64,000 bases of DNA from Microbulbifer elongatus (lineage in GTDB: Bacteria > Pseudomonadota > Gammaproteobacteria > Pseudomonadales > Cellvibrionaceae). Every line of letters begins with the position of its first letter. Within the stretch, counting starts at the first letter, position 1. This document shows positions 1 through 64,000 of this stretch, one piece after another. The notes beneath the pieces were generated by a model. The model was not told the origin of the DNA. It did not search any database and saw only the letters and a program-made list of their open reading frames with translations. Location: positions 3,209,501 through 3,273,500 of the forward strand of contig NZ_CP088953.1 in NCBI RefSeq assembly GCF_021165935.1. Direction: 5' to 3'. The position numbers and the translations under genes were made by a program.

Positions 1-878
1 AGTCCATGCTGATTACCGAGGCGCTGCGCGGCGAAGGCGCCGTGCTGAAGCTACCCAATGGCGAGCGCTTTATGCACCACTTCGACAAGCGTGGCGAACT
101 GGCGCCCCGGGACATCGTCGCCCGGGCTATCGACCATGAGATGAAACGCCTGGGCGCAGACTGCGTCTATCTCGACATCTCCCACAAGGATCCGGAGTTC
201 GTGCGCGAGCACTTCCCAACGGTGTACAGGACCTGCCTGAAATACGGTATCGATATCACCCGCGAGGCCATACCGGTGGTTCCGGCCGCCCACTACACCT
301 GTGGAGGCGTGATGGTGGACCAGCACGGTCGCAGTGATCTGGACCAGTTGTATGCCATCGGCGAGACCACCTTTACCGGCCTGCACGGCGCTAACCGCCT
401 GGCCAGTAATTCTCTGCTGGAATGCGTGGTGTACGCGCGCTCCGCCGCCATGCATATCGACAGCACCATCGATCAGGTGGCACCGCCCAGAGCCGCCCTG
501 GCCTGGGATGCATCGCGCGTGACCGATTCCGATGAAGACGTGGTGATCTCGCACAACTGGGATGAGCTGCGCCGCTTTATGTGGGACTTCGTGGGGATTG
601 TACGCACCCGCAAGCGCCTGTTGCGGGCGGAGCACCGGGTGAAACTGCTGCAGCAGGAAATTCTGGAGTTCTACGCAAACTACCGCATCACCAGCGACCT
701 GATTGAACAGCGCAATCTCGCAGTGGTATCGGAACTGATTATCCGCTCCGCCCTGGATCGCCGGGAGAGCCGCGGGCTGCACTATTCACTGGACTACCCG
801 GGGCTGCGGGAACTGGCCATGGATACCATTCTGGTACCGGAAAACTTCGCGGATCAGCGACATTTTATCGGCCCCTGA
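1..878 (+). CDS. nadB: L-aspartate oxidase, 3' part
   Basis: Flavoprotein that oxidises L-aspartate to iminoaspartate, the first step of de novo NAD synthesis, in the cytoplasm with NadA. The gene is cut by the window edge; the reading frame is already open at base 3 and about 292 C-terminal residues of a usual ~540 are present. Family-typical stretches are visible: [20 protein letters not shown], the [10 protein letters not shown] segment of the substrate/flavin region, and [16 protein letters not shown] near the FAD site, followed by the helical C-terminal domain with [12 protein letters not shown]. It is convergent with ygfX-sdhE, a neighbourhood known from Pseudomonas. Identification is secure; the true start lies outside the window. 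Confidence 0.96.
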
Positions 879-895
879 AGCCACAACCGCTCCGC

Positions 896-1420
896 TCAGC
901 GGGAATAGCGCAGAGCGACCAGCAGACGCCGCCAGTCATCCGCACCGGCGGCGTCCCGGGCGAACACCAGCCGCAAACGCCGCCCCTGCAGATCCCGCCC
1001 GTTGATCACGATCAGCCAGCGCCACAGGGTCAACTCCCCGGTCAGCTGAAATTCCCGCCGCGCGCCGCCGCGCCGGTGCCAATACCAACGTCGTTCCGAG
1101 GTGCTGAGGCGCCCCACATAGGCCTGCAGGCGGCGCCACTCCAGGACACCATACACCGCAATCACCGGCATCAACACGGCCACGGCAGGCCAGGGAAGGC
1201 GAGAAACCAGCAACAGGAGACTGGCCTGCAGAAGGACAAGGGGCAGAGAAATGTGCAGCAGACGCGACGGTGCCATCTCGCACACCAGTCGCGCGCTGCG
1301 CTCCACAGGCTGCGCTTTCGCAGACTGAGGCGGAGTGGCTGCAGCGGGGGAGACAGCGGGCGCGGAACGCCCTCCCGGGTTACTCCTGCAGGCCGGTGTT
1401 GTCGCGGATGATCTGGACAA
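896..1420 (-). CDS. ygfX: YgfX/CptA-family inner-membrane protein
   Basis: Small membrane protein of the YgfX (CptA) family, encoded next to SdhE in many gammaproteobacteria. In E. coli it was proposed as a toxin acting on cell division and shape, with SdhE once called its antitoxin; that role is debated. Two hydrophobic segments are visible at about residues 55-90, followed by a basic C-terminal part containing WHRRGG and LTLWRWLIVINGRDL. The chosen start overlaps the 3' end of sdhE by 41 bases. The first ~40 residues are Pro/Ala/Ser-rich and absent from the E. coli protein, so translation may really begin nearer residue 40-49 (Met49 corresponds to position 1276). Family call is good, start is uncertain. 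Confidence 0.75.
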   Translation of the reverse strand: MSRSSATTPACRSNPGGRSAPAVSPAAATPPQSAKAQPVERSARLVCEMAPSRLLHISLPLVLLQASLLLLVSRLPWPAVAVLMPVIAVYGVLEWRRLQAYVGRLSTSERRWYWHRRGGARREFQLTGELTLWRWLIVINGRDLQGRRLRLVFARDAAGADDWRRLLVALRYSR

Positions 1421-1625
1421 TATGCTTCAACTCCGGATCTTGCGGATCCTCCCGGCGCAAAAACCAGGCGAACAGGTCCTGATCCTGCTCGTCCAGCAGT
1501 CTGATATAGCGCTGCTTGTCGTCCTCGGAAAGCGTCTCGTACACATTCTCAAGAAACGGCAGCAGCACCAGGTCCAGCTCCAACATGCCGCGACGGCTGG
1601 CCCAAAACAGGCGGTTGCGATCCAT
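1380..1625 (-). CDS. sdhE: FAD assembly factor SdhE
   Basis: Small cytoplasmic protein (81 aa, normal for the family) that promotes covalent attachment of FAD to the succinate dehydrogenase flavoprotein SdhA and to fumarate reductase. The signature RRGMLELD at residues 11-18 contains the conserved RGxxE motif needed for flavinylation. The rest is the usual five-helix acidic bundle ending in IVQIIRDNTGLQE. It is the first gene of a minus-strand pair with ygfX, overlapping it by 41 bases, and is divergent from ygfZ, another protein of cofactor assembly. The start at the only N-terminal Met gives the family's usual length. Confidence 0.94.
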   Translation of the reverse strand: MDRNRLFWASRRGMLELDLVLLPFLENVYETLSEDDKQRYIRLLDEQDQDLFAWFLRREDPQDPELKHIVQIIRDNTGLQE

Positions 1626-1801
1626 ACTTCGTACTCAAGCCACAATTCAAAGTGCGCGCAGTATAGCGGTAGTTGAAATCCCGCGGCAAAACCCCAAATT
1701 AGTCATCTACCCAGACGCAGCATGCCGCGTCACAGAAAACACCAGTCAAGCGGGTGGGCCCTCTCTTCTACCCCATCAATATTTCAGGCAGCGAGTTCAG
1801 C

Positions 1802-2863
1802 ATGGATCAACAGCAGTGGCAGGATTTTCTCGGCAACCAGGGCGCAAGCTGGCAGAACGGCTCCGCTCTGTTCCCCGGCGGAGACAGCGCAGACGGCGGG
1901 CAGTTGCAACTGACGGATCTCAGCCCCATGGGCGCCATCTATGTAGCCGGCCCAGACAGCCAGAAATTCCTCCAGGGCCAGCTGACCTGCGATCTGGTTA
2001 ACCTGCCGGACGAGCAACTCACCCTCGGCAGCCACTGCAACCCCAAAGGGCGCATGATCAGCGCCTTTTACGCCCTGAAAATCGAGCAGAGCGAATTCAT
2101 TCTGCTGATGCCCCGAGACCTGATCGCCACCGCCCTCGCCGCCTTGAAAAAATACGCGGTATTTTTCAAGACCGAGCTCAGCGACGTCAGCGAACAGTAT
2201 CGCTGGCTTGCCCTGTGCGGCCGTGACGCCTGCGGTGCGGCAAGCCAGCTGCTGAGTCTGTCCAGCAGCGAAGACAGTGATCTGCTCCCCCATCAGTTGC
2301 GCATATTCGACCACAACGGTCAGCGCGCATTGGCAGCGGGACTGAGCACGCACAATGTGGTGCTGCAGGTGCCGGCAGAGCAGGCAGCGGATTTATGGCA
2401 GCAACTCGCCAGTAACGGCGCTACGCCTGCCAGTTACCCCCAGTGGCTGCTGCAACTGGTGGAAGCCGGCACCCCCCTGGTGTACCGGAGCACCAGCGAA
2501 GAATTCATCCCGCAAATGGTCAATCTGCACCTGCTCGGCGGCGTCAGTTTCAAGAAAGGGTGCTATACGGGGCAGGAAGTGGTGGCGCGCATGCAGTACC
2601 TGGGCGCCGCCAAGCGCCGCATGTACCGGGCACAGATTGATAGCGGTGACGTGCCGGAGCCGGGGACAGAAATTTTTTCTGGCGAGGGTAAGTCCAGCGT
2701 GGGCAATATCGTTCTGGCCAGTCCGCAGAGTGGGGAAACCGTCCTGCTGGCGGTGCTGACCAAAAGCAAAGTCGCGGATGGGGAAAGCCTGCAGCTCAAG
2801 GACGGGCGCGTACTGGAAGTGCTTGAGCTACCCTACGATGCGGATTCGGATCCGCTCGCCTGA
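1802..2863 (+). CDS. ygfZ: Folate-binding Fe-S maturation protein YgfZ
   Basis: Tetrahydrofolate-binding protein related to the T-protein of glycine cleavage; in E. coli it helps maintain iron-sulphur enzymes such as MiaB. The diagnostic motif KGCYTGQE is present at residues 252-259, including the essential Cys. The N-terminal half carries a GcvT-like fold with FLQGQLTCDL and CNPKGRM. I start at ATG 1802 (353 aa) rather than an in-frame ATG at 1754, because the extra 16 residues do not resemble the family and MDQQQWQDFL is a natural beginning. The gene is divergent from sdhE and convergent with ung, separated from it by a REP palindrome. Confidence 0.93.
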   Translation: MDQQQWQDFLGNQGASWQNGSALFPGGDSADGGQLQLTDLSPMGAIYVAGPDSQKFLQGQLTCDLVNLPDEQLTLGSHCNPKGRMISAFYALKIEQSEFILLMPRDLIATALAALKKYAVFFKTELSDVSEQYRWLALCGRDACGAASQLLSLSSSEDSDLLPHQLRIFDHNGQRALAAGLSTHNVVLQVPAEQAADLWQQLASNGATPASYPQWLLQLVEAGTPLVYRSTSEEFIPQMVNLHLLGGVSFKKGCYTGQEVVARMQYLGAAKRRMYRAQIDSGDVPEPGTEIFSGEGKSSVGNIVLASPQSGETVLLAVLTKSKVADGESLQLKDGRVLEVLELPYDADSDPLA

Positions 2864-2878
2864 GTTCCGCAATCCCCC

Positions 2879-2906
2879 TGCAGGAGCGGGCTTGCCGGCT
2901 CCTGTA
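2879..2906. repeat. REP-like palindrome between ygfZ and ung
   Basis: CAGGAGC (2881-2887) pairs with GCTCCTG (2898-2904) around a GGGCTTGCCG loop. The pattern (G)TAGGAGCGGGCTTGC is that of Pseudomonas-type REP sequences. It sits between convergent genes, where REPs often lie and may help end or stabilise transcripts. Two relatives occur at 3657-3682 and 48999-49023. Confidence 0.6.
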
Positions 2907-2915
2907 TAATCTCAT

Positions 2916-3638
2916 TTAGATCTCTACCGCAACCCGGCGCAAACCCTCGGCGTCCGGCAGCGCCCATTCGATCGGCGCTTCGCCCCGGCTCTGCAGATAG
3001 GCGTTGGCCTGAGAAAAAGGTCGGGTGCCAAAAAAGCCGCGGTGCGCCGACAGCGGCGACGGGTGCGGGCCACGCAGCACCAGATGTTTGCGGCCATCAA
3101 TAAAGCTCCCCTTCTTCTGCGCGTAACTTCCCCACAAGATAAACACCAGTCCTTCCCGCTGCTCCGCAAGCGCGTGCACCGCGGCATCGGTGAACTGCTC
3201 CCAGCCGCGCCCCTGGTGCGCACCGGCCTTGCTTTCCTCTACAGTGAGAGTGGCATTCAGTAAAAGTACTCCCTGCTCTGCCCAGGGCTGCAGGCAACCA
3301 TGATCCGGCACCGCAATGCCGAGGTCCGAAGCCAGTTCCTTGTAAATATTTTTCAGGGAAGGCGGTACCCGCACGCCGGGCATGACGGAAAAGCACAGAC
3401 CGTGGGCCTGGCCCGCGCCGTGGTACGGGTCCTGCCCGAGAATCACCACTTTTACCTGATCGAAGGGGGTGGAATTGAACGCGTTGAAGATCTGTCCGCC
3501 CGGGGGAAAGATGGTCTTGCCCGCCTGTTTTTCCCGCAGCAGAAAATCGCGCAGCTCGCCCATGTAGGGTTTGTTGAATTCCGGTTCCAGCACGGAATAC
3601 CAGGATGGGTGGATTTTAATATTCTCGGGGACCTGCAT
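2916..3638 (-). CDS. ung: Uracil-DNA glycosylase, family 1
   Basis: Removes uracil from DNA to start base-excision repair. The 240-residue length matches family 1 enzymes. The catalytic water-activating loop GQDPYHG is at residues 69-75 (Asp70), and the [13 protein letters not shown] segment at about 192-204 carries the catalytic His and the minor-groove intercalation loop. ATG 3638 is preferred over an in-frame codon at 3731, because the extra 31 residues run through a REP palindrome and the end of the upstream gene. It follows another UDG-superfamily gene (3679-4263) in the same direction, so the two may be co-transcribed through the REP. Confidence 0.97.
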
Positions 3639-3656
3639 AAATTCTGTTCCCTGGCC

Positions 3657-3682
3657 GTAGGAGCCAGCCTGCAGGCTCCTAC
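3657..3682. repeat. REP palindrome overlapping a gene end
   Basis: Perfect 9-bp inverted repeat GTAGGAGCC (3657-3665) and GGCTCCTAC (3674-3682) around an 8-base loop. It belongs to the same GTAGGAGC family as 2879-2906 and 48999-49023. The TAG stop of the minus-strand gene at 3679-4263 lies inside the right arm (3679-3681), so the repeat itself ends that reading frame. Confidence 0.68.
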
Positions 3683-4263
3683 AAGATTTCATTGACCTGC
3701 GCGCGCAGCGCCGGCACCACTTCTTCTTCAAACCACGGCCGGCGCTTCAGCCACAGAGTATTCCGCGGACTCGGATGGGGCAGCGGGAAAAAACCGTGGG
3801 GCAACGCATCGGCATAGTGGCGCACGTTTTCTGTAATGCTGCCATACCAGTGAGGGAGATAGTAGCGCTGGGCGTATTGACCAATCAGCAGGGTCAACTG
3901 GATATTCGGCAACTGCTCGAGCAACCGCTGGTGCCAGGTCGGCGCGCATTCTGGGCGCGGCGGGAGATCGCCACCCTTACCGCGCCCGGGGTAGCAGAAG
4001 CCCATAGGCATAATGGCGATGTGGGATTCATCGTAAAAGGTCTCCCGATCCAGCTGCAGCCAGTCGCGCAACCGGTCACCGGAGGGGTCGTTCCAGGGAA
4101 TACCGCTCTCATGGACACGTGTCCCCGGCGCCTGTCCAATAATCAGCAGCCGCGCAGATCTGGCCGCACTGACCACTGGCCGCGGGCCGAGGGGCAGGTT
4201 CGCCTCGCATAACCGGCAGGCGCGCACCTCTTTCAACAACAAATTCAGAGAAGAATCAGACAA
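3679..4263 (-). CDS. Uracil-DNA glycosylase-superfamily protein, likely Fe-S
   Basis: Member of the uracil-DNA glycosylase superfamily resembling the H. influenzae HI_0220.2-type group; exact substrate unknown. Residues 43-64 contain [20 protein letters not shown], the active-site loop, and HPSPRN at 163-168 matches the second catalytic motif. Four cysteines at 16, 19, 90 and 106 are spaced CX2C...CX15C, like the [4Fe-4S] ligands of family 4/5 UDGs, so a cluster is inferred. 194 aa, start ATG 4263, two bases after the stop of the upstream secreted-protein gene. Its stop codon comes from a REP palindrome. It lies just upstream of ung in the same direction, giving two different UDG folds in tandem. 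Confidence 0.86.
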
Positions 4264-4265
4264 GT

Positions 4266-5300
4266 TCAGGTTTCGCTACTGACATCCGGCAATTCGGAAA
4301 TATCCGGGAACGCCAACTGTATCAGCAGCCCCCGCGCATCTTCTGGCGCTGCCGCACGAGCCACACCATTGTTATCCAGCACCACAAATATCCCCTGATC
4401 ATTGATGGCCAGTCCTTCCCCTTTACCGAAACGCGTTTCCTGATAGACGTATTCCGCCCCCTCTTCCACATGCTGGTAGTGAATGCACCACTCGGCACGA
4501 AGGTTGTGGAGATTGCGCCGGCATACGGCGAACGCATTGCGCTCCAGAGTGAATAATCCCCCGTCATAGCAAGCCAGCCCAGTGAGATCTTCCGCGCGAC
4601 CGCGAAAATCAAGGCCGGGCACTTCAGGCAGTGTGTAAAATGCGACGCCGACTGTGTCTTCGGGCTGCAGCTTCAGCAGCCCACGTGGCTGCCGCTCCAG
4701 CGCCACCCAGAAATCCTCGCCCGCTTTTACCAGGCCTTCGCTCTCCGCGTTCACCCGCTGCAGATATCCCTGCGCCTTTGCAGATTCGGACCAGCGTTGG
4801 GGCAGCCACCGCGCCTGCTTTGCCCCTGTATCCAGGCGCGCAATACGGTTGTGGCGCTCACTCAACAAATAGGTGGCTTCCCCATCGCAGGTGACCCCCT
4901 CAAAATCCATACTGAGCGGCGTACTGGCATAGTGAAGCGCGCGCGCCTTGACGCTGACCGGCTGATCATCGGGCAAAGGCGGGCGCGAGAAGACCGCGCG
5001 GGTCTCCAGCACAGCGCTTGCTGCCTGGTTGTTCACCGCCACGCGGTACAGGCGCTCGGAGGATTTATCGGCAACCGCGAGCAGCGCCCCATGGCAAAAA
5101 CTCAGACCCGAGATATCCAGCCCTGCACTGCCATCCACCCACCAGGCATTCAGTAATTGCGCCCGCACAACCGGGGTTGTCGGTTGAGGGGATGGATGCG
5201 CCTGTGGGCTGGCGACTGCTAGTACCAGAGTGAGGAACAGAGACCCCTGTGCTCGGTGAAACAGCTGGCTCAGGCGGTGGGACAGATTGAGGTTGGTCAA
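4266..5300 (-). CDS. Secreted esterase-like/phytase-like beta-propeller protein
   Basis: Predicted exported protein of 344 aa. It resembles the 'esterase-like activity of phytase' / SdiA-regulated beta-propeller families, with repeated GLSF..G.LLAVADKS, DFEGVTCDGEATYLLSERHNRIARLD and GKGEGLAINDQGIFVVLDNNG units. Substrate unknown. I choose a TTG start at 5300 because AGGAG lies six bases upstream and the protein then opens with a short basic region and a hydrophobic stretch (LFLTLVLAVASPQA), a convincing signal peptide. A longer TTG start at 5354 would overlap the yajQ stop. It sits between yajQ and the UDG-like gene on the same strand. Family assignment is moderate; secretion is better supported. 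Confidence 0.68.
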   Translation of the reverse strand: MTNLNLSHRLSQLFHRAQGSLFLTLVLAVASPQAHPSPQPTTPVVRAQLLNAWWVDGSAGLDISGLSFCHGALLAVADKSSERLYRVAVNNQAASAVLETRAVFSRPPLPDDQPVSVKARALHYASTPLSMDFEGVTCDGEATYLLSERHNRIARLDTGAKQARWLPQRWSESAKAQGYLQRVNAESEGLVKAGEDFWVALERQPRGLLKLQPEDTVGVAFYTLPEVPGLDFRGRAEDLTGLACYDGGLFTLERNAFAVCRRNLHNLRAEWCIHYQHVEEGAEYVYQETRFGKGEGLAINDQGIFVVLDNNGVARAAAPEDARGLLIQLAFPDISELPDVSSET

Positions 5301-5350
5301 GAGGTTCTCCTGGTGGAGAGTGCCACCTGCCAGTGGCCCATCCCCGGTTA

Positions 5351-5833
5351 TCAATCGCGGAAGTTATTGAACTGAAGCGGCTGCTCCAGCTCTTTGCCCC
5401 GCAACATGGCAATGACTTGCTGCAGGTCGTCGCGCTTCTTGCCGGTAACCCGCACAGAGTCACCCTGAATTGCCGCCTGCACCTTCAGTTTTTCTTCCTT
5501 GATGATCTTAACAATCTTTTTTGACAGATCTTTGTCGAGACCATTTTTCAAAGTCACACCGACTTTCACCTGCTTGCCGGACTGCTCCTCTTCGCCTACC
5601 TCCATTGCCAGCGGGTCGATATTGCACTTGATTAGTGCCGCCCGCAGCATGTCGACCATCTGGTGTACCTGCATATCGGACTCTGCGCGCAGGGTCAGGG
5701 AAAATTCCCGCATCTCCACTTCAGCATCCACCCCTTTGAAATCAAAACGGTTGGTGATGGTGCGATTTACCTGATCTACCGCATTGGTTAGCTGGTGTTT
5801 GTCTACTTCAGAAACGATATCAAAAGAAGGCAT
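5351..5833 (-). CDS. yajQ: YajQ family nucleotide-binding protein
   Basis: Small cytoplasmic protein of two ferredoxin-like domains. Family members bind nucleotides, and the Xanthomonas homologue binds cyclic di-GMP and acts with a transcription factor. Diagnostic sequences are MPSFDIVSE at the N terminus, NRFDFKGVDAEVE at about 30-42, and VRVTGKKRDDLQQVIAMLRG near the C terminus. Length 160 aa is normal. ATG 5833 is used instead of 5845 because the family begins with MPSFD. Lies between yaeQ and the secreted propeller gene on the minus strand. Role in this organism not shown by the sequence. Confidence 0.95.
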   Translation of the reverse strand: MPSFDIVSEVDKHQLTNAVDQVNRTITNRFDFKGVDAEVEMREFSLTLRAESDMQVHQMVDMLRAALIKCNIDPLAMEVGEEEQSGKQVKVGVTLKNGLDKDLSKKIVKIIKEEKLKVQAAIQGDSVRVTGKKRDDLQQVIAMLRGKELEQPLQFNNFRD

Positions 5834-5879
5834 GTTGAACTCCACTCTTAATAACCCCGGCGTTTCCGGGATTGGTCAA

Positions 5880-6416
5880 TTATTTCCAGCGCTGAGGCTG
5901 AACTTCCACGGTTTGATTTTCACTGGCCAACCAAAGCTGTCCATCCTGAATAGTGGCCGTCAGTTCCATATTGCGCTCCGCCAGTGACGCCAGCGCAGAG
6001 CACTGCTCTGCCGGCAAGAAGAACACCTGCAGGTTATCGAACCGTGCGGTCGTGGCTTCCATTTTCTGCCACCACACAGGTGCCGTGCGCTGGCCATAGG
6101 CATAGATCGTCGCGTGTCGGGCCCGGCCGCAGGCCTTGCGCACCCGATCCTCTGCAGGCACCCCGACCTCTATCCAGTGCACAATCTCCCCACTCAGGGT
6201 GTGCTGCCACAAATCCGCTTCCTCGTCACTGGAAAGGCCGCGGGTAAACGCCAGTTGATCGCTCGCGTTCAACGCAAACGCCAGCAATCGAATCATCATA
6301 CGCTCATCGGTCTCCGACGGATGGCGCGCCAGCGTCAACGTATGCTCTGCATAGTAGCCCCGATCCATATCGGCAATCTGTAACCGGGCCTTGAAGATAG
6401 TCGCTTTAAGTGCCAT
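5880..6416 (-). CDS. yaeQ: YaeQ family protein
   Basis: 178-aa cytoplasmic protein of the YaeQ family, which has a PD-(D/E)XK nuclease-like fold but no proven nuclease activity; the Salmonella/E. coli gene was found as a suppressor of RfaH loss. Typical features are MALKATIFKARLQIADMDRGYY at the start, SDEEADLWQHTLSGEIVHWIEVG in the middle and the C-terminal VFFLPAEQC. Length and start agree with the family. Minus strand, 46 bases upstream of yajQ and divergent from lemA. Confidence 0.92.
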   Translation of the reverse strand: MALKATIFKARLQIADMDRGYYAEHTLTLARHPSETDERMMIRLLAFALNASDQLAFTRGLSSDEEADLWQHTLSGEIVHWIEVGVPAEDRVRKACGRARHATIYAYGQRTAPVWWQKMEATTARFDNLQVFFLPAEQCSALASLAERNMELTATIQDGQLWLASENQTVEVQPQRWK

Positions 6417-6503
6417 AACTCGTCTCTATCGCTTCAGCCGGAAAGATCTTGCGCAGATCTCCGGGATTGAAGGCTATTATTGTCTGGTTCGTAACCCACA
6501 GGG

Positions 6504-7157
6504 ATGGAAGGAATGAACGCACCTACTATGTTATTTCGCCGGAAATACGCCGCTGTAATTTCTGACCCTCGCCCCTGGCAGCTGCTGCTTGTTATCCTGA
6601 TGGCGTTCGGGCTGAGCGGCTGCGGCATCAACAACATTCCCACTTACGATGAAAGTGTGAAAGCCAACTGGGCTCAGGTGCAGAACCAGTACCAACGGCG
6701 CGCTGATCTGATTCCCAACCTGGTAAAAACCGTGAAGGCGTATGCCGCCCATGAGAGAGAAACCCTGGAAGCGGTCACCGAAGCCCGCGCCAAGGTGAAC
6801 TCCATGCAGGTAAACTCCGACATCATCAATGACCCGGCCAAACTGCAGCAGTTTGAAGCGGCTCAATCTCAGCTCAGCAGCGCCCTGTCGAGGCTGATGG
6901 TCGTGGTGGAGCGCTACCCGGATCTGAAGGCCAACCAGAACTTCCTTGCGCTGCAGTCCCAACTGGAAGGCACGGAAAATCGCATCAGCGTTGCCCGCCG
7001 GGATTATATCGCCGCCGTGGAACGCTACAACCGCGAGATCCGCACTTTCCCGGGGCGTATCTGGCATGCGGTTCTCTACAGTGATATGCCCTTGCGCGAC
7101 ACCTTTGAAGCCACCTCAGAAGGTGCGGAGAAAGCACCAGAAGTCGACTTCCAGTAA
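6504..7157 (+). CDS. lemA: LemA family lipoprotein
   Basis: LemA-family membrane-anchored helical protein of unknown biochemical role, 217 aa. The N terminus has a hydrophobic stretch ending in the lipobox LSGC (Cys40), so here it looks like a lipoprotein. The family core follows: QVQNQYQRRADLIPNLVKTV at about 56-75, then long helices with YPDLKANQNFLALQSQLEGTENRI. Start is uncertain between ATG 6504, 6513 and 6528; none has an ideal Shine-Dalgarno. Immediately downstream are two TPM-domain genes, a common LemA partnership implying a shared envelope function. Confidence 0.93.
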   Translation: MEGMNAPTMLFRRKYAAVISDPRPWQLLLVILMAFGLSGCGINNIPTYDESVKANWAQVQNQYQRRADLIPNLVKTVKAYAAHERETLEAVTEARAKVNSMQVNSDIINDPAKLQQFEAAQSQLSSALSRLMVVVERYPDLKANQNFLALQSQLEGTENRISVARRDYIAAVERYNREIRTFPGRIWHAVLYSDMPLRDTFEATSEGAEKAPEVDFQ

Positions 7158-7178
7158 TTTCGACCACGGGGCCTGTTT

Positions 7179-7928
7179 ATGACGATCCGGCGGATCGCAC
7201 TGCTACTCCTTCTGTGCCCTGCCCTGCTGTGGGCGGTGGCGACTGTGGCCGATGTCCAGTTCCCCCCCCTGTCCGGCCGGGTAGTCGACAACGCAAACCT
7301 GCTCAGCCAGAGCACGCGTTACCAACTTACGGAACGCCTGCAGCAGCAGGAGAAGGCCACCAGCAACCAGATAGTGGTGGTTACCCTCCCCGACCTGCAG
7401 GGGCTCACCATCGAAGAATACGGCTACCAGCTGGGACGCCACTGGAAGATCGGGCAAAAAGACAAAGACAATGGGGCTCTGCTGATTGTGGCCCCTGCCG
7501 AGCGCAAAGTGCGGATTGAGGTGGGATACGGCCTCGAGGGCGCTCTGACCGATGCCATTTCCTCCAATATCATTCATACCAAGATTCTGCCCGAGTTCCG
7601 CAACGGCAATTTCGACGGGGGAGTGGTCGCCGGTGTCGACTCGATCATTGCGGCGATCAAAAACGAGTATGTTGCGGAAAGCACGGACACCAATGACAAC
7701 CGCCGACTGGCGCTGCTGGTGGGCGTCTTCCTGCTGTTTGTGATGCTGCAGATTTTTGGCTCTTCCGTATTAGGTGCCCCTGCGGGCAGTAGCGGATACC
7801 GGCGCGGTCGTTACGGTGGCTATTACGGCGGTGGCGGCTTCGGCGGAGGCTCTGGTGGCTTTGGGGGCGGAGGCTTCGGGGGTGGAGGCGGCGGCTTCGG
7901 CGGCGGCGGTGCGTCCGGGGGCTGGTAG
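7179..7928 (+). CDS. Secreted TPM-domain protein with Gly-rich tail
   Basis: 249-aa YgcG-type protein. An N-terminal signal peptide (basic start, then a Leu-rich core ending near TVADV) is followed by a TPM domain at about 30-165, marked by GRVVDNANLLS, NQIVVVTLPDLQG, GQKDKDNGALLIVAP and GYGLEGALTD. Then comes one membrane helix at about 175-195 (ALLVGVFLLFVMLQIF) and a tail made almost wholly of Gly with Phe/Ser. TPM domains have been described as phosphatases in plants and as photosystem repair factors; bacterial function is unknown. It begins 21 bases after lemA and is surely co-transcribed with it. Confidence 0.9.
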   Translation: MTIRRIALLLLLCPALLWAVATVADVQFPPLSGRVVDNANLLSQSTRYQLTERLQQQEKATSNQIVVVTLPDLQGLTIEEYGYQLGRHWKIGQKDKDNGALLIVAPAERKVRIEVGYGLEGALTDAISSNIIHTKILPEFRNGNFDGGVVAGVDSIIAAIKNEYVAESTDTNDNRRLALLVGVFLLFVMLQIFGSSVLGAPAGSSGYRRGRYGGYYGGGGFGGGSGGFGGGGFGGGGGGFGGGGASGGW

Positions 7929-7970
7929 CCCCGAGTAATGGTAACGAACACTTTTTCAGCGGCTTGACTC

Positions 7971-8579
7971 ATGCTTAATGCACAGGAAAAACGCCAGCTT
8001 GCCGAGACCATCAAGGCAGTAGAGTCCACCACGGATGCCGAGGTGGTGACGGTGCTGGCACGGCAATCCGACAACTACCTCTACATATCGACTTTGTGGG
8101 CGGCATTTATCGCTCTGCTGATTGCCCCACTGATGCAGTTTCTCCCCTGGTGGATTGAATACCAGCAGGCATTCACTCTGCAATGGATCCTGTTTATCGC
8201 CCTTGCGGTGCTGTTTCGCTGGCGCCCCCTGACCATGTGGCTGGTGCCGAAAAAGGTCAAATTCTGGCGCGCCGCCAATCTCGCCCGCCGTCAGTTTCTG
8301 GAGCACGAACTACACAGCACCAAGGACCGGCTGGGCCTGCTCATTTTCGTGTCACAGGCGGAGCACTACGTAGAAATTCTCGCCGATCGCGGTCTGGCAG
8401 AGCAGATTACCAATGAGAGCTGGCAGGAAATCGTGGAAAACTTCATCCGCGAAGTAAAAAAGGGCAAGACTGGCGAAGCCTTTGTGCACTGCGTCGAGAA
8501 ATGCGGCGAGCTGCTCCAAGAAGCCGCACCTGCCACCGTCATCAAGAACGAGCTGCCCAATCATCTGGTACTTCTATAA
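7971..8579 (+). CDS. TPM-domain membrane protein
   Basis: 202-aa protein of the second TPM type that often follows LemA and YgcG-like genes. The domain is split: MLNAQEKRQLAETIKAVEST.DAEVVTVLA at residues 1-32, then two hydrophobic helices at about 38-82 (LWAAFIALLIAPLMQFL and WILFIALAVLF), then the rest of the domain with GLLIFVSQAEHYVEILADRG at 125-144 and a helical C terminus. The soluble parts probably face the same side of the inner membrane, joined by a helical hairpin. Third gene of the lemA cluster, 42 bases after the Gly-rich protein. Confidence 0.85.
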   Translation: MLNAQEKRQLAETIKAVESTTDAEVVTVLARQSDNYLYISTLWAAFIALLIAPLMQFLPWWIEYQQAFTLQWILFIALAVLFRWRPLTMWLVPKKVKFWRAANLARRQFLEHELHSTKDRLGLLIFVSQAEHYVEILADRGLAEQITNESWQEIVENFIREVKKGKTGEAFVHCVEKCGELLQEAAPATVIKNELPNHLVLL

Positions 8580-8620
8580 TCAAGCTACAGACGGCCGATT
8601 AGACGTTCACAGGTAACTCT

Positions 8621-9493
8621 ATGCATCCCAGCGTGCAGACCTTGTATAAATACCGCGTTGCGCTGATTGCAGCGCTGCTACTGCTTGGTAGCGTTGCGGC
8701 GGCACAATGGATTTCCCAAGACTCCGGTCACGGGCACCCCGCGACCGCGCTGCCGCACCAATCGCACCCGCAGGAGGCACTGGAATCCCGCCTGACGTCT
8801 CTGGAGCGCACACTGGATCAAACCCTCAAAATCCAGGGGCAACTTCTCGAACTGGTCAATGAGTTGAGCACCCGCCTCGAACCGGATGCGCAACCGCCTC
8901 AAACCCGTCACGTCAATATGCATGCGGAAAATGCCCGCGCGCAGCAACCAGCCGAACAAAGCCGCCTACAGGCCATCAGAAACCGCTTCGAGCGGCAGCG
9001 ACACAACCAGGTGCGGCAGCTTGTGGAGGCAGGCTTCAGCCACTCCCGGGCGACCGCCATTGTAGACAAGCAGGAGCGCCTGCAATACGAGCAGATGCAG
9101 TTCAGCTATGAATATCACCATTTGCAGGATAAGCGCTCGCAACGGGCTAAAGAGCTGCAGGAAAAACTTCAGACTTACAGCAATCCGCGACGGGTTTTTG
9201 AGCAGGAGCTAAACGCAGCGGAGTTTGAACAGTACCTCAATGCCTTCGGCGGCCGCACAGAAATGGAAATCGGTGATCTGATCGAATCCGCGCCCGCCTA
9301 TGAGGCAGGTTTACGTCCGGGCGACAAGATTATCCGGTACAACAATCAACGGGTATTTCATATGGGAGACCTGCGCACCCAGGTCTATCAGGCAAAGCCG
9401 GGGGAGTCTGTGGCGGTGGAGATTCAACGCCAGGGCAGCTCTTCGACGGAAACGATTTACCTACCCGCGGGCCCACTGGGTATTCGCGGCTAG
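8621..9493 (+). CDS. Membrane-anchored coiled-coil PDZ protein
   Basis: 290-aa protein, not a recognised named family. One membrane helix at about 10-27 (ALIAALLLLGSVAAAQWI), a heptad-like stretch at 48-85 (LESRLTSLERTLDQTL), a charged Gln/Arg-rich helical middle, and a C-terminal PDZ domain from about 215 with ESAPAYEAGLRPGDKIIRYN and GESVAVEIQRQG. The PDZ resembles those of type II secretion GspC or DegP-like proteins, but no protease or secretin-binding part is seen. Follows the lemA/TPM genes by 41 bases and ends just before a strong terminator, so it may be the last gene of that operon. Confidence 0.78.
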   Translation: MHPSVQTLYKYRVALIAALLLLGSVAAAQWISQDSGHGHPATALPHQSHPQEALESRLTSLERTLDQTLKIQGQLLELVNELSTRLEPDAQPPQTRHVNMHAENARAQQPAEQSRLQAIRNRFERQRHNQVRQLVEAGFSHSRATAIVDKQERLQYEQMQFSYEYHHLQDKRSQRAKELQEKLQTYSNPRRVFEQELNAAEFEQYLNAFGGRTEMEIGDLIESAPAYEAGLRPGDKIIRYNNQRVFHMGDLRTQVYQAKPGESVAVEIQRQGSSSTETIYLPAGPLGIRG

Positions 9494-9510
9494 ACAGCCG
9501 GAATGCGGAT

Positions 9511-9550
9511 AAAAAAGGGGCGATGGCCTGGTGGCCATCGCCCCTTTTTT
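9511..9550. terminator. Bidirectional Rho-independent terminator
   Basis: Perfect 18-base arms AAAAAAGGGGCGATGGCC (9511-9528) and its complement (9533-9550) around a TGGT loop, giving a GC stem with A/T tracts on both sides. It serves the lemA-PDZ operon on the plus strand and lysS on the minus strand. Confidence 0.95.
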
Positions 9551-9572
9551 TGGGCGTTCTATTCGCGCAATT

Positions 9573-11066
9573 TTACTCGGCGGAAACTTCCGGGCGCATA
9601 TGCGGGAACAACAGTACGTCGCGAATGGACGGTGAGTTGGTCAGCAGCATGACCAGACGATCAATGCCAATACCTTCACCAGCAGTGGGGGGCAGACCAT
9701 ATTCCAGTGCGCGGATATAGTCCGCATCGTAGTGCATGGCTTCGTCGTCGCCGGCATCTTTTTCGGCAACCTGGGCCTTGAAGCGCTCGGCCTGGTCTTC
9801 GGCGTCGTTCAACTCGGAGAAGCCGTTGGCAATTTCGCGGCCGCCGACGAAAAATTCGAAGCGATCGGTAACAAACGGATTGTCGTCATTGCGGCGCGCC
9901 AGCGGGGACACTTCGGTCGGATATTCGGTGATAAACGTGGGCTGGTCCAGGCGGTGCTCAACGGTTTTCTCGAAGATCTCGATCTGAATCTTGCCAAGGC
10001 CCCAGATTTCCTTGAGCGGGATATCCAGGCCTTCCGCGACTTTCTTCGCGCTATCGATATTGTCGATATCGGAGGCTTTCAGTTCCGGGTTGTACTTCAG
10101 GATGGAATCGAAAACACTGATACGGTCGAACGGCTGGGCGAAGTCGTAGCTGCTTTCCTGGTACTGAACGGTGGTGCTGCCCAGGACGTCGGTGCAAATA
10201 CCGCGGATCATGTTTTCGGTGAGATCCATAAGGTCGTTGTAGTCCGCGTACGCCTGGTAGAACTCGAGCATGGTGAACTCGGGGTTATGGCGAGTGGACA
10301 GGCCTTCGTTACGGAAGTTGCGGTTGATTTCGTAAACCCGTTCGAAACCACCGACAACCAGTCGCTTGAGGTACAGCTCCGGCGCGATGCGCAGGTACAT
10401 GTCGATGTCGAGCGCGTTGTGGTGGGTGATAAACGGGCGCGCGGTGGCGCCGCCGGGAATGACCTGCAACATGGGGGTTTCCACTTCCATGAAGTGGTTG
10501 TTGTTGAGGTAGCTGCGGATGTAGCTGATGACTTCGGAGCGGATGCGGAAGACGTCGCGGGACTCCGGAGTAGCGATCAGGTCTACGTAGCGCTGGCGGT
10601 AGCGCATTTCCTGGTCGGCGATACCGTGGAATTTTTCTGGCAGCGGGCGCAGGGCTTTGGTAAGCAGGCTGTACTCTTCGCAGTTGACGTAGAGGTCGCC
10701 TTTGCCGGATTTGTGCAGTGTGCCTTTGACGCCGACGATGTCGCCGATGTCCCAGGTGCCCCAGCGCTCTTTGATATCTTTCTGTGCGGTTTTGTCGGCG
10801 TACAGTTGGATGCGGTCGGAGACGTCCTGGATGACCATGAAGGGGCCGCGCTTGGCGAGGATTCGGCCGGCGACGCAGGCGGTGTTGCCTTCGCTTTCCA
10901 GTTCTTCCTTGGTCTTTTCACCAAACTCTTTTTGCAGGTCGGCGGCGAGGTGTTCGCGGCGAAAGCTGTTCGGGAAGGCGTTGCCCTTCTCGCGCATGGC
11001 GCTCAGTTTGGCGCGACGCTCGGCGATCAGTTTGTTTTCGTCTTGCTGAGTTGGTGTGTTGCTCAT
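9573..11066 (-). CDS. lysS: Lysyl-tRNA synthetase, class II
   Basis: Charges tRNA-Lys with lysine using ATP. Full length (497 aa). Residues ~60-160 form the OB-fold anticodon-binding domain ([20 protein letters not shown]). Class II motif 2 appears as [20 protein letters not shown] and motif 3 as [20 protein letters not shown] near the C terminus. It follows prfB on the same strand, as in E. coli where prfB-lysS form an operon. Here 266 bases containing a large structured repeat separate the two. Confidence 0.98.
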
Positions 11067-11161
11067 GATCTATCACACATTTTAAAAATGAATTTTTGTC
11101 GGACTTGCGAATCAGCATTGTGACTTCGTCGGGCAGTCCGCTTGGGAGCTCTGTTTCGAGA

Positions 11162-11284
11162 CTGTGGCGGCCAAGCACCGGGGATTAAGATTCGAAACCG
11201 CTGTGAATACATCCATGTACGCTGCGTCGGCGACGTCCCTGTCGCCGACGCTTTCGAAACTTAATCCCCGGCACTTGCCCTTCG
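11162..11284 (+). repeat. Cloverleaf inverted-repeat element, copy A
   Basis: Outer stem: CCGGGGATTAAGATTCGAAA (11178-11197) pairs with 11252-11271 at 19 of 20 positions. Inside are exactly 54 bases holding hairpin 1 (TACATCCATGTA, 11208-11219) and hairpin 2 with a perfect 11-bp stem (11224-11234 with 11241-11251) and loop GTCCCT. The outer flanks CTGTGGCGGC.AAGCACC and GGCACTT..CCTTC recur at copy B. It lies in the prfB-lysS gap, with its reading direction opposite to the operon. Copies B and C share the loops and layout but not the stem sequences. Confidence 0.85.
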
Positions 11285-11332
11285 CTTCCAGCCAAATTAC
11301 TTCGTTAGCAGGACACGAAGGCAAACTAGGCC

Positions 11333-12428
11333 TTAGAGGCCCGCCTTCAGGCTCGCTTCAATAAACTGATCCAGGTCCCCGTCCAGCACTGCCTGGCAGT
11401 TGCTGGTCTGGACGCTGGTGCGCAGGTCTTTGATGCGCTGGTCGTCCAGTACGTAGGAGCGGATCTGGCTGCCCCAGCCAATGTCGGATTTGCTTTCTTC
11501 CATCGCCTGTTTTTCGGCGTTGCGCTTTTGCATTTCCTGTTCGTAGAGTTTCGCCCGCAGCATTTTCCACGCTTTGTCGCGGTTCTGGTGCTGGGAGCGT
11601 TCGCTCTGACAGGCGACGACAATGCCGGATTCGATATGGGTCAGACGCACGGCAGAGTCGGTTTTGTTGACGTGCTGACCACCGGCACCGGAGGCGCGGT
11701 AGGTGTCTTCACGCACCTGGGATTTGTCCACTTCGATTTCGATGTTGTCGTCGATCTCCGGGGAGACGAAGACGGAGGTGAACGAGGTGTGGCGACGGTT
11801 GCCGGAGTCGAACGGGCTCTTTCGTACCAGGCGGTGGACGCCGGTTTCGGTACGCAGCCAGCCGAAGGCGTATTCGCCCTGAAAGTGGATGGTGGCACTT
11901 TTGATGCCTGCGACTTCGCCGGCGGAGGCTTCTTCCAAGGTGGTTTTGAAGCCGTGGGCTTCGCCCCAGCGCAGGTACATACGCAGCAGCATTTCGGCCC
12001 AGTCCTGGGCTTCGGTGCCACCGGAGCCGGCCTGGATGTCCAGGTAGGCGTTGTTGGGGTCGGTCTGGCCGGAGAACATGCGGCGGAATTCGAGGGTTTC
12101 CAGTTGTTGCTGGAGGTTTTCGAGTTCGCTGGCCACTTCGGCGACGGAGTCTTCGTCATCCTCTTCGACGGCCATGTCGAGCAGCTCGCGGCTGTCACTG
12201 ATGCCGGTGTCGAGGTCGTCGATGGTTTTTACCACGGCTTCCAGGGAGGAGCGTTCACGCCCCAGGTCCTGGGCGCGGTCGGGGTCGTCCCAGACACTGG
12301 GCTCGGCCAGTTCCAGTTCAACTTCGGTCAGGCGTTCTTTCTTGCCAGCATAGTCAAAGATACCCCCTGAGAACGTCGGTGCGCTCTGCGAGGTCTTTCA
12401 TCTGGTTAAGAAGCGGATTGATTTCCAT
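11333..12428 (-). CDS. prfB: Peptide chain release factor 2 (programmed +1 frameshift)
   Basis: Recognises UGA and UAA stop codons and triggers peptide release on the ribosome. The first frame starts at ATG 12428 ([19 protein letters not shown]) and reaches an in-frame TGA at 12354-12356. The rest is read in the +1 frame from GAC at 12355 to the stop at 11333. The GGQ catalytic motif occurs as [16 protein letters not shown]. The frameshift gives RF2 autoregulation: scarce RF2 lets the ribosome slip past UGA. The total product is about 364 aa, normal for the family. Upstream of lysS on the same strand. Confidence 0.97.
12353..12370 (-). promoter_or_regulatory. prfB: RF2 programmed frameshift site
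   Basis: On the minus strand the sequence reads AGGGGGTATCTTTGAC: an internal Shine-Dalgarno-like AGGGGG, then the slippery CTT (12359-12357) and TGA C. This matches the known E. coli RF2 recoding signal closely. The ribosome shifts by +1 when release factor 2 is limiting. Confidence 0.97.
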
Positions 12429-12536
12429 AGATGCGTCGGCTTCTGTCGGTTAAATCGGGCGCGCATTCTACCTCAGTACGCGCTGGGAAATAAGGGCCCC
12501 GGGCGCGGTTCGGGTAACAAGATAGTGGAAGTTGGC

Positions 12537-12566
12537 TTGAGTGGGTGCGGTTTGCGGGGATAAAAT
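12537..12566 (+). promoter_or_regulatory. Candidate sigma-70 promoter for the pectinesterase gene
   Basis: TTGAGT (12537-12542), an 18-base spacer and TAAAAT (12561-12566) lie 54 bases upstream of the coding start. AGGAGG precedes the ATG by nine bases. Prediction from motif match only; the rest of the prfB-pectinesterase gap shows nothing else clear. Confidence 0.45.
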
Positions 12567-12619
12567 GGCCTGACCAATAATAACATTGTATCAAGCCAAT
12601 TATCAGGAGGATCCAGGGG

Positions 12620-13801
12620 ATGCTATACCGCCTGTCCCAATCTGCGCCTTTGTTCAGCGGACCACCATCTTTCCCGACAATGAATGGCAGGATTTGTGCG
12701 TGGCTCACCATTCTGCTGAGCGCCACGACCCTTCTCTCACTGTCTGCCCGGGCGCACTACGATGCTGCGGTTGGCGCAGTGCCCGCGGGTACGGATGCTA
12801 CCCGCCGGTTTGAGTCCATTCAGGCGGCGATTGACGCCGCTCCAAGCGACGGTAGCGCTCCCTTTTCCATTTTCCTGCCCGCCGGGGTGTACGAAGAAAA
12901 GGTACTGATCGACAAACCCAATGTGCATCTGCTTGGTACCGAACGGGACCGGACGGTGATTCGATGGGGCGACTACGCGGGTATGCCCGCTCCCGGGGCT
13001 GCAGTGGGCGCCACCGAGAAACTGGGCACCTTCGCCACCGCCACGGTAACCATCGAAGCCCGGGACTTTCGGGCAGAGAATCTGACCATAGAAAACAGCT
13101 TCGATTTTCTGGCCCAGGATGCCCTGCCCCAAGGCCACCCGGACAGAGTCAATGGTATGCAGGCGGTTGCACTGAAAACCGGCCTCAATAGCGACCGTGC
13201 AGCCTTTCGCAATGTGCGCCTGTCCGGCTATCAGGACACCCTGTTTGTACAGGGTGGCCGCAGCTATTTTGTCGACAGTGTGATTGAGGGCAATGTGGAT
13301 TTTATTTTCGGCGCCGGCCAGGCGCTGTTTGAAAACAGCGATATTGTTACCCGCCCTCGCGGGACAGTCCGAGAAACCATGGGCTACGTGACGGCTCCCA
13401 GTACCGACATTGGCGATGAATATGGCCTGGTGTTTCTACACTGCCGGCTGTTGAAGGCTGAGGGAGTTCCCGCCAACTCCACACCGCTGGGCCGGCCGTG
13501 GCACCCCACCACCACCTTTGCCGATGGCCGCTACGCAGACCCCAATGCGGTTGGCGCCACGGTATTTATCCACTCCTACATGGACGATCACATCACCCGT
13601 ACTGGGTGGGCATCGATGCGCGGCACCAGCCGCGACGGCAGCAAGTCCACGGTATTTACCCCGGAAAGCGCTCGTTTTTTCGAGTACCAGAGCCGAGGCC
13701 CCGGCGCACAGGTCAATGCCAATCGGCCACAGCTCAGCGAAAACGAAGCCGCGCAATTTTCGAAGGCGCGCATCCTGCGCGGGTGGGAGGCGCCGTTTTA
13801 A
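12620..13801 (+). CDS. Secreted pectinesterase (carbohydrate esterase family 8)
   Basis: Removes methyl esters from pectin homogalacturonan, opening it to lyases. 393 aa with an N-terminal hydrophobic export segment (about 26-45, AWLTILLSATTLLSLSARA) and a right-handed beta-helix. Catalytic-site motifs are present: GYQDTLF with Asp206, VDFIFGAG with Asp227, and LGRPW with its Arg. ATG 12620 has AGGAGG upstream; Met21 (12680) would give a shorter, more typical signal peptide but has no ribosome-binding site. It stands alone, divergent from prfB, with no other pectin gene in the window. Points to a plant- or algal-polysaccharide lifestyle. Confidence 0.92.
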   Translation: MLYRLSQSAPLFSGPPSFPTMNGRICAWLTILLSATTLLSLSARAHYDAAVGAVPAGTDATRRFESIQAAIDAAPSDGSAPFSIFLPAGVYEEKVLIDKPNVHLLGTERDRTVIRWGDYAGMPAPGAAVGATEKLGTFATATVTIEARDFRAENLTIENSFDFLAQDALPQGHPDRVNGMQAVALKTGLNSDRAAFRNVRLSGYQDTLFVQGGRSYFVDSVIEGNVDFIFGAGQALFENSDIVTRPRGTVRETMGYVTAPSTDIGDEYGLVFLHCRLLKAEGVPANSTPLGRPWHPTTTFADGRYADPNAVGATVFIHSYMDDHITRTGWASMRGTSRDGSKSTVFTPESARFFEYQSRGPGAQVNANRPQLSENEAAQFSKARILRGWEAPF

Positions 13802-13849
13802 ACGGTGCTCTGGAGCCGGGTTGCGCCGGCAATACAGCTCCCGGAGGAC

Positions 13850-14371
13850 TCAGTAAACGGAAGAACTGCCACCGGATTGCACCTTGGGACAATCACCCAG
13901 CTGGTAGCTACCCGGTTTGGCCGGATCGAAGCCCAGTTCCAGAGCCGCATCGAGGAAATCCGACGGTATCCGATGCAACATCAGGTCGCCGGTAGCACCG
14001 CCGCAGACACTGGGGTACATACGGTCGGTTCGGGTCGCGCAGCGGCTTTCCTGAACCTTGATTCCGTTTTCGGCCAGCTGTGCCGCGCTGGCCTCGAGCG
14101 TGCGGCCGCCGCCCTCACACTGGCGATTACCCCGCGCCTGCATGACCCAGAGATTGCTGTTGTCGGTGGCGGCCTGATCTGCAGACGCTGAATCGTCGGT
14201 ATCACCCTGGGCACTGTCTGGTGTCGTATCCGGTTGCTCCGCCGGCACCGGCCCTTCCCCCACGGTCGCTTTGTCACCGCCCGCCTCTGATGTTTTATGA
14301 GAGGCGTCGCAGCCCGTCACAATCACCGCCACAAAGGCCATGCACACGATATAGATCCAGGGTTGGCGCAT
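13850..14371 (-). CDS. Hypothetical lipoprotein with four conserved-looking Cys
   Basis: 173-aa protein I cannot assign to a family. A signal sequence ends in the lipobox VTGC (Cys21), so it should be a lipoprotein. Residues ~25-75 are an acidic, Ser/Ala/Asp-rich linker. The remaining ~95 residues form a compact domain with four Cys (QCEGGG, SRCATRTDR, SVCGGATGD, GDCPKV), probably two disulphides in the periplasm. Start ATG 14371 has AGGAGA upstream; an earlier in-frame codon at 14401 is less likely. Convergent with the pectinesterase gene. Function unknown. Confidence 0.72.
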   Translation of the reverse strand: MRQPWIYIVCMAFVAVIVTGCDASHKTSEAGGDKATVGEGPVPAEQPDTTPDSAQGDTDDSASADQAATDNSNLWVMQARGNRQCEGGGRTLEASAAQLAENGIKVQESRCATRTDRMYPSVCGGATGDLMLHRIPSDFLDAALELGFDPAKPGSYQLGDCPKVQSGGSSSVY

Positions 14372-14416
14372 TGCTGCTCTCCTTTTCCGGTTGCCGATCA
14401 AAATGCTCTATTCCGT

Positions 14417-15049
14417 TCAGCTTAGCGCGAGCCAACCGCCTACGCCCAACATCAGGGTGCCCGCAATTCGATTCATGAGCCTGACATTTTCTCCACGATG
14501 CAGCAAGCGACTCAACGTGCGCCCACCACTGGCGTAAATCAACATACATGTAAACTCGAGCAACAGTATCACACTGAGCAGCACCGCCATCTGCGGAACG
14601 ACCGGCTTGCTCTGATTGATAAACGGTGGCAGCAGTGCAATAAAAAACGCCCAGCCTTTGGGGTTCGCCACCGCGGTAATGAAGCCCTGGGAAATCAGCG
14701 TCCATCGGGGTATGGCACTGGGGGCAGTCTCCGATGGCTGCACCAGAACCATCCTCCCCCGCGCGCGCCACATCTGTATCCCGAGGTAACCGAGATAGGC
14801 GGCCCCACAGTATTTAAACACCTGGAACGCCTGCGGGTATTGCAACATAAAAGCGGCAATACCCAGCACAGCGGCAATAGCGACCAGTGCCACACCACAC
14901 AATTCACCCAGCATCATCCACAGGGTGCGCTTTACCCCGAAAGCCATTCCCATGGTCAGCGCCAATGTCATGCACATCCCCGGAGTGATGGACACGAAAA
15001 AAAAGGTCGGCACAAACAGCACCAAAACCGAAAAATCGATTACACCCAT
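14417..15049 (-). CDS. LysE/RhtB family amino-acid exporter
   Basis: Inner-membrane exporter of the LysE superfamily; substrate not predictable. About 210 aa with six hydrophobic segments. The N-terminal signature FVSITPGMCMTLALTMGMAFG corresponds to the family's PGP(N/D) region, here with Met-Cys replacing the usual residues after PG. YLGIQMWRA at about 90-98 is also typical. Start ATG 15049 is chosen because the family begins directly with the first membrane helix; the alternative 15079 would overlap the upstream EamA gene by 20 bases. Probably co-transcribed with that gene. Confidence 0.87.
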   Translation of the reverse strand: MGVIDFSVLVLFVPTFFFVSITPGMCMTLALTMGMAFGVKRTLWMMLGELCGVALVAIAAVLGIAAFMLQYPQAFQVFKYCGAAYLGYLGIQMWRARGRMVLVQPSETAPSAIPRWTLISQGFITAVANPKGWAFFIALLPPFINQSKPVVPQMAVLLSVILLLEFTCMLIYASGGRTLSRLLHRGENVRLMNRIAGTLMLGVGGWLALS

Positions 15050-15059
15050 TGCCCAGTTC

Positions 15060-15968
15060 TCAGTGATGGGTGCCCGCATGCGCGCCGTAGCGGCTCAACA
15101 GCATCCCGGTGAGCATCAGACCGCAGCCGAGCAGTTCGTGGCCGGTAAACACCTCGTTCAGAATCAACCATCCGGCAATCAACGCAAACACCGATTCCAG
15201 ACTCATGATCACCGTGGCGTGAGAGGTGGCGGCGTGACGAAGGCCCAGCAACTGGAAGGTAAACGCGATAGCCGTCGAGAAGATCATCATATAGGCAATC
15301 GGCCAGGCAGCATCGAGGGCCCCCTGCACGGTGGCATCTTCGATGGCCAGAGACGCCAGAGCAGAAAACAGGCCGCAGAAAAGAAACTGGATCGCTGCCA
15401 GGCGCAGAGCGTGATAGCGTTTTACCAACCGGTCTGCGGTCAGCACCTGCAGGGCAAACGCGAAGGCTCCGGAAAATACCAGCAGGTCGCCTATCATCTG
15501 CGACTCTTGGGAGAAGTCGCCGAGGATATAGAGGCCGATCAACGCGACACCGATACCCGCCCAGGTCCAGCGGTTGGTTGCTACACCTAAGGACAGGCCG
15601 ATCACGGAGACCAACAGCATTTCCATCCCGGAAATAAATCCTGCACGCCCCGCGCCGGTATAAACCAGTCCCCACTGCTGCAGGGCAGAACCGAGGAACA
15701 GCCAGAATCCCAGAATGGCGCCGCCGGGCAGGCACTGGCGCCAACCCATCTTGATCCTTGTCCCCTCCTCCGGCGTGGCGACTTCTTTCCGTGAGGATAA
15801 CCAGTACACCAGCGGTATCAGAATCAGCCCCCCAAGAAAGAAGCGCCAGGCGTTAAACGCCAGTGGGGGCAGATGCTCCATGGCCACTTTCTGGGGAACA
15901 AAAGCGATCCCCCAAAACAGCGCAGCCAGCAACAGCAGTAGTTCTGCGCGAGTCTGTTTTTGATGCAT
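15060..15968 (-). CDS. EamA/DMT superfamily permease
   Basis: 302-aa drug/metabolite transporter with ten predicted membrane helices in two EamA repeats, about residues 8-145 and 155-290. The N-terminal LLLLAALFWGIAFVPQKVA and the second repeat GDLLVFSGAFAFALQVLTADRLV are typical. Likely exports a small metabolite; substrate unknown. Minus strand, followed within 11 bases by the LysE exporter, giving a two-exporter unit. Start at the first Met gives a normal length. Confidence 0.9.
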   Translation of the reverse strand: MHQKQTRAELLLLLAALFWGIAFVPQKVAMEHLPPLAFNAWRFFLGGLILIPLVYWLSSRKEVATPEEGTRIKMGWRQCLPGGAILGFWLFLGSALQQWGLVYTGAGRAGFISGMEMLLVSVIGLSLGVATNRWTWAGIGVALIGLYILGDFSQESQMIGDLLVFSGAFAFALQVLTADRLVKRYHALRLAAIQFLFCGLFSALASLAIEDATVQGALDAAWPIAYMMIFSTAIAFTFQLLGLRHAATSHATVIMSLESVFALIAGWLILNEVFTGHELLGCGLMLTGMLLSRYGAHAGTHH

Positions 15969-16037
15969 ATAGATTCAGATAAGTTGAACTGGAGAAGCCT
16001 GCTTGCAGACGCCTTCAGAAACGGCCAATTAAAGGAT

Positions 16038-17768
16038 TTACAGCGGGCTGATATGGCTGACCATCAGCTGCAGTGACTGCCGCCCACGGAATTCGTTGAT
16101 ATCCAGTTTGAATGCCAACTGGACTTTGTCCACTTGCGCCGGCCACAAATCCGTATCGATATTGAAGGCGATGGCGTCGATCGCCTGTTGTGGCGCGGCA
16201 ACCGGTGCCACGGTCATTTTCAGGTGGCGCTCCCCCACGATACGCTGCTGCAACATCAGAAACTCGCCGTCGAATTCCGGCTCGGGAAATGCCTGCCCCC
16301 AGGGCGCGCAGGCTCGCAGCAAAGCGGCGGTTTCCATGGAAAACTCCTGGGGCTGGAGTTCGCCATCGGTTTCGATAATCGCCTGCAGCTGAGATTCGTT
16401 CAGACGACTGCGCACCGCCACCTCGAACGCATCGGTAAAAGCGGCGAGGTTCTCTGCCGGCAGACTGAGCCCCGCAGCCATGGCGTGACCGCCGAATTTG
16501 CTGATCAGCGTTGGGTGGGCAGCGGCCACATCGCTGAGTACATCGCGGATATGCAGGCCGGGAATGGAGCGCGCGGATCCTTTGACAAGGTTGTTATCAC
16601 CGTCGGCGAAGGCAATCACCGGGCGGTGGAATTTTTCCTTGATGCGGCTGGCGAGAATCCCCACCACGCCCTGATGCCAGTCGCCATCGTACAGGCACAG
16701 ACTCCACGGCAGGCCCTCCTCTGCCAACTGCAGTTTCTCCAGCGCGGCCATGGCTTCCCGCTGCATGCCGGCCTCAATCGCCTTGCGGTCGCGATTCAGG
16801 CTGTCCAGTTCTGCCGCCAGCTCCCGGGCTTCTTGCGGGTCCTGGGTCAACAGACAGCGAATACCGGTCCCAATATCGTCGAGACGCCCGGCGGCATTGA
16901 TGCGTGGTCCGAGAATAAAACCGATATCGGTGGTGGACAGGCGGGTGCGATCGCGCCCGGCCACTTCCATGAGCGCCTGGATACCCGGGCGGCAGCGGCC
17001 CGCGCGAATACGCGCGATCCCCTGATGCACCAGCACGCGGTTATTGTGATCCAGGGGTACCAGGTCCGCGACGGTGCCCAACGCGACCAGATCCAGATAC
17101 TCCGCCATATTGGGCGGGGCAATACCGGTCTCTTCAAACCAGCCCGTGGCCTGCAACGCACTTTTGACGCGACTGAGGAGATAGAAAATCACCCCGACAC
17201 CGGCCAGGTTCTTGCTGGGAAACGCGCAATCGGGCTGGTTGGGATTCACGATCGCATCCGCCTCGGGCAGCACCTCGCCGGGCAAGTGGTGGTCGGTGAC
17301 AATGACTTTGAGGCCCGCTGCACGCGCCGCATTTACCCCGTCGATACTGCTGATCCCGTTGTCCACGGTAATCAGCAGGTGCGGGCTGTATTCCTTCGCT
17401 ACTTCGACGATTTCCGGGGTCAGGCCGTAACCAAACTCAAACCGGTTGGGCACCAGGAAATCCACTGGACCGGCGCCCAGGGCCCCCAGCGCCAGTACTG
17501 CGAGGGTGCTGCTGGTGGCGCCGTCGGCGTCGAAATCGCCAACGATCAGAATTTTCTGCTGTGCGCGTATGGCATCGGAAAGCAGCACAACCGCCGCCTC
17601 CAGACCACGCATGGACATGGGACTGTGCAGACGCGCCAGCTGGTGATCCAGCGCGTCGTCGCTGTGGACACCGCGGCCCAGCAGCACGCGCTGCAGAATT
17701 TCGGGGGTGGAGGACGTAAAACGGCCAGAGGACAAATCCACTGGCCGTCGTCGAATAATCGCGTTCAT
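16038..17768 (-). CDS. recJ: Single-stranded-DNA exonuclease RecJ
   Basis: 5'-3' exonuclease specific for single-stranded DNA, used in RecF-pathway recombination, mismatch repair and base-excision repair. 576 aa, full length. The DHH phosphoesterase motifs are visible: IVGDFDADGATS near residue 75 and VTDHHLPG near 160, followed by NPNQPDC. The DHHA1 domain motif SKFGGHAMAAGLSLP appears at about 420, then the C-terminal OB fold. It lies downstream of thrC in the same direction, an arrangement known in related gammaproteobacteria. Confidence 0.97.
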   Translation of the reverse strand: MNAIIRRRPVDLSSGRFTSSTPEILQRVLLGRGVHSDDALDHQLARLHSPMSMRGLEAAVVLLSDAIRAQQKILIVGDFDADGATSSTLAVLALGALGAGPVDFLVPNRFEFGYGLTPEIVEVAKEYSPHLLITVDNGISSIDGVNAARAAGLKVIVTDHHLPGEVLPEADAIVNPNQPDCAFPSKNLAGVGVIFYLLSRVKSALQATGWFEETGIAPPNMAEYLDLVALGTVADLVPLDHNNRVLVHQGIARIRAGRCRPGIQALMEVAGRDRTRLSTTDIGFILGPRINAAGRLDDIGTGIRCLLTQDPQEARELAAELDSLNRDRKAIEAGMQREAMAALEKLQLAEEGLPWSLCLYDGDWHQGVVGILASRIKEKFHRPVIAFADGDNNLVKGSARSIPGLHIRDVLSDVAAAHPTLISKFGGHAMAAGLSLPAENLAAFTDAFEVAVRSRLNESQLQAIIETDGELQPQEFSMETAALLRACAPWGQAFPEPEFDGEFLMLQQRIVGERHLKMTVAPVAAPQQAIDAIAFNIDTDLWPAQVDKVQLAFKLDINEFRGRQSLQLMVSHISPL

Positions 17769-17848
17769 CGCATCCGGTCGTTCAGATTCCTGGGGTGCCG
17801 GTATCGCACCGGCTTTCCCAACATTCTACCCGGACAGCGACGCCGAGG

Positions 17849-19240
17849 TTAACCCAGGGCGTGCGCGATAAAATCGTGTACCGCAGAAAGCTCATTTGGC
17901 AGAACTTGTAACCGCTCCTCCCGCTCCAGCAGATCCTCCATATGGTGCGGCAGCGGCGCCTTGGTGCCCGGCAGCGCCTTGTCGACGGCCTCGCTGAATT
18001 TCGCCGGGTGCGCGGTGGCCAGGCAGACCATGGGTTCGGCACTGGACTTGCGCGCGCGGCGCGCGGCTTCCACACCAATCGCGGTGTGTGGATCCAGCAG
18101 GTACTCCGTGGACTCATACACATCGCGGATCACTTCCACGGTGCGCTCATCGCCAACCCGCTCCGAGGCAAACAGGGTGCGCGCTTTTTCCAACACGCTG
18201 TCATCGAGTTTCAGTGGCGCGCTGCGATCCGCCAGCAGATCGGCCACCGCCGCGCCGTCACGATCGTACAAGTCAAACAACAGACGCTCGAAGTTGCTGG
18301 ACACCATGATGTCCATACTTGGCGACAGGCTGTGTACCAGCGGCTTGGGAGAGTGATCGTTGGCACTGATGCAGCGATGCAGAATATCGTTGGCATTGGT
18401 GGCGATCACCAGCTGGTTGATCGGCAAACCCATGCTCTTCGCCAGGTAGCCAGCAAAAATATCGCCGAAATTACCTGTGGGCACGGAGAAATTCACCGCC
18501 CGGTGCGGACCACCGAGACTCAGGGACGCGTGGAAGTAGTAGACGATCTGGGCCATGATCCGCGCCCAGTTGATGGAGTTTACCGCAACCAGGCGGCGAC
18601 CGTCGGGCAGGAACCACTGATCGGCAAAGCTCGCCTTCACCATATTCTGACAATCGTCGAAGTTACCTTCGAGGGCGATATTGAATACGTTATCCGACAG
18701 CACCGAGGTCATCTGTTTGCGCTGCACTTCCGAGACGCGGTTGTGCGGGTGCATGATGAAAATATCGATATTGTCGCAATGGCGGCAGCCTTCGATCGCA
18801 GCAGAGCCGGTATCGCCAGAGGTCGCGCCCAGCACCACCACTTTTTCGCCGCGTTTTTTCAGCAGCAGGTCAAACAGCTGGCCGAGGAACTGCAGGGCAA
18901 AGTCCTTGAATGCCAGGGTCGGCCCCTGGAACAGCTCCATTACCCACTCGTTGTGGCCGGTCTGCACCAGCGGTGCAATGGCACTGTGGCGGAAGCTGCT
19001 GTAGGCACGGTCGATAATTCCGCGCATTTCGTCTTCGCTCAGGTCCTCGGAGACAAACGGCCACATGATGCGAAATGCCAGCTCCTGATAACTGAGGCCA
19101 GCCATATCCGCGATTTCCTCGCGGGTAAAGGTGGGCAATTTTTCCGGTACGTACAGACCACCGTCACTGGCAAGTCCGGTGAGAACGGTGTCGGCAAAGC
19201 TCAAGGACGGCGCGCGGCCGCGGGTGCTGATAAATTTCAC
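17849..19240 (-). CDS. thrC: Threonine synthase
   Basis: PLP enzyme converting O-phosphohomoserine to threonine. 463 aa, the longer class found in proteobacteria. The N-terminal MKFISTRG and the PLP-lysine segment GPTLAFKDFALQFLGQL near residue 105 are diagnostic, as are GATSGDTGSAAI and the phosphate-binding VPTGNFGDIFAGY region. Downstream of hom by 79 bases on the same strand, giving the two-gene threonine branch; the homoserine kinase gene is not in the window. Confidence 0.97.
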   Translation of the reverse strand: MKFISTRGRAPSLSFADTVLTGLASDGGLYVPEKLPTFTREEIADMAGLSYQELAFRIMWPFVSEDLSEDEMRGIIDRAYSSFRHSAIAPLVQTGHNEWVMELFQGPTLAFKDFALQFLGQLFDLLLKKRGEKVVVLGATSGDTGSAAIEGCRHCDNIDIFIMHPHNRVSEVQRKQMTSVLSDNVFNIALEGNFDDCQNMVKASFADQWFLPDGRRLVAVNSINWARIMAQIVYYFHASLSLGGPHRAVNFSVPTGNFGDIFAGYLAKSMGLPINQLVIATNANDILHRCISANDHSPKPLVHSLSPSMDIMVSSNFERLLFDLYDRDGAAVADLLADRSAPLKLDDSVLEKARTLFASERVGDERTVEVIRDVYESTEYLLDPHTAIGVEAARRARKSSAEPMVCLATAHPAKFSEAVDKALPGTKAPLPHHMEDLLEREERLQVLPNELSAVHDFIAHALG

Positions 19241-19319
19241 AGTAATTCGATTTAGCGCAATTAATTAAATACATTCCGGCGAGCGGGTTGCGCTCGCCAG
19301 CTTAACGGTTGGCCATGGA

Positions 19320-20687
19320 TCAGCCGAGAGGTTCGACGCGGATACGCACTACCGGCCCCTGAATACTGTCCAGGGCCTCGATCTGGTTCACCGCCTCCTG
19401 CAGCTGTGCCTCGCGAGCACGACTGGTCAGCAGTACCACCGGTACCAGCTCTTCATCTTCCGCCGGTTCGTGCTGGATCAGCGCTTCGATGCTGATGCCC
19501 TGCTCGCTGCAGATGGTCGCCACCTTGGACATGACCCCGGGCTTATCGAAAGCAGAAATACGCATGTAATAGCTGGTTTCCGCATCGCTCATGGGCAGCA
19601 CGTCGTCCAGGTTACCCTGGCTGTCCTGGGTGACGCCTGCCAGTGGCACGCGCTGGTCCGGACGCACATTCAGGGTGCGCGACACGTCCACGATGTCGGC
19701 GATTACCGCAGACGCGGTCGCTTCGGCACCGGCGCCGGCGCCGTAATACAGGGTCGGGCCCACGGCATCGCCGTTAACCAGTACCGCGTTCATTACGCCA
19801 TTCACATTGGCAATCAAGCGCCGCTGGGGAATCAGCGTCGGGTGTACACGCAGCTCCACACCGTCACCGGTGCGCCGGGCAATACCCAGATGTTTGATAC
19901 GGTAGCCCAACTCATCTGCATACTGAATATCTTCCTTGGCAACGCCGCTGATACCTTCGGTGTACACCTTGTCGAAGGCCAGGGGCATCCCAAATGCCAG
20001 AGACGCCATGATTACCAGCTTGTGCGCCGCATCGATACCCTCTACATCGAAGGTGGGGTCTGCTTCCGCGTAACCCAGGGCCTGAGCCTGAGCCAGGGCC
20101 TCGTCGAAGCTACGTCCCTTCTCACGCATTTCGGTGAGGATATAGTTGCCAGTACCGTTAATAATGCCCGCCAGCCACTGTATGCGGTTGCCTACCAGAC
20201 CTTCCCGCAGGGACTTGATAATGGGGATTCCGCCGGCAACGGCGGCTTCATAGGCGATGGTGACACCCTGCTCTGCGGCAGCGGCAAACAGCTCGTTGCC
20301 GTGCTCGGCGATCAATGCCTTGTTGGCAGTCACCACGTGCTTGCCGTTGGCGATGGCGGTCAGAACCAGCTCGCGGGCCACGGTGGTCCCGCCAATCAGT
20401 TCCACCAATACGTCCACGTCCGGATTGGTCGCTACGTCGAAAATATCGCGGGTGATATTCATCTGGCTGGTGTCGCAGTCGGGGTTGTCCCGGCGAGCAC
20501 CAATCTGAACAATTTCAACCGGGCGTCCACAGCGCGCTGCGATTTCTTCGCAGTTGCGCGCCATAACATTGACTGTACCGCCACCTACGGTCCCGAGACC
20601 GCAAATACCGATTCGCACGGCGGGCACAGGGCCTGCCGCTGATAACTTTTCTGAGACCTGGGTGGCTTCGTCGGCGAATGCGCTCAC
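19320..20687 (-). CDS. hom: Homoserine dehydrogenase
   Basis: Reduces aspartate semialdehyde to homoserine, the branch point to threonine and methionine. Nucleotide-binding motif GICGLGTVGGGTVNV is near residue 30; the catalytic region contains NGTGNYILTEM and YAEADPTFDVEGIDAAHK; a C-terminal ACT domain begins near SYYMRISAFDKPGVM and may bind threonine as feedback inhibitor. I choose the GTG start at 20687 (455 aa) because GGAGG lies six bases upstream. A longer frame to 20852 adds unlike residues and reaches unrelated sequence. Monofunctional, not fused to aspartokinase. Confidence 0.95.
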   Translation of the reverse strand: MSAFADEATQVSEKLSAAGPVPAVRIGICGLGTVGGGTVNVMARNCEEIAARCGRPVEIVQIGARRDNPDCDTSQMNITRDIFDVATNPDVDVLVELIGGTTVARELVLTAIANGKHVVTANKALIAEHGNELFAAAAEQGVTIAYEAAVAGGIPIIKSLREGLVGNRIQWLAGIINGTGNYILTEMREKGRSFDEALAQAQALGYAEADPTFDVEGIDAAHKLVIMASLAFGMPLAFDKVYTEGISGVAKEDIQYADELGYRIKHLGIARRTGDGVELRVHPTLIPQRRLIANVNGVMNAVLVNGDAVGPTLYYGAGAGAEATASAVIADIVDVSRTLNVRPDQRVPLAGVTQDSQGNLDDVLPMSDAETSYYMRISAFDKPGVMSKVATICSEQGISIEALIQHEPAEDEELVPVVLLTSRAREAQLQEAVNQIEALDSIQGPVVRIRVEPLG

Positions 20688-20872
20688 AACTTCCCTCCGC
20701 GCATGACATGATCGTACACAGCGCAATAACTGGCGTAAAAATCGAAAAAAGGCCGACAACCTTACTGAGACAGAGGGGAAATTGTCAATTAAATTGCGCA
20801 AGCCGGCTAGAAGAACGCCAAACCGCACAGGCATTGACCCAATCCTGCCCACATACCCGCGTTTACCCTGCC

Positions 20873-20907
20873 AGAAACAACAGGGGCCGGCAAAAGCCGA
20901 CCCCTGA
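20873..20907 (-). terminator. Likely terminator downstream of dsbC
   Basis: Arms CAGGGGCCGGC (20881-20891) and GCCGACCCCTG (20896-20906) pair at 10 of 11 positions around AAAA. On the minus strand the stem is followed by TTGTTTCT. It lies 29 bases past the dsbC stop. Confidence 0.6.
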
Positions 20908-20935
20908 CAGGAAGCAACCGGTTGTGACTTCCGGC

Positions 20936-21691
20936 TCAGATCCCCAGCGCCTTAGCCAAAGTCTCCGGCGGTACATAGCCCGGCACCACGGTACCGTCCT
21001 CCATCACGATAGTGGGCGTACCACGCACATCGATTGACTCGTTGCCCAGCTTGTACTGCGCGGCGACCGGATTGTCCTTACATACCTTCAAGGGCACGTT
21101 TTTACGGTTCTTCAGGTCCGTCAGGGTCTTGTTGGGATCATCCGCACACCAGGCGGTTGCCACCTTGCGGTAACCCACGGAGTTGAGACCGGCACGAGGG
21201 AAGGCCAGGTAACGCACTTCGATACCCCGGCGATTCAGCTCGGGTACGTCGTCGTGCAGCTTGCGGCAGTAACCACAGTCTACGTCGGTAAAGACATAGA
21301 TATGCGCCTTGGTCTCGCCTTTTGGAGAAAACACGATCATGTCGTCGAGGCTCTGGGAATCCATCACCTTCGCGCGGCTTTTACCCCGGCGCTGTTCAGA
21401 CAGGTTCACAACCCGCTGCGGGGTCACTTCAAACAGGTCGCCAGCGATAAAGTGGCCGCCATCTTTGGATACGAACAGGACATTGCCGCCATTGATATCC
21501 ACCTCATACAGGCCCGGCATGGCGCTTTCACGCACCTCACCAAAGCTGGCACTGGGGTTACTCGCCGCCAGTTTGGCCTTGATCTGCTTCGCCACATTGT
21601 CGTCGACAGCAACGGCGGACTGCCCCAGGAGCAGCGCAGTGGTGGCAACCAGTGCAGCGAGAGGCTTGAGTGGCTTGGCTAGAAAATTCAT
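20936..21691 (-). CDS. dsbC: Thiol:disulfide interchange protein DsbC
   Basis: Periplasmic disulphide isomerase that repairs wrong disulphides, kept reduced by DsbD. Signal peptide at residues 1-28 (AALVATTALLLGQSAVA). The N-terminal dimerisation domain carries ESAMPGLYEVDINGGNVLFV. The thioredoxin domain has the active site CGYC at 139-142, a cis-Pro motif RGTPTIVMEDG, and a second Cys pair in TAWCADD and LKVCKDN. ATG 21691 is used because it starts the signal peptide directly; a GTG at 21721 would add ten residues. Lies between hom and the rplS operon on the same strand. Confidence 0.96.
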   Translation of the reverse strand: MNFLAKPLKPLAALVATTALLLGQSAVAVDDNVAKQIKAKLAASNPSASFGEVRESAMPGLYEVDINGGNVLFVSKDGGHFIAGDLFEVTPQRVVNLSEQRRGKSRAKVMDSQSLDDMIVFSPKGETKAHIYVFTDVDCGYCRKLHDDVPELNRRGIEVRYLAFPRAGLNSVGYRKVATAWCADDPNKTLTDLKNRKNVPLKVCKDNPVAAQYKLGNESIDVRGTPTIVMEDGTVVPGYVPPETLAKALGI

Positions 21692-22001
21692 GTTGGGAGT
21701 TACTCCGGTGTTATTCGTCACTGTTGACCCGCGAAAAGGCCCTACTCAGACCCTACAGGCGGGCGCCGGTTCCAGCCCAGTATGGCATCGGACGGTATCC
21801 GCGGGATGGCATTGGCGCACGTTTGTCGCGTTTTACTACACAATCATCGCAAACGCGAACTCAGGTCACCCGTATGCCCGCCGGTCACTGGCGATTGACT
21901 GGCTGGATCACCATCATTGTGACGTTTCAGAGACCCGACCAATAAACCTCAGGCATAAAAAAACCGGAGCCAGGCTCCGGTTTTTTTTGAATAAGCAATG
22001 C
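21692..22001. other. Non-coding gap between dsbC and rplS
   Basis: 310 bases without a supported gene. The right end holds the rplS terminator (21957-21988). The remainder must contain the dsbC promoter on the minus strand, but no convincing -35/-10 pair stands out. Confidence 0.6.
21957..21988 (-). terminator. Rho-independent terminator of the rpsP-rplS operon
   Basis: A-tract, ACCGGAGCC AGGCTCCGGT hairpin (21963-21981) and a run of eight T on the plus strand. On the minus strand it follows the rplS stop by 13 bases and has its own T-tract. Could work in both directions. Confidence 0.92.
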
Positions 22002-22355
22002 TTACTTGGCCAGCTTCTCTTTGATTCGAGCCGCTTTACCAGTCAGGCTGCGCAGGTAGTACAGCTTGGCCTGACGAACGTCACCGCGACGCTTCACAGT
22101 GATGCTGTCAACCAGCGGACTGTGGGTCTGGAAAGTACGCTCAACACCAACACCGTGAGAAATTTTGCGCACGGTGAAGGAGGAGTTCAGGCCGCGGTTA
22201 CGCTTGCCAATCACAACACCTTCAAACGCCTGCAGACGCTCACGGTTACCTTCTTTTACTTTTACCTGAACAACGATGGTGTCGCCCGGTGCAAAAGCCG
22301 GCAGTTCCGCTTTCAGCTGTTCGGTTTCCAGCTGCTGAATGATTTTGTTGGTCAT
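22002..22355 (-). CDS. rplS: 50S ribosomal protein L19
   Basis: Large-subunit protein at the 30S-50S interface. 117 aa, normal length. Recognised by [29 protein letters not shown] and the C-terminal [27 protein letters not shown]. Last gene of the rpsP-rimM-trmD-rplS operon on the minus strand, 78 bases after trmD and directly before a terminator. Expression is expected to follow the operon promoter upstream of rpsP. Confidence 0.98.
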
Positions 22356-22433
22356 TTGGAGTTCTCCAAAAGGGTTTTGTGTAGCCTCTCGGCTAGATGG
22401 CCAAATTACTCTCGCCTCCCGGCGAATTCGACG

Positions 22434-23201
22434 TTAATTCTGCTCCTCAGAACCAGACTCCTGCAGGAATTCATCCAGCAGTTGCGCCTGCTCCGGAGAC
22501 AGCGCCAGTGACTCGAGCAGATCCGGGCGACGCTGCTGCGTCCGACCCAAAGCCTGCTTGAGGCGCCAGCGGCGAATCTTCTCGTGGTTACCGGAAAGTA
22601 AAACTTCTGGTACCGACCTGCCCGCGAATTCTTCCGGGCGGGTATAGTGTGGGCAGTCCAACAGGCCCTGGGCGAAGGAGTCCTCCACCGCAGACAGGTT
22701 GTGCCCGAGTGCACCGGGGATCAGCCGGGTTACCGCATCCACCAGCACCATGGCGGCGAGCTCGCCGCCACTCAGCACGTAGTCACCAATGGACCACTCT
22801 TCATCGATCAGGGTCTCGACGATACGCTCGTCAATCCCTTCATAACGGCCCGCCAGCAATACCAGATTGCCGCTGCCGGACAACTGCTCCACCCCCTGCT
22901 GATCCAGCTGCCGCCCCTGGGGTGACAGATAGATAGACGTCGTGGGACCAGTCTCCTCTGCCCAACTGCGCGCCTCCTGCAAGGCCTGGGAGAGAGGCTC
23001 CGCCAGCATCACCATGCCCGGACCACCGCCGTAGGGGCGATCATCCACGGTGCGATGGCGGTCACTGGTGAAATCCCGGGGATTCCAGCAGCGCACTTCC
23101 AGCAAACCGTCTTTTACTGCCCGGCCACTGATACCGTAGTCGGTCAGGGCCGCGAACATCTCTGGAAAGATGCTCACCAGCGCAATGCGCTTGGCAGCCA
23201 T
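22434..23201 (-). CDS. trmD: tRNA (guanine-N1)-methyltransferase
   Basis: Methylates G37 of tRNAs next to the anticodon, using S-adenosylmethionine, and so prevents frameshifting. 255 aa. SPOUT-knot sequences are clear: [13 protein letters not shown] near 55-67, [13 protein letters not shown] near 110-122 and [14 protein letters not shown] near 132-145. The ATG at 23201 overlaps the rimM stop as TGATG, with GGAG just upstream, so the two are translationally coupled. Third gene of the ribosome operon. Confidence 0.98.
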
Positions 23202-23767
23202 CAGAACTCCGGATCCCAATTGACGGTGATCACACCCTTGGTGAGATCCACACTGGTGATGTATTCGCCCGGGAGATAGGGAATCAGACGCTCGCGCCCG
23301 TCACTCCCCCCGCGCACCACCATCACATCGTTGGCACCGGTTTCCATCAGTCGCACCACTTCCCCAAAGGGCGTCTCGCGACCTTCAAACACACTCACCA
23401 CCTGCAGGCCCTGCAGCTGATGCCAGTAGTACTCACCCTCTTCCAGCTGGGGCATTTCACCACCGATAACGGCAATGTCCCGCTGGCAGAACTGCGCGGC
23501 GACATCCCGATCGTCCACACCTTTGATGTGAATGATCAAGCCCTTGCCGTGATGCTTGCCAGCATCGATTTCCAGGGGCTGCCACTGGGCAGAGCCCTTG
23601 GTCACTGAAGAGGCGGCGGGATTGTGCAGCCACCACTGAGCATACTGCAGTATGTTTTCCATCGGTTCGGTATAGGAATGCACCTTTACCCAACCGCGCA
23701 CGCCATACACCGAGGTAATGCGCCCTACCGTGACCAACTCGTCGCTAGTTACCGAACTTTCAGTCAC
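23201..23767 (-). CDS. rimM: 16S rRNA processing protein RimM
   Basis: Assembly factor for the 30S head that binds ribosomal protein S19. An N-terminal RimM barrel contains [21 protein letters not shown] and a C-terminal PRC barrel contains [16 protein letters not shown] place the start at GTG 23767 (188 aa), which matches family N-terminal length. A TTG at 23791 would add eight residues and lacks a ribosome-binding site. Lies between rpsP and trmD, overlapping trmD by one base. Confidence 0.95.
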
Positions 23768-23806
23768 AGGAACACCCCGGAATACAGCCAATCAGGGATC
23801 GAAGAA

Positions 23807-24046
23807 TCAGGCAGATTCTTTCATCAGCTTGCTGACGCGATCAGACAGTTGCGCGCCCTGGCCTACCCAGAACTCAACGCGATCACGGTCGATGCGCAGG
23901 CGCTCTTCCTGACCACGTGCAACCGGGTTGAAGAAGCCAACACGCTCAATGAAACGACCGTCGCGGGATTTGCGGCTGTCGGTCACAGTCAGGTGATAAA
24001 ACGGGCGCTTCTTCGCACCGCCACGAGCCAAACGAATGGTTACCAT
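23807..24046 (-). CDS. rpsP: 30S ribosomal protein S16
   Basis: Small-subunit assembly protein, 79 aa. Recognised by [20 protein letters not shown], the [19 protein letters not shown] segment and [16 protein letters not shown]. The start is fixed by MVTIRL; the frame is open upstream but that part is not ribosomal. AGGAT lies just before the ATG. First gene of the rpsP-rimM-trmD-rplS operon, with two hairpins in its leader. Confidence 0.98.
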
Positions 24047-24073
24047 GTAGCTATCCTGTAGTTTCAACACTAA

Positions 24074-24137
24074 CCGGTCAGGGATCTTGACCGGAACATC
24101 CCGCCTCTCGGCGGTATTCCAGACACCGCCGAGGCGG
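24074..24137. other. Two hairpins between ffh and rpsP
   Basis: Stem CCGGTCA/TGACCGG (24074-24080, 24088-24094) and a larger interrupted stem CCGCCTCTCGGCGGT (24101-24115) with 24125-24137. Both would lie in the rpsP leader RNA or at the end of the ffh transcript. Neither is followed by a T-tract on the minus strand, so a simple terminator is unlikely. Role unknown. Confidence 0.5.
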
Positions 24138-24266
24138 AAATCTGCTTTTAAATCAATGTTCAACGAGCCGGAGCTCGCTGAAAGGCGGCGTATTCTAATG
24201 TACGCAACCGGGTTTGTATAGCGGCGAATCCACCGCCAGCAACAAGTTATCGCCTGCGCGCAACCG

Positions 24267-25694
24267 CTACTTCTTTTTAAAGCCAGGCGGCAGGCCACCG
24301 GGCATCCCGCCCATGCCACCCATACCCGCACCACCCATGCCGCCACCGCCCATGCCGGGCATGCCCCCAAGGCCGCGCATCATTTTGCTCATACCGCCAC
24401 CCTTGAGCTTTTTCATCATCTTGCCCATCTGTTTGTGCTGCTTGAGCAGGCGGTTCAGATCCTGAATCTGGGTGCCGGAGCCGGCGGTAATACGGCGCTT
24501 GCGCGAGCCACTGAGAATCTCCGGGTTGCGACGCTCATGGGGCGTCATGGAACTGATAATCGCATCCATACGGCGAAACTCTTTGCCCATGTCTGCCTGC
24601 TGCGCCGCCTGGGCCAGCCCACCCATACCGGGCATCTTGTCCATCAGTGCACCGAGACCGCCCATATTCTGCATCTGCTGCAGTTGATCGCGCAGATCTT
24701 CCAGGTCGAAGCCCTTGCCCTTCTGGACTTTCTTGACGAGTTTTTCCGCCTTCGACTTGTCAATGGTCTGCTCGGCCTGCTCGATCAGAGACAGGATGTC
24801 CCCCATGCCGAGAATACGGGAGGCGATACGGTCGGGGTGAAAGGTTTCCAGGGCATCGGTCTTTTCGCCGACACCGATAAACTTGATCGGCTTGCCCGTC
24901 ACATGGCGCACGGACAGCGCGGCACCGCCACGGGCGTCACCGTCCGCCTTGGTCAGCACGACACCGGTCAGCGGCAGCGCATCGTTAAACGCACTGGCGG
25001 TATTCACCGCGTCCTGGCCAATCATGGCATCGATCACAAACAGGGTTTCCGCAGGTTCCAGGAACTCGTGCAGCTCGCGGATCTCGCCCATCAGCGCTTC
25101 ATCCACGTGCAGGCGACCGGCAGTATCCACGATCAGCACATCGGCAAACTGTTTGCGCGCCGCATCCACCGCCTGACGGGCGATTTCCACCGGTTTCTGA
25201 TCCGCTTCAGAGGGCTGGAACAGCGCCCCCACTTCACCTGCCAGGGTTTCCAGCTGTTTGATGGCCGCCGGGCGGTAGACATCCGCACTGACCACCATCA
25301 CCTTTTTCTTCTCCCGCTCCTGCAGGTATTTGGCGAGCTTGGCCACGCTGGTGGTTTTACCGGCACCCTGCAGACCGGCCATCAGGATCACCGCCGGAGG
25401 TTGCACGGCGAGATTCAGCGGTGTGGCCGCCTCGCCCATCACCTTGACCAGCTCATCCTGTACGATTTTGACGAACTGCTGACCGGGATTGAGCGCCTTG
25501 CTGACTTTTTGCCCCACAGCCGCAGTGCGTACCTGCTGCACGAAAGCCTTGACCACGGGCAACGCCACGTCCGCCTCGAGCAGCGCCTTGCGCACTTCAC
25601 GCAGTGTGTCGCGGATATTGTCATCGGTCAGGCGGGCCTTACCGGTGACCTTTTTCAGTGCCGACGATAATCGGTCGCTCAGGTTATCGAACAT
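24267..25694 (-). CDS. ffh: Signal recognition particle protein Ffh
   Basis: GTPase that with 4.5S RNA targets inner-membrane proteins to FtsY. 475 aa with the N domain ([18 protein letters not shown]), the G domain (P-loop [44 protein letters not shown]) and the Met/Gly-rich M domain that binds signal peptides and RNA. The tail is unusually rich in Gly-Met repeats ([17 protein letters not shown]). Upstream of rpsP on the same strand and divergent from the CcsA-like gene, as in Pseudomonas. Confidence 0.98.
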
Positions 25695-25886
25695 ATCACC
25701 TTCTCAAATCGTAAAAGCCGGATTGGGGCATTCATACTGCGTACTTCAGTAAGTCTGTGGCGGTGTCGCTACCGGCTGCCACCCCAAAAACGCGGCAGTA
25801 TAGCCCAGCCGGGCTTTCCAGCACAGGCGCGCTGTGACACACTGCCCGCCCGGACACATAATGAAACTGTAAGACGGACACACCCA

Positions 25887-26690
25887 ATGGCGGCATTCGC
25901 CCACTGGATGGCTATCGCGCTCTATATCGCCACCACAGGTGTAGCGGCAGCTACCCTGTCTCGCCAATCGCAGACCACCAGACAACCCCTGTTGCTGGGT
26001 CTGTTCGCCTGCGCCCTGGTCGCCCACGCCATTTCTCTCAAATTTACCCTGATCACGGACAGCGGCTTTCGCTTCGACCTGCTCGCGGTCCTGTCATTGA
26101 TTACCTGGTCCGTCGGCCTGCTGTTGCTCTGCCTGTCTCTGCGGCACCGATTGACACTGCTGATTCTCGCCACGGCCCCCCTGGCCGCACTGGCCGAGAT
26201 GGGGGCCGTGCACGCCTGGGGCGGTGTGACGCCGCGCGCACAGATTTCACCGGGTATCGCCGCACACGCGTTTTTCTCCATTGCCGCCTATTCACTGCTG
26301 ACCCTGGCCACCCTGCAGGCCATCTACCTCTACTGGCTCAATCAGCAGCTGCACAATCACCGCCCCGGCGGGATCAGCCGACTGCTCCCGCCTCTGCAGA
26401 CCATGGAGAGCCTGCTGTTTGGCCTGGTGGCCTTTGGTCAGCTACTGCTCACCGCGGCACTGGTTACCGGCACGCTGTTTATTGACGACCTGTTTGGCCA
26501 GCATCTGGTCCACAAGACCGCGCTGTCATTCCTGGCCTGGATTCTGTACAGCATCCTGCTGTGGGGGCACTGGAAAAAAGGTTGGCGCGGCAACACCGCC
26601 GTGCGCTGGACGCTATCCGCCTTCGCCATTCTGATGCTGGCATTCTTTGGCAGTAAACTGGCCCTGGAAGTCATCCTGCCCCAGCAGTAA
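25887..26690 (+). CDS. CcsA/CcmC-like inner-membrane protein (YpjD family)
   Basis: 267-aa polytopic protein of the cytochrome c assembly (CcsA-like) family, often annotated YpjD. About eight hydrophobic helices. The conserved Trp-rich/His region is represented by HAWGGVTPRAQISPGIAAHAFFSIAAY at about 110-136, and the C-terminal half contains HKTALSFLAWILYSILLWGHW. Family members handle haem, but for this subgroup the role is not established. Divergent from ffh and upstream of corB, the usual gammaproteobacterial position. Confidence 0.88.
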   Translation: MAAFAHWMAIALYIATTGVAAATLSRQSQTTRQPLLLGLFACALVAHAISLKFTLITDSGFRFDLLAVLSLITWSVGLLLLCLSLRHRLTLLILATAPLAALAEMGAVHAWGGVTPRAQISPGIAAHAFFSIAAYSLLTLATLQAIYLYWLNQQLHNHRPGGISRLLPPLQTMESLLFGLVAFGQLLLTAALVTGTLFIDDLFGQHLVHKTALSFLAWILYSILLWGHWKKGWRGNTAVRWTLSAFAILMLAFFGSKLALEVILPQQ

Positions 26691-26794
26691 ATCGCATCCG
26701 CGGATCAATGGCTGAGCCGTCGTAAAGTAACGAAAGTTGCGGGCTCAGCCGTTCTGATCCAATATCGCCCCATTCCAATAGAAAGAGCTCTCCC

Positions 26795-28063
26795 TTGAAC
26801 GATCTGCCTCCCGGCCTGTTATTTGCTTTGATAGGCCTGTTGATAGTTATTTCCGCGTTTTTTTCCAGCTCCGAAACCAGCATGATGGCGCTGAACCGCT
26901 ATCGCCTGCGCCATCAGGCGAAAACGGGGCACCGCGGCGCAAAGCGGGCTATGGAGCTACTCGCTCGCCCGGACAAACTGATCGGGGTCATCCTGATTGG
27001 CAACAACATCGTCAACATTCTCGCCTCGGTAATCGCCGGCGCCGTGTTTACCCGCCTCTATGGTGAAGCCGGGGTCTGGTATGCCACTGCAGCTCTCACC
27101 CTGGTGGTGCTGATCTTTGCCGAAATCACCCCGAAAACCATTGCCGCCCTGCACCCGGAGAAAGTCGCCTTTCCCGCCAGCATTATTCTGCGCCCACTGC
27201 TGTGGCTGCTGTCCCCCTTTGTGCGACTGATCGGCAGCGTGTCCAACGGACTGGCGCGCCTGGTCGGGGTGGAGGCGGACAAGGAAGCCGAAGCCGAACA
27301 CCTGGCTCCCGAGGAGCTGCGCTCGGTGGTTTTTGAGTCCGGGGCCCTGTTACCCACCAAGCACAAAGGGATGCTGCTGAACGTGCTGGATCTGGATCAG
27401 GCGACGGTGGAAGACATCATGATTCCGCGCAACGAGGTCATCGGCGTGGACCTGGACAACAGCGCCGAGGATATCCTGCAACAGCTGGCAGAAAGCAGCT
27501 ATACGCGACTGCCCGTCTACCGCGGCGACATCAACCATGTGGTGGGGATACTGCACCTGCGCCGTGCGGCCCAGATTCTGCGCGACGGACCCGAAACCCT
27601 GACTGCGGACACACTGAAATCCCATTTGAACGAACCCTACTTCGTCCCGGAAGCCACCCCTCTGCCCACCCTGCTGATGAACTTCCAGCAGAAGAAGCGG
27701 CGCATGGGGCTGGTGGTGGACGAGTACGGCGAGGTAATGGGGATTGTGACCCTGGAAGATCTACTGGAAGAGATTGTCGGCGACTTTACCGCGAGTCCGG
27801 TACCCAGTGACGATGAAGAAATCATTGAGCAGGACAACGGCTGGTACCTGGTAGACGGTGGCACATCCATTCGCGAGATCAACCGGACCCTGCACTGGGA
27901 ATTGCCCACGGATGGTCCGAAGACCTTTAATGGCCTGATCATGGAACATCTGGAAAGCATCCCGGAGGGCAATATCAGCCTGTATATCCAGGATTACCTG
28001 ATCGAGATCGTGGAAGTTTCGGACAAGATGATTACCAGCGCACGGGCAAAGAAAGCGGGCTAA
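26795..28063 (+). CDS. corB: CorB/HlyC-CorC family transporter
   Basis: Inner-membrane protein linked to magnesium and cobalt efflux; homologue of E. coli YfjD/CorB. 422 aa: a DUF21 membrane domain with about four helices at 1-180 (ISAFFSSSETSMMALNRYRL, LIGNNIVNILASV, FAEITPKTIAALHPEKVAFP), a CBS-domain pair at about 205-330 (MIPRNEVIGVDLDN, GLVVDEYGEVMGIVTLEDLLEEIVGD) and a C-terminal CorC_HlyC domain (GWYLVDGGTSIREINRTL). The start is TTG 26795, because no ATG or GTG nearby keeps the first helix. Convergent with rnhB, 15 bases apart. Confidence 0.93.
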   Translation: MNDLPPGLLFALIGLLIVISAFFSSSETSMMALNRYRLRHQAKTGHRGAKRAMELLARPDKLIGVILIGNNIVNILASVIAGAVFTRLYGEAGVWYATAALTLVVLIFAEITPKTIAALHPEKVAFPASIILRPLLWLLSPFVRLIGSVSNGLARLVGVEADKEAEAEHLAPEELRSVVFESGALLPTKHKGMLLNVLDLDQATVEDIMIPRNEVIGVDLDNSAEDILQQLAESSYTRLPVYRGDINHVVGILHLRRAAQILRDGPETLTADTLKSHLNEPYFVPEATPLPTLLMNFQQKKRRMGLVVDEYGEVMGIVTLEDLLEEIVGDFTASPVPSDDEEIIEQDNGWYLVDGGTSIREINRTLHWELPTDGPKTFNGLIMEHLESIPEGNISLYIQDYLIEIVEVSDKMITSARAKKAG

Positions 28064-28078
28064 GGCGCCCGCCACTGA

Positions 28079-28705
28079 CTAAATCAGTTCCAGCTGCCGC
28101 TTTACCGGGGCAAAGCTCTTGCGATGAATCGGGGTGGCGCCGAGGCGTGCCAGCGCCTCCATATGCGTCTTGGTGGGGTACCCTTTGTGGCCCGCCAGGC
28201 CATAACCCGGGTAAATACGATCCAGCTCGACCATTTCCCGATCCCGGGTGACCTTGGCCAGAATAGACGCCGCCGCAATACACGGGACCCGGTCATCCCC
28301 CTTCACCACCGTATCGCAGGCGTAACGCCATTGGGGCTTGCGATTGCCGTCCACCAATACAAACTCCGGCTGCACGGACAACTGCTCCACCGCCCGCTTC
28401 ATCGCCAGCAGGCTCGCGTGCAGAATATTCAGCTGATCGATTTCCTCCACACTGGCACGGGCAACGGCAAAGCTCGAGGCCTTTTCACGAATCTCATCAA
28501 AAAGTGCATCGCGCCGCTTTTCGCTCAGTTTTTTTGAGTCCGCCAGACCTTCCACCGGATTGTCCGGATCAAGTATCACGGCTGCCGCCACAACATCCCC
28601 CGCCAGGGGACCACGACCGACTTCATCGACCCCCGCAAGCAACGCGCCGGTATAGGAGCAGACATAGGGAGGTAAAACAGTTTTGGCCGAAGCTGATCTG
28701 GACAT
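28079..28705 (-). CDS. rnhB: Ribonuclease HII
   Basis: Removes RNA from RNA-DNA hybrids, including single ribonucleotides left in DNA. 208 aa. Catalytic signatures: [20 protein letters not shown] near 24-43 (Asp and Glu), VLVDGNRKP, and [15 protein letters not shown] with its Asp; C-terminal [15 protein letters not shown]. Last gene of the lpx operon on the minus strand, 16 bases after lpxB; in E. coli dnaE follows, but here corB is convergent instead. Confidence 0.97.
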
Positions 28706-28721
28706 AGAAAAGAATACGAAA

Positions 28722-29894
28722 TTACGGGTTCAGCAACGCACACACCGCATCTGCGGCTTTTTGCGAAGCGTTGCGGCGCAGCTCCTGGTGCATCTCACTG
28801 AACTCGCGGCGCAACTGATCACCGGCGAGCGGATCGTGAAAATAATTCAGCACTGCGGCACCCAGTGCTTCCGGCGTAGCGTCATCCTGAAGAATTTCCG
28901 GCACCAGCTCTTTGTGCGCCAGCAGATTGGGCAGAGACACCCAGGGGGTATGCAGCATACGCGAGAAAATCGCGTAGGACAGCGCCGCCATTTTATAGGC
29001 GACCACCATGGGCTTGTTCATCAACATGGTTTCCAGGGTCGCCGTCCCGGAAGCGATCAGCACCGCATCCGACGCCGCCAGCGCCTGTTGCGAGTTGCCG
29101 TCAATCATCGTCAGCGACAACTCCTGCAGCGCGGGCGCCTGTGCCAGTTGCTGCTCCAGTTGCGCGCGGCGCTCGCTACTCGCCGCCGGTAACACGAACT
29201 TGAGCCCTGGACGACGCTGCTGGCACCACAGCGCCGCCTGCAGGAATAACGGCCCCAGCAGGCGCACCTCTCCACCGCGACTACCGGGCAACAGCGCCAC
29301 GATCTCATCCTGCTCGGTAAACCCCAGGGCGCGGCGCGCTTCCGCCACATCCACATCCAGGGGAATCTCATCTGCCAGAGGGTGACCGACAAACGTGACC
29401 GGCACCTGATGCTCACGATAAAAATCCGCCTCGAACGGTAGCAGCGTCAGCATATGATCAACCGCACGGGCAATCTTCTTGATTCGGCCACGACGCCACG
29501 CCCAGACCGAGGGACTGACATAATGCACCGTTGGTATTCCCGCAGCGCGTAACGCCTCTTCCAGGCCGAGATTAAAGTCCGGGGAATCGATACCAATAAA
29601 AATATCCGGCGGGTTGGCAATAAACTGTTCGCGCAGCGTACGCCGAATTTTCAGCAGTTCGGGCAGCCGCTTGAGAGGCTCCACCAGCCCCATGACCGAC
29701 AGCCGCTCCATGGGAAACAGGGATTGCGCACCCAGTGCGAGCATGCGCGGCCCGGCAATCCCCACCACTTCAACAGAGGAAAACCGCTTTTGCAGCGCCG
29801 CGATCAATCCGGCTCCGAGAATGTCACCGGAAGCCTCTCCGGCCAGCATGCCGACCCGCAAGGTCCGGTTTCTATCCTGTGAACTGCCGCTCAA
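28722..29894 (-). CDS. lpxB: Lipid-A-disaccharide synthase
   Basis: Joins UDP-2,3-diacylglucosamine and lipid X into the lipid A disaccharide at the inner-membrane surface. 390 aa. GT-B sequences: [16 protein letters not shown] at the N terminus, [16 protein letters not shown] and [19 protein letters not shown] in the middle, and [21 protein letters not shown] in the C-terminal donor site. Start is TTG at 29894, overlapping the lpxA stop (TTGA), which suggests translational coupling; Met16 would cut the first beta strand. Confidence 0.97.
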
Positions 29895-30670
29895 CGGACA
29901 ATTCCGCGATTGGAGTGCCGCAGGGAGTCAATCCACGGCTGAATCACTTCGGATTCCTGCCGCAGTTGCGCCAGAGATTCCAGGGCTTCATCCGCGGTCA
30001 GACCGCGTCGATAGACGATTTTGTAGGCTTTGTTAATCAGGGTAATTTCGTCTCGAGTGAAACCGCGGCGACGCAACCCTTCCGCATTGATGGTTTTGGC
30101 TTCCGCGGGATTGCCGGCCACCATGACGTAGGCCGGAACATCCTTGCCAATTCCCGCCCCCATGCCGGTAAACGCGTGTTCGCCAATGGTGCAGTGCTGG
30201 TGCACCAGAGTGTAGCCACTCAGGATAGCCCAGTCGCGCACGTAGACATGGCCGGCAAGCGCAACGTTATTCACCAGGATGGTATGATTACCGATCACAC
30301 TGTCGTGACCGATATGCGCATAGGCCATCAGCAGATTATCGTTACCAATGGTGGTTTCACCGCGGTCCTGAACCGTTCCCCGGTGAATGGTGACTCCCTC
30401 GCGAATCACGTTGTTATCACCAATCACCAGTGTGGTTGGCTCCCCCTGATATTTTTTATCCGGGGTATCCTGACCAACGGTTGCGAACTGATAGACATGA
30501 TTGTTCTTGCCGAGTTTGGTTGGCCCGCTCAGCACCACGTGGGAAGCGATCTGGCAACCATCGCCAATTTCCACATCAGGCCCCACAATACTGTACGGGC
30601 CAATCTGCACCCCATCACCGATAACTGCCGAGTCATCGACAATTGCGGTCGGATGAATACTGGTCTGCAT
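29891..30670 (-). CDS. lpxA: UDP-N-acetylglucosamine acyltransferase
   Basis: First step of lipid A synthesis: moves a 3-hydroxyacyl chain from acyl-carrier protein to UDP-GlcNAc. 259 aa, a left-handed beta helix with hexapeptide repeats from the start ([27 protein letters not shown]). The catalytic His is in [16 protein letters not shown] near residue 122, and the C-terminal helices carry RRGFTRDEI. Same transcription unit as fabZ and lpxD upstream and lpxB downstream. Confidence 0.98.
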
Positions 30671-30853
30671 GCTGTGGCTATCTCCTCACCGGCTCGATGG
30701 TTGATCGGCTGGCTTTAGCGAAGGATTACCTCGCCATGGCGCCAGAAACGACGACAATACTTTACCCGCGAATGGCGAATATAAAAAACAATTTGGTCAC
30801 ACTGTCCCATCGGGGATCCCCGCCTGAGCGTGTCACCCCCGTGGCAATCCGAT

Positions 30854-31291
30854 TCAGATTTTCTTGACCGCACACAGGATGTCAGCAGAAGCCGCGAGAC
30901 TGCCATCGACCGTTGCTTTGCCGGCAAATTTCCAGATACCGCGACGCTCAGACACCACTTCCGATTCCAGCTGCAGACAATCTCCGGGTACTACCTGACG
31001 TTTGAAACGCACATTGTCGATACCCGCAAACAGGTACAGGTAACCGTCTTCCGGCTTTTGCCCAAGGGTTTTAAATCCGAGGATTCCCGACACCTGCGCC
31101 AGCGCCTCCACGATCATCACTCCGGGAAAGATGGGCACTTCCGGGAAATGACCGTTGAACACCTCCTCATTGATCGAGATGTTCTTGTAACCTCTGATCG
31201 ATTTGCCCTCTTCCAGCTCGACCACTCGATCCACCAAAAGGAAAGGATAGCGGTGTGGAAGGTATTGACGAATTTCCTGTACGTCCATCAT
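30854..31291 (-). CDS. fabZ: 3-hydroxyacyl-ACP dehydratase FabZ
   Basis: Dehydrates 3-hydroxyacyl-ACP in fatty acid elongation and so competes with LpxA/LpxD for the same substrate. 145 aa hot-dog fold. [13 protein letters not shown] at 11-23 and [13 protein letters not shown] at 46-58 contain the catalytic His48; Glu62 follows in VEALAQ. ATG 31291 is used; the frame is open to 31363, but that extension overlaps the lpxD end region and is unlike the family. 183 bases separate it from lpxA, more than elsewhere in this cluster. Confidence 0.96.
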
Positions 31292-31381
31292 GACGATTTG
31301 TCCCCAGAAACCACTTCGGGGCGCCGAACGCCCCGAATTTTCGATTAAATCTTGTATCTGCAACCGGTGGAGCAGGTTAGC

Positions 31382-32440
31382 CTATTCCTCCGCCTGCCCC
31401 TGCTGCTTGAGCGCGGACTCCAGCGCTTTCAGACGCCGGGCCATCTGATCCAGCTGCCCGTAGCGTACGGCATTGCGGCGCCAGCTACGGCTCTCCATAA
31501 AAGGCACGCCGCTGGAGTAAGAACCGGCCTCTTCGATGGATTTTGTAACCAGGGTGCGCGCAGTGACATGGCTGCGATCTGCGATGGTGACATGGCCAAC
31601 AATGCCGGCACCGCCTGCAATGGTGCAGTGCTTGCCGATAACCGCACTACCCGCCACCGCCGAGCAGGCAGCCATGGCTGAGTAGTCACCAATCTGCACA
31701 TTGTGCGCGATTTGCACCATGTTGTCGATCTTCACACCGCGTCCGATCACCGTATTGCCAAGCGCGCCACGGTCGATACAGGTACAGGACCCGATCTCGA
31801 CCTCATCGGCTATTTCCACACCGCCCAGCTGATGGATCTTGGTCCATTGCCCCTGTGCCGGGGCAAAACCGAACCCATCGGCTCCGATGACCGTATTGCT
31901 GTGTACCGTACAGTCAGCGCCAATAAAACACCCGTGGTAAATCACCACATTCGGGAACAGACGGGAGCGGGCACCGATCTCACTTCCCTCACCCACTACG
32001 CAACCCGATCCGACAATAGCGCCCTGCCCGATTTTCGCATGGGCTTCGATCACTGCGCCCGGGCCAACACAGGCATCCGCAGCGACTTCCGCGCTGCCGT
32101 GGATAGTGGCTGACGGATCAATGCCCGGTGCCGGGGTAGGCGTGCGATCGTAAATCGCGGTCGCCATGGCAAAGGCCAGGTAGGGATTGGGAACAATCAG
32201 CGCAGTACCGGGGCATGATTCGACGTCATCCGCAGAAACCAGTACCGCACACGCCTTGGTCGTCGTCAGAAACCGACGGTAATTGGCACTGGCGAGAAAG
32301 CTGACTTCACTTTTCGCCGCATCCTGTAACGTATTGAGGCCAGTCGGCACCTGTTCGCCGCTGGCCCCAGCCGCCAGGCGCAACTCTGCCCCCAGCGCCT
32401 CAGCCAACTGCGCCAGCGTTGGCTGTGCATTCTTCATCAT
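31382..32440 (-). CDS. lpxD: UDP-3-O-acylglucosamine N-acyltransferase
   Basis: Third step of lipid A synthesis: N-acylates UDP-3-O-acylglucosamine. 352 aa. An N-terminal uridine-binding domain (TLAQLAEALGAELR to about 100) precedes the hexapeptide beta helix (IDPSATIHGSAEVAADACVG onward). The catalytic His lies in IHQLGGVEIADEVEIG near 239. A C-terminal helix (DQMARRLKALESALKQQ) probably forms the usual trimeric coil. Between skp and fabZ, 16 bases from skp. Confidence 0.97.
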   Translation of the reverse strand: MMKNAQPTLAQLAEALGAELRLAAGASGEQVPTGLNTLQDAAKSEVSFLASANYRRFLTTTKACAVLVSADDVESCPGTALIVPNPYLAFAMATAIYDRTPTPAPGIDPSATIHGSAEVAADACVGPGAVIEAHAKIGQGAIVGSGCVVGEGSEIGARSRLFPNVVIYHGCFIGADCTVHSNTVIGADGFGFAPAQGQWTKIHQLGGVEIADEVEIGSCTCIDRGALGNTVIGRGVKIDNMVQIAHNVQIGDYSAMAACSAVAGSAVIGKHCTIAGGAGIVGHVTIADRSHVTARTLVTKSIEEAGSYSSGVPFMESRSWRRNAVRYGQLDQMARRLKALESALKQQGQAEE

Positions 32441-32456
32441 GGTCGCGCTGTCGAAA

Positions 32457-32972
32457 TTACTTGGCAGCGTTCAGGCGCTTGACCAGCTCTTCGGTCAGGT
32501 TGGCAGTTTTGCCAGCGTAAACGGCGGCACTGGCGTCGAGTACCAGATCCAGCTTCTGCTCCTTGATTACCTCTTCCAGAGCGGCTTTCGCCTTCGGCAG
32601 CAGGTCTTTCTGCAGGTCCTGAACCGCCTGGCCCTCCATTGCACGCAGTTTCTTCACAGTGGTTTCGAAGTCGGAGCGCTTGAAATTGATCTTGCGCTGC
32701 TGCTCGGCCTTTTTCTCTTCCGACCAGGTCACACTATTTTTCTGTGCATCTTCCCCCATCTTCTGCACTTCCGCGCGGATGCTCTCGGCGCTGTTCTGCA
32801 GTTGCGAATACTCAGAGCTGGTCTTCAGGGCGTTGATCTTGGAGGTCGCCTTTTCAGTGCTCATGATCGCCGCCTGGATATTGACCACGGCCACCTTGGT
32901 CTGTGCGCTCACAGTGCCCGCAAACAGCAGGCCAGCCAACAGAATCGCACTCACTTTCACAAATTTGAACAC
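32457..32972 (-). CDS. skp: Periplasmic chaperone Skp/OmpH
   Basis: Trimeric chaperone that holds unfolded outer-membrane proteins in the periplasm for BamA. 171 aa, with a signal peptide at 1-23 (AILLAGLLFAGTVSA) and then a short beta body (KVAVVNIQAAI). Long charged helices (about 45-130) form the tentacles, and KLDLVLDASAAVYAG closes the body. Directly downstream of bamA on the same strand, as in E. coli, which fits their joint function. Confidence 0.95.
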   Translation of the reverse strand: MFKFVKVSAILLAGLLFAGTVSAQTKVAVVNIQAAIMSTEKATSKINALKTSSEYSQLQNSAESIRAEVQKMGEDAQKNSVTWSEEKKAEQQRKINFKRSDFETTVKKLRAMEGQAVQDLQKDLLPKAKAALEEVIKEQKLDLVLDASAAVYAGKTANLTEELVKRLNAAK

Positions 32973-33092
32973 TTTTTATTCTCCATATTTCTGTAAATTT
33001 ACGGCCGCTTCCACAGAGGCCGTTTAGTCTGGAAGGCCGCCGCTCGCCGCTAGGAGTGAACCCTAAACAGTTGCGACGGCAATTTCCAGTGG

Positions 33093-35666
33093 TCAGAAGC
33101 TATTACCCAGTGAGAACTGGAATACTTCGATCTCGTCGTCTTCATTTTCCTGCAGAGCCTTGGACAGGCTGAAGGTGAGAGGACCAAACCCGGTAATCCA
33201 GGTGAGACCAATACCCGCAGAGACGTTGATATGATCGATATCGATGTCGTAACAGTTCAACTGTGAAACACCACAGTTGGTGCTGAATACGTTACCCGCA
33301 TCGATAAAGAAGGCGGACTGCATGGAGCGCTGATCCTTGACGAACGGAATCGGGAAGATGATTTCCGCACTGCCTTCCACCAGGATATTGCCACCAAACG
33401 GATCTGGGCTACGGCTGCTCACCTGTGTCGTTTCCAGCTCGCCGGTTGCATCGTCCAGCACATAGCAGTATTCGGTGATATCACCGTCTGCGTTCACCGC
33501 GCACGGCGTGGTGCGATAATTCACCGCCGGGGTTGAACGGGGCCCCAGGGTATTGCGTTCGAAACCGCGCACAGAGCCAAAGCCACCGGCGTAGAAGTTC
33601 TCAAAGAACGGCAGCTCGTCGGTGTCACCGTAGCCTTCTGCATAACCCAACCGGGTACGCAGGCGCAGAGTCAGATCATTGGTCAACGGGCGGAAATACT
33701 GCCCGGTATAAATGAATTTGTAATATTCGAGGTCACCACCGGGCAGAGCGATCTCGATGGAGGCGCGCTGCGAGGCACCGCGGGTGGCAAGAATACCCCG
33801 GTTCAGGGTGGAACGGGCGTAAGAGGTGGTCAGGGACCATGAATCAAATTCATCGCCGTAGAGGTCAACGAAGCCATCCGGATTGGTATTCAGCAGACTG
33901 GTATCCACCGGCATACTCAGGTCCAGCGCCATACCATCGTCCACGGCCATCTCGAGCTCTTCGAGAATATCCGCCTCATCGTCGGAACTGATTTCTCCAT
34001 TCACCCCGCTGATCGGAACCGGGCTGTCCTTGATTTCCTGAACAGAGCTGCTGTGGGTGCTCAGCTCCAGGTGATTGAATCCGATATTCAGACCAATGCG
34101 CGAAATCTCGGAAATCGGATAACCAAAGCTCAACCCGGCACCGTACGTGGTGGTGTTATAGCTGGACAGGTTGATCTCGGAGTAATCGCGCTCCTGGTAG
34201 AACACATTGAAACCGCGGCTGACACCGTCTGGTGTGAAATACGGATCGGTATAGGAAAAGTTAAGTACCGTCTGGTAGGTCGACGTGTTTACCGCAAAAC
34301 CTACGGATTTACCGGTACCCAGCCAGTTGTTTTCCTGCACGTTGGCACCCAACACCAGGCCACTGCCCTGCGCATAACCTACGGTACCACCGATGGTGCC
34401 GGAAGGTTGCTCTTCGACCGTGTATTCCACATCGATCTGATCCGATGTACCGGGCACCTCGGTGGTTTCCACCTGCACTTCTTTGAAGTAACCCAGACGT
34501 TCCAGGCGCACTTTCGACTGCTCGATGCGGGCGGAGGATGCGGAGGCGGATTCCATCTGGCGCATCTCGCGACGCAACACGTCATCGGAAGTGCGGGTAT
34601 TGCCGCGGAAATTGATCCGGCGCACATAGGCTCGCTTACCCGGGTCAATAAAGAAGGTCACCTTTACGGTTTTATCTTCTTTATTGGGCTCAGGAATGCC
34701 ATTCACCTCGGCAAAGGTATACCCCTCATTACCCAGACGCTTGGTGATGTAATCGGACGTCGTGGTCATCAGCACCTGAGAGAAAGTGCGGCCATCACGG
34801 ACCAGAATCAACCGGCGAATCTCTTCTTCCGATACGACCGGATCACCCGCCAGCTCAACTTCGGATACCTTGTAGACATCGCCTTCAGTAATGTTGACCG
34901 TAATGAAAACACTCTGCTTGTCCGGGCTCAGGGACACCTGAGTGGAATCGATTTTGAATTCGAGATAACCGCGGTCGAGGTAGTAGGACTCAAGACGCTC
35001 TAGGTCACCGGTCAGCTTTTCGCGGGAGTACTTATCATCACTGTTGAGCCAGGACAGCCAGCCGGTAGTCTGCAGCTCAAAAATCTCCGCCAGCTCTTCA
35101 TCGGAAAACGCCTGGTTGCCGACAATGTTGATGTGTTTGATGGCGGCCACGGAGCCTTCATCCACCACAACCTTCAACTCTACCTGGTTCCGTGGCAGCT
35201 CTTTCACTTCTGTGGTGACACTGGCGCCGTAGCGGCCCTGAGCCACATACTGGCGCTGCAACTCCTGCGCCAGACCTTCGAGGGTCGCGCGCTTGAAAAT
35301 CTGCCCTTCGGCCAGACCGTTGTCATTCATACCCTTGAGCAGGTCTTCGGTCTTGATCGCCTTGTTGCCGGTAATCTCGATTTTGGAAATGGCTGGGCGC
35401 TCGCGCACGGTGATTACCAGAACGCCATTCTCCCGGCCAATCTGGATATCCTGGAAATAGCCGGTGCGGAACAAGGCGCGGGTAGCACTCTGAATTTCAA
35501 CACTTTCAATCTGGTCGCCAACCCGGACCGGTAACGCGGCAAAAACCGAGCCGGCGGATACACGCTGCAGCCCCTCAACGCGAATGTCATTGACCACAAA
35601 CGATTGAGCGTAAGCAGCAATAGGCATTGCCAGGCTGAGGCTCGCCGCCTTCAGGAAATCTTTCAT
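33093..35666 (-). CDS. bamA: Outer-membrane protein assembly factor BamA
   Basis: Central component of the BAM complex that inserts beta-barrel proteins into the outer membrane. 857 aa, with a signal peptide at 1-20 ([10 protein letters not shown]). Five POTRA domains run to about residue 420 (first: [20 protein letters not shown]). A 16-strand barrel ends in the C-terminal Phe (FSLGNSF). The lid-lock motif VRGF occurs in [16 protein letters not shown]. It is ~47 residues longer than the E. coli protein. Much of the excess is an acidic loop ([19 protein letters not shown]) at the position of an early extracellular loop. Between rseP and skp. Confidence 0.97.
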
Positions 35667-35862
35667 CTACTAATTCCGAGTGTTTATTCGCAATTCCATA
35701 TGGGCAATAAGCCCGACATCACAGAGGCGCACGCCTCGCCAACCCCAACCGAACAGACCTGGCCGCAGCGATCGGACCGAGCGCTCCCCTCTTCTCTGGA
35801 GTCCCGTCAGGACCCCTCTGTATTCAACAAAATGTAGGACAGGGAGCGCGGGTAAAAATTCA

Positions 35863-37221
35863 TTAAAGGCGCAGAATATCGTTATACAGCGCCAGGGCCA
35901 TGATCCCGAGCACCATTGCCATCCCCACCTGCAGCCCGATCATCTGCACCTTTTCGGAGACAGGGGAACCCTTGATTGCTTCAATACCGTAGTAAAGGAG
36001 ATGGCCGCCGTCGAGCACGGGAATCGGCAAGAGATTCAACACGCCAAGACTGATACTCAACAGTGCCAGTAATGACAGGAATGACTGCCAACCCGCGTCC
36101 GCCGAAGTGCCGGCAACTTTAGCAATGGTGATAGGGCCGCTCAAGTTACGGGTAGAGATCTCTCCAAACAGCAGTTTTTTCAGACTGTTCAGAGTAAATA
36201 CCGTCTTGCTCCAGGTCTCCTCCAGCCCTTTGCTGAGAGCCCCGAGCACCCCGTAGTGGTAGCGACGCACCTTGTCCTCGGGCCAGGATGCGGATACCGG
36301 CAACACGCCGATGCGACCGATCTTCTCACCGCTGTCGAGGGTCACCAGATCCGGGGTGATGGTGACCACCTGCTCACTCCCATCACGCAGCACAGTAACC
36401 TGAACAGCCTCTTCGGGCCGCGCTTTGATATAGCTGGTCCATTGGTCCCACTCACTGAAGTCTCGGCCATCGGTGGCGACAATCTCATCCCCCGCCTTCA
36501 GGCCGCCCCTCTCCGCAGGACTGCCCGCAACCACCTGCGCAAGGGTCATACTGATACTCGGAATCCACAGTTTGACGCCGATCTCCTCCAGCGGATCGGG
36601 GACCTCCTGACCCGCGAGCCAGCGATCGATGTCCGCATACATGTGATACTCGAGGGTGGAATCGGGATAGCGCACGGAAAACTTGATATCCCCGGTGTCG
36701 CCCAGACGATTGGCCAGCCGCCAGTTGAGTGCCTGCCAGGTAGGGGTAGGGTGGTCGTCCACCGCGATGATCTCCTGCCCGGACTCCAGCCCGGCATAGG
36801 CTGCGATACTGCGCGGCTCCACCTGATCCACGATGGGTACCGGGCCGGAGGTGCCGCCCATAAACACGCCCCAGAAGAGTGCGATAGCCAAAAGAAAATT
36901 AAACACCGGGCCCGCAGCGGCAATCGCCATTCGCTGCCAGACATTTTTGCGGTTGAACGCGCTGTCCAGATCCTCTGGTGCCACAGTTCCTTCGCGCTCG
37001 TCGAGGAATTTGACATAGCCGCCAAGGGGAATCGCAGAGACGGTAAATTCCGTGCCATGACGGTCATAGCGGGAAATCAGACGCTTGCCGAAACCGACAG
37101 AAAAGCGCAACACCTTGACGCCACACCAGCGCGCTACGATAAAGTGGCCGAACTCGTGAAAGCTCACCAGTACGCCAAGGGCCACCAGTGCCCAGGCTGC
37201 AGTTTGAAGAAAATCTAACAT
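35863..37221 (-). CDS. rseP: Site-2 protease RseP
   Basis: Intramembrane zinc metalloprotease that cuts anti-sigma factor RseA, releasing sigma-E when outer-membrane assembly fails. 452 aa. Zinc site HEFGH at residues 22-26 in the first membrane helix. Two PDZ domains lie at about 115-300 (second: VVAGSPAERGGLKAGDEIVATDG). The third ligand motif, NLLPIPVLDGGHLLYY, is near 400. Sits between dxr and bamA; its neighbour makes the very proteins whose misfolding it reports. Confidence 0.97.
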   Translation of the reverse strand: MLDFLQTAAWALVALGVLVSFHEFGHFIVARWCGVKVLRFSVGFGKRLISRYDRHGTEFTVSAIPLGGYVKFLDEREGTVAPEDLDSAFNRKNVWQRMAIAAAGPVFNFLLAIALFWGVFMGGTSGPVPIVDQVEPRSIAAYAGLESGQEIIAVDDHPTPTWQALNWRLANRLGDTGDIKFSVRYPDSTLEYHMYADIDRWLAGQEVPDPLEEIGVKLWIPSISMTLAQVVAGSPAERGGLKAGDEIVATDGRDFSEWDQWTSYIKARPEEAVQVTVLRDGSEQVVTITPDLVTLDSGEKIGRIGVLPVSASWPEDKVRRYHYGVLGALSKGLEETWSKTVFTLNSLKKLLFGEISTRNLSGPITIAKVAGTSADAGWQSFLSLLALLSISLGVLNLLPIPVLDGGHLLYYGIEAIKGSPVSEKVQMIGLQVGMAMVLGIMALALYNDILRL

Positions 37222-37230
37222 GGGGTCAGT

Positions 37231-38487
37231 TTACATTGATCTCGTTTGCGGACGCTGTCCGTGGTAACTGTTGCCGCCAGCATCGTTCTCATGAACGCCG
37301 TTCAGTTCACTCAGCACTTCCTGAGCCCGCGCACGTGCTTCCCGATCAGCCAGTTCGACTGCTTCCAGGTCCACCAGTTCAAGCCTGTCGGTGGAATCCA
37401 TGACCTTTTCAATCAGCACGGCGATCCCGGTAAACGGCAGTGCGCCCTGGAGAAATGCCTCGACGGCAACTTCATTTGCCGCGTTAAGCACGGTGGGCGC
37501 ACTGCCGCCCTGCTCTATCGCCTCCCGCGCAAGGCGCAGGCAAGGGAAGCGAGACTCATCCGGTGCCTCAAAATCCAGGCGACCAGCACGAATCAGGTCC
37601 AGTGCACTTACGCCGCTGTCGATGCGCCGGGGAAACGCCAGCGCGTGCGCGATGGGTGTGCGCATATCCGGGTTGCCCATCTGCGCCAGCAGAGAACCAT
37701 CCCGATACTGCACCATGGAATGCACAATGCTCTGTGGGTGCACAACCACCTGAATATCCGACGGTTGCGCGTGAAAAAGGTAGCAGGCCTCGATGAACTC
37801 CAACCCCTTGTTCATCATGGTGGCGGAATCTACAGAAATTTTGCGCCCCATAGACCAATTGGGGTGATTGCACGCCTCGTCCGGGGTGACGCGGTGCAGG
37901 CTTTGAGGATCCGCGGTGCGAAAAGGGCCGCCAGAGCCGGTGAGCAGAATCCGCTCCACGCCGGCATCCGCCAGATTGTGACAGGGATACGGCAGACACT
38001 GGAAAATCGCATTGTGCTCGCTATCGATGGGCAGCAGCGATGCGTCGCTTTCCGCCAACGCCGCCATAAACAGCGGGCCGGCCATCACCAGCGACTCCTT
38101 GTTCGCCAGCAGCACCTTCTTCCCTGCCCGCACCGCCGCCAATGTCGGTTTCAGGCCTGCAGCCCCGACGATTGCGGCCATAACAACCGCCACCTCCGGC
38201 GCTGACGCCACCTGGCACAACCCCTCAACACCGCTCAGCACTTCCGTGGTCAAGCCTTCCGCAACAAGCTCTTTGCGAAGCTGTGCCGCCTTATCCGTGT
38301 CCAGCACCACCGCAAACCGCGGCTTGAACCGGCGGCACTGCTGTGCCAGCTCCGCTACCCGCTCACGGGCGGTCAGCGCAAAGACGGAGTACTCCTTGGG
38401 GTGGCGGGCAAGTACATCCAGCGTACTCACGCCGATGGAACCGGTGGACCCGAGCACACAGACAGGTTGTGGGGTCATGGTTTGCAT
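37231..38487 (-). CDS. dxr: 1-deoxy-D-xylulose 5-phosphate reductoisomerase
   Basis: Second step of the MEP isoprenoid pathway, making 2-C-methylerythritol 4-phosphate with NADPH. 418 aa. Motifs: [20 protein letters not shown] (nucleotide site) at 11-30, [11 protein letters not shown] near 128, [14 protein letters not shown] near 152 (metal site Asp and Glu), and [23 protein letters not shown]. The last ~20 residues are a hydrophilic tail. ATG 38487 or 38478 are both possible starts. Between cdsA and rseP, supplying precursor for UppS encoded two genes upstream. Confidence 0.97.
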
Positions 38488-38527
38488 GAATTCGAAATAC
38501 CTCTGCGCCCAGATCGACTAACGGATA

Positions 38528-39373
38528 TTAAAGATATTTGGGCAATTCGCTGGCGAGCGCTGCCATGGTGAACACCGGCAAGGCTGCGGTAAGACTATCC
38601 AGGCGGTCCAGAATACCGCCGTGGCCGGGCAGAATACGGCTACTGTCCTTAATACCCCGGTGACGCTTGAACATGCTCTCCACCAGGTCGCCAATCACCG
38701 AAGCGAGCGCGGTGACCAACACGCCAATGGTAAACAACACCGTGTTCTTCGTAGGCAGGTCGAATGCAGCGGACACACCAAGCGCCAGAATCAGACAGGC
38801 CGCCAGCCCTCCGAAGAAGCCCTCCCAGGATTTACCCGGGCTGACTTCCCGCGCCAGCTTGTGTTTGCCGAACTTGCGCCCAACGAAGTAGGCCCCCACA
38901 TCCGCGGCCACCACGACGGCCACCACAAACAATACTAACCAGGCACCGTGCTCCTGCCCCTGCAGAATGACAATGGACAACCAGGCGGGCACCAGCACGA
39001 CCAGCCCGATCAGACCACGGGCCCAGCGATTCCCCCAAAGCATGGCGCTGGCCGGGTAGCCCTGCACCCAAAGAAAGGCCAGCGCCCACCATCCGCAGGC
39101 GACTGCCAGGATCTGGCGCGCGCGATCGGTATCGGGGCTGGAGAAGTCAAAATTGAAAACATAGCGGGCAGTGGCGATCAGCGCACAGCCCAGAGCGGCG
39201 AGAAATACAAAGCGCAGGGCACGATTCAGATTGGACAGATTGGCCCATTCCCAGCCCCCCAATAGAATGACGCCCGCAATTACGATGGAGAACCACTGCA
39301 GGGGCACAAAAAACAGCAGCCCCATAAAAAGAGCGACCAGCACCAGCGCGGTAATTATTCTTTGTTTTAGCAC
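38528..39373 (-). CDS. cdsA: Phosphatidate cytidylyltransferase
   Basis: Inner-membrane enzyme making CDP-diacylglycerol, the precursor of all phospholipids. 281 aa with about eight hydrophobic helices. The family signature is near the C terminus: SVIGDLVESMFKRHRGIKDSSRILPGHGGILDRLDS, containing the conserved KD.S...PGHGG...D. Also GKSWEGFFGGL. Minus strand, 73 bases after uppS and 40 before dxr. Confidence 0.96.
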   Translation of the reverse strand: MLKQRIITALVLVALFMGLLFFVPLQWFSIVIAGVILLGGWEWANLSNLNRALRFVFLAALGCALIATARYVFNFDFSSPDTDRARQILAVACGWWALAFLWVQGYPASAMLWGNRWARGLIGLVVLVPAWLSIVILQGQEHGAWLVLFVVAVVVAADVGAYFVGRKFGKHKLAREVSPGKSWEGFFGGLAACLILALGVSAAFDLPTKNTVLFTIGVLVTALASVIGDLVESMFKRHRGIKDSSRILPGHGGILDRLDSLTAALPVFTMAALASELPKYL

Positions 39374-39446
39374 CGTTAAACCCTTAAAAAACCGTTAACT
39401 ATTATCTCGGTAATCTGTGCTCGCTCACCTGACAGGTCTGGTCGTG

Positions 39447-40208
39447 TCAGGCTTGCGCCTCCAGACCATCCCCATTGCGCCCACCATAGCGCCGGTCACG
39501 CAGCCGGAAGGCATCCAGTGCCAGATCCAGTGCCGGCACATCGAAGTCGGGCCACAGCGTGTCAGTGAAATAAAATTCACTGTAAGCCGCCTGCCAGAGC
39601 ACAAAATTACTGATTCGCTGCTCCCCACTGGAGCGAATCAGCAGGTCCACCGGCGGAAGGTCTGCCAGCTGGATATGTGCACCCAGGGCTTCTTCGTCAA
39701 TAGAATCCGCAGCGCGCTGACCGCTGGCCACTTCTTCGGCCAGCACGCGCGCTGCCTGGGCTATATCCCATTGACCACCGTAGTCCGCAGCGATCACCAG
39801 CGTCCCGTTTTGCCCCTCGCGAGTCAATGCTTCCGCCTCGACGATGGCGCGCTGCACCCGCGAAGAAAAGCGGTCGCGACGACCGATGACACGCAGTCGA
39901 ACACCCTGCTCCTGCATGCGCCGAGCTTCCCGGCGCAGATAGGAGTGGAACAGACTCATCAGCAGCTCCACCTCCTTGGGGGGCCGCCGCCAGTTCTCAC
40001 TGGAGAAGGCGAACAGGGTCAGAACCTCAATATGACGTTCTTTACACGCCTCGATCAGGTCCCGGATACGCTCCACGCCCGCCTTGTGACCGGCGGAGGG
40101 TGACAAACCGCGGCGCGCTGCCCAACGGCCATTTCCATCCATGATGATGGCAACATGTCGCGGCCCCGCCTGCTCGTGTGCTGTCACACCAGTACCGCCT
40201 GAAGACAT
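39447..40208 (-). CDS. uppS: Undecaprenyl diphosphate synthase
   Basis: Cis-prenyltransferase making the C55 lipid carrier for peptidoglycan and O-antigen. 253 aa. VAIIMDGNGRWAARRGLSPS at 19-38 contains the catalytic Asp; FAFSSENWRRPPKEVELLM follows; RSSGEQRISNFVLWQAAYSEF near the C terminus is the diphosphate-binding segment. The ATG overlaps the frr stop as TGATG, so translation is probably coupled. Confidence 0.97.
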   Translation of the reverse strand: MSSGGTGVTAHEQAGPRHVAIIMDGNGRWAARRGLSPSAGHKAGVERIRDLIEACKERHIEVLTLFAFSSENWRRPPKEVELLMSLFHSYLRREARRMQEQGVRLRVIGRRDRFSSRVQRAIVEAEALTREGQNGTLVIAADYGGQWDIAQAARVLAEEVASGQRAADSIDEEALGAHIQLADLPPVDLLIRSSGEQRISNFVLWQAAYSEFYFTDTLWPDFDVPALDLALDAFRLRDRRYGGRNGDGLEAQA

Positions 40209-40765
40209 CAGATTTCCATCAGGTCTTTTTCTTTTGCCGCCAGCGCTTTTTCCACCTCGGCAATGTATTTGTCGGTCAGCTTCTGGATCTCGTCCGCTGC
40301 GCGACGCTCGTCGTCTTCAGAGATCTCTTTGTCTTTGACCAGCGCCTTTACTTCCGCCAGCGCATCGCGGCGGTTGTTGCGGATAGAAACCCGCGCACTT
40401 TCCGCTTCGCCTTTGGCCTGCTTGATGAAGTTCTTACGGGTTTCTTCCGTCAGCATCGGCATCGGAATACGGATAACCGCGCCGGCAGTGCTGGGGTTGA
40501 GCCCCAGATCAGACTTCATGATGGCTTTTTCAATGTCCGGAACCAGGTTCTTTTCCCAGGGAGTAACCGACAGGGTACGCGCATCTTCCACGGTGACATT
40601 CGCAACCTGGGACAACGGCGTATCAGAGCCGTAGTAGGACACCTGGATACCGTCCAGGATACTCGGGTGAGCGCGGCCGGTACGGATTTTGTTGAAGTTG
40701 GTGCCCAGTGCGTCAATGGCCTTACCCATACGTGACTCGGCTTGCTTCTTGATATCGTTAATCAC
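40208..40765 (-). CDS. frr: Ribosome recycling factor
   Basis: Splits ribosomes after termination together with EF-G. 185 aa. Recognised by [17 protein letters not shown] (residues ~27-43), [14 protein letters not shown] and the long helical C-terminal half with [14 protein letters not shown]. The start is GTG 40765, with GAGG about eight bases upstream, overlapping the pyrH stop by eight bases. Between pyrH and uppS. Confidence 0.97.
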
Positions 40766-41498
40766 GATTCACTTCCTCTTCGATCAGTGTGCCCTCTTCG
40801 CCACCCACAACAATGTTGAGCAGTGCGCCGGTCTTATCCATACGGAATACCCGCACCGGCATGTTGTGTTCGCGGCAGAGGCAGATTGCGGTTAGATCCA
40901 TTACGCCGAGCTTCTTGTCCAGAACCTCGTCGTAAGTAAGTTGGTCGTAGCGGGTGGCGTCAGGCACCAGTTTCGGATCCGCCGAGTAGACACCATCCAC
41001 TTTGGTAGCCTTGAGCACCATTTCCGCTTCAATCTCGATACCGCGCAGGCAGGCGGCGGAATCCGTGGTAAAGAAGGGGTTGCCGGTGCCGGCGGCAAAA
41101 ATCAGCACTTCGCCGCGCTCCAGGTAACGGATGGCGGCGCGGCGGTCATAGTGGTCCACGATACCGCTCATCTGGATGGCCGACATGACGCGGGAGGAGA
41201 TATTCGAGCGCTCCAGTGCATCGCGCAGGGCCAGGGCGTTCATGACAGTGGCCAGCATGCCCATGTGGTCGCCAGTCACCCGATCGAGGCCCGCAGCGTT
41301 CAGCGCGGCGCCACGGAACAGGTTGCCGCCACCGACCACCAGCCCGACCTGAACACCAATACCCACCAGCTGGCCAATTTCCAGGGCCATTTTGTCGAGC
41401 ACTTTGGGGCTGATACCAAACCCCTGTTCGCCCATCAGCTCTTCTCCGCTGAGCTTTAACAGGATTCGCTTGTACTTGCGGTCTTTAATACCTGGCAT
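40758..41498 (-). CDS. pyrH: UMP kinase
   Basis: Phosphorylates UMP to UDP; hexameric amino-acid-kinase fold. 246 aa. Motifs: [19 protein letters not shown] at 10-28, [29 protein letters not shown], and [18 protein letters not shown]. Overlaps frr by eight bases. Unlike the usual tight rpsB-tsf-pyrH order, 449 bases including a foldback element separate it from tsf, so pyrH probably has its own promoter. Confidence 0.97.
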
Positions 41499-41947
41499 CC
41501 CTTGTTCCTCAACTGTTACGGGCTAAATTCTGTGTTGAGACGCAACCGACGTTCCCGGTCGCGCCCGCCGAACATTACAACAAATTCGGCGCTTTACCTA
41601 TGGCTATACCGATCTGGCCGGACTCAGAGTGCAGGAAAGCCTCGCCCACCTCCAATTTCGCTCAAATATCGAGCAGAAATCCCTAGTGGTCCATGCGAAA
41701 GTTCGGTAACTAAGGAGCACAGCCAAAGTGTTCAGATCAAGGCGAGAAAGCGTAGGAATAGTGGTTCTATTTCAAGCTTTCTCAACGCAGAGCTGGACGC
41801 TTTGGCGAAGCGAACAGTTACACAACTTTCCGCATGCACCACTAGTGGCCAGATACAACAGCGGGGCGCCCCGGACGTATTCTAACGAACACACCGGGAG
41901 CACCCCGCTGGCGCCAGCGACCGGACGGTCGCCGGCTGACGCAAGCA
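41499..41947. other. Long non-coding gap between tsf and pyrH
   Basis: 449 bases without a supported gene. It contains the foldback element at 41683-41845. A short GCGACCG/CGGTCGC-type palindrome near 41920 may end the tsf transcript. The region should also hold the pyrH promoter on the minus strand, which I cannot place with confidence. Confidence 0.6.
41683..41845. mobile_element. 163-bp foldback (MITE-like) element
   Basis: Ends are inverted repeats: CTAGTGGTCCATGCGAAAG at the left and, read from the right, CTAGTGGTGCATGCGGAAAG, continuing to GTAACT on both sides. Pairing resumes further in (GCCAAAGTGTTC with GCCAAAGCGTCC; GAGAAAGC with GAGAAAGC; GGAATAG with GAAATAG), so almost the whole element can fold into one ~80-bp imperfect stem. 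It codes for nothing convincing. The flanks offer at most a CTAG target duplication. No transposase in the window matches it. Confidence 0.75.
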
Positions 41948-42811
41948 TCAAGAGCTGGCTTTAACCTGAGCGGCTACTTCCGCAGCAAAGTCAACGTCTT
42001 CTTTCTCGATACCTTCACCCACCTCAAAACGCACGAAGCTGGCAACGTCGCCACCGGCATCTTTCACCAGTTTGCCGACGTTAACGTCCGGGTTCTTGAC
42101 GAAAGGCTGTTCCACCAGGCTGTTTTCCTTGAGGAACTTCTTGATACGGCCGCCCATCATCTTCTCGACGATTTCGGCAGGCTTGCCTTCCATGTCCGGC
42201 TGCGCCTTGATGATGTCTTTTTCCTTCTCCAGCACGTCCGTCGGCATATCTTCCGGCTTAACCACTTGCGGGTTAACCGCGGTTACGTGCATGGCCACAT
42301 CGCGCGCAGTTTCAACATCACCGCCGCTCAGGGCAACAATGGCGGCGATACGGTTGTTGGAGTGCACATAGGCACCCACGACCGGCGCTTCTACCAGCTG
42401 GATACGACGAACACCGATGTTCTCACCGATCTTCTGCACCAGCGCTTCGCGCGCTTCTTCCAGGTCACCTTCCATCAGTGCAGCCACATCTTCCTGACGG
42501 TCAGCAAACGCCTTGTCGACCACTTTGCCCACAAACGCTTTAAAGCCTTCGTCGCGCGCAACGAAGTCGGTTTCGGAGTTCACTTCAACCAGAACACCGT
42601 AGCTGCCGTCTTCGGCAACCTTGGCAGCAACAACGCCGTCAGCAGCAGTACGGCCAGCTTTCTTGGCCGCTTTCAGGCCGGAAGCCTTGCGCAGATCTTC
42701 AATCGCTTTCTCGATGTCGCCGTCTGCCTCATTCAGTGCCTTCTTGCACTCCATCATCGGCAGGCCGGTGCGCTCGCGCAGTTCTTTTACCATTGACGCG
42801 GTAATCGCCAT
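41948..42811 (-). CDS. tsf: Translation elongation factor Ts
   Basis: Nucleotide exchange factor that recycles EF-Tu. 287 aa. N-terminal UBA-like domain [24 protein letters not shown]; core signature [17 protein letters not shown] near 75; C-terminal [18 protein letters not shown] and [18 protein letters not shown]. Downstream of rpsB with a hairpin terminator or attenuator between them, as in E. coli. Confidence 0.98.
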
Positions 42812-42854
42812 GATTCAATCCTCGGGTTCAGATTCAAATTCTTTGTTGGATTTG

Positions 42855-42885
42855 AAAAAAAGGGGCCGGATAAGTGGCCCCTTTT
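42855..42885 (-). terminator. rpsB-tsf intergenic terminator/attenuator
   Basis: GGGGCC (42862-42867) and GGCCCC (42876-42881). On the minus strand the stem is followed by seven T. Placed 58 bases past the rpsB stop and 43 before tsf, it probably lets only part of transcription reach tsf. Confidence 0.85.
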
Positions 42886-42943
42886 CCCTGCAGCGTAACC
42901 GAAAAATGTTACACCGCCAGTAGCCTGCGGCTATAACTCCGAA

Positions 42944-43693
42944 TTAGGAGTCCGCAGCTTGCTGATCGTCTTCTGCTTCAACGTATTCGCTTTGAGCAGC
43001 AGCGCCACCAGCTTCGGCAGTGCCCGCCAGAACAGCGTCAGCAACTGCAGTGGTGTACAGCTTGATGGCACGGATAGCGTCATCGTTGCCAGGGATAATG
43101 TAGTCAACACCTTCCGGGCTGCTGTTGGTATCCACGATACCGATCACAGGGATACCCAGCTTGTTGGCTTCCTGGATCGCGATGCGCTCGTGCTCAACGT
43201 CGATCACGAACAGTGCGTCCGGCAGACCACCCATGTCTTTGATACCACCGATGGAGCGCTCGAGCTTCTCCATGGTGCGGGTGCGCATCAGGGCTTCTTT
43301 CTTGGTCAGCTTCTCGAAGGTGCCGTCCTGAGACTGGGCTTCGAGATCGCGGTAACGCTTGATGGAAGCGCGGATGGTTTTGTAGTTGGTGAGCATACCA
43401 CCCAGCCAGCGGTTGCTGACGTAGGGCTGACCTGCACGCTCGGCCTGCTCTTTGATGGACTTCTGCGCAGCGCGCTTGGTGCCAACAAACAGAATCTTCT
43501 TCTTCTGCGCTGCCATGCCTTTGATGACTTGCAGAGCGTCGTTGAAGGCCGGAACAGTGTGCTCCAGGTTGATGATGTGAATCTTGTTGCGAGCACCAAA
43601 GATGTATTCACCCATCTTCGGGTTCCAGTAGCGAGTCTGGTGACCAAAGTGGACACCAGCCTGCAGCATATCGCGCATGCTGACTTGCGGCAT
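42944..43693 (-). CDS. rpsB: 30S ribosomal protein S2
   Basis: Late-assembling small-subunit protein needed to bind S1. 249 aa. Start ATG 43693 gives [20 protein letters not shown], the family N terminus; an upstream codon at 43711 adds six residues. Other signatures: [35 protein letters not shown] and [27 protein letters not shown]. Acidic C-terminal tail. Divergent from map across a 509-base gap that includes a long leader. Confidence 0.98.
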
Positions 43694-44202
43694 AATAAAC
43701 CTCAATAACAATAGCGGAAGCCGACGACCAGAACGTCACGGTCGAGAACTTCCCGGGTTTGATCCTCCATATACCCCATTCTCCAATCCCCGGACCACCC
43801 CTCATAACTGAGAGATCAGTGACCACGAAGACACCCAGGACAATGTGCCGGTATATGTGCGGCGTTTGTTAAGGGCGGCAAAATTCACCACCCTTTGTTT
43901 AGTTTCACTCCGGGCACTGCCCAAAGCGGCGCGCTTTATACCACATTCCCGGAGAGGCTGGAAGTGTGACGAGCGCCACAGGGGAAATAATGGAGGGATT
44001 ACAGCCACTCGGGTACCAGATCCGTCAAGCCGGTCACCTAATGCCCTGCCCCTGTAATTCCGCTACAATACCGCGCCGTTTCCGGACCCGGCGGAACAAC
44101 CTGTCGTTTCAGGGTCCGGTTTGCGCCCGAAGTGCCGCCAGATCGCGCGCTTTTGCCCACAACACACTGTGAAGAACTAGCCACAAACCGTCGGGAAGAT
44201 TC
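43694..44202. other. Divergent rpsB-map regulatory gap with long rpsB leader
   Basis: 509 bases without a supported gene. On the minus strand TATAAA at 43940-43935, followed by the GC-rich GCGCGCC typical of stringently controlled ribosomal promoters, would start rpsB transcription and leave a ~230-base leader, where S2 autoregulation is expected from E. coli. On the plus strand TACAAT (44064-44069) is a weak -10 candidate for map. Both promoter calls are motif matches only. Confidence 0.5.
43935..43940 (-). promoter_or_regulatory. rpsB: Candidate -10 of the rpsB promoter
   Basis: TATAAA on the minus strand followed by GCGCGCC. A -35 at the usual distance (CTTCCA) is poor. The GC-rich discriminator fits negative control by ppGpp, as known for ribosomal protein genes. 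Confidence 0.45.
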
Positions 44203-44973
44203 ATGACCAATGCCGTAAAGACACCAGAGCAAATCGCCAAAATGCGCACCGCCGGCCGCCTCGCCGCCGAAGTGCTGGAAATGATTGGCGAATACGTAGT
44301 TCCCGGTGTCACCACGGAAGAGCTGGACCGCCGCTGCCATGACTACATCGTCAATGAGCAGGAGGCCATCCCCGCCTGCCTCGGTTACCGCGGTTTTCCG
44401 AAGTCCATCTGCACATCCGTCAACGAGGTGATCTGCCACGGCATTCCCTCTGAGTCCAAGGTGCTGAAGAAAGGCGACATCATCAATATCGACGTCACCG
44501 TGATCAAGGATGGCTGGTATGGCGACACCTCCAAAATGTACTTTGTCGGCAAGCCGGCACCACACGCCCAGCGCCTGGTCAAGGTAACCCAGGAATGTCT
44601 GTACAAGGCCATCGAGATCGTGCGCCCCGGCACCACACTGGGCGATATTGGCCACGTGATCCAGCAACACGCGGAAAAGAACTACTACTCGGTCGTCAAG
44701 GATTTCTGCGGTCACGGCATCGGCGATGTGTTCCACGAAGACCCGCAGATCCTCCACTACGGTAAACCAGGCACCGGACAGGTGCTGGAAGAAGGCATGA
44801 CCTTCACCATCGAACCCATGATCAATGCGGGGAAACCGGGCAGCCGGGTACTGCGCGACGGCTGGACCGCCGTGACCGTAGATCGTCGCCTGTCCGCGCA
44901 ATGGGAGCACACCATGGCGGTCACCAGTGACGGGGTGGAAATTCTCACCGCGCGCAAGGAAGAGTCATTCTGA
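44203..44973 (+). CDS. map: Methionine aminopeptidase, type I
   Basis: Removes the initiator Met from nascent proteins. 256 aa. All five metal ligands are present at the E. coli positions: Asp97 (INIDVTV), Asp108 (YGDTSKM), His171 (CGHGIGDVFHED), Glu204 (FTIEPM) and Glu235 (QWEHTMAV); His79 lies in VNEVICHGIP. Divergent from rpsB and followed 68 bases later by glnD, the standard order. Confidence 0.98.
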   Translation: MTNAVKTPEQIAKMRTAGRLAAEVLEMIGEYVVPGVTTEELDRRCHDYIVNEQEAIPACLGYRGFPKSICTSVNEVICHGIPSESKVLKKGDIINIDVTVIKDGWYGDTSKMYFVGKPAPHAQRLVKVTQECLYKAIEIVRPGTTLGDIGHVIQQHAEKNYYSVVKDFCGHGIGDVFHEDPQILHYGKPGTGQVLEEGMTFTIEPMINAGKPGSRVLRDGWTAVTVDRRLSAQWEHTMAVTSDGVEILTARKEESF

Positions 44974-45041
44974 TTTCGAGCGCTCCTATGACATTATTCA
45001 GCGCTCGCGCTGGCCGACAGGGTTAACCGGATTCCGCACCT

Positions 45042-47777
45042 ATGAATTCTATGCAGCTGGCGCAGTTACCGCATTTTGAAAAACCCCTGTTCTTCTTCGA
45101 CCAGTCCCGGTTCCGGAGAGACCTGGCTGAGGGCGCCCGCCCCACCCTGGAGATATTCAAGGACGCGGTGGGCGCTGCAGACACGCATATGGCGCGTCGC
45201 TTCAGCGAGGGGGAAGACGTCCGCACTCTGGTCTACGAGCGCGCCCTTTTTGTGGACTGCCTGCTGCACTACGCCTGGCACCAGTTTCAGTGGCCCGGGT
45301 CCGTCAGCCTGCTGGCCGTGGGCGGCTACGGCCGCGGTGAGCTGCACCCCAAATCCGATATTGACCTGCTGATTCTCACCACTGAAAAGCCCGATGCGAC
45401 CGTCGTCGACAATATCGAACGCCTGGTGGCCTTTCTCTGGGACCTGACACTCGACATCGGCCACGCGGTCCGCACCGTGGACCAGTGCATGGAAATGGCC
45501 GCGGAAGATATTACCGTCGCCACCAACCTGATGGAGTGCCGCACCATCGTCGGCAATCCCGCTCTGTGCGACGCGCTGGCCGAGCGTATGACGCCGGAGA
45601 GCCTGTGGCCCGCCGACCAGTTCTTCACGGCCAAATATGAAGAGCAGGAAGCCCGCCACAGTAAACAGCAGGGAGCCGAGTACAACCTCGAGCCCAATAT
45701 CAAAAACGCCCCCGGCGGCCTGCGGGACATCCAGACGATCAATTGGGTGGCGAAACGCTATTTCCGGGTGCGCACGCTCAAGCAGCTACAGGGTAAAGGG
45801 TTCTTTACCGAGGAGGAGTTCGCCATCCTCCAGTCCGGCGAGGACTTCCTGTGGCGGGTGCGTTACGGACTGCACCTGCTGGCCGGGCGCCCGGAAGAGC
45901 GCCTGCTGTTCGATTACCAGCGGGAACTGGCACGGGATTTCGGCTACAAGGACAACGACACCCACCTTGCGGTAGAGCAGTTCATGCACACCTACTACCG
46001 CATAGTGATGGCCTTGCGGGAACTGAACGATGTGATGCTGCAATTCCTCGACGAGGTGATTCTGCAGCGGGGCACGCACCTGCCGGTGACACCGATCAAC
46101 GAGCGCTTCCAACTGCGCGGCAACACGATTGAGGTAGCGGTCACCCGCACTTTTACCGAGCACCCCCCCGCCCTGCTGGAAATCTTTGTGCTGATGGCAA
46201 ACAATCCGGAGATCCACGGCGTGCGTGCCTCCACCATCCGCCTGATGCGCGAACACCGCCACCTGATCGACGACCAGTTCCGCGCAGACGCGGCCAATGC
46301 GCGCCTGTTTATGCAACTGTTGCGCAGCCCCCGCGGCCTCTCCACGCAACTGACCCGGATGACCCGCTACGGCATCCTCGGCCGCTACCTGCCGGAGTTC
46401 GGCCGCGTCACCGGGCAGATGCAGCACGACCTCTTTCATATTTACACCGTGGACGCCCACACCCTGCAGGTCGTGCGCAATATGCGCGGCTTCCGCAGTG
46501 ACGAGGCCTGGGAAAAATTCCCGCTGGCGGCAGAGATCCTGTCGCGGATGCGCAAACCGGAACTCCTGTATATCGCCGGCCTCTATCACGATATCGCCAA
46601 GGGGCGCGGTGGCGACCACTCCAAGCTCGGGGTGATCGACGCGGACGCCTTCTGCCGCCGCCACGGCCTGTCCGCCCGCGACCGCCGCTTGGTGTGCTGG
46701 CTGGTGGAGAAACACCTGCTGATGAGCGCGGTATCGCAGAAACAGGACATCACCGACCCGGAAGTGGTACATGCCTTCGCCGCCGAAGTGGGCGACCGCG
46801 AACACCTGGATTATCTGTACGCACTGACCGTGGCCGACATCAACGCCACCAACCCGGACCTGTGGAACAGCTGGCGCGCCAGCCTGATGCGCCAGCTGTA
46901 TCAGTACACCCAGCGCGCCCTGCGCCGTGGTCTGGAGAACCCCATCGACCGCGATGAGATCTACGTGGAGACCCAGGCACAGGCGCGAAACATGCTGCGC
47001 GCCATGGGCGTGCCCAGCAACGCAGTGGAAGACATCTGGTCGGAAATGGGCGAAGACTACTTCGTGCGCGAAAGTGCCGACAGTATCACCTGGCACACTG
47101 CCGCCATCTATCAACTGCAGAAAGACCCGGCGCGGGACGAAGACAGCGATACAGTGGTGCTCACCCGCAACTCCGGTCCCGGTGAACACGACGGCGCTAC
47201 CGAAGTGTTCGTCTACACCCCGGACAGACCCAATGTGTTTGCCGCGGTGGTCACCGGCCTCGACATGCTCAACCTGAATATTCACGACGCCCGCCTATAC
47301 AGCTCCGCCGGGGGTTACACCCTGGATACCTTCTATGTACTGGACGAATCCGGGCAACCGCTGCTGGACGAGCCCCACCGCCTGGAACAGATCCGCAACA
47401 CTCTGCAGAAAGAGCTGAAACTGGTGGAGGACTACTCCAAGGTAATCAAGCGACGTACTCCACGCCGTCTGAAAATGTTCCACCTGCCCAGCCAGGCCCA
47501 TATCTCCACCGAGCCCGGCGACACTTACAGTACGCTGGAAATCACCAGTGCGGACCGCCCCGGGCTGCTCGCACGCATTGCGCGGATTTTTATTACCCAC
47601 GACCTGCGCCTGCACAACGCGAAGATTTCCACCCTCGGGGAACGGGTGGAGGATATTTTCCATATCACCGATGCCGACGACCAGCCGCTGACCGACGACA
47701 GTCTGATCGAATTACTGGAACAGGCCATCTGTCAGGAACTGGACGCCCACCAGGCCACGCTGCCACCGCAGCCCTGA
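45042..47777 (+). CDS. glnD: PII uridylyltransferase/uridylyl-removing enzyme
   Basis: Nitrogen sensor that adds UMP to PII proteins when glutamine is low and removes it when high. 911 aa. Nucleotidyltransferase motif VGGYGRGELHPKSDIDLLIL at about 90-109; HD hydrolase motif YHDIAKGRGGDHS near 522; two C-terminal ACT domains (about 725-800 VFVYTPDRPNVFAAVV, and 835-905 TLEITSADRPGLLARIARIF) that bind glutamine. Between map and dapC, as in Pseudomonas. Confidence 0.98.
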   Translation: MNSMQLAQLPHFEKPLFFFDQSRFRRDLAEGARPTLEIFKDAVGAADTHMARRFSEGEDVRTLVYERALFVDCLLHYAWHQFQWPGSVSLLAVGGYGRGELHPKSDIDLLILTTEKPDATVVDNIERLVAFLWDLTLDIGHAVRTVDQCMEMAAEDITVATNLMECRTIVGNPALCDALAERMTPESLWPADQFFTAKYEEQEARHSKQQGAEYNLEPNIKNAPGGLRDIQTINWVAKRYFRVRTLKQLQGKGFFTEEEFAILQSGEDFLWRVRYGLHLLAGRPEERLLFDYQRELARDFGYKDNDTHLAVEQFMHTYYRIVMALRELNDVMLQFLDEVILQRGTHLPVTPINERFQLRGNTIEVAVTRTFTEHPPALLEIFVLMANNPEIHGVRASTIRLMREHRHLIDDQFRADAANARLFMQLLRSPRGLSTQLTRMTRYGILGRYLPEFGRVTGQMQHDLFHIYTVDAHTLQVVRNMRGFRSDEAWEKFPLAAEILSRMRKPELLYIAGLYHDIAKGRGGDHSKLGVIDADAFCRRHGLSARDRRLVCWLVEKHLLMSAVSQKQDITDPEVVHAFAAEVGDREHLDYLYALTVADINATNPDLWNSWRASLMRQLYQYTQRALRRGLENPIDRDEIYVETQAQARNMLRAMGVPSNAVEDIWSEMGEDYFVRESADSITWHTAAIYQLQKDPARDEDSDTVVLTRNSGPGEHDGATEVFVYTPDRPNVFAAVVTGLDMLNLNIHDARLYSSAGGYTLDTFYVLDESGQPLLDEPHRLEQIRNTLQKELKLVEDYSKVIKRRTPRRLKMFHLPSQAHISTEPGDTYSTLEITSADRPGLLARIARIFITHDLRLHNAKISTLGERVEDIFHITDADDQPLTDDSLIELLEQAICQELDAHQATLPPQP

Positions 47778-47816
47778 GACCGTCACCTAAAAAAAGCGCT
47801 TCGAGCAGACAAGAAT

Positions 47817-49004
47817 ATGAACCCGAATTTGCAACAGTTGCAGCCCTACCCGTTCGCCAAACTGGCGAAGCTGAAAGAGGGTGTCGAAGCACCGGCCGCA
47901 CTGGCCCCCATCGCCCTATCGATCGGTGAGCCAAAGCACGCGCCGCCCACATTTGTACGCGATGAGCTGATCGACAATCTGGAAAAACTCGCCGCTTACC
48001 CGCTCACCAAAGGGCTCGACGCCTTGCGGGAGACCATCGCCAATTGGCTGTGCAACCGATTCAGACTCGCATCATTGAACGCCGACAGCGAAGTGATTCC
48101 TGTCAACGGTACTCGCGAAGCCCTGTTTGCCTTTGCCCAGGCAGTTGTGGCTCCGGGATCGAAGGTGGTGATGCCAAACCCCTTCTATCAGATTTACGAA
48201 GGGGCCGCGTTTCTCGCCGGCGCCTCGCCCTATTTCGTAAACTGCAATGCGGAAAACAGTTTCAAGCCCGACTTCGCGTCGGTGCCGGAAAGCGTGTGGC
48301 AGGAGTGCAGCCTGCTGTACCTCTGCACTCCGGGGAACCCCACCGGCGCGCTGTTGACGAGCGAAGACCTGCAACAACTGATCGCCCTGGCGGACAAATA
48401 CGATTTCATCATCGCCTCCGACGAATGTTACTCGGAACTCTATTTCGATGAAGCCAATCCGCCTGTAGGCCTACTGCAAGCCTGCGCAGAACTCGGGCGC
48501 GATGACTACCGCCGCTGCGTGGTATTTCACAGCCTGTCCAAGCGCTCCAACCTGCCCGGCCTGCGCTCCGGATTTGTCGCCGGCGACGGTGAAATTCTGG
48601 AGAAATTTCTGCTGTACCGCACCTACCACGGCTGCGCCATGCCGGTACCGACGCAGTACGCCTCTGTTGCTGCGTGGCAGGATGAGCAGCATGTGATAGA
48701 AAACCGGGAACTGTACCGCCAGAAATTCGACGCGGTACTGGAAGTCCTCGACGGCTGCCTCGAGGTGCAAAAGCCCGAAGCGAGTTTTTACCTGTGGCCG
48801 CGCGTCGGTGACGGCGAGGCCTTCGCCCGCGAACTGTTCCGGCAGCAGCACATCACGGTGCTCCCCGGTGCTTACCTGGCCCGTGAGGCCAGCGGCGTAA
48901 ACCCCGGCGCGGAGTATGTGCGCATGGCTCTGGTGGCCACTCTGGAGGAGTGTATCGAAGCGGCGAAGCGCATCCGCAGCTTTTGCGGAAATAATCCGTT
49001 GTAG
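47817..49004 (+). CDS. dapC: Succinyldiaminopimelate transaminase
   Basis: PLP aminotransferase forming N-succinyl-LL-diaminopimelate in lysine and peptidoglycan synthesis. 395 aa, fold type I. PLP-site sequences: VNGTREALFAFAQAV near 97-111, CTPGNPTGALLTSEDL near 177, and the Schiff-base Lys in HSLSKRSNLPGLRSGFVAGD near 241. The call as DapC rather than a general aminotransferase rests on position between glnD and dapD/dapE and on sequence type. Its stop TAG is the first part of a REP repeat (TTGTAGGAGC). Confidence 0.93.
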   Translation: MNPNLQQLQPYPFAKLAKLKEGVEAPAALAPIALSIGEPKHAPPTFVRDELIDNLEKLAAYPLTKGLDALRETIANWLCNRFRLASLNADSEVIPVNGTREALFAFAQAVVAPGSKVVMPNPFYQIYEGAAFLAGASPYFVNCNAENSFKPDFASVPESVWQECSLLYLCTPGNPTGALLTSEDLQQLIALADKYDFIIASDECYSELYFDEANPPVGLLQACAELGRDDYRRCVVFHSLSKRSNLPGLRSGFVAGDGEILEKFLLYRTYHGCAMPVPTQYASVAAWQDEQHVIENRELYRQKFDAVLEVLDGCLEVQKPEASFYLWPRVGDGEAFARELFRQQHITVLPGAYLAREASGVNPGAEYVRMALVATLEECIEAAKRIRSFCGNNPL

Positions 49005-49023
49005 GAGCCCGCTCGCAGGCGAA
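48999..49023. repeat. REP-like sequence at the dapC-nth junction
   Basis: TTGTAGGAGCCCGCTCGCAGGCGAA matches the Pseudomonas-type REP pattern, here reduced to one arm and its GCCCGCTCGC/GCAGGCG head. It provides the dapC stop codon and ends four bases before the nth start, so it also forms part of the nth translation leader. Confidence 0.6.
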
Positions 49024-49027
49024 TAAC

Positions 49028-49711
49028 ATGACCGAAGAAATCGCAGTAAAGAAAAACCTGCTCAAACAGGAACGCGTGGACTATATCCTCCACCGGCTGG
49101 AAGCGCTGTACCCGGAAACACCGGTACCTCTGGACCACTTCGATGCCTACTCTCTGCTGGTGGCGGTGCTGCTATCCGCCCAGTGCACCGACGAACGGGT
49201 TAACCAGATTACCCCGGCGCTGTGGGAACTTGCGGACAACCCCTACGACATGGCCAAGGTACCAGTGGAGAAAATCCGCGAAGTGATCCGCCCCTGTGGG
49301 CTGTCACCGCAAAAGTCCAAGGCGATTAAGAAGCTGTCGGAAATTCTGGTGAACGAATACCACGGTCAGGTACCGGAAAATATGGCAGCGCTGGAAACCC
49401 TGCCGGGGGTCGGCCACAAAACCGCCAGCGTGGTCATGGCACAGGCCTTTGGCCACCCGGCATTCCCGGTAGACACCCACATCCACCGACTGGCCCAGCG
49501 CTGGGGCCTCACGTCCGGCAAGAATGTGGCGCAAACGGAAAAAGACCTGAAGCGGGTTTTTCCGCGGGAAAAATGGAACAAGCTGCACCTGCAGATCATC
49601 TTCTATGGCCGCGAATACTGCTCGGCCCGGGGCTGTGACGGCACTGTGTGTGAGATCTGCACCACCTGCTATCCTGCGCGCAAACACCCCAAGAAAACCA
49701 GAAAAGCCTGA
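49028..49711 (+). CDS. nth: Endonuclease III
   Basis: DNA glycosylase/AP lyase for oxidised pyrimidines. 227 aa. The helix-hairpin-helix LPGVGHKTASVVMAQAFG holds catalytic Lys131; catalytic Asp149 is in FPVDTHIHRLAQR. The C-terminal iron-sulphur loop is unusual. Cys are at 198, 203, 208, 211 and 214, where the canonical CX6CX2CX5C pattern would need 198, 205, 208 and 214; residue 205 is Gly. A cluster could still form using Cys203 or Cys211. A short Lys/Arg tail follows. Starts 23 bases after dapC, beyond a REP. Confidence 0.95.
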   Translation: MTEEIAVKKNLLKQERVDYILHRLEALYPETPVPLDHFDAYSLLVAVLLSAQCTDERVNQITPALWELADNPYDMAKVPVEKIREVIRPCGLSPQKSKAIKKLSEILVNEYHGQVPENMAALETLPGVGHKTASVVMAQAFGHPAFPVDTHIHRLAQRWGLTSGKNVAQTEKDLKRVFPREKWNKLHLQIIFYGREYCSARGCDGTVCEICTTCYPARKHPKKTRKA

Positions 49712-49748
49712 TCCAACACCATCAGACGCAACAGCAACGGAACAAATG

Positions 49749-50093
49749 ATGATTACCCTGTACGGCATCAAGAACTGTGACACCGTCAAAAAGGCCCGCA
49801 AGTGGCTGGAACAGAATAAAGTGGAGTACACCTTCCACGATTTCCGCGAAGACGGCATGGGCAGCGTCCCCCTGGCCCAGTGGCTGGAAGCGTTCGGCTG
49901 GGAGCAGGTGCTGAACCGCCGCTCCACCAGTTGGCGGGCCCTGGATGAGACACAAAAAAATGGTATGGACAACAGCAGCGCCCAGGCACTGGCCCTGGAG
50001 ACCCCAACACTGATTAAACGCCCGGTAATGACGAAAGGCGCCGAAACGCTATTCGGCTTCAAAGCCGACAGCTACGCCAGCTTCGTTCAATAA
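49749..50093 (+). CDS. yffB: ArsC/Spx-family reductase-like protein (YffB type)
   Basis: 114-aa thioredoxin-fold protein of the ArsC family, YffB subgroup. LYGIKNCDTVKKARKWLE at 4-21 contains the single Cys10; TLIKRPVMTKG near the C terminus has the cis-Pro. Lacking the extra cysteines of true arsenate reductases, it more probably uses glutathione; E. coli YffB function is unknown. Start taken at the second of two adjacent ATGs (49746/49749). Between nth and dapD, the usual YffB position near dap genes. Confidence 0.9.
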   Translation: MITLYGIKNCDTVKKARKWLEQNKVEYTFHDFREDGMGSVPLAQWLEAFGWEQVLNRRSTSWRALDETQKNGMDNSSAQALALETPTLIKRPVMTKGAETLFGFKADSYASFVQ

Positions 50094-50143
50094 ACCCGGG
50101 CAACGCACATCAAGAAATTCAGACTCACGAAAAGGAAACCATC

Positions 50144-51175
50144 ATGAGCAATCTGTACAGCATTGGCTTCGGCGTCGGCACCTGCAATAGCAAGGGCGAG
50201 TGGCTGGAAGTCTACTTCCCGCAACCGCTGCTGAACCCCAGCGAAGAAGTGGCCAAGGCCGTGACCGGCACCCTCGATATCAGCGGCGGCAACGTCTCTG
50301 TGGCCCTGGAAGAGGCCCAGCTGCAGCCACTGGCGGACCAACTGGCCAGTGCCGGTGCCGAGGAACAGGCGGCCATCCTGCGCCAGTTCGCCGGCAGCCA
50401 GCGTCCGCTGGTCGCGGTGGTTCTGCACAGCGATGACGCCCCGCAGTCTGCACCGGAGTCCTACCTGAAGCTGCACCTGCTGTCCCACCGTCTGGTCAAA
50501 CCCCACGGCACCAAGCTGGACGGCATCTTCGGCCAGCTGGCGAATGTGGCCTGGACCAACCAGGGCGCCATTGACCTGGCGGAACTGCCCCAGCGCCAGC
50601 TAGAAGCGCGTCTCAAGGGCGAGCTGCTGGAAGTGTCCTGCGTGGACAAGTTCCCGAAAATGACCAATTACGTCGTACCTGCCGGTGTGCGTATCGCCCA
50701 CACCGCCCGTGTTCGTCTGGGTGCCTACCTGGGCGAAGGCACGACCATCATGCACGAAGGGTTCGTGAACTTTAACGCGGGCACCGAAGGTCCGGGCATG
50801 ATTGAAGGCCGGATTTCTGCGGGTGTATTTGTTGGCGCCGGCTCTGACCTCGGCGGCGGCAGCTCCACCATGGGCACCCTGTCCGGCGGTGGTAATATCG
50901 TAATTTCCTTGGGCGAAGGCTGCCTGCTCGGCGCCAACTCTGGCACCGGTATCCCCCTGGGTGACCGCTGCACCGTAGAGTCCGGCCTGTACATTACTGC
51001 CGGCACCAAAGTCGCCCTGCTGGACGACAAAGGTGAAGTGGCAGAGTCCGTAAAAGCCCGCGACCTCGCCGGCAAATCCGACCTGCTGTTCCGCCGCAAC
51101 TCTGCCACCGGTGCGGTTGAATGCCTGACCAACAAAAGTGCCGTCGAGTTGAACGCTGAGCTGCACAGTAACTAA
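50144..51175 (+). CDS. dapD: Tetrahydrodipicolinate N-succinyltransferase, long type
   Basis: Succinylates tetrahydrodipicolinate in the succinylase branch of lysine/diaminopimelate synthesis. 343 aa, the long Pseudomonas-type form rather than the 274-aa E. coli form. An N-terminal domain of ~170 residues is followed by a hexapeptide left-handed helix (VRIAHTARVRLGAYLGEGTTIM, GVFVGAGSDLGGGSSTMGTL, GCLLGANSGTGIPLGDRC). Lies between the ArsC-like gene and dapE. A 398-base gap with two structured elements precedes dapE. Confidence 0.96.
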   Translation: MSNLYSIGFGVGTCNSKGEWLEVYFPQPLLNPSEEVAKAVTGTLDISGGNVSVALEEAQLQPLADQLASAGAEEQAAILRQFAGSQRPLVAVVLHSDDAPQSAPESYLKLHLLSHRLVKPHGTKLDGIFGQLANVAWTNQGAIDLAELPQRQLEARLKGELLEVSCVDKFPKMTNYVVPAGVRIAHTARVRLGAYLGEGTTIMHEGFVNFNAGTEGPGMIEGRISAGVFVGAGSDLGGGSSTMGTLSGGGNIVISLGEGCLLGANSGTGIPLGDRCTVESGLYITAGTKVALLDDKGEVAESVKARDLAGKSDLLFRRNSATGAVECLTNKSAVELNAELHSN

Positions 51176-51210
51176 TTTTTCGTCGCTACCGGGTCCATTT
51201 GGTTGCCGCC

Positions 51211-51335
51211 CTGTGGCGGCAAAGCACCTGGTGGAACATTTCGGAATCGCTGTAAATACATCCCTGTACGCTCCGGCGGTGCCATCCCTGGCACCGACGG
51301 TTCCGAAATGTTCCACCAGGCACTTTACCTTCAGT
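51211..51335 (+). repeat. Cloverleaf inverted-repeat element, copy B
   Basis: Outer stem CCTGGTGGAACATTTCGGAA (51227-51246) pairs with 51301-51320 at all 20 positions. The interior is 54 bases, the same as copy A: hairpin 1 TACATCCCTGTA, then an 11-bp hairpin 2 (10 of 11 paired, 51273-51283 with 51290-51300) with loop ATCCCT. Flanks CTGTGGCGGCAAAGCACC and GGCACTTTACCTTC match copy A. The stem sequences are unrelated to copy A. Confidence 0.85.
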
Positions 51336-51409
51336 CGAAGTTCAGCACTTCGCATAGGAAAGCCAGGCAACCAATCGAACCTATTCGGAAAGTTGCGTTT
51401 CAATGCGAA

Positions 51410-51521
51410 GGCCTGCCTGCCGGGGGCTGTTCGCGAGACCTTCTGCGAGAGGGACCTCGCAGAAGAGCCCCCATGGATGGGTTCACGGCGTGTCTCGCGA
51501 ACAGCCACCGGCAGGCAGGCC
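51410..51521 (-). repeat. Cloverleaf inverted-repeat element, copy C
   Basis: Outer arms of 30 bases (51410-51439 with 51492-51521) pair at 29 positions. Read on the minus strand the 52-base interior holds GCCGTGAACCCATCCATG, hairpin 1 CCCATCCATGGG, and hairpin 2 with a perfect 10-bp stem CTTCTGCGAG and loop GTCCCT. Same loops and order as copies A and B, opposite orientation, different stem sequences. Ends 52 bases before the dapE start. Confidence 0.85.
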
Positions 51522-51573
51522 GCCCCACAACCGGAACAGTGCTCCCGATACCACGGAGCCAGTAGAAACTCTC

Positions 51574-52701
51574 ATGACCCCGACAGTACAACTTACCTGC
51601 GACCTGATTAGTAAAAGATCCGTAACCCCTGAAGACGCGGGCTGTATGGACTTGATGCTCGAACGCCTGGAAAAAATCGGCTTCAAAACCGAACACCTGC
51701 GTTTTGGCGACACCGATAACTTCTGGTCCGTGCGCGGCGAAGAGGGCCCACTATTCGCCTTCGCCGGCCACACCGACGTGGTGCCCACGGGCCCGGAAGA
51801 AAACTGGAAGTACCCTCCGTTTGAACCACAAGTAGTCGACGGCATGCTGTACGGCCGTGGCGCGGCCGATATGAAAGGTTCACTGGCCGCCATGGTGGTC
51901 GCCTGTGAAGAATTTGTCGCCGCACACCCAGACCACAAAGGCCGCATCGCCTTTCTGATTACCAGCGACGAAGAAGGCCCGGCCAAACACGGCACCGTGA
52001 AAGTGGTCGAATGGCTGGAAGCCCGCAACGAAAAAATTGACTGGTGTCTGGTTGGCGAGCCCTCCAGCACCACCCTCGCCGGCGACGTGATCAAGAATGG
52101 CCGGCGCGGCTCTCTCGGCCTGGAGCTCACCGTATTTGGTATCCAGGGCCATGTGGCCTACCCGCACCTGGCAGAAAACCCCGTGCACAAACTGGCCCCG
52201 GCGCTGGCCGAACTCGCTGCGGAAGAATGGGATCAGGGCAACGACTTCTTCCCGGCCACCAGCTTTCAGGTCTCCAATATCAATGGCGGTACCGGTGCCA
52301 CCAACGTGATCCCCGGAGATGTGAAAGTGGTATGCAACTGGCGCTTCTCCACAGAAACCACCGCCGAAGCGCTGGAAAGCCGTGCCCGTGCCATTTTCGA
52401 TAAACACGGCCTCAACTACGAAGCCAACTTCAACCTCAGCGGACAGCCCTTCCTGACCGCCGAAGGCCCACTGGTTGAATCCGCACAGGCCGCCATCAAG
52501 AAAGTGACCGGTCGTGAAACCGAACTCTCCACCGCCGGCGGCACCTCCGACGGCCGCTTTATCGCACCCACCGGGGCACAGGTGGTGGAACTCGGGCCAG
52601 TGAATGCCACTATCCATAAAGTGGATGAGTGTGTGAAAGCTGAAGATCTCGACCTGGTGAAAGACATGTACCGGGAGATATTGAAAGGCCTGCTGGCGTA
52701 A
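51574..52701 (+). CDS. dapE: Succinyl-diaminopimelate desuccinylase
   Basis: Zinc hydrolase releasing LL-diaminopimelate from its succinyl form. 375 aa from ATG 51574, equal to the E. coli enzyme. M20 peptidase motifs: [16 protein letters not shown] near 64-79 (zinc His and Asp), [15 protein letters not shown] (bridging Asp), [18 protein letters not shown] with the catalytic Glu pair, and [12 protein letters not shown] near the C terminus. Forms the dapC-dapD-dapE set. The frame extends upstream into repeat C, which I exclude. Confidence 0.97.
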
Positions 52702-52892
52702 ACCCACGCACAGGAAGGCATGACCTTGCTCGCACCGATGTCGTCCGACCGGAATTCCAGTAGACTGACGTCTTGAGGATCGACCGGTTTCGATCGTCTA
52801 ATGACAGATACGGGCGGCCGTGTGCGCAAGGTGGTGTACTGACCGATGCAACGGTTTCCCCTGGACATCTTTCCGTAGTACATGGAGTCATC

Positions 52893-54854
52893 ATGCGCTT
52901 TCTTTCCGCAATGACCATCGCGCTGCTCGCGTTGGTCAGCCCTCTTGCCGCCACCACTGCCGCTGTTCCCCTCGAAGACCTGATCCGCCACCCGGAAATT
53001 CATCAGGTAAAAATTTCCCCCACTGGATCACATATGGCTGTCGCTCGCAGCTACGAGGGCGAGCGGGTACTGGTGATCATGAGTCTGTCCCCACTGAAAA
53101 TCACCGGGTCCCTGCGGTTCCGCGGCAAAGAGGAAGTGGGCGAGTTCTACTGGGCAAATGATGAGCGGGTGGTGGCCGAGGTCATGAGCCGTCGCGCGGC
53201 GCTGGAAGCGCCCGTCAATTACGGGTCACTGTTCGCGATAAATGCGGATGGCAGCCGTGGGAAAAATATTTTTGGTTATGCCGCCGGCGAGCAGCAACTG
53301 GGAACCCGGATCAAGAAAGCGGAAGCAACTTATGCCCATGCGACCATTATTGACCCGCTGGTAGACGACAAGAACGAGATCCTGATCTCCACGTCCCCCT
53401 GGGCCCGGGACTTTGAAAGCCATGGCGACGTGCACCGGCTGAATATTTACACCGGGGTACGCAAAGAAGTCGTTGGCCTGCCTCAGGTTGGCGGACGCGC
53501 ATTTACCGATGGCAAGGGAAACCTGCTGTTTGCCAATGGTACCAATCGCGAGAACAAGTACGAACTCTACGGGAAAGCCGACAACGGCTGGACTCAGATC
53601 ACTCACCCTCTCCTGCGTAGCGCCTACCCGGTGGGATACGACCATGCAAACAGCACAAGCTACCTGGTAGTCGACACCCCCGAGGACACGGAAACCCTGG
53701 TCACCTGGGATGGGAAAAAGAACATCGTCAAAAAGGTGCTGCAACACGAGATTGCCGATATCAGCGATATCATCCGCCACCCGCGCACCCAAAAGCCCCT
53801 GGGGGTCTACCTGAATCCGGACTACCCCACGGTACAGTTTTTTGATGAAGGGGAAGGCTTTGCTCCTTTTTACCGGGGTTTGAAAAAAGCCTTCGAGGGC
53901 TACCATATCAGTTTCACCAGTTTTACCCGCGACGGGAAAAAAGGTGTACTGCAGGTGTCTGGGGATCGCTTACCCAGCGATTATTTTCTTGTGGATCTGG
54001 CATCCAAAAAAGTAGACTTCCTGCTCTCTTCCGCGGACTGGCTGGATCCGCAAAAACTGAATCCCATGCGCGCAGAGTCCTTTGAAGCCTCCGATGGTCT
54101 GCGCATCAGCACATATCTCACCTTCCCCGCGGGAACTGAAGAATCCGGCAAGCTGCCCATGGTGGTCATGCCCCACGGTGGCCCCCACGCACGGGACTTC
54201 TGGGGTTACACCCGGGATGCACAGATTCTGTCACAGAACGGCTATCTGGTTCTGCAGGTCAATTTCCGCGGTTCTACCGGATTCGGCAACCAATTTCTGG
54301 ACGCGGGCAAAAATGAATGGGGCGGTGCCATCCAGCGAGACATTGCCGAAGCGGTACAGTGGGCAGTAGCGCAGGGTCATGCGGATGCTGATCGCGTGTG
54401 TATCTACGGTGCCAGTTTTGGAGGCTACTCGGCACTGATGAACCCGATCCGCTACCCGGAACTGTATCAGTGTGCCGCCGGCTACGTCGGTGTGTACGAT
54501 CTGGAGCTACTGTACAAGAAAGGGGATATTCGCCGGCGCGATCGCGGGGTCGCCTTCCTGGGTGAAACCATTGGCCAGGACCCAGAAGTCATGCGTGCCA
54601 ACTCTCCGCTGTATCACACGGACAAACTGAACCTGCCACTGCTTATCATTCACGGAGCGGAAGATGAGCGCGCGCCGGTGGCCCATGCGGAAGCGATGCT
54701 GGAAGAGCTGGAAAAAAATGGCAAACCGGCCAAGTCCCTGATCGTTGCGCACGAAGGACACGGTTTTTATAACGAAGACAATCGACGTCTGATGTACACC
54801 CAGTTGCTCAGCTTTCTGGATGCCAATATCGGGGTTGGCGCAGCGGAACAGTAG
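52893..54854 (+). CDS. Secreted S9 family prolyl oligopeptidase-like peptidase
   Basis: 653-aa serine peptidase or acylaminoacyl-peptidase-like enzyme. Signal peptide at 1-24 (MTIALLALVSPLAATTAA). A beta-propeller domain covers about 25-390. The C-terminal alpha/beta hydrolase contains the nucleophile GASFGGYSAL (Ser508), Asp591 in GAEDERAPV and His623 in HEGHGF. Start ATG 52893 has GGAG seven bases upstream; the frame is open further but without a signal peptide. Probably periplasmic peptide degradation; exact specificity unknown. A single gene, convergent with the gene at 55026. Confidence 0.93.
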   Translation: MRFLSAMTIALLALVSPLAATTAAVPLEDLIRHPEIHQVKISPTGSHMAVARSYEGERVLVIMSLSPLKITGSLRFRGKEEVGEFYWANDERVVAEVMSRRAALEAPVNYGSLFAINADGSRGKNIFGYAAGEQQLGTRIKKAEATYAHATIIDPLVDDKNEILISTSPWARDFESHGDVHRLNIYTGVRKEVVGLPQVGGRAFTDGKGNLLFANGTNRENKYELYGKADNGWTQITHPLLRSAYPVGYDHANSTSYLVVDTPEDTETLVTWDGKKNIVKKVLQHEIADISDIIRHPRTQKPLGVYLNPDYPTVQFFDEGEGFAPFYRGLKKAFEGYHISFTSFTRDGKKGVLQVSGDRLPSDYFLVDLASKKVDFLLSSADWLDPQKLNPMRAESFEASDGLRISTYLTFPAGTEESGKLPMVVMPHGGPHARDFWGYTRDAQILSQNGYLVLQVNFRGSTGFGNQFLDAGKNEWGGAIQRDIAEAVQWAVAQGHADADRVCIYGASFGGYSALMNPIRYPELYQCAAGYVGVYDLELLYKKGDIRRRDRGVAFLGETIGQDPEVMRANSPLYHTDKLNLPLLIIHGAEDERAPVAHAEAMLEELEKNGKPAKSLIVAHEGHGFYNEDNRRLMYTQLLSFLDANIGVGAAEQ

Positions 54855-54890
54855 TCGCGAGAAAAATCGATGCGCCGTGATGGCTGCCCT

Positions 54891-54968
54891 CCACGGGGGT
54901 GAACCCGTGGCGGTGCGCCACCGGGAATGGCCGGTCCTTTACAAGGGCTGCAACACAAGGGCTGCAAC
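54891..54968. repeat. Two adjacent hairpins plus a 14-bp tandem repeat
   Basis: CCACGGG/CCCGTGG (54891-54897, 54904-54910) and CGGTG/CACCG (54911-54915, 54919-54923) lie back to back. Then ACAAGGGCTGCAAC occurs twice in direct tandem (54941-54954, 54955-54968). Located between convergent genes; no T-tract, so terminator function is doubtful. Confidence 0.55.
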
Positions 54969-55025
54969 GCAGTAGATGCGGCCTTCAGGTCACGCTGAGG
55001 CATTACGGATTTGATCAGAGGTTCT

Positions 55026-55424
55026 CTAGTGTAACCGACCGTGCCGCGCCGTGGGTTCAGGCTGGTGGTGACCATCGTAGCCGTGGGCCATGACAAAATA
55101 GTAGAGCACCTGCTCTTCGCCATCCGCCTCCGCCATCAGGTCGAAAATCACTTCGTCTTTGTCGCCCGGCGTCAGGCGCACGGAGCTGACCAGGTCCGGC
55201 TCGACGAAAACCTCCCCAATCAGGCGCTTGCCGCGCACCAACTGGACCAGCAGCGTGCGGGGATTTTCCTGGGTAAAGCGCCAGTGGAAGTCGTCGTCAT
55301 CGTACAAAATCGAGTCTGGTGTTCCGGCACGCAGGATGCAATTACAGTGGTCCGCGAGCCACGGCCAGAATTCCTGTAACGCCATGGACCCCGAGGCGGC
55401 GGTTTGCCTTTCCGTTTGCTGCAT
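55026..55424 (-). CDS. Conserved hypothetical protein downstream of flavodoxin
   Basis: About 132 aa, not assigned to a named family. It is soluble and acidic, without signal peptide or membrane helix, and contains ILYDDDDFHWRFTQENPRTLLVQLVRGKRLIGEVFVEPDL and a His/Pro-rich end (AHGYDGHHQPEPTARHGRLH) that could bind metal. Start taken at ATG 55424, eight bases after the flavodoxin stop; the frame is open to 55508 but that part overlaps flavodoxin. Clearly in operon with flavodoxin, a pairing also seen in Pseudomonas, so a link to flavodoxin redox function is possible. Confidence 0.7.
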   Translation of the reverse strand: MQQTERQTAASGSMALQEFWPWLADHCNCILRAGTPDSILYDDDDFHWRFTQENPRTLLVQLVRGKRLIGEVFVEPDLVSSVRLTPGDKDEVIFDLMAEADGEEQVLYYFVMAHGYDGHHQPEPTARHGRLH

Positions 55425-55431
55425 GGTGGGC

Positions 55432-55983
55432 TCAATCCTCAAGCACTGCGACGCTGTCGGCGCCGCCTTCAAGACCAAACTCTTCCGCAATCTGTCGGCA
55501 CCATTCATTCAGCCGCGCCGCGGTCATTTCTTCCTGCTGGTCCTCGTCGATGGCGAGGCCGACAAACAGGTTCTGACCGGTAATTTCCGCCTTCGAGGCG
55601 TCAAATTCGTAGCCCGCGGTAGACCAGAGGCCGATGATGGTGGCCCCATTGGAAACAATCACATCGTGCAACATGCCCATGGCATCGAGAAAATAGTCTC
55701 CGTAACCAAACTGATCACCGAGGCCGAACAGGGCTACGGTCTTGCCAGTGAAATCGATTTCCTGCACGTCTTCCCAGAAATCCTCCCAGTCCGACTGGAT
55801 CTGGCCGAAATCCCAGGTGGGAATACCGAAGATCAGCTGCTCATACTCGGCGATTTCCAATTGGGTAACGTCCGCAATATCGTGGACCTCCACCCGGTCT
55901 TCCCCCAGGCGCGCTGCGATGCGCTGGGCCACACCTTCGGTGTTACCCTCGTCGCTACCGTAAAACAGGCCGATTTTGCTCAC
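55432..55983 (-). CDS. Long-chain flavodoxin
   Basis: FMN electron carrier, 183 aa. The phosphate loop GSDEGNTEGVAQRI is at 9-22, the 60s loop GIPTWDFGQIQSDWEDF near 53-69, and the 90s loop GLGDQFGYGDYFLDAMG near 88-104. The ~20-residue insertion typical of long-chain flavodoxins is present (STAGYEFDASKAEITGQNLF). It resembles FldB/FldP-like stress flavodoxins as much as FldA; the paralogue is not decided. Upstream of the hypothetical gene on the same strand. Confidence 0.95.
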   Translation of the reverse strand: MSKIGLFYGSDEGNTEGVAQRIAARLGEDRVEVHDIADVTQLEIAEYEQLIFGIPTWDFGQIQSDWEDFWEDVQEIDFTGKTVALFGLGDQFGYGDYFLDAMGMLHDVIVSNGATIIGLWSTAGYEFDASKAEITGQNLFVGLAIDEDQQEEMTAARLNEWCRQIAEEFGLEGGADSVAVLED

Positions 55984-56128
55984 TGTATATCCTCAACTGC
56001 CAATAACTGCCCAGAGCAGCACGATACAGATGGCAGAATCCGACCGGCGCTCATGGGGCGGGCATTTTCCCAACAATAAGCGGGTTCAGCAAGGCGCAGC
56101 GGCGTTCCCGGTATGGCGGCGCCCCAAA

Positions 56129-56154
56129 CAAAAAAGCCCCTGCAGAGCAGGGGC
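56129..56154 (-). terminator. Terminator of the spy-like gene
   Basis: GCCCCTGC and GCAGGGGC (56136-56143, 56147-56154) around AGA. On the minus strand the stem is followed by TTTTTTG. It lies about 110 bases past the spy-like stop. Confidence 0.85.
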
Positions 56155-56264
56155 ATCAGGGGTGGTCCCACCGGCGGTTGGGGTGGATGCCGGCGAGTCC
56201 TCTGCTGCAGGCGCAGCAGGAAGGTGTGACTGACTGATATCACATGAACATGAGAGGCAAGCGC

Positions 56265-56780
56265 TTAACCGCCCTGTTTTTCCGCGCGGCGGGCTTTGCG
56301 CTCTTCAAAGCGCGCCTTGCGCTCCGCTTTCAGCTCTTCCAGCTTGGCTTTCTGTTCGTCGGTAAGGATCGCCTCAAACTGCTGACGCTTCTCATGCATA
56401 CGCTGCATTTTCGCGACTTCCAGCTTGCCGAGTTGCGCTCCCAGGCTGTCCAGTGTCGCCTGATCGGCGCCGGACTCGATCGCGTCGCGCAGCTGTTTGT
56501 GCAGGTCGCGCATCGCCTTGCGGTCCGCCTTGCGCGCCTCTTTACCGGCATCGCGGTCGGCTTTCAGCTGAGCCTTCTGACCCTCGGTAAGATTGAGTTC
56601 CTCCGCCAGGCGCTCGAACATGCGCCCCTTGTGATCACCGCGGTGGTGTTCACCCTTGTGATGACGCGGGCCCGGCTCTCCATCGGGGAAGGCCATCACC
56701 ATGCCAGAGGTGGTCAGTGCGCTACCCAGAATCAGGGTACCAGCGAGAGTTTTCCAATTGTTCTTAGCCAGATATTTCAT
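56265..56780 (-). CDS. Spy/CpxP family periplasmic chaperone-like protein
   Basis: 171-aa periplasmic protein of the Spy/CpxP superfamily. Signal peptide at 1-30 (LAGTLILGSALTTSGMVMA), then a His-rich segment (HHKGEHHRGDHKG) that may bind metal. A long charged helical body carries both LTxxQ-type motifs, LNLTEGQKAQLKA near 63 and AILTDEQKAKLEEL near 140. CpxP inhibits CpxA and Spy holds unfolded proteins. Start ATG 56780 has GAGGAATT upstream. Divergent from cpxR, with phased GTAAA sites between, so Cpx control is very likely. Confidence 0.9.
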   Translation of the reverse strand: MKYLAKNNWKTLAGTLILGSALTTSGMVMAFPDGEPGPRHHKGEHHRGDHKGRMFERLAEELNLTEGQKAQLKADRDAGKEARKADRKAMRDLHKQLRDAIESGADQATLDSLGAQLGKLEVAKMQRMHEKRQQFEAILTDEQKAKLEELKAERKARFEERKARRAEKQGG

Positions 56781-56904
56781 AGTGAATTCCTCATTTAACG
56801 CAGTGCTGTAGGGCAAACCACCTGGCCACTTTGTGTATCCCGTGTGCCGATGCGTGGATTTGCGTGTTTTCCGAGTCGGTAGGTGCATACTAGGCTCACC
56901 CACT

Positions 56905-56949
56905 GTAAATAGGGGCTAATGGCGGTAAACATTTGTTAAGAACGGTAAA
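56905..56949. promoter_or_regulatory. Phased CpxR operator array
   Basis: Five half sites start exactly every ten bases: GTAAA 56905, GCTAA 56915, GTAAA 56925, GTTAA 56935, GTAAA 56945. The known CpxR consensus is two GTAAA units five bases apart. All face the same side of the helix. The array lies 125 bases from the spy-like start and 102 from cpxR, in the divergent gap, so it could control both. Confidence 0.82.
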
Positions 56950-57050
56950 ACCCACAAACCGAATTCCCGATTCCCCGGCGTACTGCGCATATAATTCCCC
57001 CAACCACTGAGCAGTAACCCTGCACCACCCGGAAATGAGAGCGCTATTTC

Positions 57051-57755
57051 ATGAGTCATATCCTGCTGGTAGACGACGACACTGAACTGACCGAGTTACT
57101 GGAAGAATTTCTAGTCGGAGAGGGATTCGAGGTCACCGTGGCCAATGACGGCGGCCGCGGTCTGGAGCTGGCGCGCAGCGTACCCTTCGATGCCCTGGTT
57201 CTGGACGTAATGCTGCCGGTACACAACGGCTTCGACGTTCTGCGCAAGTTGCGGGAAGACTCGGCCAACCCGGGCCATTCCCTGCCGGTGGTGATGCTCA
57301 CCGCCAAGGGAGATACCGTTGACCGCATCGTCGGCCTGGAAATGGGGGCCGATGATTACCTGCCCAAACCCTGTAATCCGCGCGAGCTGGCCGCGCGCCT
57401 GCGCGCGATACTGCGCCGGGGGCGCAACGAGTCAGACCCCGGCAGCGACGACCTGGTCAATGGCCCTCTCCGACTCCTGCCCCGGGAGCACCTGTGCCAG
57501 TGGAACGGTCAGCCGGTCAATCTCACCGGCGCGGAATTTTCCGTACTCAAGGTGCTGACCGAGAGCGCCGGCCAGGTGGTCAGTAAAGAAGTGCTCACGC
57601 AACAGGCCCTGGGGCGCAAGCTGATGCCCTACGACCGCTCGATTGATGTCCACGTGAGCAATATCCGCAAAAAACTCACGGAACAGGGCGCGAGCCGGGA
57701 GCTGATCATCAATATCCGCGGTGCCGGCTATATGCTGACCCGCACCCAGGGCTGA
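57051..57755 (+). CDS. cpxR: Envelope-stress response regulator, CpxR type
   Basis: OmpR-family DNA-binding response regulator, 234 aa. Receiver domain at 1-120 with the acidic pair DDD at 8-10, phospho-acceptor Asp52 (LVLDVMLP) and Lys105 region (DDYLPKPCNPRELAARLRAIL). A winged-helix domain follows from about 140 (TGAEFSVLKVLTESAGQVVS, YDRSIDVHVSNIRKKL). CpxR rather than another OmpR-type protein is inferred from the divergent Spy/CpxP gene, the GTAAA sites and the YDRSIDVHVSNIRKKL sequence. Three bases before cpxA. Confidence 0.93.
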   Translation: MSHILLVDDDTELTELLEEFLVGEGFEVTVANDGGRGLELARSVPFDALVLDVMLPVHNGFDVLRKLREDSANPGHSLPVVMLTAKGDTVDRIVGLEMGADDYLPKPCNPRELAARLRAILRRGRNESDPGSDDLVNGPLRLLPREHLCQWNGQPVNLTGAEFSVLKVLTESAGQVVSKEVLTQQALGRKLMPYDRSIDVHVSNIRKKLTEQGASRELIINIRGAGYMLTRTQG

Positions 57756-57758
57756 TCC

Positions 57759-59168
57759 ATGAGCAGTCTGTTTGGACGCATTTTTTTCGGTGCCTGGCTC
57801 ACCGCCATCATCATGGTGTTGGCAGCGGTGTATATCACCCATATCCGCGAATTCGGCGATCCCGCCCAGCGGGATCGCTGGGAAGGCCCGGAGCTGTTTC
57901 GCGAGATAACCCATAACCTGCGCATGACCCGCCGCCATGGTGTGGAGTATTTCCGCCACTGGCTCGATCAACAGCCGAAAGATGTGCAAAAACGCGTGTA
58001 CGCCATCGATGGATCCGGCCAGGAAATACTGCACCGCGCCATCCCCCAGGATATGGCCCCCCTGTTTGCCGGCCTGAATTTCCGCAACCGCGAAGCCCGC
58101 GGGCTGGTAGACCGAAAGCCCAGCGTGGGCTTTTTTGTGCACCAACGGGGCGGTGAGACCCTGCGCGTGGTATTCATCGCCGGGAAAAGCAAAGAAGAGC
58201 TGCTACTGCGATTTATTCTGCGCAGCTTCTGGCCGATCCTGGTACTCGCCACCCTGGCGTCCGGCCTGGCCTGCTACCTGCTGGCACGTTACCTGAGCAA
58301 GCCTCTGGACAACCTGCGGGTAGCCACCCGGCGCGTTGCCGCCGGCGACCTCAGTTACCGGGTAACGCCGACCCTACGCGGCCACGGTCGTGAGCTGGGT
58401 GAACTGGCTGCAGATTTCGACTCCATGACCGCGCAACTTCAGGAATCCATGGCCGAGCAGCGCCGCCTGATCAAGGACGTGTCCCATGAACTGCGCTCCC
58501 CCCTCGCCCGCCTGCAGGTGGCACTGGGGATCGCGCGGCAGAAACAGGTGGCGGAACTGGATCCGGAACTCGACAAGATCGGCAAGGCGGCGGATTACCT
58601 CGAGGATATTATTGCGGATATTCTGTCACTGCCCGTCAGCGGAGACGCGCAGCGACCGCTGGATGACGTGGTGGAAATCAACGGCCTGCTGCAGGCACTG
58701 AGCGATGAATTGCAGGATGAAGCCGCCCGTAAACAGGTATCGGTTTCCCTGCGCGGCGAAGGTAGTGAGCTGTTGGTAGCCACCCGCGGCAGCTCTCTTA
58801 CCGCCGCATTGGAGAACATCCTGCGCAACGCGATCAAATACAGCCCCGAGGGCGGCCAGGTGACCGTCTCGGTGAAAACCCTGGCACCCAGTGCGGCGGA
58901 CCAGGGTGCCGGCGACAGTAGCGGACACTGTCAGATACAGGTTACCGATTCCGGCCGCGGCGTTCCCGAATCGGAGCTACAGGCCATTTTCCGCCCCTTC
59001 TACCGCACCGACGAAGCCCGCAGTCGCGAGAGCGGGGGCTTCGGACTGGGGCTGGCGATCGCCCAGCGCACCGTTGCCCAGCACCGGGGGCAGATCGACG
59101 CCTTCAATGCGCCCGCCGCGGGCCTGGCCGTACGCATCACGCTCCCCCTGCTGGATACCAGCTTCTAG
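57759..59168 (+). CDS. cpxA: Envelope-stress sensor histidine kinase, CpxA type
   Basis: Inner-membrane sensor kinase partner of CpxR, 469 aa. First helix at about 8-28 (FFGAWLTAIIMVLAAVYI), a periplasmic sensor of ~120 residues, second helix near 155-180 (ILVLATLASGLACYLLARYL), then a HAMP domain (LSKPLDNLRVATRRVAAGDLSYR). The phospho-acceptor His243 is in DVSHELRSPLARLQVAL, and the ATP-binding domain ends with SGGFGLGLAIAQRTV. The periplasmic part probably senses envelope misfolding and binds the Spy/CpxP-like protein. Co-transcribed with cpxR. Confidence 0.93.
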   Translation: MSSLFGRIFFGAWLTAIIMVLAAVYITHIREFGDPAQRDRWEGPELFREITHNLRMTRRHGVEYFRHWLDQQPKDVQKRVYAIDGSGQEILHRAIPQDMAPLFAGLNFRNREARGLVDRKPSVGFFVHQRGGETLRVVFIAGKSKEELLLRFILRSFWPILVLATLASGLACYLLARYLSKPLDNLRVATRRVAAGDLSYRVTPTLRGHGRELGELAADFDSMTAQLQESMAEQRRLIKDVSHELRSPLARLQVALGIARQKQVAELDPELDKIGKAADYLEDIIADILSLPVSGDAQRPLDDVVEINGLLQALSDELQDEAARKQVSVSLRGEGSELLVATRGSSLTAALENILRNAIKYSPEGGQVTVSVKTLAPSAADQGAGDSSGHCQIQVTDSGRGVPESELQAIFRPFYRTDEARSRESGGFGLGLAIAQRTVAQHRGQIDAFNAPAAGLAVRITLPLLDTSF

Positions 59169-59319
59169 TGGACGAGAGGGGGAACACTATTCCTCCCCTC
59201 GCCCGCTGGCGAAGCGGAAATTCTCTCAGTACACTTTCCTGCAGGCTTCGCTGGCCGGTGTTTTCGCAGTCCTCCACCGCCACCATTGTGCCGTCGTTCA
59301 ATCCTACGGGGGGTTCTCC

Positions 59320-60018
59320 ATGCGCTGGTTACTGTACATTCTGGTTTTTCTCGCCCTGCTGGTACTGGCTGGCTTCCTCTTCCCGCGCGTCGCCACTACA
59401 GAGCGCAGTGTGTATATCGCCGAGCCTCCAGAGGCCGTGTTCCCTTACCTGAACAATTTCCGCAACTTCAACAAGTGGTCCCCGTGGTACCAGATTGATC
59501 CGGAAACCGAATACGCCTATGAGGGCTTCCCGGAAGGTAACGGCGCCATCATGCGCTGGAACAGCGACAACCCCAGTGTGGGCAGCGGCTCTCAGACCAT
59601 CACCGCCAGCGAACCCTACTCGCGGGTCGCCACCGACCTGGATTTCGGCACCCAGGGTCAGGCCAAGGCGGAATTCACCCTGCAGCCACAGGGCAGCGGC
59701 ACCAATGTGACCTGGTCATTCGAATCAGAGATGGGCGGCAGCCCCATCGCCCGCTGGATGGGGCTGATGGTCTCGCGCATGGTAGGTAAGTCTTTTGAGG
59801 ACGGCCTGCAGAAGCTGAAGACCCTGGTCGAGTCCGAGGCCAGTGCCGGCACGCCACCGGTTTCCGCCGACGAAGCGGTTCCCTCAGATGGTGGCAATAT
59901 CGAGCCGGAGGTCACTGACCCGGGGATGGAGAACGAGATCATCGAAGGGGACGAACTCGAGGTACCTGATTCCGACGGTGATGCCATCGAGGATTTCGAA
60001 CAGGACGAACAGCCCTGA
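59320..60018 (+). CDS. SRPBCC (START-like) family protein with membrane anchor
   Basis: 232 aa. One N-terminal membrane helix (LLYILVFLALLVLAGFLF) is followed by a polyketide-cyclase/START-like domain at about 25-175 (IAEPPEAVFPYLNNFRNFNKWSPWYQ, WSFESEMGGSPIARWMGLM). An acidic tail of ~55 residues rich in Glu/Asp/Pro ends the protein. SRPBCC folds hold hydrophobic ligands; the ligand here is unknown. Start ATG 59320 has GGGGGG seven bases upstream; the frame is open far upstream within cpxA, but that is a shadow. Ends before a terminator. Confidence 0.85.
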   Translation: MRWLLYILVFLALLVLAGFLFPRVATTERSVYIAEPPEAVFPYLNNFRNFNKWSPWYQIDPETEYAYEGFPEGNGAIMRWNSDNPSVGSGSQTITASEPYSRVATDLDFGTQGQAKAEFTLQPQGSGTNVTWSFESEMGGSPIARWMGLMVSRMVGKSFEDGLQKLKTLVESEASAGTPPVSADEAVPSDGGNIEPEVTDPGMENEIIEGDELEVPDSDGDAIEDFEQDEQP

Positions 60019-60043
60019 ACAGGCGCCACCGGCAGCACACCAG

Positions 60044-60074
60044 GCACAAAAAAGGCAGCCAAACTGCCTTTTGA
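60044..60074. terminator. Bidirectional terminator between SRPBCC gene and rluB
   Basis: AAAAAA, GGCAG (60054-60058), loop CCAAA, CTGCC and TTTT. The A-tract on the left would serve rluB on the minus strand. Short 5-bp GC stem extended by A-T pairs. Confidence 0.8.
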
Positions 60075-60087
60075 CGACCTTCGCTGA

Positions 60088-60957
60088 TCAGTGGCTATTG
60101 CGCTTGGGCACCCGCCCGCCCGCCGGTACCGGGGACTTGCGCAGCTTGCGACGCTGACGCTGCAGCACCTCTTTCTCTGCCTGGGTCAGTGCGCGCTGGC
60201 CCAGCTTGGGCAGACCCGCGGTGATACACAGGTCATCAATTTCCCGGGGCTCCATTTCAATCCACTGACCCACACGTACATGGGAGGGAATAAATACACT
60301 GCCGTAGCGCACCCGCTTCAGGCGGCTGACCCGCACCCCCTGGGATTCCCACAGGCGGCGCACTTCCCGATTGCGCCCCTCCATCACCACGCAGTAAAAC
60401 CAGCGGTTGGTGCCTTCACCACCGCTCTCCACAATATCGGTGAAGCGCGCTTCACCGTCATCCAGCGCCACGCCCTTGATCAGGCGCTTTTTCATATCGT
60501 CGTCCACCTGCCCCTGGATTCGCACCAGGTATTCCCGGTCGATGACTGAGGAGGGGTGCATCAGTTTGTTGGCCAGCTCACCACTGTTGGTAAACAGCAG
60601 CAGGCCGCTGGTGTTGAAGTCCAGGCGACCGACCGAGATCCAGCGGCCGGTTTTCAGGCGCGGCAAGCGATCGTAGACCGTAGGGCGTCCTTCGGGGTCG
60701 TGGCGGGAGCAGATTTCACCTGTCGGCTTGTTATAGAGAATCACGCGCACACGATGTCCGTCGCTTCCGGTGATACGCTTGCCGTCAAATTCAATCTGGT
60801 CGTCTTCACTGACCCGCTCACCCAGGCCGGCCACTTCGCCGTTCACAGTGACACGGCCAGCCTCGATGGCACGCTCCATTTCCCGACGCGAACCAAGGCC
60901 GGCGCGCGCCAATACTTTTTGCAGTTTTTCGCCCATTGGCGCTGCGTCATCACTCAT
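60088..60957 (-). CDS. rluB: 23S rRNA pseudouridine synthase B
   Basis: Makes pseudouridine 2605 in helix 93 of 23S rRNA. 289 aa. N-terminal S4 RNA-binding domain (GEKLQKVLARAGLGSRREMERAI). Catalytic domain with Asp113 in VGRLDFNTSGLLLFTNSG and the motif GRNREVRRLWESQGVRVSRLKRV. The Lys/Arg-rich tail is typical of RluB. RluB rather than RluE/F is inferred from length and position after scpB. Its ATG overlaps the scpB stop by four bases. Confidence 0.95.
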   Translation of the reverse strand: MSDDAAPMGEKLQKVLARAGLGSRREMERAIEAGRVTVNGEVAGLGERVSEDDQIEFDGKRITGSDGHRVRVILYNKPTGEICSRHDPEGRPTVYDRLPRLKTGRWISVGRLDFNTSGLLLFTNSGELANKLMHPSSVIDREYLVRIQGQVDDDMKKRLIKGVALDDGEARFTDIVESGGEGTNRWFYCVVMEGRNREVRRLWESQGVRVSRLKRVRYGSVFIPSHVRVGQWIEMEPREIDDLCITAGLPKLGQRALTQAEKEVLQRQRRKLRKSPVPAGGRVPKRNSH

Positions 60958-61964
60958 GGGTGGAGGTTTTCCGGGGATTGCTGTTCATCTTCTTCCTGTT
61001 CGTCGTGCGGCGCCTCATTGGCCGCGACGTCTTCTTTACCAGCTTGCACTGGGGCATCTTCTTGCTCTGCTGACCATTCGCCCTCTTCCGGTACAGGTGC
61101 TTCTTCAGGGTAGTCCTGGTCACCGCCGCTGTCCGTGATTTCGCGGTGAGGGACTGCGGGGTCTGCGGGTTCTTCCGCCGCCGCGGCAGGGGGCTCCCCC
61201 TCCTCGACCGGTTCCACGCCATCCGGGTCGCGGGTCGCTTCCGCGGCCGCCTCGCCCTCGTCACCCGCGTCGTCGGCGGACTCAGCCGTATCCTGCGCCG
61301 GACTGGTGGCTTCCGCCGCTTCACCCGTCCCGTCAGTATCGCTGTCGGTGGACGTCGCGCCTTCCGCTGGTGCCGGCGCGCCATCGCCCAGATCCAGCGC
61401 GGCATTCAGACTTTCGATATCGCGAATTTCCGCCAGCGTGGGCAGATCGTCCAGGCTCTTCAGATTGAAGTAGTCGAGAAACTCCCGCGTGGTTGCATAA
61501 AGCGAGGGCTTGCCAGGGACATCCCGCTGCCCAACCACCTTGATCCAGCCCCGCTCCGACAGGCTTTTCACAATGTGGGAACTCACCGCCACACCGCGGA
61601 TTTCCTCAATATCACCCCGGGTAATCGGCTGTCGATAGGCGATGATGGCCAGGGTTTCCAGGGTCGCACGGGAGTATTTCTGCGGCTTTTCTTCCCACAG
61701 CTTGTTCACCCAGGGGGCCAGGTCTTCCGGTACCTGAAAGCGCCAGCCGCTGGCCACCTGCTTCAACTCAAAGCCGCGCTCTGCACAGTTTTCGGCAATC
61801 TCTTCCAGAACCTGTCTGAGCGCCGCTTTTTCCGGGCGCTCCCCCTCGTCGATCAATGACAGAAGTTTGTCTTCCGACAGCGGTTGTGCCGCCGCCAGCA
61901 GGGCTCCTTCGATTATCCGGCGCAGTAATTCCGGGGCGATACTCATGTTGTTGGATTCACTCAC
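60954..61964 (-). CDS. scpB: Segregation and condensation protein B
   Basis: Kleisin-associated winged-helix protein of the SMC-ScpAB complex. 336 aa. Two winged-helix domains occupy about 8-175 (LRRIIEGALLAAAQPLSEDKL, TLETLAIIAYRQPITRGDIEEIRGVAVS, GWIKVVGQRDVPGKPSLYAT). The last ~150 residues are a disordered acidic tail of Ala, Glu, Asp, Pro and Thr, roughly doubling the family's usual length. Start ATG 61964 overlaps the scpA stop by four bases; Met7 is an alternative. Confidence 0.93.
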   Translation of the reverse strand: MSESNNMSIAPELLRRIIEGALLAAAQPLSEDKLLSLIDEGERPEKAALRQVLEEIAENCAERGFELKQVASGWRFQVPEDLAPWVNKLWEEKPQKYSRATLETLAIIAYRQPITRGDIEEIRGVAVSSHIVKSLSERGWIKVVGQRDVPGKPSLYATTREFLDYFNLKSLDDLPTLAEIRDIESLNAALDLGDGAPAPAEGATSTDSDTDGTGEAAEATSPAQDTAESADDAGDEGEAAAEATRDPDGVEPVEEGEPPAAAAEEPADPAVPHREITDSGGDQDYPEEAPVPEEGEWSAEQEDAPVQAGKEDVAANEAPHDEQEEDEQQSPENLHP

Positions 61965-63253
61965 TCTTCACTGAACTCCGGTGCCGTGCGCGGTGGATAC
62001 TCCGCACTGGGTGCGGATTGAGGCGCATCGTCAAGCGCCAGCTCCCTACTGGACTGAGACATTTCCGCCTCCCGGGACTGTTCCGGCGCCATCCCGCGTG
62101 CAGGGACTTCCTCATCCGCAGGCACTTCATCACCTGCGGGCACTCCGCCATCGGGATGGTCGTGTTCGCCAGACGCATCTTCCTGCGCGGAAACTTCCTC
62201 CTCAGAGGCTTCCGACACCTCGCCACGGGCGCGCACATGAATGGGTCCGAAGGCGTCGTTCTGAACCAGTTCCAGCAGGGATTCTTTCACCAGTTCCATC
62301 ACTGCGAGGAAGGTCACCACCACTCCGAGGCGCCCCTCTTCCGCACGGAACAGGCTGACAAATGGTACGAACTGGCGGTGTTTGATCTTGTCGAGAACCT
62401 GGGTCATACGCTCCCGGGTAGACAGCTTCTCTTTTTCCACCTGGTGGCTTTCGAACATATCGGCGCGGCGCAGCACATCCGCCAGGGCGACCAGCACTTC
62501 TTTCAGGTCGACTTCCGGTTCGGGCCGGGTCAGCTTGCGGTCTGGACCGCTGGCATTGGCCTGATGGATATCCCGGCCCATCCGCGGTAATTCGTCCATA
62601 TCTTCCGCGGCGGTTTTAAATCGCTCGTATTCCTGCAGGCGGCGAATCAGGGCGGCGCGCGGGTCTTCCCCTTCCTCTTCCTCCGCTTCCGGTGGGCGCG
62701 GCAACAGCATGCGGGACTTGATCTCCGCCAGCATGGCCGCCATCACCAGGTATTCAGCGGCCAGCTCGAAGCGCATGGAGGTCATCATCTCCACGTAAGC
62801 CATGTACTGGCGGGTAATATCCGCCACATTGATCTCGAGAATGTCCAGGTTCTGCCGGCGGATCAGATACAGCAGTAAGTCGAGGGGGCCTTCGAATGCC
62901 TCGAGGATCACCTCCAGGGCATCCGGGGGGATGTACAGGTCGCTGGGAAGGTCGGTGAAGGCCTTGCCTTCCACCACCGCAAAAGGCATTTCTCCCTGAC
63001 GGGGGCCCGCGGAGGCGTCAGCCACGGCTTGTCCGACGCTGGCATCCGGGGCATCTTGGTCCTGCGCAGGCGCGATTTCCGGAGCCTCTGTGACTCCGGC
63101 ACCTGCGTCGGGCGCCCCCGCGGCCAGCGCATCTTCCGCCACCGCCGGTTCCGACGCAGTGGACTCATCGGCCACAGCCCCGGTCTCAGCCACGTGGGAA
63201 TCGGCCGCCACGACTTCTTCTAATTCTTCACTGGACACACAATCACCGGACAT
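61961..63253 (-). CDS. scpA: Segregation and condensation protein A
   Basis: Kleisin that closes the SMC ring for chromosome compaction. 430 aa from ATG 63253. The conserved core starts near residue 115 with VILEAFEGPLDLLLYLIRRQNLDILEINVADITRQYM and continues through YLVMAAMLAEIKSRMLLP. The C-terminal winged helix contains VVVTFLAVMELVKESLLELVQ. Both ends are extended: ~90 acidic Ala/Glu/Asp residues before the core and ~100 Glu/Pro-rich residues after it, much longer than usual (~250-290). A TTG at 63286 could add 11 residues. Followed by scpB with a four-base overlap. Confidence 0.93.
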   Translation of the reverse strand: MSGDCVSSEELEEVVAADSHVAETGAVADESTASEPAVAEDALAAGAPDAGAGVTEAPEIAPAQDQDAPDASVGQAVADASAGPRQGEMPFAVVEGKAFTDLPSDLYIPPDALEVILEAFEGPLDLLLYLIRRQNLDILEINVADITRQYMAYVEMMTSMRFELAAEYLVMAAMLAEIKSRMLLPRPPEAEEEEGEDPRAALIRRLQEYERFKTAAEDMDELPRMGRDIHQANASGPDRKLTRPEPEVDLKEVLVALADVLRRADMFESHQVEKEKLSTRERMTQVLDKIKHRQFVPFVSLFRAEEGRLGVVVTFLAVMELVKESLLELVQNDAFGPIHVRARGEVSEASEEEVSAQEDASGEHDHPDGGVPAGDEVPADEEVPARGMAPEQSREAEMSQSSRELALDDAPQSAPSAEYPPRTAPEFSEE

Positions 63254-63307
63254 CTGAGGAAAAGCGCACCCCGCAGGCTGCGCCAAACGCGCGATTATAC
63301 ATCAGCG

Positions 63308-63931
63308 TCAGCCGAGAATTTCATCAATTGCACCACATCCCTGACGCACCAGTACTGGTTCGTCACCGGTGAGGTCGACGACGGTGGTGGCCTCCAAACC
63401 ACAGAAACCGCCATCGATCACCAGCTCCACCTGATGCTCTAGGGTGTCGCGAATATCGTAGGGGTCCGTGAGGGGCTGATCTTCGCCGGGCATAATCAGG
63501 CTGCAGCTCATCAAGGGTTCGCCGAGCGCGCTGATGATCCCCTGCACGATCGGATTGTCCGGCACGCGCAGGCCGATGGTTTTGCGCTTGGCGTGGGCCA
63601 GGCGACGGGGCACCTCGGAGGTGGCCGGCATAATAAAGGTGTAGGGCCCCGGGGTGTGATTCTTCAGCAGGCGGAACATCTGATTGTCCACCTTGGCGTA
63701 ACTGGCGAGCTCTGACAGGTCCCGGCACATCAGCGTGAAGTTGTGATTCTTGTCCAGCTGGCGCAAGGCACGGATACGTTCCACCGCCATTTTTTCACCC
63801 AGCCGGCAACCAATGGCGTAGGCCGAGTCGGTGGGAAAGACGATAACACCGCCGGAAGCCACGATATCGGCCGCCTGACTGATCAGACGCGCCTGCGGGT
63901 TTTCCGGATGGATCTGGAAGAATTGCGCCAC
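63308..63931 (-). CDS. yciO: YciO/Sua5 family protein
   Basis: 207-aa member of the Sua5/YciO/YrdC family. TsaC/Sua5 relatives make threonylcarbamoyl-AMP for the t6A tRNA modification; YciO itself has weak or unclear activity. Motifs: GGVIVFPTDSAYAIGCRLGE near 30-49 (P-T-[ED]-[ST] type), the KxR-like basic patch HAKRKTIGLRVPDNP near 113-127, and a C-terminal VVDLTGDEPVLVRQGCGAI. YciO rather than TsaC is inferred from length and position upstream of scpA, 54 bases away. First gene of the yciO-scpA-scpB-rluB cluster. Confidence 0.92.
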   Translation of the reverse strand: MAQFFQIHPENPQARLISQAADIVASGGVIVFPTDSAYAIGCRLGEKMAVERIRALRQLDKNHNFTLMCRDLSELASYAKVDNQMFRLLKNHTPGPYTFIMPATSEVPRRLAHAKRKTIGLRVPDNPIVQGIISALGEPLMSCSLIMPGEDQPLTDPYDIRDTLEHQVELVIDGGFCGLEATTVVDLTGDEPVLVRQGCGAIDEILG

Positions 63932-64000
63932 TGCTACCCCCTGGTTCAGAAAGCGCAGGAATCACCTGCGCGAGTATTCATTGTTGGCGTCAGTTTGCCA

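Follow-up and report, generated by a model that had tools for sequence, protein, structure and literature searches.

The three cloverleaf sequences found in the window (the whole 64,000-nt stretch of Microbulbifer elongatus DNA analysed) are copies of one dispersed repeat family in this genome, which protein matches of the dapE neighbour assign to Microbulbifer. The family is real, large and odd, and it is a relative of a described RNA motif.

Copies in the window and in the genome

We searched the whole 4.2-Mb genome with the shared motif, allowing at most one mismatch, and obtained 51 + 65 = 116 matches on the two strands, against 0 + 0 for a reversed-pattern control. A covariance model built from 31 copies (R1) was then used for the search and copy count that had been suggested together with the sequence-only reading. 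R1 gave at least 150 copies in this genome, all with E ≤0.01, and reading of the stretches around its matches brought the number to 153. R1 matches were also found in 17 of 18 other Microbulbifer genomes (1 to at least 119 copies each) and in 3 of 10 genomes from other families of the order. In the class as a whole, where the best 9 candidates at most were taken per genome, 64 of 369 sampled genomes contained relatives, this genome included. When the 58-nt core was compared with plasmids, phages and E. coli (E limits of 0.01, 0.01 and 0.1), only one 25-nt Halomonas match was returned, among the plasmids. The exact 23-nt core pattern had no match in viral contigs, and R1 gave 0 matches on 65 dapE loci of other organisms.

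The three elements were found where the sequence-only reading had placed them, with interiors of 54, 54 and 52 nt and with outer stems that were also recovered as inverted repeats. Element 1 (11160-11288, GGA-loop strand minus, subfamily B, 126.8 bits with R1) is located between prfB-like and lysS-like genes, sense to both; the neighbouring domains are PCRF/RF-1 and tRNA-synt_2. The inner 20 nt of its first arm (11178-11197, plus strand) are complementary at 19 of 20 positions to the partner arm (11252-11271, plus strand). On the minus strand, hairpin 1 (11208-11219) folds as TAC-ATGGAT-GTA and belongs to the CANGGANG class, and hairpin 2 (11224-11251) folds with an 11-bp stem and the loop AGGGAC. 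Element 2 (51209-51337, GGA strand minus, subfamily B, 122.8 bits) is antisense to dapD-like and dapE-like genes (domains THDPS_M and Peptidase_M20). Its arms (51227-51246 and 51301-51320, plus strand) pair at 20 of 20 positions, and folding of the minus strand gives hairpin 1 as TAC-AGGGAT-GTA (51257-51268) and hairpin 2 with a 7-bp stem and the loop AGGGAT (51277-51296).

Element 3 (51402-51530, GGA strand plus, subfamily A, 111.7 bits) is sense to the flanking genes and forms a (-,+) inverted pair with element 2, across a 64-nt spacer (51338-51401). Its 30-nt first arm (51410-51439, plus strand) was found as an inverted repeat with the partner arm (51492-51521, plus strand), 29 of 30 positions being complementary. 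Here the plus strand folds hairpin 2 first (51440-51465, 10-bp stem, loop AGGGAC) and then hairpin 1, CCC-ATGGAT-GGG (51470-51481), followed by a TTCACRGC joint. On all six strands of the three elements, folding was far better than in 200 dinucleotide shuffles (z from -7.7 to -11.7), none of which did equally well. When the shared motif was loosened slightly, it matched the window exactly three times at up to 3 mismatches, a number also reached in 10 of 100 shuffles. No Rfam family matched over these elements at its gathering score. The window also contains a t44 RNA (43758-43879, minus strand, 53.9 bits), an ordinary known feature.

Throughout the family, a conserved core of about 52-60 nt is flanked by two mutually complementary arms, which are unique to most copies. 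The core consists of two hairpins whose loops read A(N)GGA on one strand; the joint between them is AGC, with TTCACRGC as well in many copies. This GGA-carrying strand is opposite to the motif strand of the sequence-only reading, so the 'GCT joint' described there reads AGC. We found CANGGANG on the GGA strand of 144 of 146 cores and on the other strand of 0 of 146, while 135 of the 146 carried at least two A(N)GGA. The first inspection had missed this strand specificity of the core and its likeness to the TwoAYGGAY / CsrA-site class. Nor is the hairpin-2 loop fixed as RTCCCT, as had been proposed: on the complementary strand it reads AGGGAC in 71 copies, AGGAT in 30 and GGGA in 14, with others fewer. 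The hairpin-1 loop is mostly ATGGAT or AGGGAT, and AGGGAC and AGGAT are the main forms in hairpin 2.

In Microbulbifer the arms consist of a conserved frame and two variable segments; outside the genus the frame is often lost. Subfamilies A and B, together with a junction insert of 13-15 nt (23 of 146 copies), explain most differences between copies. By reading, GGA was present in both hairpins of 21 folded relatives from other genera, which are not independent of R1 because they were found with it. Several copies carry inside hairpin 1 a small hairpin with GTTAGRC...GYCTAAC ends, which we take to be attC-like in look (219683-219890 and 3677485-3677613 in this genome; L057, a dapE intergenic region of G034). 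A hairpin-rich insert beginning GTTGAT splits hairpin 2 at 421736-421925 and in two further dapE intergenic regions (L051 and L058). Other small elements thus seem to insert preferentially into the core hairpins.

According to gene calls made here, 111 of the 153 copies have tandem contexts, 34 convergent and 6 divergent, with one copy inside a gene call and one unplaced. At least one gene ends towards the element in 145 of the 151 placed copies, the six others being divergent, and in tandem contexts the element follows the upstream stop codon at a median of 33 bp. Gaps of at least 100 bp in the window are 19 tandem, 6 divergent and 1 convergent; against this small baseline, divergent gaps seem to be avoided. 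The sequence-only reading had noted both orientations relative to transcription, and this extends to the genome, where 57 of the 111 tandem contexts have the GGA strand in sense orientation and 54 have it in antisense. Among the at least 150 matches there are 24 close pairs (<400 bp), 20 of which are ordered (-,+).

Arm pairing and its origin

The pairing data support the proposal that structure persists while sequence does not, and they make it probable that one arm is rebuilt in DNA as a copy of the other. In the alignment of 31 copies, 99.6% of 806 cells pair and 178 double-side changes were counted, compared with a shuffled mean of 50.2; the covariation score was 0.609, shuffles giving 0.185. 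With the partner shifted by 1-3 columns, pairing fell to 31-51%. One of the five covariation measures, further pair types, gave no excess over shuffles (37 vs 37.0). At best register, 146 of the 153 parsed copies have at least 15 of 20 inner pairs, the seven dropped being degenerate, insert-carrying or misparsed. The inner 20 positions of these 146 copies hold 2,854 Watson-Crick pairs in 2,920 cells (98%), 15 G-T, 8 C-A and 43 others; with the seven dropped copies added at best register, 2,940 of 3,060 cells pair. All four pair types occur at stem positions 11-14 in both subfamilies. The scarcity of G-T disfavours RNA folding as the force on the inner stem, and since G-T is hardly commoner than C-A there, DNA-level arm copying fits better than RNA selection. 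In the outer stem (positions 21-29) we counted 82 G-T against 20 C-A on the GGA strand, whatever the gene orientation, a strand asymmetry without a good explanation.

Our best explanation has three parts, DNA-level arm copying, a core read by CsrA and a mark at transcript ends, and as a whole it is put forward tentatively. The arms would be kept identical in DNA mainly by template switching between them during replication (quasipalindrome correction), with selection for pairing acting in addition. Where a transcript runs through the GGA strand, CsrA may recognize the core in its RNA form, with a single dimer spanning both loops, and the long hairpin might also mark or protect transcript ends in either orientation. 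As the account of the covariation, DNA-level arm copying is the best we have, good but not closed. The CsrA-linked role at transcript ends should be taken as a lead only.

In the available text of PMC8604942, template switching homogenizes arms and inverts spacers; the accessible parts of two other papers have it maintaining RNA hairpins (PMC8794818) and occurring in E. coli (PMC7202029). Of these marks, published for template switching between inverted repeats, the repeat shows strong arm homogenization and, in one ortholog pair, an inverted core. Quasipalindrome correction is known as a mutational process, and here it would act across a whole repeat family. The inversion was observed between the copy at 1868079 and its counterpart L257, where the core is inverted in place between nearly unchanged arms and frame, and it supports template switching. 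Core and frame orientation were concordant in 90 copies of this genome, unclear in 63 and flipped in 0; the corresponding numbers in G034 (Microbulbifer HZ11) were 82, 55 and 1. Of ten apparent orientation flips between the two genomes, 1708433, 3260709 and 3359283 may be wrong-partner matches, 1868079 is the clean core inversion, and the others show a flipped frame as well or an unclear alignment.

Comparison of homologous loci with and without the element, also suggested at the outset, was run against G034; shared sites were found and a clear pre-insertion site was not seen. Both flanks of 120 copies are present in G034 stretches, and at 115 of these G034 has the element too; this proportion is inflated, since the G034 stretches compared all lay near G034 copies, and 33 copies were not comparable. 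The five copies without a counterpart comprised two insert-bearing elements and three remnants, one of them weak. Three of the 30 unmatched G034 copies had both flanks, and at these this genome gave one remnant, one insert-bearing element and one site indistinguishable from a clean absence. With no clear empty allele at these sites, no clear new insertion is seen since the species split.

There are 108 unique ortholog pairs between the two genomes, 98 in the same orientation. The analysis took the 89 in which each copy has 17 or more of 20 pairs, a filter which drops 9 of the 98 and lowers the mismatch count. The fourfold-site distance between the genomes is 0.198. A set of 75 pairs was chosen by orientation, shared subfamily and the same pairing threshold; at the five most variable stem positions, 111 of its 375 cells showed a double-side change and in 8 one genome lacked the pair. 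The transition to transversion ratio of these double changes (53:58) is like that of fourfold sites (2931:3026). Neither flank is homologous in 52 pairs. Of these, 9 switch subfamily; the remaining 43 hold 215 variable cells, with double-side changes in 101 and a mismatch in 7. When both 20-bp flanks are homologous (21 pairs), the variable segment is without a double change in 18, slower than free copying predicts.

Changed stems thus accompany diverged flanks, and they go with changed cores as well: in changed-segment pairs the exact hairpin-2 stem type was shared in 15 of 56, near the 19-26% expected of random copies, in a comparison where a single pair change already counts as different. 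Part of the change is therefore replacement of the whole element or the core and not in-place drift, and we have cut back an earlier interpretation in which the fast change of variable segments at orthologous sites was all in-place copying. Ectopic conversion as the sole source of arm variety is disfavoured by unique 8-mers, as 105 of 144 copies with at least 18 of 20 pairs hold an 8-nt stem segment absent from all the others. Identical short segments are in excess (17 vs 8.0 expected in subfamily A, 49 vs 21.1 in B), and what look like mosaic copies exist among the matches listed.

At the dapE site, arms of different species pair in 282 of 300 cells (15 genomes) and 316 of 340 cells (17 genomes), with up to four pair types per position; 4 and 2 further genomes had no arm match, and a few rows are in the wrong register. 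In G017, a long CGGGACT tandem repeat lies directly behind the dapD-like gene, in the dapE intergenic region L073.

The arms could instead be made at insertion: a mobile core of some 60 nt would settle behind a gene, and the host DNA next to it would be duplicated in inverted orientation on the opposite side, giving each copy perfect arms of its own; we consider this a possible but rather doubtful alternative. It is suggested by genome G288, where BLAST with one copy and its flanks found more than 30 paralogous places sharing only the core of about 60 nt (83-95% identity), with arms that are largely unrelated between copies and still complementary. Among 21 copies read (20 from G288, 1 from G418), an uninterrupted match of 27 bases or more is present in 11, and 17 reach 27 matches or more with at most 3 mismatches, small register shifts allowed. 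The unique 8-nt segments and the arms of retained orthologs, which barely change (the 18 of 21 above), also agree with arms made at insertion. However, no clear pre-insertion site was seen among five candidates from this genome and three from G034 (one G034 case is ambiguous), and the dapE-site arms of many species read as a graded series of double changes. The conserved frame of the Microbulbifer arms and a short pattern common to several G288 arms also speak against it. Were it correct, this would be a new kind of bacterial repeat, in which only the double-hairpin core (about 60 nt) propagates and fresh arms arise by inverted duplication of neighbouring DNA, giving unique perfect palindromes with two CsrA-type loops at many gammaproteobacterial gene ends; we doubt that it is one. 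In G288, a second, apparently unrelated repeat was observed upstream of one element (L321:1171-1360), with about ten partial copies in that genome.

It is unlikely that selection alone keeps the pairing, an RNA or DNA structure being needed and restored by ordinary two-step compensatory substitution. Mismatches are indeed very few, and stems of retained orthologs change less than fourfold sites. Selection on RNA would, however, leave G-T intermediates, and the inner stem has almost as few of these as of C-A. Moreover, over 20 positions of the 21 closest pairs, those with both flanks homologous, 13 double changes were found against 10 differing cells with a mismatch, of 420 cells, whereas a rough two-step estimate (a textbook equilibrium argument, made with no tool) expects about 2 double changes in 420.

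GGA loops and a possible link to CsrA

As judged from its sequence variation, the hairpin-1 loop resembles a CsrA site in that N is free and GGA is fixed. Of the 89 ortholog pairs, 86 allowed alignment of the motif; the N of CANGGATG varies in 29 of them, and the letters of GGA vary in 2, 1 and 0. The cores carry an A(N)GGAX loop directly on a short stem, and the high-affinity CsrA/RsmE form is given as an ANGGAX hexaloop on a stem in the accessible part of PMC4005645. Hairpin 1 of element 2 with its preceding G matches RUACARGGAUGU, the CsrA SELEX consensus and a CsrA/RsmE determinant in the text available of PMC7652899. CsrA is encoded in this genome. The loops are kept in 50 of 56 sense and 49 of 52 antisense copies (relative to the host gene), and such nearly equal conservation is not predicted by an RNA function through host transcripts.

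Eight of 40 congeners (G003, G004, G006, G009, G010, G014, G039 and G046) have 5-19 CsrA matches, not one. Repeats in these genomes are few or divergent (1, 1, 2, 6, 11 and 65 copies in the six with R1 counts). A DNA search with the dapE region of the window gave, for each of the eight, no more than its two gene matches among the best 7 candidates taken, and some one-CsrA genomes also gave few (G040, 2; G011, 3). The eight are probably one clade, so that they count as one event without clear meaning. Five congeners had no CsrA match; the syntenic stretch was not met in three of them, and these absences were left out of the argument.

The element might be a DNA-level mark only, such as a cruciform or a site for gyrase or a nucleoid protein, with no RNA role. 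The lack of orientation bias (57 to 54), the similar loop conservation in both orientations and an inner stem nearly without wobble pairs all point this way. Nevertheless, the match of hairpin 1 to a CsrA site, free N and fixed GGA included, and the concentration of copies at gene ends make such a restricted role quite unlikely.

If the combined explanation of arm copying and CsrA reading is true, more than 100 natural palindromes per genome would be available for measuring arm-to-arm copying, and covariation, the usual proof of a functional RNA, could arise from a DNA process. TwoAYGGAY would be recast from a presumed RNA motif to a dispersed repeat class, and the question would be raised whether one genome can carry about 150 dispersed CsrA-type sites.

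Comparison with known families

A REPIN/RAYT-type or other mobile hairpin driven by a Y1 transposase is very improbable: the repeats are dispersed, hairpin-forming, paired and extragenic and there are two Y1_Tnp genes in this genome, but Y1_Tnp matches occur in 37 of 40 congeners (this genome included) and do not visibly follow repeat number (54 repeats but no match in G012, 1 repeat and 2 matches in G003), the loci of the two genes (6,666 bases) contain no repeat, and no recent insertion was seen. The idea of a transposase substrate in present use is not supported by these observations, nor was a clear pre-insertion site seen between the two species; the suggested check for a co-occurring Y1/RAYT-like gene found no link in the 40 congeners or at the two loci. 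The family is like REPINs in being dispersed and extragenic, with inverted pairs that form hairpins (PMC3116915, as far as its available text goes). It differs from them in its long, mostly unique arms and separate conserved core, and no RAYT linkage was found.

Compared by description only, YPAL / RU-2 of Yersinia are similar in that they are intergenic palindromic repeats near dyad symmetries, according to the accessible part of PMC2229807. Ysr224 (RF02770) matched the window copies with 27.4 bits and a relative with up to 47 bits, on the opposite strand and below its cut-off of 70. We would guess that Ysr224 is a YPAL copy. CsrA-sequestering RNAs of the CsrB / RsmZ type present GGA in the loops of short hairpins, two or more to a molecule, and are made from a few dedicated genes. 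Our family shares the hairpins and differs in having at least 150 dispersed copies in both orientations, most with two sites.

TwoAYGGAY (RF01731) is listed as a probable RNA of unknown role (PMC2864571) and CsrA binding has been proposed for it (PMC4333381), in the portions of these papers available. Existing models reach the repeat in part, RF01731 matching other copies in this genome and RF02770 those in the window, both below cut-off. The best copy scored 41.9 bits with RF01731 (gathering cut-off 43) and was aligned end to end, over model positions 1-168, on the GGA strand. At E ≤10 the model gave 10 matches in this genome, none of them a window copy; a search of 51150-51600, which covers elements 2 and 3, gave no match at E ≤5, and the class-wide search with stricter filters gave none in this genome. 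That search placed members above the cut-off in 15 of 369 genomes of the class, and six genomes had at least 7 matches at E ≤0.001. In G207, G318 and G412, TwoAYGGAY members form (-,+) close pairs like those described here.

The likeness extends to strand and order: a long, poorly conserved outer stem, a GGA hairpin, an AAG/AGC joint, a second GGA hairpin and the closing stem. Two hairpins inside a long outer stem on the GGA strand were found, and the window copies have the same fold. One difference lies in the terminal loops, which do not both read AYGGAY in copies from this genome, where the hairpin-1 loop is often AGGGAT. In the portions of the TwoAYGGAY literature available, we did not find it presented as a dispersed repeat of high copy number whose arms are perfect and unique. 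The repeat is best explained as dispersed, mostly vertically inherited, intergenic and of the TwoAYGGAY kind; what is new here is the copy number, the inverted pairs and the near-perfect pairing of the inner arms.
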